A DNA stretch of 31,307 nucleotides, taken from a virus. Position 1 is the first letter of the stretch. Each line of letters begins with the position of its first letter. Below are positions 1 to 31,307 of this stretch, in pieces. The DNA lies in the IMG/VR virus record IMGVR_UViG_3300019828_000225, positions 1 to 31,307 of that record; one strand, 5' to 3'. The translations under genes and the position numbers were made by a program. The notes under the pieces were generated by a model that was not told the origin of the DNA, did not search any database, and saw nothing but the letters and a program-made list of their open reading frames with translations.

Positions 1-22
1 TTTGCCTTTTTATTGATGAAGA

Positions 23-29
23 TTTTTTA
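23..29 (+). other. Possible -1 frameshift heptamer T TTT TTA, or a one-base homopolymer error
   Basis: In the upstream frame the codons are GAT TTT TTA, which forms the classic slippery heptamer T_TTT_TTA. A -1 slip here moves translation into the frame of the exonuclease end. The unshifted frame stops at 75-77. A missing T in the six-T run would explain the same thing and is at least as likely. Confidence 0.4.
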
Positions 30-253
30 TGTGGGGGCCTTTGGAAATTAAATGTCCTGCCGCCAAGACCCAGGTGAAATACTTGCGCGACCCCCAGACT
101 TTAGTTAAGGCTTACTATCAACAGATAATGGGGTGCTTGTTGGTGGTGCAAGATGCTGATTGGTGGGACGTATTCTCTTATCACCCTAATATGGGGCATG
201 TGTTAGTTAGGGTAGAGCGTGACGAGGATTATTTTAAAACTAATGGCTGTTGA
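29..253 (+). CDS. YqaJ/lambda-exonuclease-like recombinase, C-terminal part (5' incomplete)
   Basis: This is the end of a phage 5'-3' exonuclease that would prepare single-stranded DNA for annealing-based recombination. The sequence shows LEIKCP, the E-x-K active-site motif of the YqaJ/lambda-Exo nuclease fold, followed by a family-like tail (YYQQIMGCLLV, DWWDVFSYHPN). Only about 74 residues are in this frame; whole proteins of the family are about 200 residues or more, so the N-terminus lies beyond the left edge. The frame has stops at 14-19, just upstream of the ATG at 29. The neighbouring frame from base 3 reads CLFIDEDF. Joined by a -1 shift at the T run 23-28, it puts an Asp exactly 10 residues before the catalytic Glu, as in lambda Exo (D119/E129/K131). 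ATG 29 is therefore probably not a real start. The gene is followed by an SSB-like gene, which fits a recombination module. I am sure of the family and unsure how the two frames are joined. Confidence 0.75.
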   Translation: MWGPLEIKCPAAKTQVKYLRDPQTLVKAYYQQIMGCLLVVQDADWWDVFSYHPNMGHVLVRVERDEDYFKTNGC

Positions 254-305
254 GATTAAGGCCGCAACCGATGCAATTAAAAACCAGGTGGAGCGATTAC
301 GATGA
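243..305 (+). CDS. Tiny ORF between exonuclease and SSB-like gene
   Basis: A 20-residue frame (begins MAVEIKAATD, ends VERLR) starts inside the end of the exonuclease frame. It stops at TGA 303-305, overlapping the ATG of the next gene as ATGA. The overlap suggests translational coupling. There is no clear SD site, and so short a frame could be chance. No function is recognised. Confidence 0.25.
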   Translation: MAVEIKAATDAIKNQVERLR

Positions 306-604
306 AGATAGGTATTTCAGTTAGATTAGACGTAACAAAGATTGACAAGGCGCGATTATATAAAGGGGAGAAAGGTACTTATTTAGACCTGACAACCTTT
401 GTTGATACTGACGCAAAGGATGAGTATGAAAACAACGGCTTTATATCTCACTCCCAAACTAAGGAAGAGCGCGAAGCTAAAGCTGAGTTTCCCCCGATAC
501 TGGGTAACGTCAAGGTGTTTTACACCGATAGAGCGGCACCGCAACAAGGCGCACCCCAATCGGAAGCAAAACAAGAATCGGTTGACGACAATATTCCCTT
601 TTAA
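302..604 (+). CDS. Single-stranded DNA-binding-like protein
   Basis: A 100-residue protein, probably a phage single-strand DNA-binding protein acting with the exonuclease just upstream and the replication proteins. The N-terminal 75 residues (MKIGISVRLDVTKIDKARLY, GTYLDLTTFVD, GNVKVFYTD) look like a small beta-rich domain. A Gln/Ala/Pro linker follows, then the acidic tip DDNIPF, the hallmark tail by which SSB proteins contact partners. The assignment rests mainly on that tail and the gene context; the core is divergent from bacterial SSB. The start has GGTGGAG (287-293) about 8 bases upstream. A generic single-strand-binding phage protein outside the classic SSB family is the main alternative. 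Confidence 0.65.
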   Translation: MKIGISVRLDVTKIDKARLYKGEKGTYLDLTTFVDTDAKDEYENNGFISHSQTKEEREAKAEFPPILGNVKVFYTDRAAPQQGAPQSEAKQESVDDNIPF

Positions 605-634
605 TTGTACCGTTTTAGAATCCTTTACATAACA

Positions 635-650
635 GCGTCCTTCGGGGCGC
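635..650 (+). promoter_or_regulatory. C(UUCG)G tetraloop hairpin upstream of the phosphoesterase gene
   Basis: GCGTCC TTCG GGGCGC forms a 6-bp stem (one G-U pair) closed by the very stable UUCG tetraloop. It lies between the SSB-like stop and the GAGG ribosome site at 654-657. No U run follows, so it is not a standard intrinsic terminator. It could stabilise the upstream mRNA end or modulate initiation at 662. Confidence 0.5.
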
Positions 651-661
651 AATGAGGTTTT

Positions 662-1855
662 ATGATTATTGGAAGCAGAGTAGACCCAAGAGTTTTACAA
701 GAGTTCGCTACAACTTATAGACAGGTTGAAATCATTAATGCTGTTGTTAGTGAGGGTTCAGCAAACAAGGCGGCAAAGTTTTTAGGTCTTAATAGACGGT
801 CAGTGGATAAGATGCTGACTAAGCTAGAAGAGGCAGCCGCATCTAAAGGGCTGTCACCCCATAGGGACTTAACGCACAGAACGGCGGAAGGGTTCGACGC
901 CAAAAGAATCTCGACGGCTTACAAGGCAGATGGTTCTGTCGGGTTGCAATGGGTAATTCAGGAGCCACAAAAGAAAAGTCTACAAGAGCGTCTAGCTATT
1001 ATGATTGACGGCGTTAAAGATGATCTATCGGGGTTTAAACAGCCGGTAGCGGAGCCAAAGAAGGTTAATTCTGATTACCTGGCTATGTATATGGTTGGTG
1101 ATCACCACTTTGGAATGCTTGCAGACAGTGAATCAAAGGTTGATGACGATGATTGGGACGTCAAGATAGCTACAAAGGTTCTGATTGATGCAACTGCTAG
1201 GCTAACTAACAGGGTAGGTGATGCTGAGATTGGTGTTTTATTGAATGTGGGGGACTTCTTTCACGCTGATTCTAGCAAGAATGAGACTACCGCAGGAACG
1301 CAAGTCGATGTAGATACGCGAATAGGCAAAACATTTAAGCTGGCAGGGCGGTTGTTTCAGGTTCTCATAGATAGAATGCTGTTGACTCATAAGCACGTTG
1401 TTGTTATCAATGTTAGGGGTAATCACGATTCAGACATGGCGTGTCACCTGTCGAGCTCGTTAGAATTGCTGTATAACGACGAGCCAAGAGTCGAGGTGCT
1501 GCAAAATTACTCTAAGTTTATCCATTATCAGTGGGAAAATAACCTATTTGTATTCCATCATGGGGATAGAATGAAGCATGAACAGATTTTGCAGACGGTT
1601 ATTAAGAACCTAGATGATCAGTGGTCGCAGTCAAAGAATCGGTACTGTCACTTAGGGCACATACACCATCATACCGCTAGAGAAATAGGGTCGATGCACT
1701 TTGAACACTGGGGGAGCCTGACGTCTACCGACCAGTGGCATTCTGATTCAGGTTATGGGGCAGAGAGGTCAATGACTGCGGTGGTCTACCATAAGAAGCA
1801 TGGCGAAGATTCGCGGGTTAAAATAACGATGGGGTTAATAGAGGGCGCGCAATGA
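662..1855 (+). CDS. HTH-metallophosphoesterase fusion protein
   Basis: A 397-residue cytoplasmic protein with a helix-turn-helix-like N-terminus and a calcineurin-like metallophosphoesterase domain. Residues about 17-60 (SANKAAKFLGLNRRSVDKML) resemble a DNA-binding HTH. The phosphoesterase motifs appear in order: GDHHFG (146-151), NVGDFFH (195-201), RGNHD (252-256), HHGD (299-302) and GHIHHH (332-337). These are the D-x-H, GD, GNHD, H and GHxH ligands of a di-metal centre, and all are present. The family includes DNA nucleases and phosphodiesterases; the substrate here is unknown. Position next to exonuclease and SSB-like genes suggests DNA metabolism. The GAGG at 654-657 is only 4 bases from the ATG. 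The stop overlaps the next start (ATGA). Confidence 0.85.
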   Translation: MIIGSRVDPRVLQEFATTYRQVEIINAVVSEGSANKAAKFLGLNRRSVDKMLTKLEEAAASKGLSPHRDLTHRTAEGFDAKRISTAYKADGSVGLQWVIQEPQKKSLQERLAIMIDGVKDDLSGFKQPVAEPKKVNSDYLAMYMVGDHHFGMLADSESKVDDDDWDVKIATKVLIDATARLTNRVGDAEIGVLLNVGDFFHADSSKNETTAGTQVDVDTRIGKTFKLAGRLFQVLIDRMLLTHKHVVVINVRGNHDSDMACHLSSSLELLYNDEPRVEVLQNYSKFIHYQWENNLFVFHHGDRMKHEQILQTVIKNLDDQWSQSKNRYCHLGHIHHHTAREIGSMHFEHWGSLTSTDQWHSDSGYGAERSMTAVVYHKKHGEDSRVKITMGLIEGAQ

Positions 1856-2076
1856 TGGGCTATATCGGTGTATCCCTAATCTTATCCGCTATGTTGTGGG
1901 GTGAGTACAAAGAGCGTGGCGCGATATACTACGGCTTAAATGGAGGGGGGGCATTATTCTTATTGGTCCACTCAGCTAACAACAACGATGCGCCATTTTT
2001 TATCTTAAATTTAATATGGCTGGCCGTTAGCCTTAACGGATTGTATAAAAAACACATAACTGGAGGAGAAATATGA
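1852..2076 (+). CDS. Small membrane protein, CBU_0592-like
   Basis: A 74-residue hydrophobic protein with three likely membrane segments (about 2-17, 26-43 and 49-65) and a short basic C-terminus (YKKHI). The pattern YGLNGGGALFLLVHS and FFILNLIWLAVSLNGLYK resembles the CBU_0592-like membrane domain found in small bacterial proteins, whose function is unknown. It starts inside the stop of the phosphoesterase gene (ATGA) and ends in an overlap with the next gene, so it is translated as part of one operon. Confidence 0.65.
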   Translation: MMGYIGVSLILSAMLWGEYKERGAIYYGLNGGGALFLLVHSANNNDAPFFILNLIWLAVSLNGLYKKHITGGEI

Positions 2077-2348
2077 GTATATTACCGACAGACCCCCAAG
2101 AAAGGAAAGACATACCGCTGTACACTGGCTGTATTAAGTACTTCCCAAGGGCGCTGGCAGCAGTAGCCAAGCTATCACTAGTAGGCGGTCAACAACACGG
2201 CCAAACAGCCGCTACATTACACTGGGATAGGTCCAAGTCTAGCGATGAGTTAGACGCAATGATGCGACATATCATCGACGAAGATTGGGACGCGGTTGCG
2301 TGGCGAGCATTAGCCCACTTAGAAAAGCAACTAGAGAGTCCAGAATAA
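2073..2348 (+). CDS. dATP/dGTP diphosphohydrolase N-terminal-domain protein (MazZ-like domain)
   Basis: A 91-residue cytoplasmic protein matching from memory the small domain named after phage MazZ, which removes pyrophosphate from dATP/dGTP. Features seen: LYTGCIKYFPRALAAVAKLS, the GGQQHGQTA loop, LHWDRSKSSDELDAMMRHI and DWDAVAWRALAHLEKQ, an all-helical layout. Many phages carry this single domain without the 2-aminoadenine genome pathway. No PurZ or DpoZ gene is visible here, so a role in Z-DNA synthesis is not claimed. SD GGAGGAG lies at 2062-2068. Its stop TAA shares a base with the next ATG. Domain likely, enzymatic activity uncertain. Confidence 0.65.
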   Translation: MSILPTDPQERKDIPLYTGCIKYFPRALAAVAKLSLVGGQQHGQTAATLHWDRSKSSDELDAMMRHIIDEDWDAVAWRALAHLEKQLESPE

Positions 2349-2575
2349 TGGTAAAACTCGACGTAGCCGAGGTAAGCGCAAACATGATATTTGGCGCGAT
2401 GATTAACTGCACACTAACTTATTTTATATTTGGGGTTACTGCTCAGTTCGCTTTAGCCACAACAGGCTTGTTTTTCGTAGTAAGCTGGGTGAGAAGCTAT
2501 GGGTTTCGCAAGTTATTTCGACACTTAGAAAAACACTTAAATGAACACTATGGCTATCACAATGTACGAAAATGA
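2348..2575 (+). CDS. Two-segment small membrane protein (DUF7220-like)
   Basis: A 75-residue protein with two membrane segments (about 12-31 and 34-49) and the conserved-looking motif VVSWVRSYGFRKLFRHLEK. Together these resemble a family of tiny phage membrane proteins of unknown role. The start at 2348 is chosen because it overlaps the upstream stop (TAATG). A longer frame from 2285 would lie almost wholly inside the previous gene. Confidence 0.6.
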   Translation: MVKLDVAEVSANMIFGAMINCTLTYFIFGVTAQFALATTGLFFVVSWVRSYGFRKLFRHLEKHLNEHYGYHNVRK

Positions 2576-2600
2576 TAAGCATAGTAAACAGGAGAAAGTT

Positions 2601-2858
2601 ATGAAAGACTGCATATTTCAATACGCATTAGGTAACGGCATCATGAAAGAGGATACTGACTTAATCACTCGACCAGAGGCAGAAAAGTTATGGGAGGAAT
2701 ACAAACCCATGTTTATGACTGATCTAGAACGTGGTGATGATCCAGAAATGGCAGTCTGGATTGGCATGGCCGACGATGGTGACTTTCATACCACGTCTTT
2801 ATACTGGGTCGGTGGAGATATGATTATCCATGACGGACAGATGTATCAGCGAGTTTAA
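2601..2858 (+). CDS. Hypothetical protein (85 aa)
   Basis: An acidic, soluble 85-residue protein (MKDCIFQYALGNGIMKEDT, PEMAVWIGMADDGDFHTT). No family is recognised. The start at 2601 is chosen for its good SD CAGGAG just upstream; a start at 2541 would add 20 residues and overlap the previous gene by 35 bases. It sits in a run of small early genes. Confidence 0.6.
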   Translation: MKDCIFQYALGNGIMKEDTDLITRPEAEKLWEEYKPMFMTDLERGDDPEMAVWIGMADDGDFHTTSLYWVGGDMIIHDGQMYQRV

Positions 2859-2877
2859 TCAATTAAGGGAGAAAGGT

Positions 2878-3060
2878 ATGAATAAGATATTAACAAATAC
2901 GGCAGGGTTAATTTTAGCGTTAGTTGGTGGTGTTGGTATCGGGGTATTATGGTGGTCGCCCTCGCTCTATGGTTTATTTTTTGGGGTGGCGCTCATTGTA
3001 GTATGGGCGGCAGGTCGCGTAGACGCTGCGTTAGGAAAGGGGAAGAAAGATGGAAGCTAG
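2878..3060 (+). CDS. Small two-segment membrane protein
   Basis: A 60-residue protein with two glycine-rich hydrophobic segments (about 7-25 and 29-46) and a basic tail (GKGKKDGS), so a positive-inside C-terminus. The ATG at 2878 follows AAGGGAGAAAGGT; an in-frame ATG at 2830 would sit inside the previous gene. It overlaps the next gene by 11 bases. Function unknown. Confidence 0.6.
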   Translation: MNKILTNTAGLILALVGGVGIGVLWWSPSLYGLFFGVALIVVWAAGRVDAALGKGKKDGS

Positions 3061-3316
3061 AGCAGAAGATTGGTTAAGACTTAGGGAAGCGCATCCTGCT
3101 ATTGAGAAGGAATTAGTTGACGTGGGTTACAGGAAGAAGGAGGGCACTACCGAGATCCAGGTGATCGTGCGTGGTGAGGCTGATTCAGAAACGCTGGTCT
3201 GTGAGATAGAGAGGGCGGTTAACTTTCTAAAGGACTTGCAGAAAAAGCTACAACTAACGCCAGAGGTTAAAAAGTTGGTCATGGCAGGGAACAGTTTAAT
3301 GCGCGATAAAGTGTGA
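3050..3316 (+). CDS. Hypothetical protein, last gene of the left rightward operon
   Basis: An 88-residue soluble charged protein rich in Glu and Lys, with helical segments (ALVERAVNFLKDL-type register around residues 50-75). No known family. Its start lies inside the previous gene behind AGGAAAGGGGAAG. The last codons belong to a 26-base direct repeat whose second copy falls just past the stop, so the 3' end may have been reshaped by a duplication. Confidence 0.6.
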   Translation: MEARAEDWLRLREAHPAIEKELVDVGYRKKEGTTEIQVIVRGEADSETLVCEIERAVNFLKDLQKKLQLTPEVKKLVMAGNSLMRDKV

Positions 3317-3348
3317 GATTGTAACAGTTTAATGCGCTAAAAAGTGTG
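3290..3348 (+). repeat. 26-base imperfect direct repeat at a gene end
   Basis: AACAGTTTAATGCGCGATAA and the following AAGTGTG (3290-3315) recur at 3323-3348 with two mismatches and a 33-base period. The first copy encodes the end of the 88-aa protein; the second is non-coding. Confidence 0.8.
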
Positions 3349-3363
3349 GTGTTTTTCTGACAT

Positions 3364-3386
3364 AAAAAAGCCCCTATTTCAGGGGC
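3364..3386 (-). terminator. Intrinsic terminator of the leftward cassette
   Basis: Read on the minus strand, GCCCCT-GAAAT-AGGGGC is followed directly by six T. A 6-bp GC stem plus T run is a standard rho-independent terminator. It ends transcription of the four leftward genes at 3405-3993 and keeps it from running into the opposing operon. Confidence 0.85.
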
Positions 3387-3404
3387 AAGGTACTGCGGGG
3401 AGTA

Positions 3405-3557
3405 TTAGTTTATAGCGCCAGCCGATACTGCCAGACCGTACACTAGGAAGCCGGTTAACACGGTGACAACAATGGCAAGTGATATGCCACCCCATACTTT
3501 TAACCTTTTGGCTCGTTTGTACTGCGCTTGGGTGAATAGGAATTGATCGTTAATCAT
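3405..3557 (-). CDS. Small single-pass membrane protein (leftward cassette)
   Basis: A 50-residue protein with a basic soluble N-terminus (YKRAKRLKVWGG) and one long hydrophobic segment (GISLAIVVTVLTGFLVYGLA) close to the C-terminus. A GAGGT site lies about 8 bases before the ATG. It is the last gene before the leftward terminator and 13 bases downstream of its neighbour. Function unknown. Confidence 0.6.
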   Translation of the reverse strand: MINDQFLFTQAQYKRAKRLKVWGGISLAIVVTVLTGFLVYGLAVSAGAIN

Positions 3558-3570
3558 TGTGTAACCTCGC

Positions 3571-3729
3571 TTATGAATTTAACCATTCGTCATATGTTTT
3601 TAATGGTTCGCCAGTGGTGATATCTATACCGTTGCCATCGTCTGCAAAAGTTAAATAAATATCGTATTCGTCTGAGTTGGTGCCTCGCGCTTGCGTCTGC
3701 CATGCTTGATTATATTGTAATTCTTTCAT
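3571..3729 (-). CDS. Small acidic hypothetical protein (leftward cassette)
   Basis: A 52-residue acidic soluble protein (MKELQYNQAWQTQARGTNSD, ADDGNGIDITTGEPLKTYDE). It has GAGGG about 7 bases upstream of the ATG and overlaps the upstream gene by ATGA, a coupling typical of a real operon. No family recognised. Confidence 0.6.
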   Translation of the reverse strand: MKELQYNQAWQTQARGTNSDEYDIYLTFADDGNGIDITTGEPLKTYDEWLNS

Positions 3730-3908
3730 TGTATAGCCCTCATTAGCTGGTCTGTTTTATTGCGTAGGTTAGCATTTAATCGCTGAAGCTCTTTCTCGGT
3801 TAGGTGTCCCAGCTCGTACACTCTCACCAGCCCAAGCCATGTTCTAGCCAGGTCTAGGGTGGAGCCTGCGTTGTTAATGCGCTGTGTTGCGCTTTTAAAG
3901 TCGCTCAT
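3726..3908 (-). CDS. Small helical hypothetical protein (leftward cassette)
   Basis: A 60-residue, mostly helical protein (STLDLARTWLGLVRVYELGH, KELQRLNANLRNKTDQLM). It has the strongest SD of the cassette, AGGAGGTT about 6 bases upstream. Heptad-like leucines suggest a small coiled-coil or a dimer. No family recognised. Confidence 0.65.
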   Translation of the reverse strand: MSDFKSATQRINNAGSTLDLARTWLGLVRVYELGHLTEKELQRLNANLRNKTDQLMRAIQ

Positions 3909-3993
3909 TTGTAACCTCCTGCTTGATTATGTATGTAATAAAGAATATGTGAGCCAGTATTGCATAGATTGTGCCGTCTGTTAGTATTTCCAT
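3895..3993 (-). CDS. Tiny single-pass membrane protein, first gene of the leftward cassette
   Basis: A 32-residue frame: a short acidic start (MEILTDG) then one membrane segment (TIYAILAHIFFITYII) and a charged end. It overlaps the next gene by 14 bases and contains that gene's AGGAGG site within its reading frame, which supports coupling. Its own SD is weak (GGTAG), so translation is uncertain. Confidence 0.4.
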   Translation of the reverse strand: MEILTDGTIYAILAHIFFITYIIKQEVTNERL

Positions 3994-4335
3994 TATGTCT
4001 ACCGTTAGTTGCGTTGCTTGATTACTAATTTACTTTCATTGAGAATAATAAGTTATCTATAAGAGACGCTGACTTATCTAATAACGACATAAAGGCTGAA
4101 AACGCTACTATTTTACAGGGGAGCAGGCAAGCAAGGGTAAAAACACGGCATTATTCGCCATGTATTGAGTGAATGTTAAACCAGGTATAAACGCGACTCA
4201 ACCTACAACCCATTTCAATGGTATAATCGCACCTAAAGCTTGATCTATGTAAAGCAATCAAACCACAAGCGTGATATGTTAGAATGTATATTATAAGAAA
4301 CAACGTACATTTAATGAAACAACAGCGGAACCATA
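3994..4335. other. Gene-free divergent region (342 bases)
   Basis: No credible gene. It must hold the promoter of the leftward cassette, though I find no good -35/-10 pair for it, only a TATTAT box on the minus strand near 4045. It also holds an imperfect inverted repeat (GTTATCTATAAG with CTTATCTAATAAC, about 4051-4083), the rightward promoter at 4219, and AATGTA/TACATT arms at 4283-4288 and 4306-4311. Confidence 0.6.
4219..4230 (+). promoter_or_regulatory. Late-type extended -10 promoter, copy 1
   Basis: TGGTATAATCGC: a perfect TATAAT (4222-4227) with the upstream TG of an extended -10. It shares the longer consensus AATGGTATAATCGGGC with four other rightward sites. No convincing -35. It gives a leader of about 100 bases before the gene at 4336. 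Confidence 0.7.
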
Positions 4336-4545
4336 ATGGATAAACCCAAGGTAGTAAAGCTTAGACCTGACCGAGCAGACCTTGTTAGAGACGCTTTAGA
4401 AGCCCATATGAACCGTTCTGAGGACTTTATCTTAATATCAATAGGAGAGGAAGGGGTAGAGGTGGGAAGCACCCTTGACGACGAGAGAGGGTTGTTCTAT
4501 ATTGAGATAGCTAAACAGATGATAATAAACGACTGGATGAGTTGA
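4336..4545 (+). CDS. Hypothetical protein (69 aa), first gene of the late region
   Basis: A 69-residue acidic soluble protein (MDKPKVVKLRPDRADLVRDA, LISIGEEGVEVGST). No family is recognised; the pattern helix, then beta strands, then a C-terminal helix suggests a small folded domain. It is the first gene downstream of promoter copy 1 and precedes the terminase genes. SD is weak (AGCGGAACC). Confidence 0.55.
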   Translation: MDKPKVVKLRPDRADLVRDALEAHMNRSEDFILISIGEEGVEVGSTLDDERGLFYIEIAKQMIINDWMS

Positions 4546-4557
4546 TGGAGCCTAGTA

Positions 4558-4743
4558 ATGGGTGAAGACTATACCCCTAAACGCGATAAAAAACCCGCAG
4601 GTAGGCATTTCCTTGAGAATCACGGTGGTAAGGGTAATCGTGGCGGCAAAGGAACCAAGGAAGACAGAAAGAACTTTAAGGACAATTACGGACAGATTGA
4701 TTGGGGTTCTAACACTAAAGACTTCGTTAAGTCAGAAAACTAG
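4558..4743 (+). CDS. Small Lys/Gly-rich hypothetical protein
   Basis: A 61-residue, strongly basic, glycine-rich protein (KPAGRHFLENHGGKGNRGGK) that looks intrinsically disordered and could bind nucleic acid, though no family is recognised. TGGAG at 4545-4549 gives a good SD for the ATG at 4558. Confidence 0.55.
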   Translation: MGEDYTPKRDKKPAGRHFLENHGGKGNRGGKGTKEDRKNFKDNYGQIDWGSNTKDFVKSEN

Positions 4744-4780
4744 AATAAGTGGCTGTATGGAGGCTACTGAGCAAAAAATA

Positions 4781-4794
4781 AGGTATAATCGGGC
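4781..4794 (+). promoter_or_regulatory. Late-type promoter, copy 2, abutting a start codon
   Basis: AGGTATAATCGGGC: perfect TATAAT at 4784-4789 and the shared CGGGC, but AG replaces the extended TG. The predicted transcript start (about 6-7 bases past the -10) falls on or next to the ATG at 4795, implying a leaderless message. Confidence 0.65.
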
Positions 4795-4977
4795 ATGATT
4801 AGAATATCAACTGACGAAGATGTACACGAGTATGATCTGGACTTGATCCAAGATTACGCCACTGCGCTATTTGACAAGGACCAGTACCTTATGTCTGAGG
4901 TGCTATATTTAACAGAGCAGCGTATGGCGCGAGACTGTCACTGCTTTTCGGTTAACTGCGTCTGTGGCTTAGTATGA
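4795..4977 (+). CDS. Hypothetical cysteine-containing protein (60 aa), possibly leaderless
   Basis: A 60-residue acidic protein ending in a cysteine cluster (DCHCFSVNCVCGLV), four Cys that could bind a metal. No family recognised. There is no SD; instead promoter copy 2 ends one base before the ATG. Its stop overlaps the small terminase start (ATGA), so translation of the terminase is probably coupled to it. Confidence 0.55.
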   Translation: MIRISTDEDVHEYDLDLIQDYATALFDKDQYLMSEVLYLTEQRMARDCHCFSVNCVCGLV

Positions 4978-5393
4978 GGCCATCAATCTTTACTGAAGCA
5001 CTAGCGGATACTATATGCCGGCGTCTATCTCTTGGTGAGAGCGCAAGACAAATCTGCCGTGACGATAATATGCCTGCTATGTCTACTTTGATGAAGTGGT
5101 TAACAGAGACTGACAAGGTAATGTTTTCGGAACAGTACGCGAGAGCCAGAGACTGTCAGGCTGATTACTATGCTGATCAGATTGTTGACATAGCAGATGA
5201 GCTGCCAGAAGACTGCGATTCAAACGCAATTAATAAAGCAAGGCTAAAGATAGATTCGCGCAAGTGGAAGGTGTCCAGGATGTCCCCTCGCAAGTGGGGC
5301 GATAAGCAGGCTATTGATCATACGTCCTCTGATGACTCGTTCAAGCCTACCGTCATTAAGTTGGTGGCGGGAAAAACTGAACAAGATGGATAA
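4974..5393 (+). CDS. terS: Terminase small subunit (Sf6-like)
   Basis: A 139-residue DNA-recognition subunit of the packaging motor. Residues 5-45 form an HTH-like domain (ADTICRRLSLGESARQICRD, then MPAMSTLMKWL). A helical segment follows (EQYARARDCQADYYADQIVD) and then KIDSRKWKVSRMSPRKWGDK, the pattern of Sf6-type small terminases. It binds viral DNA and hands it to the large subunit encoded next, with which it overlaps by 8 bases. The ATGA overlap with the upstream gene supplies its translation start. Confidence 0.85.
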   Translation: MRPSIFTEALADTICRRLSLGESARQICRDDNMPAMSTLMKWLTETDKVMFSEQYARARDCQADYYADQIVDIADELPEDCDSNAINKARLKIDSRKWKVSRMSPRKWGDKQAIDHTSSDDSFKPTVIKLVAGKTEQDG

Positions 5394-6669
5394 CCCAGAA
5401 GCAGAAATCCTATTACCTCCTAAGATGGTGTCTCTATTTGAGGGAGAGGCTAGATACCGATGCGCTCACGGAGGTCGTGGTTCAGCCAAGACGCGCTCAT
5501 TTGCCCTTATGACTGCTGTAAGAGGCTATCAATGGGGAATGGGTGGAAAGCAGGGTCAGATACTCTGTGGCCGTGAACACCTTAACTCCTTAGACGAATC
5601 CTCACTTGAGGAAGTCAAATCCGCTATTAGATCAGTCCCCTGGTTACTTGCTTACTATGATATTGGTGAACGATATATTCGGTCCAAAGATGGAAACATT
5701 AACTATGTATTCTCTGGTCTAAGGCGCAACCTAGATTCCATCAAGTCAAAGGCTAGGATTATATTAGCGTGGATTGATGAGGCTGAGGGAGTGTCTGAGC
5801 TTGCCTGGAGTAAGTTGATACCTACTGTACGAGAAGATGACTCAGAGATTTGGGTAACGTGGAATCCCGAAACAAAGCACTCAGCTACTCATAGACGCTT
5901 CAGGGTTAATCCTCCGTCAGACATGAAGATATGTGAGATAAACTATAGGGATAACCCTTGGTTTCCGGCAGTATTAGAGGCTGAAAGAAAAGACGACCAA
6001 AAGCTTAGACCAGATACCTACGCCCATATCTGGGAAGGTGAGATGCTGGTTCATGCGGACGGCGCTTACTATGCTGTTGAGATGAGAGAGTGTGCAGCAG
6101 AAGAGAGAATTACCCATGTGCCTTATGACCGCGCTGTTGGCGTTTTCACGGCCTGGGACTTAGGGATAGGGGATAGCACTGCAATTTGGTTTGCTCAGAT
6201 GGTAGGGGCTGAGGTTAGGCTGATTGACTACTATGAGAGCAGCGGTGTCGGTTTAGACCATTACGCTAAAGAGCTTCAGAGTCGCCCCTATGTATACGAC
6301 GGTCACATACTTCCACATGACGTTAGGGTTAGGGAGCTTGGAACAGGTAAGTCTCGGCTTGAAACCTTAGATAGCTTAGGGATTCGCAACGTAACAATAG
6401 CACCGCAGCTTGGTGTTGACGATGGAATACAGGCTGTAAGATCCATGATCCCCAGGGCATGGTTTGATAAGGTTAAGTGTGAGAGAGGGGTAGACGCCCT
6501 ACGTCAATATAGGCGTGATTACGATGACAAGGGTATGACCTGGCGGGGTAGACCGATGCACGACTGGACTAGTCACTGTGCTGACGCATTTAGATACCTA
6601 GCGGTGGGCTATAAGCCTGCAAGTAATTGGGGCGATCCCATTCGGCGCAATCTGCAAGGCATTGCCTAA
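5386..6669 (+). CDS. terL: Terminase large subunit
   Basis: A 427-residue packaging ATPase and nuclease. Walker A is GGRGSAKT (29-36), Walker B is LAWIDEAEG (with DEAE 131-134), and WVTWNPET (156-163) is the usual coupling motif. The C-terminal RNase H-like nuclease shows acidic residues at WDLGIGD (D258), PHDV (D312) and HCADAFRYL (D400). Length and motifs fit Sf6/PBSX-type large terminases, which often package by headful. The ATG at 5386 overlaps the small-subunit stop; a longer frame from 5314 would lie inside that gene. Followed at once by promoter copy 3. Confidence 0.93.
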   Translation: MDNPEAEILLPPKMVSLFEGEARYRCAHGGRGSAKTRSFALMTAVRGYQWGMGGKQGQILCGREHLNSLDESSLEEVKSAIRSVPWLLAYYDIGERYIRSKDGNINYVFSGLRRNLDSIKSKARIILAWIDEAEGVSELAWSKLIPTVREDDSEIWVTWNPETKHSATHRRFRVNPPSDMKICEINYRDNPWFPAVLEAERKDDQKLRPDTYAHIWEGEMLVHADGAYYAVEMRECAAEERITHVPYDRAVGVFTAWDLGIGDSTAIWFAQMVGAEVRLIDYYESSGVGLDHYAKELQSRPYVYDGHILPHDVRVRELGTGKSRLETLDSLGIRNVTIAPQLGVDDGIQAVRSMIPRAWFDKVKCERGVDALRQYRRDYDDKGMTWRGRPMHDWTSHCADAFRYLAVGYKPASNWGDPIRRNLQGIA

Positions 6670-6673
6670 TTTA

Positions 6674-6687
6674 TGGTATAATCGGGC
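6674..6687 (+). promoter_or_regulatory. Late-type extended -10 promoter, copy 3
   Basis: TGGTATAATCGGGC, TATAAT at 6677-6682, in the gap after the large terminase. It gives a leader of about 24 bases to the ATG at 6713, with TAGGG as ribosome site. No -35 match. Confidence 0.75.
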
Positions 6688-6712
6688 TTTATTTATTTAT
6701 CTAGGGTAATGT

Positions 6713-8266
6713 ATGAGCAGAATGGCGGGTATTCTTGAGGAAATTAAAGGTCTATTAGAACGAGATCAGACCCCAAACCCTCAATTGGCTGGTCGTCATC
6801 CTTCAGATATTGCTGATCTAAGTGCCTTGCAATTAGTCCCTGATATGGCGTCTAGTTTTATCAATGATGCCACCCGGTATGGAAAGCAAGTTTATTCCGG
6901 TGACGTTTCAAACGATACGTTGTTCCCTCGCCCAGAATTACAGGGTGATGCAGCCACATTAAGCGCCCTAATGGGTGATGGCTTTGGTGCAGTATTAAAC
7001 CACCGTGGTCTTTTAACGCCAGAGTCTGGGGTGTCAGCGACTGACCTGATTAGGGGTGCGGTGAACGCCTACCAAGATGTGAAACCTGGGCTAGTGGATA
7101 CCTTTGGTGAAAGCGGTGTTAACCGGGCAGAGGGTGCAGGTTTATTAGCGTCGATGTATCTGCCCAGTAAGGTCCGCAAGGCAGTCGATGGAGCGCAAGG
7201 AACAAAGGTGGCGCTTGATCAGGTTGACGGTATTCTTGACACATTCATTGCTCGACAGCAGCCTCGACAGATTGAGACTAACTTTTCTACTGAGAATGTA
7301 ACAGACAAAAAGTACCTTGAGCCGATCCTTGATGACCTAAAGGTTGACGCTCAACGGATACAGTACGACAAGCCTGACATTTATTTGCCTGATTACTACG
7401 GTAAGAATGCGCTTGTTACGATGGTTGATAGATCGCCTACAAACAGTCAAATATTTGGTGTTAACGGTGTGGATTTTAAGACACCCCAACACATTGGTGG
7501 CGGTCGAGATTATATGTTTGACGAGGCTAATTCTCCGGGCGTTGTGTTTGCCAATGAGGGTGGTGCGACAACAGGCATACTCAACCGCAAGGACGGCTTG
7601 GGTGATGATGACATGCTCATTATCCCAATGGAAATGGCACCGACATCCGTTGATTTCCCTGACTTTGCACCTGGGCTGCATACGCGATACGCACAGGCTG
7701 CAATGAACAAAAAGGACAAGAAGTACGTTAACAAGCTAATACGATCAGGTGGTGGTGGTTATCTAATTAAGAGCGCAGATAAGACCCCAGTTCCTGGCTT
7801 TGATATAGACATGGAAGGCCTAGATGTTTTCCTCTCTGGACTGACAGGACCACAGCGTAAGACTATCAACAACGTGTTTGATATGGTCAATAAGCCAAGC
7901 CCAGGGCAAAAAAAGCAAGGGGTCCGGCAATTAGATAGTGCGCTAAGTAACGCTGAGATGCGGGCAGCAGTGTCTGACCCAGATATGTTTAATCAGAAAA
8001 GCCTAATGCAGACCAATAACGTAGGCCTCATTACTGGAGGCAAGGCGCCTAGCAACCACAACACTTATGGCATGGGGATGCAAGGTCGCGGTCTTGGTGT
8101 TTTAGATATACCGAGGGAAGCACCTGCAACAGCGCAGGACTTTTTGCCGGAGCTATTTCCGTTATCAAGACCGGATTATATAGACCCTACAGATGCTTAT
8201 ACGGCCAGGATGGGTGTAAGAACGGCAGAGATTAATGATGGGTTACTGAAGCGGCTAGGGTTTTAA
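6713..8266 (+). CDS. Uncharacterised 517-aa phage protein, probably virion-associated
   Basis: A soluble 517-residue protein. I recognise no domain. Residues 1-150 are helical (GILEEIKGLLERD, ADLSALQLVPDMASSFINDA). The middle is mixed, with glycine-rich loops (HIGGGRDYMFDEANSPGVVF, LIRSGGGGYLI) and DDDMLIIPMEMAPTSVDFPD. The end (YTARMGVRTAEINDGLLKRL) is a short helix. Such proteins between terminase and adaptor genes are often minor virion or ejected proteins; that is inference from position. It has its own promoter copy. Its last 35 bases overlap an opposing small gene. Confidence 0.7.
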   Translation: MSRMAGILEEIKGLLERDQTPNPQLAGRHPSDIADLSALQLVPDMASSFINDATRYGKQVYSGDVSNDTLFPRPELQGDAATLSALMGDGFGAVLNHRGLLTPESGVSATDLIRGAVNAYQDVKPGLVDTFGESGVNRAEGAGLLASMYLPSKVRKAVDGAQGTKVALDQVDGILDTFIARQQPRQIETNFSTENVTDKKYLEPILDDLKVDAQRIQYDKPDIYLPDYYGKNALVTMVDRSPTNSQIFGVNGVDFKTPQHIGGGRDYMFDEANSPGVVFANEGGATTGILNRKDGLGDDDMLIIPMEMAPTSVDFPDFAPGLHTRYAQAAMNKKDKKYVNKLIRSGGGGYLIKSADKTPVPGFDIDMEGLDVFLSGLTGPQRKTINNVFDMVNKPSPGQKKQGVRQLDSALSNAEMRAAVSDPDMFNQKSLMQTNNVGLITGGKAPSNHNTYGMGMQGRGLGVLDIPREAPATAQDFLPELFPLSRPDYIDPTDAYTARMGVRTAEINDGLLKRLGF

Positions 8267-8420
8267 TAACGGTATCAATGACTATTTTGTCATCGTCTTC
8301 CATCATAGCAACAATCTGTGTGTATTCTTTTGTCCCATAGACGATATTGGATTGCGAGCATAGCGTTAGCCATTCATCGATCCGTGCATTTTGTGTTTCA
8401 TTATATTTTGGCTTTTTCAT
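8232..8420 (-). CDS. Lone leftward small protein in the late region, predicted leaderless
   Basis: A 62-residue soluble protein (MKKPKYNETQNARIDEWLTL, YTQIVAMMEDDDKIVIDTVI). No family recognised. It runs against the surrounding genes and overlaps the end of the 517-aa gene by 35 bases. It has no SD, but a perfect TGGTATAAT lies on the minus strand at 8435-8427, and +1 would fall on the A of its ATG. That promoter makes it more credible than a shadow frame. It could be a regulator or moron. Confidence 0.6.
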   Translation of the reverse strand: MKKPKYNETQNARIDEWLTLCSQSNIVYGTKEYTQIVAMMEDDDKIVIDTVIKTLAASVTHH

Positions 8421-8426
8421 AGGTAA

Positions 8427-8435
8427 ATTATACCA
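8427..8435 (-). promoter_or_regulatory. Extended -10 promoter, leftward copy
   Basis: Minus strand reads AAATTTGGTATAATTTACCT followed by ATG. TGGTATAAT matches the rightward copies, but CGGGC is replaced by TTACC. A weak TGTAAT sits 17 bases upstream. The -10 ends 6 bases before the ATG. Confidence 0.65.
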
Positions 8436-8454
8436 AATTTAAAAGAGAAATTAC

Positions 8455-8562
8455 ATGGCTATATCCACTTATAGTGAGCTTAAAACAAACGTTGCTGACT
8501 ACCTCCATGAGCTAAGTCCACGGCTGAAACATTTGGGTGGTTTGCTTGCGTCCGTATTATAG
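8455..8562 (+). pseudogene. Truncated paralogue of the adaptor gene
   Basis: A 35-residue frame beginning MAISTYSELKTNVADYLHE. It clearly matches the start of the intact adaptor at 8624 (MALGTYSELQTSLADFLNR), then diverges (LSPRLKHLGG) and ends LLASVL-stop, where the intact gene reads DLTSVIP. It looks like a broken partial duplication or a leftover from replacement of the adaptor gene. It still has a possible RBS (AAAGAGAAATTAC). Confidence 0.6.
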
Positions 8563-8591
8563 ACGTTAAAATGTAAAGTTTTGCTAAAAAA

Positions 8592-8605
8592 TGGTATAAT
8601 CGGGC
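8592..8605 (+). promoter_or_regulatory. Late-type extended -10 promoter, copy 4
   Basis: TGGTATAATCGGGC, TATAAT at 8595-8600, preceded by an A run. It gives a leader of about 17 bases containing CTGGAG before the adaptor ATG at 8624. A weak TGTAAA lies 17 bases upstream. Confidence 0.75.
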
Positions 8606-8623
8606 ACATAACTGGAGTTAGCA

Positions 8624-9247
8624 ATGGCATTAGGCACATACAGTGAATTACAGACCTCTCTGGCAGACTTTCTGAACAGAGAAGATTTAACGTCCGTAAT
8701 CCCCACATTCATCGCTCTAGCAGAGGCTAGTATCAACAGAGATGTACGCCATTGGCGTATGGAAAACAGATCAACTGCAACTATTGATGGGCAGTATTTC
8801 ACAAGACCAGGTGATTGGGTTGAGACGATCAGACTTCATTTGACTACTGGAACCACATATATTATGGACCTGGTAAGTCAGAATGCAATGGCAGATAAAC
8901 GCCAAGGCTCAGAAAATGTTGCTGGGACACCAAGGTTCTACAGTCACTCAGAAGATCAATTTGAGGTATTTCCTACTCCAGATGAGTCGTATGCAGCAGA
9001 GCTATTGTACGTCCAAAAGATTCCTGCACTATCAGATTCCAACACTACCAACTGGCTGCTCAGTGATTCGCCCGACCTGTACCTATACGGCGCTTTAATG
9101 CACTCTGCACCATACTTAGCGGAGGATGCAAGAGTTGCAACATGGGCTACAGGATACAGTGAAGCCGTACAGCGATTAAACTTAACATCTCAACAGTCTA
9201 AATTTTCAGGCATTGGGTTAAAGACTAAAATACGAGGATTAGGATGA
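8624..9247 (+). CDS. Head-tail adaptor protein (SU10 adaptor-like)
   Basis: A 207-residue protein expected to sit below the portal and join it to the tail. The N-terminus (TYSELQTSLADFLNREDLTS, FIALAEASINRDVR) and the C-terminal motif NWLLSDSPDLYLYGALMHSA with YLAEDARVATWATGYSEAVQ are typical of the phage adaptor family seen with SU10-type capsids. The capsid protein in this window is also SU10-type, which supports the call. It is driven by promoter copy 4 with a good SD and overlaps the next gene by ATGA. Confidence 0.8.
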   Translation: MALGTYSELQTSLADFLNREDLTSVIPTFIALAEASINRDVRHWRMENRSTATIDGQYFTRPGDWVETIRLHLTTGTTYIMDLVSQNAMADKRQGSENVAGTPRFYSHSEDQFEVFPTPDESYAAELLYVQKIPALSDSNTTNWLLSDSPDLYLYGALMHSAPYLAEDARVATWATGYSEAVQRLNLTSQQSKFSGIGLKTKIRGLG

Positions 9248-9624
9248 GCTTTTCAAACTTCTTAGAGACAGAGATACTGGATCACGTTTTCGGTGGGGCT
9301 GCTTATACTGCTCCAACCACACTTTACATTGCTCTATACACCGGCGCTCCTAGTGATACAGGTGGTGGAACTGAGGTGAGTGGAACTGACTATGCACGAC
9401 AGACGTCTACCTTTACTACTTCTGATGACACTACTAGCAATGCAGGCGCAATTGAGTTCCCTACGGCTGGTGATAGCTGGGGTACTGTAACTCATGTCGG
9501 TGTATTTGACGCGCTGACTACTGGCAATTTGCTCGCTTACGGCACACTGACTGCAAGTAAAGCTGTAGAAAGCGGAGACGTTTTCCGTATTATCGCGGGT
9601 GCTTTAGACATTACGTTAGACTAG
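9244..9624 (+). CDS. Phage tail-fibre-associated protein (Gp80-like)
   Basis: A 126-residue beta-rich protein. Motifs LETEILDHVFGGAAYTAPTT, YIALYTGAPSDTGGGTEVSG, WGTVTHVGVFDA and NLLAYGTLTASKAV match a common phage family usually annotated as tail fibre protein. The family's exact role is not firmly established. It sits between the adaptor and the fibre genes, consistent with a tail-tip or decoration role. Confidence 0.75.
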   Translation: MSFSNFLETEILDHVFGGAAYTAPTTLYIALYTGAPSDTGGGTEVSGTDYARQTSTFTTSDDTTSNAGAIEFPTAGDSWGTVTHVGVFDALTTGNLLAYGTLTASKAVESGDVFRIIAGALDITLD

Positions 9625-9625
9625 T

Positions 9626-10144
9626 ATGTTATATGGTGTCTATAAATATGGGCAGGCTGCATACTCTACTGCTGACCTAGAAGATGGCGTTGTTGCCACC
9701 TCTGCGTCTTCAAGTGTGGTGGTGGTGGCCGCAGTTACTGTTTCGGGCGTATCGCAAATATCTGCAACGTCAACGGTAGCTACGGATGCCATTAGAGTGC
9801 GAGAATCGTCCTCTACGGTCACTTCTGCATCTAGTGTAGCGGTAGCAGGGCAAAGGATACATTTAGCTGATACGGCCATTACCGGCGTCTCAGGGACTAC
9901 AGTAAGCGGACAGGTCATAAAACTGGGTTCGTCTGTAGTAAGTGCTGTTGCAGGTGTTTCTGCTGATAGCGTTAGGGTTAGACAGTCAGACTCGGCAATT
10001 ACGGCAAGCGGTGGATTGATATGCTCTGGCATTATACTCTGGATTGACAATAATCCATCAGAGAAAAGCTGGGCTAATACTTCATCATCAAATGTAACGT
10101 GGGCAAATGTGCCCCTAAATGAAATAGAATGGGAGGCCGCTTAA
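9626..10144 (+). CDS. Ser/Val-rich repeat virion protein
   Basis: A 172-residue protein. Residues about 25-135 are about five imperfect repeats of 19-22 residues with a conserved hydrophobic ending: AIRVRE, RIHLAD, VIKLGS, SVRVRQ. That pattern suggests a stacked beta fold as in fibres. The C-terminus (SEKSWANTSSSNVTWANVPL) is Trp/Asn-rich and distinct. Position between the Gp80-like protein and the fibre implies a tail or surface protein, possibly an adhesin. No enzymatic motif. Confidence 0.65.
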   Translation: MLYGVYKYGQAAYSTADLEDGVVATSASSSVVVVAAVTVSGVSQISATSTVATDAIRVRESSSTVTSASSVAVAGQRIHLADTAITGVSGTTVSGQVIKLGSSVVSAVAGVSADSVRVRQSDSAITASGGLICSGIILWIDNNPSEKSWANTSSSNVTWANVPLNEIEWEAA

Positions 10145-11455
10145 ATGGCTGATACAACGACTACAACATACTCGCTAGTAAAGCCTGAAGTGGGCGCATC
10201 CGAGGACACTTGGGGCACAAAGATAAACACCACGCTGGATACTCTTGACGACCTATTGGACGGCACAACCCCAGTTGTTGGCATGGACCTTAATACTCCA
10301 GATATTGATGGCGGTACTGTCGATGGGATTACGTCTCTAAGCACAAGCACATCTGGCACAAGCAACTTCATTGCAGGCGTAAACGCAGGTAACTCCATTG
10401 AAAGCGGTGGTAATTATAATACTGTTGTTGGTGATGAGGCAGGTACGGCGATTACTACTGGTGATTATAATGTTGCTGTAGGCTATGGTGCTTTAATAAC
10501 AGAAGATACAGGAGGAAGAAGCACTGCTGTAGGTGCTTATGCCCTAGGCGTTCAAAATGTAGACGAACTAAACTATAATACAGCAGTAGGGTACAGCGCA
10601 GGCGGGGAGATAACCACGGGATTAAGCAACACCGCCATTGGAGCCTTAGCACTAGACGCCAACACAACCGCAAGTAACAACACTGCTGTAGGTTATGCTT
10701 CGCTTGGTGCTAATACCACTGGAGCCTCTAACGTAGCCGTGGGAGTAAGTGCTTTAGACGCAAACACCACAGCAAGTTGGAATACTGCTGTAGGCTGGGG
10801 TGCTTTAGGTGCCAACACAACAGGCGAATATAACACAGTATTGGGATATGACGCGGCAGGTGCGGTCACTACAGGACTTCGCAATCTTTATATAGGAGCA
10901 GGTGCAGGTCATAACGGAATACTAACAACGACGGGTAGCTACAATACTTTAGTGGGTACTTTTTCCGACACTACCGCCGTCGACTCTTCAAACGTAAACG
11001 TACTAGGCTACAATGTTACTGGCGAAGAAGGTTACACAACAGTGGGGGTTAATGCTAGTGATATCAGAGCCGCACACGGTGTAGCAACATGGGCTACAGT
11101 GTCCGATGAACGCTACAAGACGGCCATTAAGGACTGTACAACAGGACTTTCCTTCATTAACTCGTTACGCTCAGTAACTTGGAACTACAAAACTCTTGGC
11201 GAACTTCCAGAAACCTTTAGCGCCTATGTAGAAGGCTCAACCGAAGTCTTTAAAAACACTCTAACGAATCACGGTCTTATCGCTCAACATACCAAAGAGG
11301 CTATTGATGCGGATAGTGGCTTAAAGGACGGCTTTAAACTTTGGGACGAAAGAGAAGATGGCTCTCAGGAAGTAGCAGAGGCCGCACTAATACCAATCTT
11401 GGTTAAAGCTATACAAGAACTCACCGCAAGACTCGAAGCACTGGAGGCCGTGTAA
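10145..11455 (+). CDS. Tail fibre with YadA-like repeats and self-cleaving S74 chaperone domain
   Basis: A 436-residue host-recognition fibre. The N-terminus ([20 protein letters not shown]) is the usual fibre attachment segment. Residues 90-275 contain about ten repeats of 17-18 residues (for example [17 protein letters not shown]), a left-handed beta-roll like YadA heads. From about 318 comes the Peptidase_S74 intramolecular chaperone, starting SDERYK with S320 and K325 in the Ser-Lys spacing used for autocleavage. It ends in a coiled coil ([12 protein letters not shown]). The chaperone would trimerise the fibre and then be cut off before Ser320. A strong SD (GGAGG) precedes it. Confidence 0.88.
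10412..10969 (+). repeat. Coding repeats of the fibre shaft
   Basis: About ten 51-54-base units encoding NTAVGYxALxANTTG-type motifs. Units such as ACTGCTGTAGG and GCTAATACCACTGG recur. Such repeats can expand or contract by recombination and alter fibre length. Confidence 0.7.
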
Positions 11456-11649
11456 TGGACTTAATACTAAAGAGCCTCAAGTCTAGGACGATACAATTTA
11501 GCATTGCGTTGACTGTTTTAAGCACGGCTCAAGGCTACACTGGTTTATTGCCTGTTAGTCAAGGCTCACAAGCACTCATCGGAATAGGTATTGCAGTATG
11601 TATTGTAGTGCTTAGGTCAGTAACTACAACGGCACTCAACCAAAAATAA
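11455..11649 (+). CDS. Small membrane protein, holin-like candidate
   Basis: A 64-residue protein with two hydrophobic segments (about 13-32 and 38-54) and a basic N-terminus (KSLKSRT). It is the first of three genes (11455-12218) that all carry membrane segments, the last being a recognisable holin, so a lysis role is likely. TAATG overlap with the fibre stop; GGAGG lies about 9 bases upstream. Confidence 0.6.
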   Translation: MDLILKSLKSRTIQFSIALTVLSTAQGYTGLLPVSQGSQALIGIGIAVCIVVLRSVTTTALNQK

Positions 11650-11661
11650 CGGCAACCCATT

Positions 11662-11847
11662 ATGGCAACTGCAAAAGAAGTATTGATTCGGCTAGAAGGG
11701 CATGAGAAAGAATGCTCTGTCCGCTATACGAACATTGAAAAGCAATTAGATGAAGGCTCTGTTAAGTTTAAAAAAGCAGAGTTGATGTTGTGGTCTATGT
11801 ATCCGCTGATCTTAGGGTCAACCTTTCTTGAGAGGTTAGTTCAATGA
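11662..11847 (+). CDS. XhlA-like membrane-anchored lysis accessory protein
   Basis: A 61-residue protein with an N-terminal coiled coil (EVLIRLEGHEKECSVRYTNI) and a C-terminal hydrophobic anchor (LWSMYPLILGSTFLERLV). This layout resembles haemolysin XhlA-type proteins often found beside holins. No SD is visible, so it probably depends on coupling. Its stop overlaps the holin start by 4 bases. Confidence 0.6.
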   Translation: MATAKEVLIRLEGHEKECSVRYTNIEKQLDEGSVKFKKAELMLWSMYPLILGSTFLERLVQ

Positions 11848-12218
11848 GCTTGCTTTCTTTTATTCCAGCAGTCACCAGCCTACTCGATAAATGGATACCC
11901 GATGCAGACGCCAAGCAACAGATCGCGGCAAAGATTAGCACACTTTCAGAGGTACACGCGCAGGAACGCGCAGTCGCTCAGATTGCACTCAACACCGCAG
12001 AAGCAAAAGGAAACTGGTTCCAAAGTTCATGGCGACCCGCTACAGGATGGGTCTGCGTTATCGGAATGGCCGTCAACTTCCTAATATCACCACTAGCGGC
12101 AGGGTTTGGTTTCGTTATACCCCAGGCTGATATGACAACCATGATGCCTGTTCTAATGGGTATGCTGGGGCTATCATTCAACAGGACTTACGAGCGTGTT
12201 AAAGGAGTAGGCAAATAA
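11844..12218 (+). CDS. Holin (3TM / GTA-holin family)
   Basis: A 124-residue holin that would make inner-membrane holes to release endolysin. The cytoplasmic helical N-terminus (DADAKQQIAAKISTLSEVHA) leads to the family signature NWFQSSWRPATGWVCVIGMA. Hydrophobic segments follow, then LGLSFNRTYERVKGVG at the end, matching the 3TM GTA-holin family. It is over 13 kb from the endolysin, so the lysis genes are split. ATGA and TAATG overlaps link it to both neighbours. Confidence 0.85.
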   Translation: MSLLSFIPAVTSLLDKWIPDADAKQQIAAKISTLSEVHAQERAVAQIALNTAEAKGNWFQSSWRPATGWVCVIGMAVNFLISPLAAGFGFVIPQADMTTMMPVLMGMLGLSFNRTYERVKGVGK

Positions 12219-13696
12219 TGGCGTATGTCAGTATTGATTTACCTGCTGGAATATTCAACCACGGTACAGAACTAGATTCGACTGGGCGGTGGAGAGACGC
12301 TAACCTTATACGGTGGGAAAACAATTCTATTCGCCCTGTCGGGGGGTGGACTACTCGCGTGTCTAGCGCATTTGCTGCGGCTCCGCGTGGAGCTATAACC
12401 TGGGCAGATAACAGCTCAGATGCTCACATTGCAGCAGGGACATACAATAAACTTTATGCAGTTAATGCAGGGGGTGTCGTTAGTGACATAACCCCAACAG
12501 CCTTAACCTCTGGCGATTTAGATGCTGACGTCAATCTAGGCTATAGCGGATCTTTCTGGGGCACTACTACTTATGGAACAAACAGGCCAAGCGATGGCGT
12601 TCCTGCTGAGGCTACGTCATGGTCTTTAGACACGTGGGGCCAGTATTTGATTGCCTGCTCAAGCAAGGATGGAAAGATATACCAGTGGGAGCTGGATGGT
12701 GCGACAATTGCTGCGCCTTTAACAAATGCTCCTGTTGATAATGGTGCTATTGTGGTTACTGATGAGCGATTTATCTTTGCGCTTGGATCAGGTAATAACC
12801 CACGACTAGTCAAATGGTGTGATCGTGAAGATAATACAGACTGGACTCCAACAGCAGTTAACCAGGCTGGTGATCTTGAATTGCAAACATCTGGAGAAAT
12901 AGTTTCTGGATTAAGGGTGCGTGGAAGAACACTAATCCTTACTAACGTCGATGCTCATGTTGCCACCTACAGTGGACCACCAACAGTTTACGGCTTCCAG
13001 AGGGTAGGCACATCTTGTGGCTCTATCTCTCGTCTAGGGGCTGTTGCTGTTGACGAGGGCGCTTACTGGATGGGTGCTAAGTCATTTTACGTCTATAATG
13101 GATCATCTGTACAAGAAATGCCATGTGATGTCATGGACCATGTATTTAATGATATGAACACCTCACAGCGATCTAAGGTATGCGCCGTTCATAACTCTCA
13201 ATTTGGCGAGGTATGGTGGTTTTACCCAAGCACCGCCTCTGTAGAGAATGATAGGTACGTTGTATATGATTATAAAGAAAACCACTGGAATATTGGTGTA
13301 TTAGGTAGAACGTCAGGCGTTGACTCTGGTGTATTCAGTCAGCCTATGTGGTTTGATGCCTCTGGTAATATCTATAACCAAGAGACTGGTCACTCTCACG
13401 GCACTAGCGCATCTTATTTAGAGAGTGGGCCTATCAGTATTGGTATAGGCGATCAGATAGCAAAAGTTAACCAGATTATTCCAGATGAGCTTAATCTAGG
13501 TGATGTAACACTAACCTTTAAGACTAGATTCTATCCAAATGGCACTGAAGAGTCTTACGGACCATTCACCATGTTAAACCCTACTGGCGTTAGGTTTCAG
13601 GGAAGGCAGGTTCGCATGAGGATTAATGGCTCAGAATTGGTAGACTGGAGGGCGGGAAAGATGCGTTTAAACGTGACTACTGGTGGCAGTAGATGA
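12218..13696 (+). CDS. Large beta-rich tail protein, possible nozzle or stabilisation protein
   Basis: A 492-residue protein typical of short-tailed phages. The N-terminus (DLPAGIFNHGTELDSTGRWR, NLIRWENNSIRPVGGW) is a signature of this family. Repeated Trp/Gly beta blades (for example WGQYLIACSSKDGKIYQWEL and WCDREDNTDWTP) suggest a beta-propeller like P22 gp10-type head-completion or nozzle proteins. The role is inferred from fold pattern and place. SD AGGAG, TAATG overlap upstream, and ATGA overlap with the next gene. Confidence 0.65.
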   Translation: MAYVSIDLPAGIFNHGTELDSTGRWRDANLIRWENNSIRPVGGWTTRVSSAFAAAPRGAITWADNSSDAHIAAGTYNKLYAVNAGGVVSDITPTALTSGDLDADVNLGYSGSFWGTTTYGTNRPSDGVPAEATSWSLDTWGQYLIACSSKDGKIYQWELDGATIAAPLTNAPVDNGAIVVTDERFIFALGSGNNPRLVKWCDREDNTDWTPTAVNQAGDLELQTSGEIVSGLRVRGRTLILTNVDAHVATYSGPPTVYGFQRVGTSCGSISRLGAVAVDEGAYWMGAKSFYVYNGSSVQEMPCDVMDHVFNDMNTSQRSKVCAVHNSQFGEVWWFYPSTASVENDRYVVYDYKENHWNIGVLGRTSGVDSGVFSQPMWFDASGNIYNQETGHSHGTSASYLESGPISIGIGDQIAKVNQIIPDELNLGDVTLTFKTRFYPNGTEESYGPFTMLNPTGVRFQGRQVRMRINGSELVDWRAGKMRLNVTTGGSR

Positions 13697-14349
13697 GTCT
13701 AGCTGAACGCCCACCACCACCACTAGGGCCAGATTGGAAGCCTTGGGGTGAGAGGTTGACGGACTTCTTAACTAGAACAAAGTCTAAGCTGTCATACTAT
13801 CTTGCTGGTGAGTCTGCCGGCGAAGATGGCGTGTTATTGTGGGATAGGACCGGCTATCCAGTAGTATCAAAGAATGGCGAGTGGAGGCAAATAAAATTAG
13901 CGGGAGGCAGTGGATCATTTGCATCAACTGTAGATGTAGTTGCCGCTAGCCCAGATACAGCTTATGCCATACCCTTTGACCTTGTATCGGCTACTGGGAC
14001 GGTGACTATTGATGCGGCTGACAGCACTAAGATAATATTTGCAGAGGCAGGAGTGTACTCGGTGGCTGGTAATTTCCAGTTATTATCGAGTACGGCAGCA
14101 GTAAAAACTATATATCTTTGGACGATGTTAGATGGAACAACAGACTCAGTGTCGGTACAAACTGATATTAAAGACAGCGGGCAAGTTAAGACGGTAGGGG
14201 TGTCCTTTACGTTAACAATTGCAGCAGGGTCATATCTGCAAATAAAGTGGGCAGTTTCTAATATTGCATTAAGGTTAAAGGTGGTAGCAGCAACCGCATT
14301 TGCACCTACTACACGCGCAGCTCAAGTATCCATAACACGCGCATCCTAA
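13693..14349 (+). CDS. Virion protein with C1q/TNF-like jelly-roll domain
   Basis: A 218-residue protein. The Pro-rich N-terminus (MSLAERPPPPLGPDWKPWGE) probably attaches to the tail. Residues about 75-218 look like a C1q/TNF-type beta sandwich (GVYSVAGNFQLLSS, IYLWTMLDGT, LTIAAGSYLQIKWAVSNIAL). Such domains form trimers at the tips of fibres or on virion surfaces. Transcription units change just after it, at promoter copy 5. Confidence 0.65.
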   Translation: MSLAERPPPPLGPDWKPWGERLTDFLTRTKSKLSYYLAGESAGEDGVLLWDRTGYPVVSKNGEWRQIKLAGGSGSFASTVDVVAASPDTAYAIPFDLVSATGTVTIDAADSTKIIFAEAGVYSVAGNFQLLSSTAAVKTIYLWTMLDGTTDSVSVQTDIKDSGQVKTVGVSFTLTIAAGSYLQIKWAVSNIALRLKVVAATAFAPTTRAAQVSITRAS

Positions 14350-14352
14350 AAA

Positions 14353-14366
14353 TGGTATAATCGAGC
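14353..14366 (+). promoter_or_regulatory. Late-type extended -10 promoter, copy 5
   Basis: TGGTATAATCGAGC, TATAAT at 14356-14361, in the 39-base gap between genes. The leader to the ATG at 14389 is about 20 bases and carries ACGGAAG. It would drive the internal virion, portal and capsid genes. Confidence 0.75.
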
Positions 14367-14388
14367 ATATTTTGATACGGAAGTGCAG

Positions 14389-14757
14389 ATGTCAGACTTA
14401 GACGTAGAATTAGAACGATGCAGGGTTTGGATAGAGGCAGCGTTAGATTATAGTGGAGGAACGCACGATTTTGATGATATTGCGGCTAGTGTTCGGTCTG
14501 GTTACATGCAGTTTTGGCCTGCACCTAAAGGGTGTGCGATAACAGAGATATTAACATTTCCAAAGCGCAAGATTTTTCATATCTTTCTTGCTGGTGGAGA
14601 GAAGCAGCAAATAGTAGATATGGACGAGTCGGCAGTGGAGTTTGCTCGCAGAGAGGGATGTACAGGCATGACTATTGCTGGTCGTAGAGGCTGGGCAAGA
14701 GTTTTAATGAATAAAGGATGGACGGAAGCGTTCACCACATTAAGCAAGGATATATAA
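14389..14757 (+). CDS. GNAT-like phage protein
   Basis: A 123-residue protein. WPAPKGCAITEILTFPKRKI, FHIFLAGGEKQQIVDMDESA and GCTGMTIAGRRGWARVLMNK resemble a short GNAT-type fold common in phage virion gene clusters. It could be an acetyltransferase or a structural relic of one; no catalytic proof is visible. The ATG at 14389 is preferred over GTG 14383 because GGAAG sits right before it. Confidence 0.6.
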   Translation: MSDLDVELERCRVWIEAALDYSGGTHDFDDIAASVRSGYMQFWPAPKGCAITEILTFPKRKIFHIFLAGGEKQQIVDMDESAVEFARREGCTGMTIAGRRGWARVLMNKGWTEAFTTLSKDI

Positions 14758-14758
14758 T

Positions 14759-15433
14759 ATGTCAGGTGGAAAAGGCGGCAGCCAAACAACAGAAGCAACA
14801 ATTCCAGAGTGGGCCAAGCAACCCACTATCAGAAACTTGGCAAGAGCCGAGCAAGTCCAGAAAATTGGCTACATGCCTTACTATGGTCCTGATATTGCGG
14901 CGTTTACTCCACAGCAGGAACAGGCGATGCAAGCCAACCAAGATGCGGCTTCTGCCTTTGGATTAGCCTCCCCTGGTGTTGACGCTATGGCAGGAATGCC
15001 TGAAGCGCAAAGCTTTGGTGGTATGAGTGGCTATAGTTCTTCCCCTATATACGAGGCAGCCGTAGCAGAATTAAAAGAAAAGCAGCCAGGATTTGTTAAC
15101 CAATACGATCAATTATTTGGTCAGCAAAATAGGGGCGGTCAGGTCGGTCCAGGCTATGAGGATGGTCGTCGCTACGCTGGTTTTGACCCAGGCAATGCTG
15201 GCATGAGTGGAGGATCACAAGATTACTCTTCTGGCCTTACGCCGTCGTTTAGCCAAATGCCAGATATGGGAAGCTTTCAGACTCAACAAGCGCCTCAAAT
15301 GAGCATGTACCAAGCTCCAATGCAAGCCCCAATGCAAGCTCCAGTGCCAAATCAGTCGATGTATCAATCTCCAGCGCCAGGTACCTCGGTAGATGATCAA
15401 TACTTACAAATGATGTCAGGGAGTAAAATATAA
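14759..15433 (+). CDS. Gln/Pro/Gly-rich internal virion protein candidate
   Basis: A 224-residue protein. The ordered N-terminus (IPEWAKQPTIRNLARAEQVQ, IGYMPYYGPDIAAFTPQQEQ) recurs in marine and other short-tailed phages. From about residue 110 it is disordered and rich in Gly, Gln, Met and Pro, with short repeats (MQAPMQAP). Position at the head of a block of similar genes suggests a virion or ejected protein. Function unknown. AAGGA site upstream. Confidence 0.65.
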   Translation: MSGGKGGSQTTEATIPEWAKQPTIRNLARAEQVQKIGYMPYYGPDIAAFTPQQEQAMQANQDAASAFGLASPGVDAMAGMPEAQSFGGMSGYSSSPIYEAAVAELKEKQPGFVNQYDQLFGQQNRGGQVGPGYEDGRRYAGFDPGNAGMSGGSQDYSSGLTPSFSQMPDMGSFQTQQAPQMSMYQAPMQAPMQAPVPNQSMYQSPAPGTSVDDQYLQMMSGSKI

Positions 15434-17355
15434 TGGCTGGAGCAGGAATGCCAAATCAGCGAACCCTTCCACAGATGGGTGTTGCAAACAACCAATTACA
15501 GCCAGGTGGAATAGCCCAGCAAGTAGGGCTTGGGCCAGCACAACCACAGCCTGCTCCCCAGCCTCCTCCTGGATTAAATAAGCCTGTTTATCAGCCCTTT
15601 GCCGATCCTGCACCTGCTTCGCCGAGAGGCACCTTTCCTGGCGCACAACCTGTTCAAACAGGTATTACTCAAAACTTTGAAAATGCTGATGACTTGAATA
15701 GAAGAGCAGAAGCTAATATTCTTCAAGCCGGAGGAATAGTAGGCGGCAATCAGCCGTCTGATGGCTTTTCCGCTCAAGGTGGCGCTGTACCTCCACCTAC
15801 TGGACAGCCATCTGGGCAAGCGGGCTTTGACTCTTCAGGGAATTGGAGCCAACCGTCTGATGGAGCTTACTCTCAAGGTGGCTCCCTGCCTGGACAGCCA
15901 TCTGCTGGGGCAAAGGGCGGCGCTCAAGTGCAACCTCCTGGTGGAGCTATTACGCCACCACCACCACAGCCTCCCGCTACTATTCCTACGCCTCCTGCTC
16001 CGACGCCTCCTGTTGCCACTGCACCTGCTGCGCCTGTTGATCAAGGTCCACGCGCCCCAAATATTAATCAATCGGCGGCTGCTGGAATACAAGGCTCTAT
16101 GGCTGGATCGGCTCGCGAGATGAATTATCAACCAACCAATGTTGGTGGTGCATCCTACAATCCTTATTCAACTGGATCACAAGGCTATGGCGCTACTACT
16201 GCTGGCGCCCAAGGTTTTGGTGCTTCTGGTGTTAATGCTCAAGGATATGGGGCAGCGGGAACTGGATCACAAGGTTACGGCGCTAGTCAAATGTTTGGCG
16301 CTCCAACTGTTGGTGCCCAGAACGTCACAGCAGGACAACTTGCAGGAACTGATTTATCCCAATACCAAAACCCATACGAAAACCAAGTAGTCCAATCTAC
16401 CTTGTCTGACTTAGATCGGTCTAGGCAAATGGCTATGGGTCAAGCAGGCGCTCAAGCTACAGCGGCGGGTGCGTTTGGTGGTTCTCGCCTAGCATTAATG
16501 GAAGCAGAGACTAATCGCTCTTTTGCTGATCAAGCTGCTAGGTCTGCTGGGCAACTGCGTCAAGCTGGGTTTAATCAAGCTCAAGGCATGGCTCAACAGG
16601 ATATTGCAGGTCGTATGCAGGCAGGTCTTGCCAATCAGGGTGCAAACCTACAGGCTGGAACTACTACAGCAAATCTAATGCAACAGGCAGGATTGTCTAA
16701 CCAATCAGCTTTAAACCAAGCCGCACAGTTTGGGTCTTCCGCTGCTAACCAAGCCTCCCTTGTTAACGCTGCTGCACAGAATCAAGCTAGTCAATTTGGC
16801 GCTCAGTCATTTAACCAGGCTGCTCAACAGGCATCTGCACAACAGCAAGCGGCCAGTCAGTTTGGCGCTCAAGCAGGTAATAATGCTGCGCTAGCTAATG
16901 CTGCCTCTATGAACCAGGCCAACCAGTTTGGGGCGCAGGCAGGAAATACTGCACAGTTAGCCAATCAGTCTGCATTTAATCAGGCAGGTCAGTTTAATGC
17001 ACAACAGGCTTTGGCCGCACAGATGGCTAACCAACAGGCAGGATTATCAGGATCTGCTCAACGTCTTGGTGCTGCCGGTCAACTTGGCAACCTATCTAAC
17101 CTTGGTTTTGGTATGGGACAAACTGTTAACCAAAACGTGATGCAACAGGGTATGATGCAACAAGCTATTCAACAGCAGCTCATTGATGCGGCTAAGGCTC
17201 AATTTGCAGGTTACACGCAAGCGCCTTACCAGTCTATTGGATTGTTATCGCAGGCTCTGGGTGCATCACCAATTCCTCAGTCTCAAACTACTAGCAAGCA
17301 ACCAGGCATGTTTGATTATTTAACTATGGGCGCTTCAATGTTTGGAGGAGGGTAA
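15433..17355 (+). CDS. Large Gln/Ala/Gly-rich repeat virion protein
   Basis: A 640-residue low-complexity protein. The first 215 residues are Pro/Gln-rich, with repeated QPSDG and GQPS motifs. Residues about 245-280 have silk-like GSQGYGA repeats. The rest is helical with an 11-residue style repeat (NQASQFGAQ, NQANQFGAQAGN), preceded by AAGAFGGSRLALMEAETNRS, a motif seen in phage internal or tail proteins. Long Ala/Gln helices fit an ejected or tail-length protein in a short-tailed phage. It overlaps the previous stop by one base. Confidence 0.7.
   Translation: MAGAGMPNQRTLPQMGVANNQLQPGGIAQQVGLGPAQPQPAPQPPPGLNKPVYQPFADPAPASPRGTFPGAQPVQTGITQNFENADDLNRRAEANILQAGGIVGGNQPSDGFSAQGGAVPPPTGQPSGQAGFDSSGNWSQPSDGAYSQGGSLPGQPSAGAKGGAQVQPPGGAITPPPPQPPATIPTPPAPTPPVATAPAAPVDQGPRAPNINQSAAAGIQGSMAGSAREMNYQPTNVGGASYNPYSTGSQGYGATTAGAQGFGASGVNAQGYGAAGTGSQGYGASQMFGAPTVGAQNVTAGQLAGTDLSQYQNPYENQVVQSTLSDLDRSRQMAMGQAGAQATAAGAFGGSRLALMEAETNRSFADQAARSAGQLRQAGFNQAQGMAQQDIAGRMQAGLANQGANLQAGTTTANLMQQAGLSNQSALNQAAQFGSSAANQASLVNAAAQNQASQFGAQSFNQAAQQASAQQQAASQFGAQAGNNAALANAASMNQANQFGAQAGNTAQLANQSAFNQAGQFNAQQALAAQMANQQAGLSGSAQRLGAAGQLGNLSNLGFGMGQTVNQNVMQQGMMQQAIQQQLIDAAKAQFAGYTQAPYQSIGLLSQALGASPIPQSQTTSKQPGMFDYLTMGASMFGGG
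16171..16290 (+). repeat. GSQGYGA-coding repeats
   Basis: The sequence ACTGGATCACAAGG followed by TATGGCGCTA recurs 90 bases later with silent changes, with two diverged copies between. It encodes silk-like Gly-Ser-Gln-Gly-Tyr-Gly-Ala units. Confidence 0.7.
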
Positions 17356-17360
17356 ACCGA

Positions 17361-17816
17361 ATGAATTATAATACTAGCTTGTACAATCCAGAAAATGATC
17401 AGGAAGCACAACTGCGTAAGATTTTGGAATCAGCGCAAATGGTTAATCCAGGGGATATTGCAGGTATGCAGGTCAGTCCTGGAGGAATTGATAATGTCGG
17501 ATCGGCGATAAGCGGTATTGCTAACGGCCCTATCGCCCCCGAAATATTACAGGCTACTGAGGCGGCGGGAAACCCATCAACAGCAAGCAAGATAATTGAT
17601 GGGCTGGCTAACTATCAGGCTGCACCTATTAATGCTCCCCCTATGGGTCAGTTGCAGCGTGGTGGCGGTTTAATGCCCCTTAATGCACCCCCGATGGGAT
17701 CGTATGGAAGTAGCGCGTCTGGAATTCTAAACTCTATCGGCCAGCAGCCAGATAAAGATGACGATGACGAAAAAACAAGTAAAATGGCGAAGCTGCTAAA
17801 AATGTTTGGAGGGTAA
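17361..17816 (+). CDS. Hypothetical virion-cluster protein sharing an ANGPI motif
   Basis: A 151-residue, mostly disordered protein with an acidic-basic tail (DKDDDDEKTSKMAKLLKMFG). Residues near 55 read GIANGPIAPEILQATEAAG, matched in the next gene by GVANGPIPNSITQATQA. It has a strong SD (GGAGGAGGG). Probably a minor structural or assembly protein; no family recognised. Confidence 0.6.
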   Translation: MNYNTSLYNPENDQEAQLRKILESAQMVNPGDIAGMQVSPGGIDNVGSAISGIANGPIAPEILQATEAAGNPSTASKIIDGLANYQAAPINAPPMGQLQRGGGLMPLNAPPMGSYGSSASGILNSIGQQPDKDDDDEKTSKMAKLLKMFGG

Positions 17817-17817
17817 G

Positions 17818-19149
17818 ATGGCTGGTATATTTGATTTTATGAATAGTGGCATTGAAGACGAGAAGCTAAAGTCGCTGGAAGCTATGATGTCTGGTAAGAT
17901 GGGAATGCCTAATGGTAGTATAGACCATACTGCTGCTGCTCTGTCTGGAATGCCTATGCCGAACAATATGCCTGGAATGCAGGCTAACAACCAGATGAAC
18001 AATGTTCCTCAAGCGATGAGGGGTGTTGCTAACGGACCGATTCCTAATAGTATTACACAAGCTACGCAGGCTCCTTCACCTCCACCAGAACAACCAGGTT
18101 TCTTTGCTCGTATGGGGCAGGGATTCAAAGACTACACATCTGATCCAGAGAAGATGGCTCGCGCTGCTGCGGCATTTAATACAATGCGCCTAAACCCTGA
18201 TCCAAATGTCTCAAAGATGGCTCAAGATCAAATTGCTCGGTCTCAGGGCAACAAATCAGCCAACCAGACTGTTGCCTTGTTGCGGAAATCAGGTTACTCC
18301 GACTTAGCAGATATGGTTGAAGCTAATCCAGCTATGGCAAAAGAAGCCTTGGCCGCTTTAACCAAAAGCAAAATGGGGACTGACTACTCCTCTAAAAATA
18401 TTGGCTCTATACAGACTGCGGAAGATGATATTCTGGAAAATGGTGTAGTTGTTGTCCCTAAAGGCGGGCAGTACACTTATAGCCTAGATCCAAACGCTCC
18501 CACAGGATCACAATACAAAATAGTTCCATTGTCTGGTGCTGGCCTGACCTCGGAAGACAAGAATAAGATGATTTTAGAGCAGAATAAAGCTGAGTGGGAT
18601 ATGACGCAAGGACTTAAAAAAGGTGAAGAAGTATTTTCGCAGTTTCAGCTTATTGATGATCAAATACAGAGCTTTGCACGAGCAGAGGTGTTGGTGGGCG
18701 AGGGTGCAAAAAGTGGCTTTCTTAAAAAGTTCTTACCTTCAACAGATGCGGCAACTACTGAGCTTCGTATGATCGCAAACAAGATGGGTATTGATATTAT
18801 TAATTCCGCTACATTTGGTGCCCTAAGTGCTACCGAGCTAAGGCTGGCTTTAGAAACAGGCTTTGACCAAAATCTATCAGGTGATGCGTTACTTGAGCGT
18901 CTCCAAAATAGGATTGCCGCCAGCACTAAACTTAGAAATGCGTTGATGGTTGACGTTCAAATGCTTCTTGGAGGCTCTGGGCTTAAAGCATACGCTGACT
19001 ACAAGATAGACAACAGGAAGCGTCACGATGCAGCACAAAATGCTTTCAGTCAAATACAGAAAAGCAATCCTAGCCTTACAGTTATAGAATGGGAGGGCTA
19101 TAATTTGGAAGAGCGCGAAGGCCTTATGAGAGACGGTGGCTTGCTGTGA
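17818..19149 (+). CDS. Internal virion / ejection protein candidate
   Basis: A 443-residue protein. The N-terminal 90 residues are Met/Asn/Pro-rich and include the shared GVANGPIPNSITQATQA motif. From about 100 it is helical (DPEKMARAAAAFNTMRLNPD). A C-terminal domain has NSATFGALSATELRLALETG and helices after it, seen in other phage ejection-type proteins. The start 17818 follows GGAGGG directly; an in-frame ATG at 17806 overlaps the SD. The stop overlaps a GTG start. Confidence 0.65.
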   Translation: MAGIFDFMNSGIEDEKLKSLEAMMSGKMGMPNGSIDHTAAALSGMPMPNNMPGMQANNQMNNVPQAMRGVANGPIPNSITQATQAPSPPPEQPGFFARMGQGFKDYTSDPEKMARAAAAFNTMRLNPDPNVSKMAQDQIARSQGNKSANQTVALLRKSGYSDLADMVEANPAMAKEALAALTKSKMGTDYSSKNIGSIQTAEDDILENGVVVVPKGGQYTYSLDPNAPTGSQYKIVPLSGAGLTSEDKNKMILEQNKAEWDMTQGLKKGEEVFSQFQLIDDQIQSFARAEVLVGEGAKSGFLKKFLPSTDAATTELRMIANKMGIDIINSATFGALSATELRLALETGFDQNLSGDALLERLQNRIAASTKLRNALMVDVQMLLGGSGLKAYADYKIDNRKRHDAAQNAFSQIQKSNPSLTVIEWEGYNLEEREGLMRDGGLL

Positions 19150-21074
19150 GCAACTTTTTAGAGGAGCTTCGCAGAAAGAACCAGGCTGCCAACCCTGGTA
19201 TACCTGTTATCCAGCCAAATGAAGCTGTCATAGCAGAGCCACAAAAGCTGCGTACTCTTGCTCAGGGTGTTACCTTCGGCTTTAGTGATGAGATTGAGGC
19301 GGCTGTTCGATCTGCCCTACCCGCCTCAATGGGTGGTAGAGAGTATGATGTCGTTAGGGACGAGTTAAGGGGCAAGCTAAAAGATTACCAGGATCAGAAC
19401 CAAGGGGCGGCTATTACCTTAGAGGTGGCTGGTGCTTTTCTTCCATCTATCCTTATGGCTATGACCGGCGTTGGCGCTCCTGCTGTTGTTGCAAATACCA
19501 CTAGAGCCGCCCAGCTTCTTAGAACCGCAAAGATAGGAGCAGGAGAAAGCGCAGCCTATTCTGTGGGAGCCTCTGAAAACCCGCTGTTTAGCGCAGGGAG
19601 CGCAGGTGATGTTGGGTTTGGAACCGCTTTTGGTTCTAGTGCTGCCGTTGCTGCTGATCTGGCTTTAAGCAAGCTAGGGAAGGTAGGCAGGGCTTTAATT
19701 GATTACACGCGACGCAAGATGAAGGGCGCTGACAATGCTGTACAGAAAGAGCTTTTACGCTTGGTAGAGGGTACTGGTTTAACGGTTGACGAGGTAATTG
19801 AAGGCGTTGCCAACGGCAGCGTTATTGCTGATAACGCCACATTGAGTGCAGCGGTAAAAGGCATGGTTAATGAGGGCGGCCAAGCTAAGGCAACAATACT
19901 GGGCGCAAGTGAGGCTAGAAGGCAAAAAACAACCCAGCAAGCTAATGAGTCTATGTCTGATGCACTAGCGCCAGATGTTTCTGACCCCAACATATTGAGA
20001 GCTAGGGCTGCAACTGAAAAAGAGTTAAGCGATGAAGCGTCTGGGGCATATAAGAAAATTTACGCACAACCAGAAAGTCAGGTTGTTAACCAAGATGTGG
20101 CAGATAAGATGCTTAATGTTGGTCAACGATCCCCAGACATTAGGGCAGAGCTTCAGGCTAATTATGACCTTGAGGGGCTAGTCCCGCTGTTTAAGACAGA
20201 GGCAAACGGTGCTATTTCTCTTAATAGAATGCCTACACTGGAAGATGCTGAGGCCATGAGAAGAATCTTAAAAGAGGAAACTCAGTCTTTATACGTCGCA
20301 GGGAAGGGAAGGAGAGCAGGAACGACTGGCGAGCTAGAAGGCGGCCTTCGCGGAGCAATTGACACCGCTTCTCCTGAAATGGGTGCTGCGAGAGCTAATT
20401 ATGCTGGCATGATGTCTCAAAACAAGCAGTTTGAAGCAGGGCAAAAAGCTTTAAGCATGAACGCTGATGAGCTAGAGATATTAGTTAGTCGGCTTAACCC
20501 CACCGATCTAGCAGCGTTTAGGGCTGGCGCAATGGCTAAAATTAACGACAGGGCGCGTAGGTCAGGAACCACAATGGAAAACCTAGCCAAAGAAGATATG
20601 CAGCTTGGCACTGTTCTTAGGATTTTATTGCCAGAAGATAAGGCGTTGGGAGTTGTGCAGAATGTATCTAATGCAGCCAGGTCTACGTCTATGGATAAAT
20701 ATATACAGCCCAGGTCGCAGTCCTCAACACAGGCGCTGCAAAGAGAAGCGCAGCTGCGTGGCGGTGGCGTTGCTATGGAGGATGTTGCCAGAGGAATGGC
20801 GGGTGATCCACTAGCGTTGGTTAAAATGGCTGTTCAGATGGTGCCGTCTGGCGCGGGGCTATCGGATAAACAAATGACAGAAGTGGCAAGAATCCTGTAT
20901 AGTGAGTCCCCTGATTTGGTAGGAAGGGCGTTAAAAGATAATACTGTATTTGGCGAGCTGCTAAAGAAAATTGAAAGCGCCTCGCAAGTGGTTTTAGCAG
21001 GCTCGACAACAGCCGCAGCACAACAAGGCTCTGGTGTCGATTCCGTTGAGAAAGTCATGGGCTTGTTAAATTAA
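19146..21074 (+). CDS. Large internal virion protein (GTG start)
   Basis: A 642-residue, largely helical protein. The N-terminal motif LAQGVTFGFSDEIEAAVRSA followed by YDVVRDELRGKLKDYQDQNQ and EVAGAFLPSI is widespread in phage internal or ejection proteins. A hydrophobic stretch (about 96-120) could insert into membrane. The GTG at 19146 overlaps the previous stop (GTGA). Likely ejected with DNA during infection, by analogy. Confidence 0.7.
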   Translation: MSNFLEELRRKNQAANPGIPVIQPNEAVIAEPQKLRTLAQGVTFGFSDEIEAAVRSALPASMGGREYDVVRDELRGKLKDYQDQNQGAAITLEVAGAFLPSILMAMTGVGAPAVVANTTRAAQLLRTAKIGAGESAAYSVGASENPLFSAGSAGDVGFGTAFGSSAAVAADLALSKLGKVGRALIDYTRRKMKGADNAVQKELLRLVEGTGLTVDEVIEGVANGSVIADNATLSAAVKGMVNEGGQAKATILGASEARRQKTTQQANESMSDALAPDVSDPNILRARAATEKELSDEASGAYKKIYAQPESQVVNQDVADKMLNVGQRSPDIRAELQANYDLEGLVPLFKTEANGAISLNRMPTLEDAEAMRRILKEETQSLYVAGKGRRAGTTGELEGGLRGAIDTASPEMGAARANYAGMMSQNKQFEAGQKALSMNADELEILVSRLNPTDLAAFRAGAMAKINDRARRSGTTMENLAKEDMQLGTVLRILLPEDKALGVVQNVSNAARSTSMDKYIQPRSQSSTQALQREAQLRGGGVAMEDVARGMAGDPLALVKMAVQMVPSGAGLSDKQMTEVARILYSESPDLVGRALKDNTVFGELLKKIESASQVVLAGSTTAAAQQGSGVDSVEKVMGLLN

Positions 21075-21086
21075 TCTGGAGTGAAC

Positions 21087-23180
21087 GTGGAACTTAAACC
21101 ATTAGAAAAAGATGACATTGAAAATATTGCTCGCGAAGCAATTATGGACGCTATTGATTTTGTTGAGTCAGAAGTAGCTGAAGATCGCATTAGAGCGCAA
21201 CGATACTATAATGGTGAAGTTGACATTGGTGAAGAAGATGGCCGATCCACTGTTGTTGCCACTAAAGTGCGTGACGCTGTGCGTTCAATTAAGCCAAGCC
21301 TGCTAAGAGTATTTTTATCTACTGATCGCTTTGTAGAGTTTGTTCCTACTGGACCAGAGGATGTAAAGTTTGCTGAACAGGCAACTAAATACATACAATA
21401 CAAGTTTCAAGAGCTTGGTGGATACGACATATTAAACGATGCCTTCCATGACGCCTTATTAAAGAAGAACGGTATTGTTAAAGTTTATTGGGATACTTAT
21501 TCTGAGGCTGAGTCTTATACTTTTAACAACCTTAATGACATGGAATTTTCTACCATTGTTAATGAGCAAGATGTTGAGGTTGTTGAACACACGACTAAGA
21601 TGAGCGTTGAAATAGATGAGTATGGCACTCAAGTAGAGACACCTCGGCACGATTTAAAGATCAGCCGAATTAGTGAGCTAGGTGATCTTTGCGTGGAGTC
21701 TGTACCTCCAGAAGAGTTTTTTGTTGATCGCAACGCCACTTCAATTGATGACGCCTATGTTGTCGGCCATCGTACTGAGGTTAGGGTGAGCGATTTAGTA
21801 TCTATGGGATACGACTTTGACGAAGTTTCCGAGCTGTCTGGTTTGGGTCATTCTGACACCTTCTCTGATGTAGAAAGATACGAACGCAGGGGTTATGAGT
21901 CAGACTATAACTCTGATAACGTACAAGACCCCTCTATGCGTATCGTTGCTCTAACTGAGCTATACATGAAGATGGACGTTGATGGGACTGGCGTAGCAGA
22001 AATGCAAAAGCTTACCCTTGGCGGCAATGACTACCAGTTATTAGATGTTGAGCCTTGGGGTGATGCTCCATTTGCCGTGTTTGAGGTAGAGCCGGAGCCA
22101 CACACATTTTATGGCATCTCTATTGCTGATCTTATAATGAATGACCAGGATGCTGCAACTGCTATGTTGCGAGGTGTTTTGGATAATGTTGCACTGACTA
22201 ACAACCCTAGAACAGAAATTGTTGATGGTGCCGTAAATGTTGACGACATGCTTAATAATGAAATTGGCGGCATTGTTCGTGTTAAGCAGGCTGGCGCTAT
22301 CAACCAGTTAACTGTGCCATTTGTTGCCGGTCAGACGTTAGAGGCTATTCGCTATTATGACGCTGAGATTGAGAATAAATTAGGCATCTCTAAGGCAAGC
22401 CTGGGACTGAATCCAGACGCCCTTAAAGCAACTACAGCTACAGCAGTACAAGCTACTATTGCAGGAGCCGCAGGTCAAACTGAGGTAATTGCTAGAAATC
22501 TGGCTGAGGGCGGCGTCCGTAGAATGTTTAAGCTGATGCTGAAATTGGTTATTGAAAACTGTGATGAAGAGAAGATGATGCGTATTAGTGGGCAAGATTA
22601 TGAGCCTGTTGATCCTCGATCATGGAACAAGAAAATGGATGCCTCTGTCAATGTGGGATTAGGAACAGGCAGAGAAGACCAAAGAAACGCAGCTCTTGCC
22701 CAGGCACTACAGATGCAAATGCAGATATTCCAGGCATACGGCCCCTCTAACGGCCTTGTAAGCATGACGCAGATTAGGAATACCTTGGCAGACATGCTAG
22801 CATTAAACGGCGTTAGAAACGCTGACAGGTACTTTACGCCCATGACTGTGGAGATGGAGCAGCAGATGCTAGCACAGCAGCAGCAAGGACAGCAGCAGCC
22901 TCAGATGGATCAGGCAACCGCCTATCTACAGGCAGAGCAATTAAAGGCTCAGGCTAAGTCTCAAACAGATATGGCTAAAATACAAATTGATGCTCAGAAG
23001 GCTATAGCAGCAGATGATAGGGATAGGGATCAAATGGATCAAAACCTGTTAGTTTCTGCTGCCGAGATTTTAGGCAAATATGGTACCGCTGTTGACGTAG
23101 CGCAGATTCAGCAATTGAAGAATGCTCCACGGTATCCGGCAGAAGCTCCTGCTGAAGCAGTCACTGGAGGTAGGTTCTGA
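21087..23180 (+). CDS. Portal protein
   Basis: A 698-residue portal that forms the DNA gate of the head. The N-terminal region (QRYYNGEVDIGEEDGRSTVV, VRDAVRSIKPSLLRVFLSTD) and the core (ITALTELYMK-like and TFYGISIADLIMNDQDAATA, LDNVALTNNPRTEI) match portals of P22/SU10-like short-tailed phages. The C-terminus (from about 590) is a Gln/Ala-rich coiled coil, likely the barrel helix. GTG 21087 is chosen because GGAG at 21078-21081 is 5 bases upstream; the GTG at 21081 overlaps that site. Confidence 0.88.
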   Translation: MELKPLEKDDIENIAREAIMDAIDFVESEVAEDRIRAQRYYNGEVDIGEEDGRSTVVATKVRDAVRSIKPSLLRVFLSTDRFVEFVPTGPEDVKFAEQATKYIQYKFQELGGYDILNDAFHDALLKKNGIVKVYWDTYSEAESYTFNNLNDMEFSTIVNEQDVEVVEHTTKMSVEIDEYGTQVETPRHDLKISRISELGDLCVESVPPEEFFVDRNATSIDDAYVVGHRTEVRVSDLVSMGYDFDEVSELSGLGHSDTFSDVERYERRGYESDYNSDNVQDPSMRIVALTELYMKMDVDGTGVAEMQKLTLGGNDYQLLDVEPWGDAPFAVFEVEPEPHTFYGISIADLIMNDQDAATAMLRGVLDNVALTNNPRTEIVDGAVNVDDMLNNEIGGIVRVKQAGAINQLTVPFVAGQTLEAIRYYDAEIENKLGISKASLGLNPDALKATTATAVQATIAGAAGQTEVIARNLAEGGVRRMFKLMLKLVIENCDEEKMMRISGQDYEPVDPRSWNKKMDASVNVGLGTGREDQRNAALAQALQMQMQIFQAYGPSNGLVSMTQIRNTLADMLALNGVRNADRYFTPMTVEMEQQMLAQQQQGQQQPQMDQATAYLQAEQLKAQAKSQTDMAKIQIDAQKAIAADDRDRDQMDQNLLVSAAEILGKYGTAVDVAQIQQLKNAPRYPAEAPAEAVTGGRF

Positions 23181-23440
23181 ATATAAAAGATAGGGCGTCC
23201 CGAATTAGGACGCTTACCAATGACGATACCTTTAAGGAAGTCATTAGCGAAATTCAGCAAATGCAGGTTTCTGTGTTTCTGAACAGCCAGTCTCAAATTG
23301 AGGCTATTAACGATGCACACGACATAATTCGTGCGCTAGACCGTATCGAGGATTACTTCCAAACCGTACTAATGGAAGAAGCAATCTTTGACAAGAAAGA
23401 AAAAGGAGCAGCACCGTGGAAGCGACTGAAGCCGCAGTAG
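23177..23440 (+). CDS. Portal-adjacent 87-aa protein with a CTG start
   Basis: An 87-residue helical protein (NIKDRASRIRTLTNDDTFKE, AHDIIRALDRIEDYFQTVLM, EEAIFDKKEKGAAPWKRLKP). No ATG, GTG or TTG precedes it; the frame is closed by TAG 23171-23173. The only sensible start is CTG 23177, which overlaps the portal stop as CTGA and has GGAGGT at 23166-23171 six bases upstream. The sequence resembles small proteins between portal and scaffold genes in related phages. The next ATG would remove a third of the protein. It overlaps the scaffold gene by 25 bases. Function unknown. Confidence 0.75.
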   Translation: MNIKDRASRIRTLTNDDTFKEVISEIQQMQVSVFLNSQSQIEAINDAHDIIRALDRIEDYFQTVLMEEAIFDKKEKGAAPWKRLKPQ

Positions 23441-24405
23441 AAATGGATGGCACCATTGAGGGAGCCATTGCAAGTTTAATCGAGCCAGAAGAGACCTTAG
23501 AGGACGGGTTAGATGATGAGTCCGAGGGTGATGATGGTGTAGAGGATGATGAGCAAGAGCCTGATTCGGAAGAAGATGATGACGAAGAATCAGATGAGGA
23601 GCAGGATGACTCCGAGGACGACGAAGAAGATACTGACGATGCCGTTCAGTCGGGCCAGACGCACTCTGTTAAAATAGATGGAGAGGAAGTGTCTGTAACC
23701 CTAGAAGAACTCAAGCAAGGATACAGTGGTCAAAAGTACGTCCAGCAAGGTATGCAGCAAGCTGCGTCACAGCGCAAGCAAGCTGAAGAGGTTTATAATG
23801 CCTTGTTAAGTGAGCGACAAAATATTGCTCAATTGTACCAGCAAGTTCAGTCTGGAGGCTTTACGCAACCACCTGTTCAACCATCGCGAGAGCTGTTTGA
23901 CACCGACCCCATAGGATATATGGACGCCAAACTGCGATACGATGAGGACTTAGGTGCCTATCAAAACCAAATGTATCAGCTTGAGTCAGTAACTGCACAA
24001 CAATCTCAAGCGCAGGCGGCGGCACAGAAAGCGTACCTACAGCAAGAAATGGCTACATTACAACAAGTGATACCTGAATTTTCTGACCAGAAGAAGGCTT
24101 CCGCAGTACGCGATAAGATGCTAAAGCTGGGTACAGAAGTTTACGGATACCAGGCTGACGAGATTGGTCAGATTATGGACCATCGTGCTATTAGAGTTTT
24201 GCATGATGCCATAAAGTACCGTGAGATCATGGGAGGTAAAAAAGCCGCTGAAGATAAAGCTAATCCTGCAAATCGCCGCAAGCGACCAGTAAAAGCTGGA
24301 TCTAAACCTACAATTAATAGCAAGAAAAAAGTCGCTCAGAGACGATCTAAACTAAGTGCTTCCGGCAGCATTGAAGATGCTCTGGGGCTTATTCTAAATA
24401 CTTGA
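23416..24405 (+). CDS. Scaffolding protein (GTG start)
   Basis: A 330-residue head-assembly scaffold. Residues about 20-78 are very acidic (runs of Asp/Glu). Then a small domain, VKIDGEEVSVTLEELKQGYS, typical of phage scaffolds, leads to a Gln-rich coiled coil. A basic C-terminus (NRRKRPVKAGSKPTINSKKK) would bind the capsid shell. It lies directly before the capsid gene. GTG 23416 is preceded by AAGGAG. Confidence 0.85.
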   Translation: MEATEAAVEMDGTIEGAIASLIEPEETLEDGLDDESEGDDGVEDDEQEPDSEEDDDEESDEEQDDSEDDEEDTDDAVQSGQTHSVKIDGEEVSVTLEELKQGYSGQKYVQQGMQQAASQRKQAEEVYNALLSERQNIAQLYQQVQSGGFTQPPVQPSRELFDTDPIGYMDAKLRYDEDLGAYQNQMYQLESVTAQQSQAQAAAQKAYLQQEMATLQQVIPEFSDQKKASAVRDKMLKLGTEVYGYQADEIGQIMDHRAIRVLHDAIKYREIMGGKKAAEDKANPANRRKRPVKAGSKPTINSKKKVAQRRSKLSASGSIEDALGLILNT

Positions 24406-24415
24406 GGAAATTGAC

Positions 24416-25372
24416 ATGGCACAGCCAACTAATACTTTTGACACATATGATTCCGTTGGAATCAGGGAAGACCTACAGGACGTAATTTATCAGATTAGCC
24501 CTGAAGAGACTCCTTTTTATTCAGCCAGCAAGAAAGTGAAAGCCTCTAACACTCTACACGAGTGGCAGACTGACACTTTACGCGCAAGTGCTGATAACAA
24601 GCACATCGAGGGAGATGACACTACTTCTGAAGCTCGCAGTGCTACTTCTCGCCTTGGCAACTACACGCAAATCTTTAAGAATTCTGTGTCGATTCCTGAC
24701 ACTGATGAAGCCATAAAGAAAGCAGGTAGGTCAGCGGAAATTGCGTACCAAACTCTAAAAATTGCAAAAGAGCAGAAATTAGATATTGAAAAAGCCCTTT
24801 TTGCTAACAACGCTAGAGTTGCTGGCAATGCCACTACTGCTCGCGAACTTGCTGGCGCTCCTGCCTGGTTGGTAACTAACGTAAACTTCCAGTCTGGCGA
24901 CAGTGGTGCAGATCCAACTGGTGACGGTACTGATGCTCGTACAGATGACGATACTCCCACTGACTTTACTCAAGCTAAATTCGATGCAACTATGCAAAGC
25001 ATTTGGTCTGAGGGTGGCAAGCCTGACGTTTGCTATTTGTCTGCGTACCAGATGGACATTGCTCTTGGATTTACCGGTAACAACAACCAGCGTTCTTCTG
25101 TTCAAGCTGGCGACAAGAAGGTTGTTAAGTCACTAGACGTTTATGTGACTCCCTGGGGAACTGTTGAGTTCGCACCTACCCGCGAAAACCGTGGCCGTGA
25201 TGTGTTCATTATGCAAAGCGATATGTGGTGTGTTGGTCTGCTTCGTCCGACCAAGAACACTGCACTAGCCAAAACTGGTGACTCCACTCGCCGTCAAGTT
25301 CTTACTGAGCTAACTTTAGTCTGTAAGAATGAGAAGGCTTCTGGTATCATAGCTGACAACACCGTTTCTTAA
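24416..25372 (+). CDS. Major capsid protein (SU10-type, HK97 fold)
   Basis: A 318-residue shell protein. The N-terminal pattern TYDSVGIREDLQDVIYQISP, ETPFYSASKKVKASNTLHEW, and later RLGNYTQIFKNSVSIPDTDE matches the SU10 family of HK97-fold capsid proteins. LYVTPWGTVEF-type text is seen as VYVTPWGTVEFAPTRENRGR near the end. It follows scaffold and portal, has GAGGAA before the ATG, and is closed by a strong terminator, fitting a heavily expressed gene. Confidence 0.93.
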   Translation: MAQPTNTFDTYDSVGIREDLQDVIYQISPEETPFYSASKKVKASNTLHEWQTDTLRASADNKHIEGDDTTSEARSATSRLGNYTQIFKNSVSIPDTDEAIKKAGRSAEIAYQTLKIAKEQKLDIEKALFANNARVAGNATTARELAGAPAWLVTNVNFQSGDSGADPTGDGTDARTDDDTPTDFTQAKFDATMQSIWSEGGKPDVCYLSAYQMDIALGFTGNNNQRSSVQAGDKKVVKSLDVYVTPWGTVEFAPTRENRGRDVFIMQSDMWCVGLLRPTKNTALAKTGDSTRRQVLTELTLVCKNEKASGIIADNTVS

Positions 25373-25389
25373 TATAAGCAACACTAGAA

Positions 25390-25415
25390 GGGGTACTTAG
25401 GTGCCCCTTTTTTTT
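25390..25415 (+). terminator. Strong intrinsic terminator after the capsid gene
   Basis: GGGGTAC-TTAG-GTGCCCC is a 7-bp stem with one G-U pair and a 4-base loop, followed by eight T. It ends the long late transcript. Partial read-through would feed the two lysis-side genes. Confidence 0.92.
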
Positions 25416-25425
25416 GGAGAAAAAT

Positions 25426-25713
25426 ATGAAAATTGGAGAGAAAGTCCATTTTGATGGAAGTGATAAGTTTGTGATTGAGACTATTCACGACAATACTCCG
25501 TATCTCGAACAAGCTAAGATCATCCGAGATGCTGGCGCTGGGATAAAGGGCGACAACAAGTTGGTGGGTAGAATCCCTATGCACATGGTATCTCAATGGC
25601 TAAAAGAGGCTGGAATTAAGTGGGATGACCACGAAGCTAAAAAAAATTTGATTAGAACAAAAATGCTATCAGGAGAGTTTGACGCCTTTAGAATATGGAA
25701 GGGAACCTATTAA
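25426..25713 (+). CDS. Small conserved-looking post-capsid protein
   Basis: A 95-residue soluble protein (KIGEKVHFDGSDKFVIETIH, VGRIPMHMVSQWLKEAGIKW, FRIWKGTY). Similar short proteins lie after SU10-type capsid genes in other phages; their role is unknown. The start ATG 25426 has GGAGA 6 bases upstream, just past the terminator T run. Confidence 0.65.
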   Translation: MKIGEKVHFDGSDKFVIETIHDNTPYLEQAKIIRDAGAGIKGDNKLVGRIPMHMVSQWLKEAGIKWDDHEAKKNLIRTKMLSGEFDAFRIWKGTY

Positions 25714-26063
25714 TGGAAGATTTGAAGTATTTTAAGCTATCAGATTTTGATTGCCAGGAGACTGGTGAGAATGAGATGAACGAGGATTTCTTGATAAAAC
25801 TTGATAGCCTTAGACATGAATGCGGATTCCCTTTTATCGTCACCTCTGGGTATAGATCACCCCAGCACTCTATTGAGATGCGTAAAGCTAAAGCAGGAAC
25901 ACACTCAAAAGGAATAGCCTCGGACATTAGGATAAACAATGGCGCTGAAGGCTATGTAATCGTTTCTAAGGCGATTGAGATGGGATTTAAGGGCATAGGG
26001 GTGGCTAAGACTTTCATTCACTTAGACGTGAGAAGAACTACCCCTGTTATCTGGAGTTATTAA
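25713..26063 (+). CDS. Endolysin, M15-type zinc peptidase
   Basis: A 116-residue peptidase that would cut peptide cross-links of peptidoglycan. It shows SGYRSP (45-50), GTHSKGIASD with zinc ligands H64 and D71, and FIHLDVR with H103 and D105, the Peptidase_M15_3 layout. No signal peptide is evident, so it depends on the holin encoded about 13 kb away. The ATG at 25713 overlaps the previous stop (TAATG). Confidence 0.88.
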   Translation: MEDLKYFKLSDFDCQETGENEMNEDFLIKLDSLRHECGFPFIVTSGYRSPQHSIEMRKAKAGTHSKGIASDIRINNGAEGYVIVSKAIEMGFKGIGVAKTFIHLDVRRTTPVIWSY

Positions 26064-26072
26064 GCAGTTATT

Positions 26073-26091
26073 AAAAAGCCCCCGAGGGGGC
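26073..26091 (-). terminator. Intrinsic terminator of the leftward early operon
   Basis: On the minus strand GCCCCCTCGGGGGC forms a GC-rich hairpin followed by five T. It lies in the convergent gap after the endolysin and stops the leftward early transcript. It would not serve well as a plus-strand terminator, since AAAAC follows there. Confidence 0.8.
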
Positions 26092-26125
26092 AAAACAACA
26101 GAGTCAAACAAGGGTATAACTTAGA

Positions 26126-26359
26126 TTATACATCAAAACTAGGGTGATGCAACCTCAACTCTTCTTCAGTCGGTGGCTCCATAAATAAATCCTTAGCTTC
26201 CTCAATCTCTAGCCAGATCATATCTATCTCCTTTCTTCCGTAAACAGCAAGGGCAGACCCATAGATAACAGCCTCAGTAATAGAATCTAACCTTTCAGTA
26301 ACGTCCGTTAAACCGTACTTAATAGCGTTTATTCTTAACTCCTCCAAGTATCCTGTCAT
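26126..26359 (-). CDS. Hypothetical protein, last gene of the leftward operon
   Basis: A 77-residue acidic helical protein (YLEELRINAIKYGLTDVTER, IDMIWLEIEEAKDLFMEPPT). No family recognised. It starts in an ATGA overlap with the NinG-like gene and is followed by the operon terminator. Confidence 0.6.
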   Translation of the reverse strand: MTGYLEELRINAIKYGLTDVTERLDSITEAVIYGSALAVYGRKEIDMIWLEIEEAKDLFMEPPTEEELRLHHPSFDV

Positions 26360-26763
26360 TGCAGTCTCTCCTCATGGTGTTTAATCTGACTTTCAAATTC
26401 TGCTAACATTTCTCGGTAGTCAGCCACATAAAACTTCTTTAACTTTCGCTTATCTTCGTGCATCTTCTCAACAAAGTCCAGTCCATAGTAATTAATCATC
26501 CATAAAGTGTACTGTCCTTCAGCGCTTCCATGCTTCATGCCAAAACCATTGCACCCTTTGCACTGGGGATGAACATTCTCAATCTCTAAAGCCCAATAAG
26601 AACTAGAACCTTTTGCAATGAAATGTCCTCCGTCACAATCCTTCCAATGCATTCTTTTATCATCACAAGAAACACACTCAACCATACCCCATTCGTCAGC
26701 CGCAGATATTCTTGCTAACTTCTGAATTGCTTCCAAGCATTTTGCTCTTAGCGTTTTAGCCAT
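26356..26763 (-). CDS. NinG-like recombination protein
   Basis: A 135-residue protein of the lambda NinG (Rap) type, a Holliday-junction-acting recombination factor. It has C30-x-x-C33 in CVSC, GHFIAKGSS (46-54), and NVHPQCKGCN with H65, C68 and C71. These zinc-finger/HNH-like motifs and the C-terminal basic-acidic helices are the family hallmarks. It works with the NinB-like protein upstream in the same operon. Confidence 0.85.
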   Translation of the reverse strand: MAKTLRAKCLEAIQKLARISAADEWGMVECVSCDDKRMHWKDCDGGHFIAKGSSSYWALEIENVHPQCKGCNGFGMKHGSAEGQYTLWMINYYGLDFVEKMHEDKRKLKKFYVADYREMLAEFESQIKHHEERLQ

Positions 26764-26766
26764 TTC

Positions 26767-26946
26767 CTAACTCCATATCCAATAAAGAATACCTGAGAAT
26801 GTAGCAATTACCCAAAGCCCAAAGGTTGTTATGACAGCGGAAACAATTATGGTGGAAACATGGCCTGTACGATACTCTTTATAGGCCATTCCCCCAAATA
26901 TTACTGGCAAAAAAAGTGTTAGTGTTAAGTATATATTAAGTATCAT
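26767..26946 (-). CDS. Small two-segment membrane protein
   Basis: A 59-residue protein with membrane segments about 2-20 (ILNIYLTLTLFLPVIFGGMA) and 33-57 (TIIVSAVITTFGLWVIATFS). The ATG at 26946 is preferred because GGAG lies 7 bases before it; ATG 26958 has a weaker site. Function unknown. Confidence 0.6.
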   Translation of the reverse strand: MILNIYLTLTLFLPVIFGGMAYKEYRTGHVSTIIVSAVITTFGLWVIATFSGILYWIWS

Positions 26947-26959
26947 TTTAATCTCCATT

Positions 26960-26974
26960 CTACCTAACTGGTAG
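26960..26974 (-). promoter_or_regulatory. Small hairpin ahead of the membrane gene
   Basis: CTACC-TAACT-GGTAG, a 5-bp perfect stem that overlaps the potential SD of the earlier start 26958. It might influence translation. Confidence 0.3.
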
Positions 26975-27018
26975 GGTAGCTCATGTTTTGCGCTAAAGTC
27001 GCTTAGACGCTCCGTAAA

Positions 27019-27034
27019 GTGCCTTTAAAGGCAC
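27019..27034. promoter_or_regulatory. 16-bp perfect palindrome GTGCCTTTAAAGGCAC
   Basis: A perfect palindrome in the roughly 90-base gap between leftward genes. It is just downstream of the stop of the 53-aa gene. No T run follows on the minus strand, so it is more likely an operator or processing hairpin than a terminator. Confidence 0.5.
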
Positions 27035-27036
27035 AT

Positions 27037-27198
27037 CTAGGTACGGTTACTGCCTGCCTTCTTCCTTTGCCTCTCCAAATCTTTAAACTTTTCCTTTTCG
27101 CGTCTATGTTCTAACTCTTCATCAAGAACCATGAGGAACCAACCCCACATAAATACGGCTACTATGACAATGAATATTACTGCAAGTATCTGTTCCAT
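27037..27198 (-). CDS. Small single-pass membrane protein with charged tail
   Basis: A 53-residue protein: one N-terminal membrane segment (ILAVIFIVIVAVFMWGWFLM) and a highly charged helical tail (EELEHRREKEKFKDLERQRK). Stop and start overlap with the previous gene as TAATG, supporting expression. Function unknown. Confidence 0.6.
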   Translation of the reverse strand: MEQILAVIFIVIVAVFMWGWFLMVLDEELEHRREKEKFKDLERQRKKAGSNRT

Positions 27199-27407
27199 TA
27201 AGCACCCCCAATATGTACAATAACATCGTAGTCAGCTAAGCTCGTATATTCGGTGTCAAAGAGAAGCCCCGCAGTCCCCACAGACAGCTGATCTTCCGTC
27301 AACAACTCAGGACTATTAACACCATGTTCCCCATTCACCCAAACATCTAGATCCTCGCGACCTTCCTTCAGTCTCATCAAATAATCTATTAATTCGCTAA
27401 TCTTCAT
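27198..27407 (-). CDS. Hypothetical small acidic protein
   Basis: A 69-residue acidic protein (MKISELIDYLMRLKEGREDL, DVWVNGEHGVNSPELL, DVIVHIGGA). The start helix then beta pattern (ISELIDYLMRLKEGREDLDV) is a common small phage domain of unknown role. ATG 27407 is chosen for GGTGG about 7 bases upstream; a longer frame from 27446 would sit inside the NinB-like gene. Confidence 0.6.
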   Translation of the reverse strand: MKISELIDYLMRLKEGREDLDVWVNGEHGVNSPELLTEDQLSVGTAGLLFDTEYTSLADYDVIVHIGGA

Positions 27408-27408
27408 A

Positions 27409-27861
27409 TCATTCCACCTGTTTACGTTTAAGTTTTGAGTAGTCACTATCCATAGGGACGGTTAACATAACGCCTCCCTTTGTAGCTAGGTCATACACCT
27501 GATCTAAAAAGAAACACCATTCACCTGCTGATAACTTGTTTGTGCTTTTAACCTGCCCTGCTACGATAGTAGACTTAAACTCGTAGTCTTGGGTTCCTAA
27601 GAATTTATGCTTCATTAGCATTTTGATGGTAGCTTCGTCCTCTGGAGTGGGCTTTTCCTTTATCCACTTCCCTGCTATCTCCCTGCACCACATATGAAAC
27701 AGTCTACTTTGTGATGTTGAGGTAACAGGAACGTAAGCTTCTACCCTGATAACGCAAGGAACGGTATAGTCCCAGGCATGTATTCGCTTGGTTATGTATT
27801 CCATGCGCTTCTCAATGTCATTCCTTGAGGTGATTTTAACGTGATCGCCTTGAGTAATCAT
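27409..27861 (-). CDS. NinB-like recombination protein
   Basis: A 150-residue protein. SQSRLFHMWCREIAGKWIKE and KLSAGEWCFFLDQVYDLATK, followed by GGVMLTVPMDSDYSKLKRKQ, resemble lambda NinB-type proteins that bind single-stranded DNA and help recombination. A NinG-like gene lies downstream, as in lambda. The ATG overlaps the previous stop (ATGA). Confidence 0.65.
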   Translation of the reverse strand: MITQGDHVKITSRNDIEKRMEYITKRIHAWDYTVPCVIRVEAYVPVTSTSQSRLFHMWCREIAGKWIKEKPTPEDEATIKMLMKHKFLGTQDYEFKSTIVAGQVKSTNKLSAGEWCFFLDQVYDLATKGGVMLTVPMDSDYSKLKRKQVE

Positions 27862-27998
27862 CGTGAAGTCCTGGCCACAATGTAACTAACCGTTATTCCT
27901 AAGCTTATGAATGCCAGCGCGGTGCTGCCTGTAAAAAGGTGTGCAACGTAAGACAAGACGGCAAGCACAATTAATATTTTCTGGGATTTGGTAATCAT
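27858..27998 (-). CDS. Tiny two-segment membrane protein
   Basis: A 46-residue hydrophobic protein (ILIVLAVLSYVAHLFTG, ALAFISLGITVSYIVA). AAGGAAA lies 7 bases before the ATG, and it is joined to both neighbours by ATGA overlaps. Function unknown. Confidence 0.6.
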   Translation of the reverse strand: MITKSQKILIVLAVLSYVAHLFTGSTALAFISLGITVSYIVARTSR

Positions 27999-28423
27999 AT
28001 AAGTTTCCTTCTTAGCCATCGTGAGTTTAGCGTAGTTGGTTCGCCAAAGAATTTCTGTACCTTGCCTGCAACTTTAAGGTCTTCCATCGTGCAAACTAAA
28101 CTCTGACCTACTCTACTACGGATAGTCTCTGGTGCTACCCCTGAAGCCGAAGACAGCTGCTTAATGGAATAGGCTCTATTTGTGACTAGGCTCTTATGCT
28201 TCCCTGTAAACGTAAATGTCCTATAGTGCTTTATCCTTGAGAAGTCAGAATCTACCGCCTTATCTCTTCCGTCAAGTCTAGCGCAGATAAAATGATACGG
28301 CTCATCAAATGCTTTAGCTAATTCTCTTCGTGAATACTGGTTGCCTGACACCAGGTTCTTGTTTTTACCAACATACGACACCAAAACGGTAGCCGAATAG
28401 CCTCTCACTCCATGAATACTCAT
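27995..28423 (-). CDS. Tandem-repeat HTH-like protein
   Basis: A 142-residue protein made of two similar units. Unit 1: VSYVGKNKNLVSGNQYSRRE, then LAKAFDEPYHFICARLDGRD. Unit 2: FTFTGKHKSLVTNRAYSIKQ, then LSSASGVAPETIRSRVGQSL. Each unit reads beta hairpin followed by an HTH-like segment, similar in style to NUMOD/IENR DNA-binding modules. It may bind DNA. The ATG at 28423 is preferred over the GTG at 28426. Confidence 0.6.
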   Translation of the reverse strand: MSIHGVRGYSATVLVSYVGKNKNLVSGNQYSRRELAKAFDEPYHFICARLDGRDKAVDSDFSRIKHYRTFTFTGKHKSLVTNRAYSIKQLSSASGVAPETIRSRVGQSLVCTMEDLKVAGKVQKFFGEPTTLNSRWLRRKLI

Positions 28424-28427
28424 CACT

Positions 28428-28688
28428 TCACCCCACTAACCGTAATAGCCAGTTGCGTCTAACCTTCAGCACTTTGTAGCCTTTCTCGCGGCACTCCCAA
28501 CAGGGTTGCATTATTCCAGTAGACATATTTAGTACCGCCTTCCTCTCTCGGCAAACGGTACAACTATAATCGTGCGTAAGGGCCATCAGGCTTGGGTGCA
28601 TCCATACATTAACTCCCTTGGCTTTAACTTCTTTTGTCGGGTAATGTGGCGACCCTTTATGCTCTTCGCAATAGTGTGTTGTTTGCAT
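28428..28688 (-). CDS. Small zinc-ribbon-like protein
   Basis: An 86-residue protein with Cys/His pairs: CEEHKGSPH near the start, then CTVC and CWEC. The two CxxC knuckles suggest a zinc ribbon. It ends in a basic tail (KVRRNWLLRLVG). The ATG overlaps the previous stop (TGATG). A repeated start sequence, AGTGGGGGTGAAGTGATG, precedes it. Confidence 0.6.
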   Translation of the reverse strand: MQTTHYCEEHKGSPHYPTKEVKAKGVNVWMHPSLMALTHDYSCTVCRERKAVLNMSTGIMQPCWECREKGYKVLKVRRNWLLRLVG

Positions 28689-29134
28689 CACTTCACCCCC
28701 ACTGGTTTTAAATTAATGTCATTCAAGATGTTGCGGACTTGTTGGGCTTTGGCTTTTGTGGACTGATATATAATGGCCGCTTCTTCGGTAATGGTAAGGG
28801 TCGAAACCCACCCGCATGTATAGTGGGAATAGCACACAAACCACTTCAACTGGGACTTATCGCTCCAATCAGGCACATAATCAGACTCAACATTAAGACA
28901 CGCTTGGTTGATCAGCCCTTGTACTCTTGAATACTCTGCGGCTTTAATTGCTAGTGCTTCTGTTTGGTAGCAGTTGCCGACGGCTCTTGTATCCATACAT
29001 GACACTAACAGGTTATAGGAAGATACTACCTCCCCATCAATACCCACAGCGTAAGTCCTAGTTCCGGTTTCAGGCACCCACACCGCAGGCTTAGATTCAC
29101 TAATCTTCAAGTGCCTTGTATTCCCTTTCAACAT
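28688..29134 (-). CDS. Hypothetical protein (148 aa)
   Basis: A soluble 148-residue protein (KPAVWVPETGTRTYAVGIDG, DYVPDWSDKSQLKWFVCYSH). The segment around YVPDWSDKSQLKW resembles a phage family of unknown function in early regions. It overlaps the 34-aa gene upstream by 35 bases. Confidence 0.6.
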   Translation of the reverse strand: MLKGNTRHLKISESKPAVWVPETGTRTYAVGIDGEVVSSYNLLVSCMDTRAVGNCYQTEALAIKAAEYSRVQGLINQACLNVESDYVPDWSDKSQLKWFVCYSHYTCGWVSTLTITEEAAIIYQSTKAKAQQVRNILNDINLKPVGVK

Positions 29135-29204
29135 CCTTAATGGCTTTCTTTAAGATGAGGTTAGCTCCTGCCAAACTGTTCCTTAACTCTTGTTCTTTAT
29201 TCAT
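29100..29204 (-). CDS. Tiny helical hypothetical protein (34 aa)
   Basis: A 34-residue amphipathic helix-like frame (MNKEQELRNSLAGANLILKK). It has a GAGG about 8 bases upstream and overlaps the next gene by 35 bases. Credible from its SD and place; function unknown. Confidence 0.5.
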   Translation of the reverse strand: MNKEQELRNSLAGANLILKKAIKDVEREYKALED

Positions 29205-29229
29205 AATCTTATCCTCTGTTTAATCTCTG

Positions 29230-29706
29230 TTATTCAAACATCTTTCGCATTGTATCCAAGTGGATACGAGCCTTCTCCTTCCTTTCTTCCTTCGTGCCAG
29301 ACTCTAATAGCTGTTCTGGCTTGTAAATCTTGTGGCATAACGTCCCTGCCGACCCTGTAAAAACCCCTTCGTTGGTGATTAATCCTATAATTGCATCAAT
29401 ATCAGGCCAGTTAAACTTATCATTCCCGGATCTTCTCTCTTTGTGGGCTAAGTCGAACGCTTCATTGATCTTTTCTCGACTAAACTTAGCAATAACCTTT
29501 CCAAATTCCCTTCTCGCTAGGTCAGATGATACTTTATCAGGCCATTGTGTCTGCATCTTCACTGTTCCATACAAATTCTGTAGTCGCATAAAAAAATAAG
29601 CAATGGAATCTTTGTCTTCAGGACTAAAAGTCTGTGGCTTTTTCGTAGTCGTAGAAGTTTGAAGCGTAATCAGATCGTTTTTCGATAGCAGTTCGTTTAT
29701 TTGCAT
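29230..29706 (-). CDS. Lambda P-like helicase loader candidate
   Basis: A 158-residue protein. YFFMRLQNLYGTVKMQTQWP, REFGKVIAKFSREKINEAFD and NWPDIDAIIGLI resemble phage replication P proteins, which load the host DnaB helicase. It directly follows the initiator gene, as P follows O in lambda. The ATG at 29706 has GAGG upstream; it overlaps the initiator gene by 83 bases. A longer frame from 29751 lacks a good site. Confidence 0.55.
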   Translation of the reverse strand: MQINELLSKNDLITLQTSTTTKKPQTFSPEDKDSIAYFFMRLQNLYGTVKMQTQWPDKVSSDLARREFGKVIAKFSREKINEAFDLAHKERRSGNDKFNWPDIDAIIGLITNEGVFTGSAGTLCHKIYKPEQLLESGTKEERKEKARIHLDTMRKMFE

Positions 29707-30346
29707 TTTCTTTATTCCTCTTTTTGTCGCTTGCTTCCCAAGTTTGGACACACTTCTTCCAGTTCTGCATCTTATTCTTGCCGATCATCCAGCCTTTGCT
29801 TCCATAGAAGTTCATAAAGTTCTGCGCATCAATACCGTTGCCTCTCTCATCACAGTATTCAGTCACTTCTTCAAGCGTAGGTATCTTTAACTTTTCCTCA
29901 TTTTCAGGTAACTCTGGGGGTTTACCCCCTTTATTATTAACTGTAATATTAACTGTAGTATTATCTTTAAAGATTTCTTGGGGAGGGTCACAAAGATTTC
30001 TTGGGGAGGGTATTAAAGATTTCTTGGGGAGGGTACCCAAATTTTCTTGTATACCCCCATCTCGAATTCTTATGTGTCTAGCCTCAATAGTTTTCGTGCC
30101 TTCCTTGTATTTCATCTGAACATCTATATAGCCGCAATCACGCAAACTACCCACCCAATTACTGATAGATACCTTACTGACGCCGTATAATTCAGCAAAA
30201 TACGCATTCATTGCCCAACAATAGCCCTCTTTGTTGGTTAAAGCGGTAATTTCCCCATACAAAAGTCTTGCATTAGGGGTTAAACGCTTGTCATACCTTA
30301 CTGTTGCAGGAATATTAGCGTAATAACTAGGGTTCGGCTCGCCCAT
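29624..30346 (-). CDS. Replication initiator with N-terminal winged HTH
   Basis: A 240-residue, lambda O-like initiator. Residues about 17-75 (LTPNARLLYGEITALTNKEG, AELYGVSKVSISNWVGSLRD) are an HTH_36/DnaD-type DNA-binding domain. The middle (about 95-130) is a poorly conserved linker that carries the iterons. The C-terminal GSKGWMIGKNKMQNWKKCVQ, with FMNFYGSKGW, is the usual phage initiator tail that contacts the loader. Its start overlaps the Cro-like stop (TAATG). Confidence 0.8.
   Translation of the reverse strand: MGEPNPSYYANIPATVRYDKRLTPNARLLYGEITALTNKEGYCWAMNAYFAELYGVSKVSISNWVGSLRDCGYIDVQMKYKEGTKTIEARHIRIRDGGIQENLGTLPKKSLIPSPRNLCDPPQEIFKDNTTVNITVNNKGGKPPELPENEEKLKIPTLEEVTEYCDERGNGIDAQNFMNFYGSKGWMIGKNKMQNWKKCVQTWEASDKKRNKENANKRTAIEKRSDYASNFYDYEKATDF
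29916..29929. other. GGGGG-TTTA-CCCCC hairpin beside the origin
   Basis: A perfect 5-bp GC inverted repeat with a 4-base loop, inside the initiator gene, next to AT-rich repeats and iterons. A possible origin structural element. Confidence 0.45.
29936..29957. repeat. AT-rich direct repeat, candidate DNA-unwinding element
   Basis: ATTAACTGTA occurs at 29936-29945 and again at 29948-29957 (period 12) in a very AT-rich stretch adjoining the iterons. Confidence 0.55.
29969..30034. repeat. Three iterons: candidate replication origin
   Basis: AAAGATTTCTTGGGGAGGGT is repeated exactly at 29969-29988, 29992-30011 and 30015-30034, with a period of 23. A degenerate fourth half-copy (AAATTTTCTTG) follows at about 30039. 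As the period is not a multiple of 3, the initiator protein reads them in three frames (TLPKKSL, SPRNL, PPQEIF). It looks like a lambda-type origin inside the initiator gene. Confidence 0.85.
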
Positions 30347-30549
30347 TATTCGCCAGCCGCTATAAACTCGCTAACCTTAACGTCACAAGCTCTGGCAAGT
30401 TTCTCTAGTGTTGCCACACTTGGCAGACGATGCTCGTTATACGCTAGATTAAGTGTTGTCCTATCTACCCCTGAAATAGCCGATAGACTAGACTGATTCA
30501 ACCGTCGGTCATACATCCAGTGGTCAAGTGCTTTTTTAATGTCTAACAT
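30346..30549 (-). CDS. Cro/CI-like XRE-family HTH regulator
   Basis: A 67-residue DNA-binding protein. LNQSSLSAISGVDRTTLNLA and HRLPSVATLEKLARACDVKV are a standard XRE HTH. It has no C-terminal domain, so it is more Cro-like than CI-like. It is the first gene of the leftward replication operon, so it likely represses this divergent promoter region. GAGGG lies 7 bases before the ATG. Confidence 0.8.
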   Translation of the reverse strand: MLDIKKALDHWMYDRRLNQSSLSAISGVDRTTLNLAYNEHRLPSVATLEKLARACDVKVSEFIAAGE

Positions 30550-30575
30550 ATTAAATCCCTCATTAGTGAAACCCT

Positions 30576-30604
30576 ATAGTAATTTAATTTAATATAATAG
30601 TCAA
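30576..30604 (-). promoter_or_regulatory. Leftward early promoter
   Basis: On the minus strand TTGACT (30604-30599), a 17-base spacer, then TACTAT (30581-30576). The leader to the HTH gene start is about 20 bases. Confidence 0.65.
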
Positions 30605-30612
30605 TAGGGGTG

Positions 30613-30641
30613 TTGACAATAGTTGTTTGATAGTCCATTAT
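30613..30641 (+). promoter_or_regulatory. Rightward early promoter
   Basis: A perfect TTGACA (30613-30618), a 17-base spacer, then CATTAT (30636-30641). The leader to the ATG at 30673 is about 25 bases. An ACAA-TAG-TTGT palindrome (30616-30626) overlaps the -35 and could be an operator. Confidence 0.65.
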
Positions 30642-30672
30642 GTCACTTCAACATCAGAGAAAAGGAAAGAAA

Positions 30673-30819
30673 ATGAACGGATGGAATGGTAGCGGCGAAG
30701 ATTGGTTACACGGTGACGAAAATTTAACAGACGAGGCTTATCCACCAGTGTCCCCGGAAGAGATCGAAGAGGCGTTAGCTGATATTAAGCTAAGAGAGGA
30801 GAAAGACAATGAAAGCTAA
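30673..30819 (+). CDS. Small acidic hypothetical protein, first gene of the rightward early operon
   Basis: A 48-residue acidic protein (MNGWNGSGEDWLHGDENLTD, VSPEEIEEALADIKLREEKD). It has AAAGGAAAG just upstream of the ATG and lies right after the rightward promoter. It overlaps the next gene by 11 bases. Too short for many gene finders; no family recognised. Confidence 0.6.
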   Translation: MNGWNGSGEDWLHGDENLTDEAYPPVSPEEIEEALADIKLREEKDNES

Positions 30820-31117
30820 AAAAATAAAACCAGTAACCCCTAGACCAAGAGCGTGGCCTTATATTTTGATGGTTAAAAGATGGGTAAAGGATAGAGACTC
30901 TGTTTCATTGGGTGATCTACTAACTATCCAGAAAGACTTAGTGAAGGACGCTAACAACATTTTTAACAAGGACGTCAAGAAAGGCGAGCTGCCATTTTCT
31001 GATGTATCTGCTAAACCCTTTCATGCAGCCTGTAGTGCAGTAGATGCGGCAATCAGGGCAAAAAACGGATGGTCTTCACTCGAAACACTGGAAAGGCCAA
31101 GCAATTCGATTCATTAA
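30809..31117 (+). CDS. Hypothetical protein (102 aa)
   Basis: A basic 102-residue protein, Pro/Lys-rich at the N-terminus (KAKKIKPVTPRPRAWPYILM), then helical (VSLGDLLTIQKDLVKDANNI). AGAGGAG lies upstream of its ATG. No family recognised. Part of the rightward early operon. Confidence 0.6.
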   Translation: MKAKKIKPVTPRPRAWPYILMVKRWVKDRDSVSLGDLLTIQKDLVKDANNIFNKDVKKGELPFSDVSAKPFHAACSAVDAAIRAKNGWSSLETLERPSNSIH

Positions 31118-31135
31118 ACAATATGAGGTGACAGC

Positions 31136-31300
31136 ATGGCCAGATTAATAGATACAATGACTGCTGATCAGATGAAGCTGTCTTGGAGAGACTATCGCAA
31201 GCCACAAGGCACAGTGGGGACCTCGTATGCTTGGTTCGATGAAATGTGCAAAGAGATGCCTGGCAATAGAGGCTTTGACAAATACTTAGAACGACCTTGA
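31136..31300 (+). CDS. Small hypothetical protein at the right edge
   Basis: A complete 54-residue protein (MARLIDTMTADQMKLSWRDY, YAWFDEMCKEMPGNRG). GAGGTGAC precedes the ATG. No family recognised. The rightward operon continues beyond the edge, perhaps to the exonuclease at the left edge. Confidence 0.55.
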   Translation: MARLIDTMTADQMKLSWRDYRKPQGTVGTSYAWFDEMCKEMPGNRGFDKYLERP

Positions 31301-31307
31301 TCGCGGC

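Follow-up and report, generated by a model that had tools for sequence, protein, structure and literature searches.

Origins of replication that lie within the gene of their own initiator protein are known from both phages and plasmids. The origin of phage lambda consists of inverted-repeat iterons in gene O, which are bound by dimers of the O protein and have an A/T-rich region adjacent to them (PMC5043065, PMC7466680). In oriL of phage SPP1, direct repeats in gene 38 are bound by the product of that gene, and an A/T-rich unwinding element is present (PMC6316719). Among the RepA_N plasmids, pSK41 carries its origin in the central part of rep; the protein can do without the linker that this part encodes, and it binds the Rep boxes with a winged HTH at its N-terminus (PMC5703833); the iterons of the RepA_N group are semi-palindromic repeats that converge on a poly-A tract (PMC7145576). 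The Staphylococcus aureus plasmid pPR9 has a pSK41-type rep in which a phage-like N-terminus of the PF13730 type has taken the place of N-terminus and origin together, and the mini-replicon of pPR9 has been reported to be autonomous and compatible with pSK41 (PMC5703833).

The window considered here, that is, the whole stretch of 31,307 nucleotides analysed (IMG/VR record IMGVR_UViG_3300019828_000225), is a 31.3-kb record of a marine tailed phage that is incomplete or linear and in which terminase, portal and major head protein are present. Positions 29916-30056 are, in all likelihood, the replication origin of this phage, encoded in its own initiator gene, with four iterons that would be bound by the winged helix of the initiator, A/T repeats that would be melted and a helicase that would then be brought in. 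The features of the locus are collected in the table.

Features of the initiator gene and its surroundings (positions of the window; a point marks features without strand)
Feature	Position	Strand	Remarks
Cro/CI-type HTH regulator	30346-30549	-	directly upstream of the initiator; HTH_3, E 8e-7
Replication initiator gene	29624-30346	-	240 aa; N-terminal winged helix, then a disordered linker and a helical C-terminal domain
Winged-helix domain DNA (residues 14-94)	30065-30307	-	AF2 pLDDT mostly >85
Recognition-helix DNA (residues 58-70)	30137-30175	-	helix position from AF2; covariation with iteron arms at residues 59 and 63
Iteron copy 0 (diverged)	30034-30056	-	GGG box + TATACAAGAAAATTTGGGT
Iteron copy 1	30011-30033	-	CCC box + TCCCCAAGAAATCTTTAAT; exact 20-mer 30015-30034
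Iteron copy 2	29988-30010	-	exact 20-mer 29992-30011
Iteron copy 3	29965-29987	-	exact 20-mer 29969-29988; adjoins A/T tract; frame and distance fixed family-wide
Recombination junction with L002	29951	.	identity <50% towards the iterons and HTH, 95% towards the C-terminus
A/T-rich 12-bp repeats	29930-29965	-	GATAATACTACA GTTAATATTACA GTTAATAATAAA; 20-27% G+C; TRF 29935-29963
Hairpin	29916-29929	.	GGGGG-TAAA-CCCCC (also written GGGGG-TTTA-CCCCC); adjoins A/T tract
Gene overlapping the initiator 3' end	29233-29706	-	ORF; position of a lambda-P-like helicase loader

The N-terminus of the initiator belongs to HTH_36 (PF13730; E 4.2e-13, 49.3 bits against a Pfam cut-off of 25), and its PHROG matches comprise replication initiation proteins (19658, 270 and 428) and a DnaD-like helicase loader (186). 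A PDB sequence search gave no significant match. The AF2 model places helices at residues 14-17, 24-35, 47-54 and 58-70 and strands at 74-80 and 87-94, and predicts that residues 99-149, which are encoded by the iterons and the 12-mers, form a disordered linker. The stop codon of the upstream regulator overlaps the start codon of the initiator (TAATG). Regulator, initiator, overlapping gene, NinB (27409-27861) and NinG (26356-26763) follow one another in a lambdoid-like early operon, all on the minus strand, and this order coexists here with podovirus-like head genes. Rfam matched nothing within 29200-31307. The gene that overlaps the 3' end of the initiator is a candidate helicase loader, and replicative helicase or loader genes lie directly 3' of the initiator in many relatives. 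It has no family match in Pfam or PHROG and its product gives a poor AF2 model (pLDDT 43); it may or may not be a homologue of lambda P. Sequences of about 60% identity to it are present in marine viral contigs (L498-L513), and one GenBank phage, Marinobacter phage AS1, matches it.

A sequence-only reading of this DNA had pointed to three exact 20-bp repeats with a 23-bp period in the initiator gene, each encoding a different peptide, and had taken this as a sign of selection on DNA. The 20-mer AAAGATTTCTTGGGGAGGGT (plus strand) indeed occurs three times inside the linker DNA with spacings of 23 and 23, TRF calls a repeat at 29969-30049 with period 23 and 3.5 copies, and translation in the three frames gives TLPKKSL, SPRNL and PPQEIF. 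Two features went unremarked in that reading, namely a fourth, diverged copy (GGGGGTATACAAGAAAATTT on the coding strand, at about 30034-30056) and the semi-palindromic character of each copy, with an AAG-AAAT-CTT core. On the coding strand, the unit runs from a CCC or GGG box through a T, an arm and an A-tract to the inverted arm, and the repeated element is better described as one of about 23 bp that includes the box. When the initiator gene was recoded synonymously with the phage's own codons, none of 5000 versions (0/5000) matched the longest exact out-of-frame repeat of the linker, which is 22 nt, and the recodings reached at most 14. Thus, it is the DNA and not the peptide that is under selection, as had been proposed.

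The boxes (e.g. 29985-29987, 30008-30010, 30031-30033, 30054-30056) are GGG or CCC, with the strand flipping between copies and also between close relatives (L050 against L071). Across the family, 160 boxes are of the CCC type and 108 of the GGG type, both kinds being present in 49 of 93 genes. Since the boxes lie about midway between two dyads, a contact that is shared by either neighbouring iteron is a possible reason for the flip.

The A/T-rich 12-bp repeats and the hairpin that had been noticed beside the array were both found there, and the former are a probable DNA unwinding element. A 12-mer within at most one mismatch of GATAATAATACA is present in or just after the linker DNA in 242 of 308 genes, against 3 of 308 shuffled ones. 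As this anchor is selected by the match itself, the next 30 bases were tested separately: Asn is encoded there by AAT and AAC in a ratio of 360:10, where the rest of the genes has 1135:608; ACA for Thr and ATT for Ile are likewise enriched. The 12-mer TTAATAATACA is kept as DNA from marine phages to prophages of Firmicutes, Spirochaetes and Bacteroidetes, which exceeds mere A/T richness, and it might be read by the initiator, bound to single-stranded DNA, or by some factor of the host. In the closest relative, L002, the hairpin has a compensated pair, GGGGG/CCCCC having become GGGGA/TCCCC (GGGGA-TAAA-TCCCC). Strong stems follow the A/T tract in 23 of 129 genes, where the null gives 3.6 (maximum 7); in a control region they are seen in 1 of 125. 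A hairpin at this place is thus a recurrent option and no constant, so that the idea of a universal element is only partly true.

Relatives were drawn from viral contigs, GTDB genomes, and GenBank phages and plasmids, yielding 308 distinct genes, and the same order recurs in them across many bacterial phyla: HTH, iterons, AATAATACA 12-mers and a variable C-terminal domain. The iterons of the family are palindromic, contain an A-tract and have a period of 22-24 bp in any reading frame. Their spacings are 22 (89), 23 (82) or 24 bp (50) in 221 of 223 intervals, with 2 others. The iteron that adjoins the 12-mers keeps one phase and one distance, and the copies upstream of it occur in all three phases (115/77/31). 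With spacing fixed and phases varied, a distance near two helical turns is evidently maintained even where the reading frame is not. Further, out-of-frame copies matching at 14 or more of 16 positions are found in 14 of 83 genes, against a mean of 0.1 and a maximum of 2 under the recoding null.

The arms vary widely among phages (GGACA..TGTCC, TTGAC..GTCAA, GGAAG..CTTCC), with a constant A-tract between them. Within genes, the arms are complementary at positions 3/16, 4/15, 5/14 and 6/13 in 66-82% of genes, as against 29-57% when arms are paired between genes (z 8.3-9.7 at the four pairs), and slid pairings lose the signal. Under a strict self-similarity rule, at least two iterons are present in 93 of 135 dereplicated genes and one copy in 42. 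Relatives with the same HTH and no repeats had been named beforehand as evidence that would count against an origin; the 42 single-copy genes go some way in that direction, and the 93 others retain the array. A candidate exception is the Campylobacter jejuni plasmid NZ_CP028934 (L529), in which the HTH is present and neither 12-mers nor iterons were detected by the family criteria.

Covariation between the HTH and the iterons was measured as mutual information, computed over 93 genes for some 85 HTH columns against five positions of the arm. Among all of these pairs, the strongest signal links residue 63, an Asn in the window (N63), to arm position 6 (z 15.6); the second links residue 59, here a Val (V59), to arm position 4 (z 10.9), followed by S62 with position 3 (z 4.9) and K58 with position 5 (z 4.6). 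The residue-base tables are chemically sensible: Arg63 goes with C at position 6 in 36 of 39 cases and Lys, Asn or Ser63 with A, and G at position 4 accompanies Arg59 in 16 of 17 and Glu59 in 7 of 7. The C found at position 4 in the window is a minority choice for Val59 (3/13). Predictions made from genes of less than 60% HTH identity were right for 74 of 83 genes at position 6 (majority guess 26) and for 52 of 78 at position 4 (guess 36). In 46 disjoint sister pairs, the same two combinations are the top two of 310 residue-base tests, with p values of 1.5e-4 and 1.6e-3. With one gene per 60% HTH cluster (n=23), residue 63 with position 6 still comes first (z 4.5), and residue 59 drops out.

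In held-out phage and plasmid genes that were fetched afterwards (n=11), 7 of 11 bases were predicted correctly at position 6 and 7 of 10 at position 4. The Arg and Val rules held in 11 of 11 instances (Arg63-C 5/5, Arg59-G 4/4, Val59-A 2/2), and the failures concerned Lys59 and Thr, Asn or Ala63; the helix-base code is therefore strong for Arg and leaky elsewhere. As no part of the HTH is encoded by iteron DNA, the covariation cannot be a product of overlapping coding, and it indicates, at the level of sequence, that the iteron arms are read by the recognition helix, chiefly through residues 59 and 63.

The same partnership can be seen in natural exchanges. A close relative of the window phage, the viral contig L002, matches it at 95-98% DNA identity from 29951, within the 12-mers, through the remainder of the gene and past its end; the initiator HTH of L002 is 34% identical to that of the window, and its iterons (CCCCCTTGACGT units) are unrelated. 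Alignments reveal similar exchanges in L465/L118, L089/L124 and several Enterococcus phages, with the 12-mers and the C-terminal domain kept. Near-identical initiator C-termini and 12-mers combined with exchanged HTH and iterons were also seen in the pairs L426/L430 and L245/L252. As the swaps retain the 12-mers and the C-terminal domain, HTH and iterons behave as one exchangeable module, which would be a cassette for specificity, open to replacement as a whole by recombination. The earlier idea of an origin-type iteron array is thus borne out by the 22-24 bp spacing in any frame, the covariation with residues 59 and 63 and the joint exchange of HTH and iterons, and the check that it had suggested, that the iteron DNA, unlike the linker peptide, should be conserved or co-vary with the N-terminal HTH, gave the expected result.

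The repeats, their layout throughout the family, the covariation, the natural swaps and a selection that acts on DNA rather than protein are all directly established; from them we infer origin activity in the window phage and, likewise, binding, melting and helicase loading. The winged-helix N-terminal domain would bind each of the four semi-palindromic iterons, two helical turns apart and probably as a dimer, and the specificity of this step is supported by the covariation. The array would then strain or melt the adjoining 12-bp A/T repeats, and the C-terminal domain, perhaps together with the product of the next gene, would bring in the replicative helicase; both DNA opening and helicase recruitment are modelled on lambda and RepA_N. 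The protein linker would simply be what the iteron DNA encodes and would for that reason allow identical DNA to be read in three frames. GC skew, which was tried for mapping the origin, proved uninformative, with the skew tracking gene strand.

How else could such an array be explained? It might be one of two or more origins, the main one possibly lying outside the window, as SPP1 has two such sites with one of them in the initiator gene (PMC6316719), and as the present record is incomplete or linear. A tandem-repeat scan across the window found no second iteron array, although a single-copy or diverged site would escape such a scan, and we regard this arrangement as unlikely. Alternatively, the repeats could be an operator that serves the initiator mainly for repressing or pausing transcription of its own operon, with the true origin elsewhere. 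The initiator does lie directly behind a Cro/CI-type regulator, intragenic operators exist, and the match between helix and arms is one of protein and DNA that is silent on the outcome of binding. However, the array lies in the middle of the gene, and its distance and phase relative to a conserved A/T tract of 12-mers are fixed, as is the case in origins; in relatives the initiator is followed by helicase or loader genes; and pPR9, which has the same layout, is reported to replicate autonomously (PMC5703833). An operator is, on these grounds, quite improbable.

Two further explanations have still less in their favour. Some relatives have a 24-bp period, such that the peptide itself is repeated (PIKEKLNTPIKEKF), and a flexible linker with repeated partner-docking motifs could be imagined from them; yet the three copies here encode three different peptides, the linker is predicted by AF2 to be disordered, and out-of-frame copies far exceed those of the synonymous-recoding nulls. 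The out-of-frame copies and the recoding rule out a repeat that serves the protein, which is consequently very hard to credit. Slippage can yield exact tandem arrays, and the copies here are exact over 20 bp, but a neutral recent duplication would hardly leave the layout, the spacing and the helix covariation common to relatives from many phyla, or iterons that change along with the HTH in natural swaps, and its probability is close to negligible. Overall, the array is very probably a functional intragenic iteron origin.

These observations offer an explanation for the low-complexity linker of a very widespread and little characterised phage initiator family, in that the linker encodes the origin. 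They also yield a sequence rule by which the origin of a metagenomic phage can be sought, namely palindromic repeats with an A-tract and a period of 22-24 bp and, after them, AATAATACA 12-mers. The specificity between initiator and origin can further be put as a hypothesis at the level of single residues, and specificity modules are seen to be exchanged in nature, as reported for pPR9. It seems reasonably likely that the HTH_36 phage initiators share a partly readable code, in which residue 63 specifies arm base 6 (Arg-C; Lys, Asn or Ser-A) and residue 59 base 4 (Arg or Glu-G; Val-A), and that HTH and iterons form one cassette joined at the conserved 12-mer melting element. If so, one could predict from the sequences of many phages their origin specificity and hence their compatibility in replication. 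No account of the HTH_36 phage-initiator layout or of a helix-iteron code was found in searches of one open-access library, which does not by itself prove absence; as far as that library shows, the family-wide rule and the code seem to be new.

It is instructive to set the locus beside the known systems. The sequence-only reading had named the lambda origin inside gene O as its parallel, and iterons with an A/T-rich tract in the initiator gene are what was found. Lambda, as well as the O of Stx phages, shares with the window the iterons in the initiator gene and a similar operon order of regulator, initiator, next gene, NinB and NinG. In contrast to lambda, the iterons of the window differ in sequence and spacing and the adjacent gene is without a P-type family match; moreover, Phage_rep_O is absent among the Pfam matches of the initiator at E up to 1, and its O-like PHROG matches are weak (phrog_678, E 9e-7; phrog_345, E 6e-4). 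SPP1 differs in possessing a second origin, oriR, elsewhere. Another relative is Orf269 of Lactococcus phage phi31.1 (34% identity over the N-terminus), which resembles the window in having GGGGGTATTAAAGAAAATTTT repeats at a distance of 45 bp with a further copy between them, followed by A/T repeats of 12 bp and then a hairpin (TCGGAC-AA-GTCCGA), and differs in its 12-mer (TAATAAATCAAT) and its C-terminal domain. The rep of TP901-1 was set aside as an experimental parallel, its HTH_36 match being borderline (24.5 bits, cut-off 25) and its 15-bp repeats not being of the window-type layout.

The closest system is that of the RepA_N plasmid replicons (Rep of pSK41 and pTZ2162), with an origin within rep and a winged-HTH N-terminus, and the window has their trait of semi-palindromic iterons that converge on an A-tract inside the initiator gene. 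The top PDB matches of the initiator model in Foldseek are RepA_N initiators (5kbj, 4pql and 4pt7, one of them with DNA; E about 1e-2), and the VIA Z for the RepA_N match is 9.6 over 102 residues, a range (Z 8-9.7) that unrelated winged helices also reach. The initiator matches neither RepA_N (PF06970) at E up to 1 nor the RepA_N C-terminal domain (PF18008). Unlike the RepA_N replicons, the gene of the window stands in a lambdoid-type phage operon and has a 22-24 bp spacing, GGG/CCC boxes and AATAATACA 12-mers. The rep DNA of pPR9 runs from repeats through TAATAATAC A/T repeats and a 16-nt inverted repeat to the C-terminal domain, the same order of elements as in the window, and its N-terminus matches PF13730 weakly, below the Pfam cut-off. 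It is unlike the window in an HTH too distant for the family profile, in-frame repeats of 15-bp period and a RepA-type C-terminal domain. pPR9 may nevertheless be considered the best functional parallel, from which function would transfer by layout rather than by close homology. While the sequence itself was, as the earlier reading had it, not a recognised one, its kind is known: the window very probably holds an intragenic iteron origin of the type found in lambda O, SPP1 gene 38 and, closest of all, the RepA_N plasmids such as pSK41.
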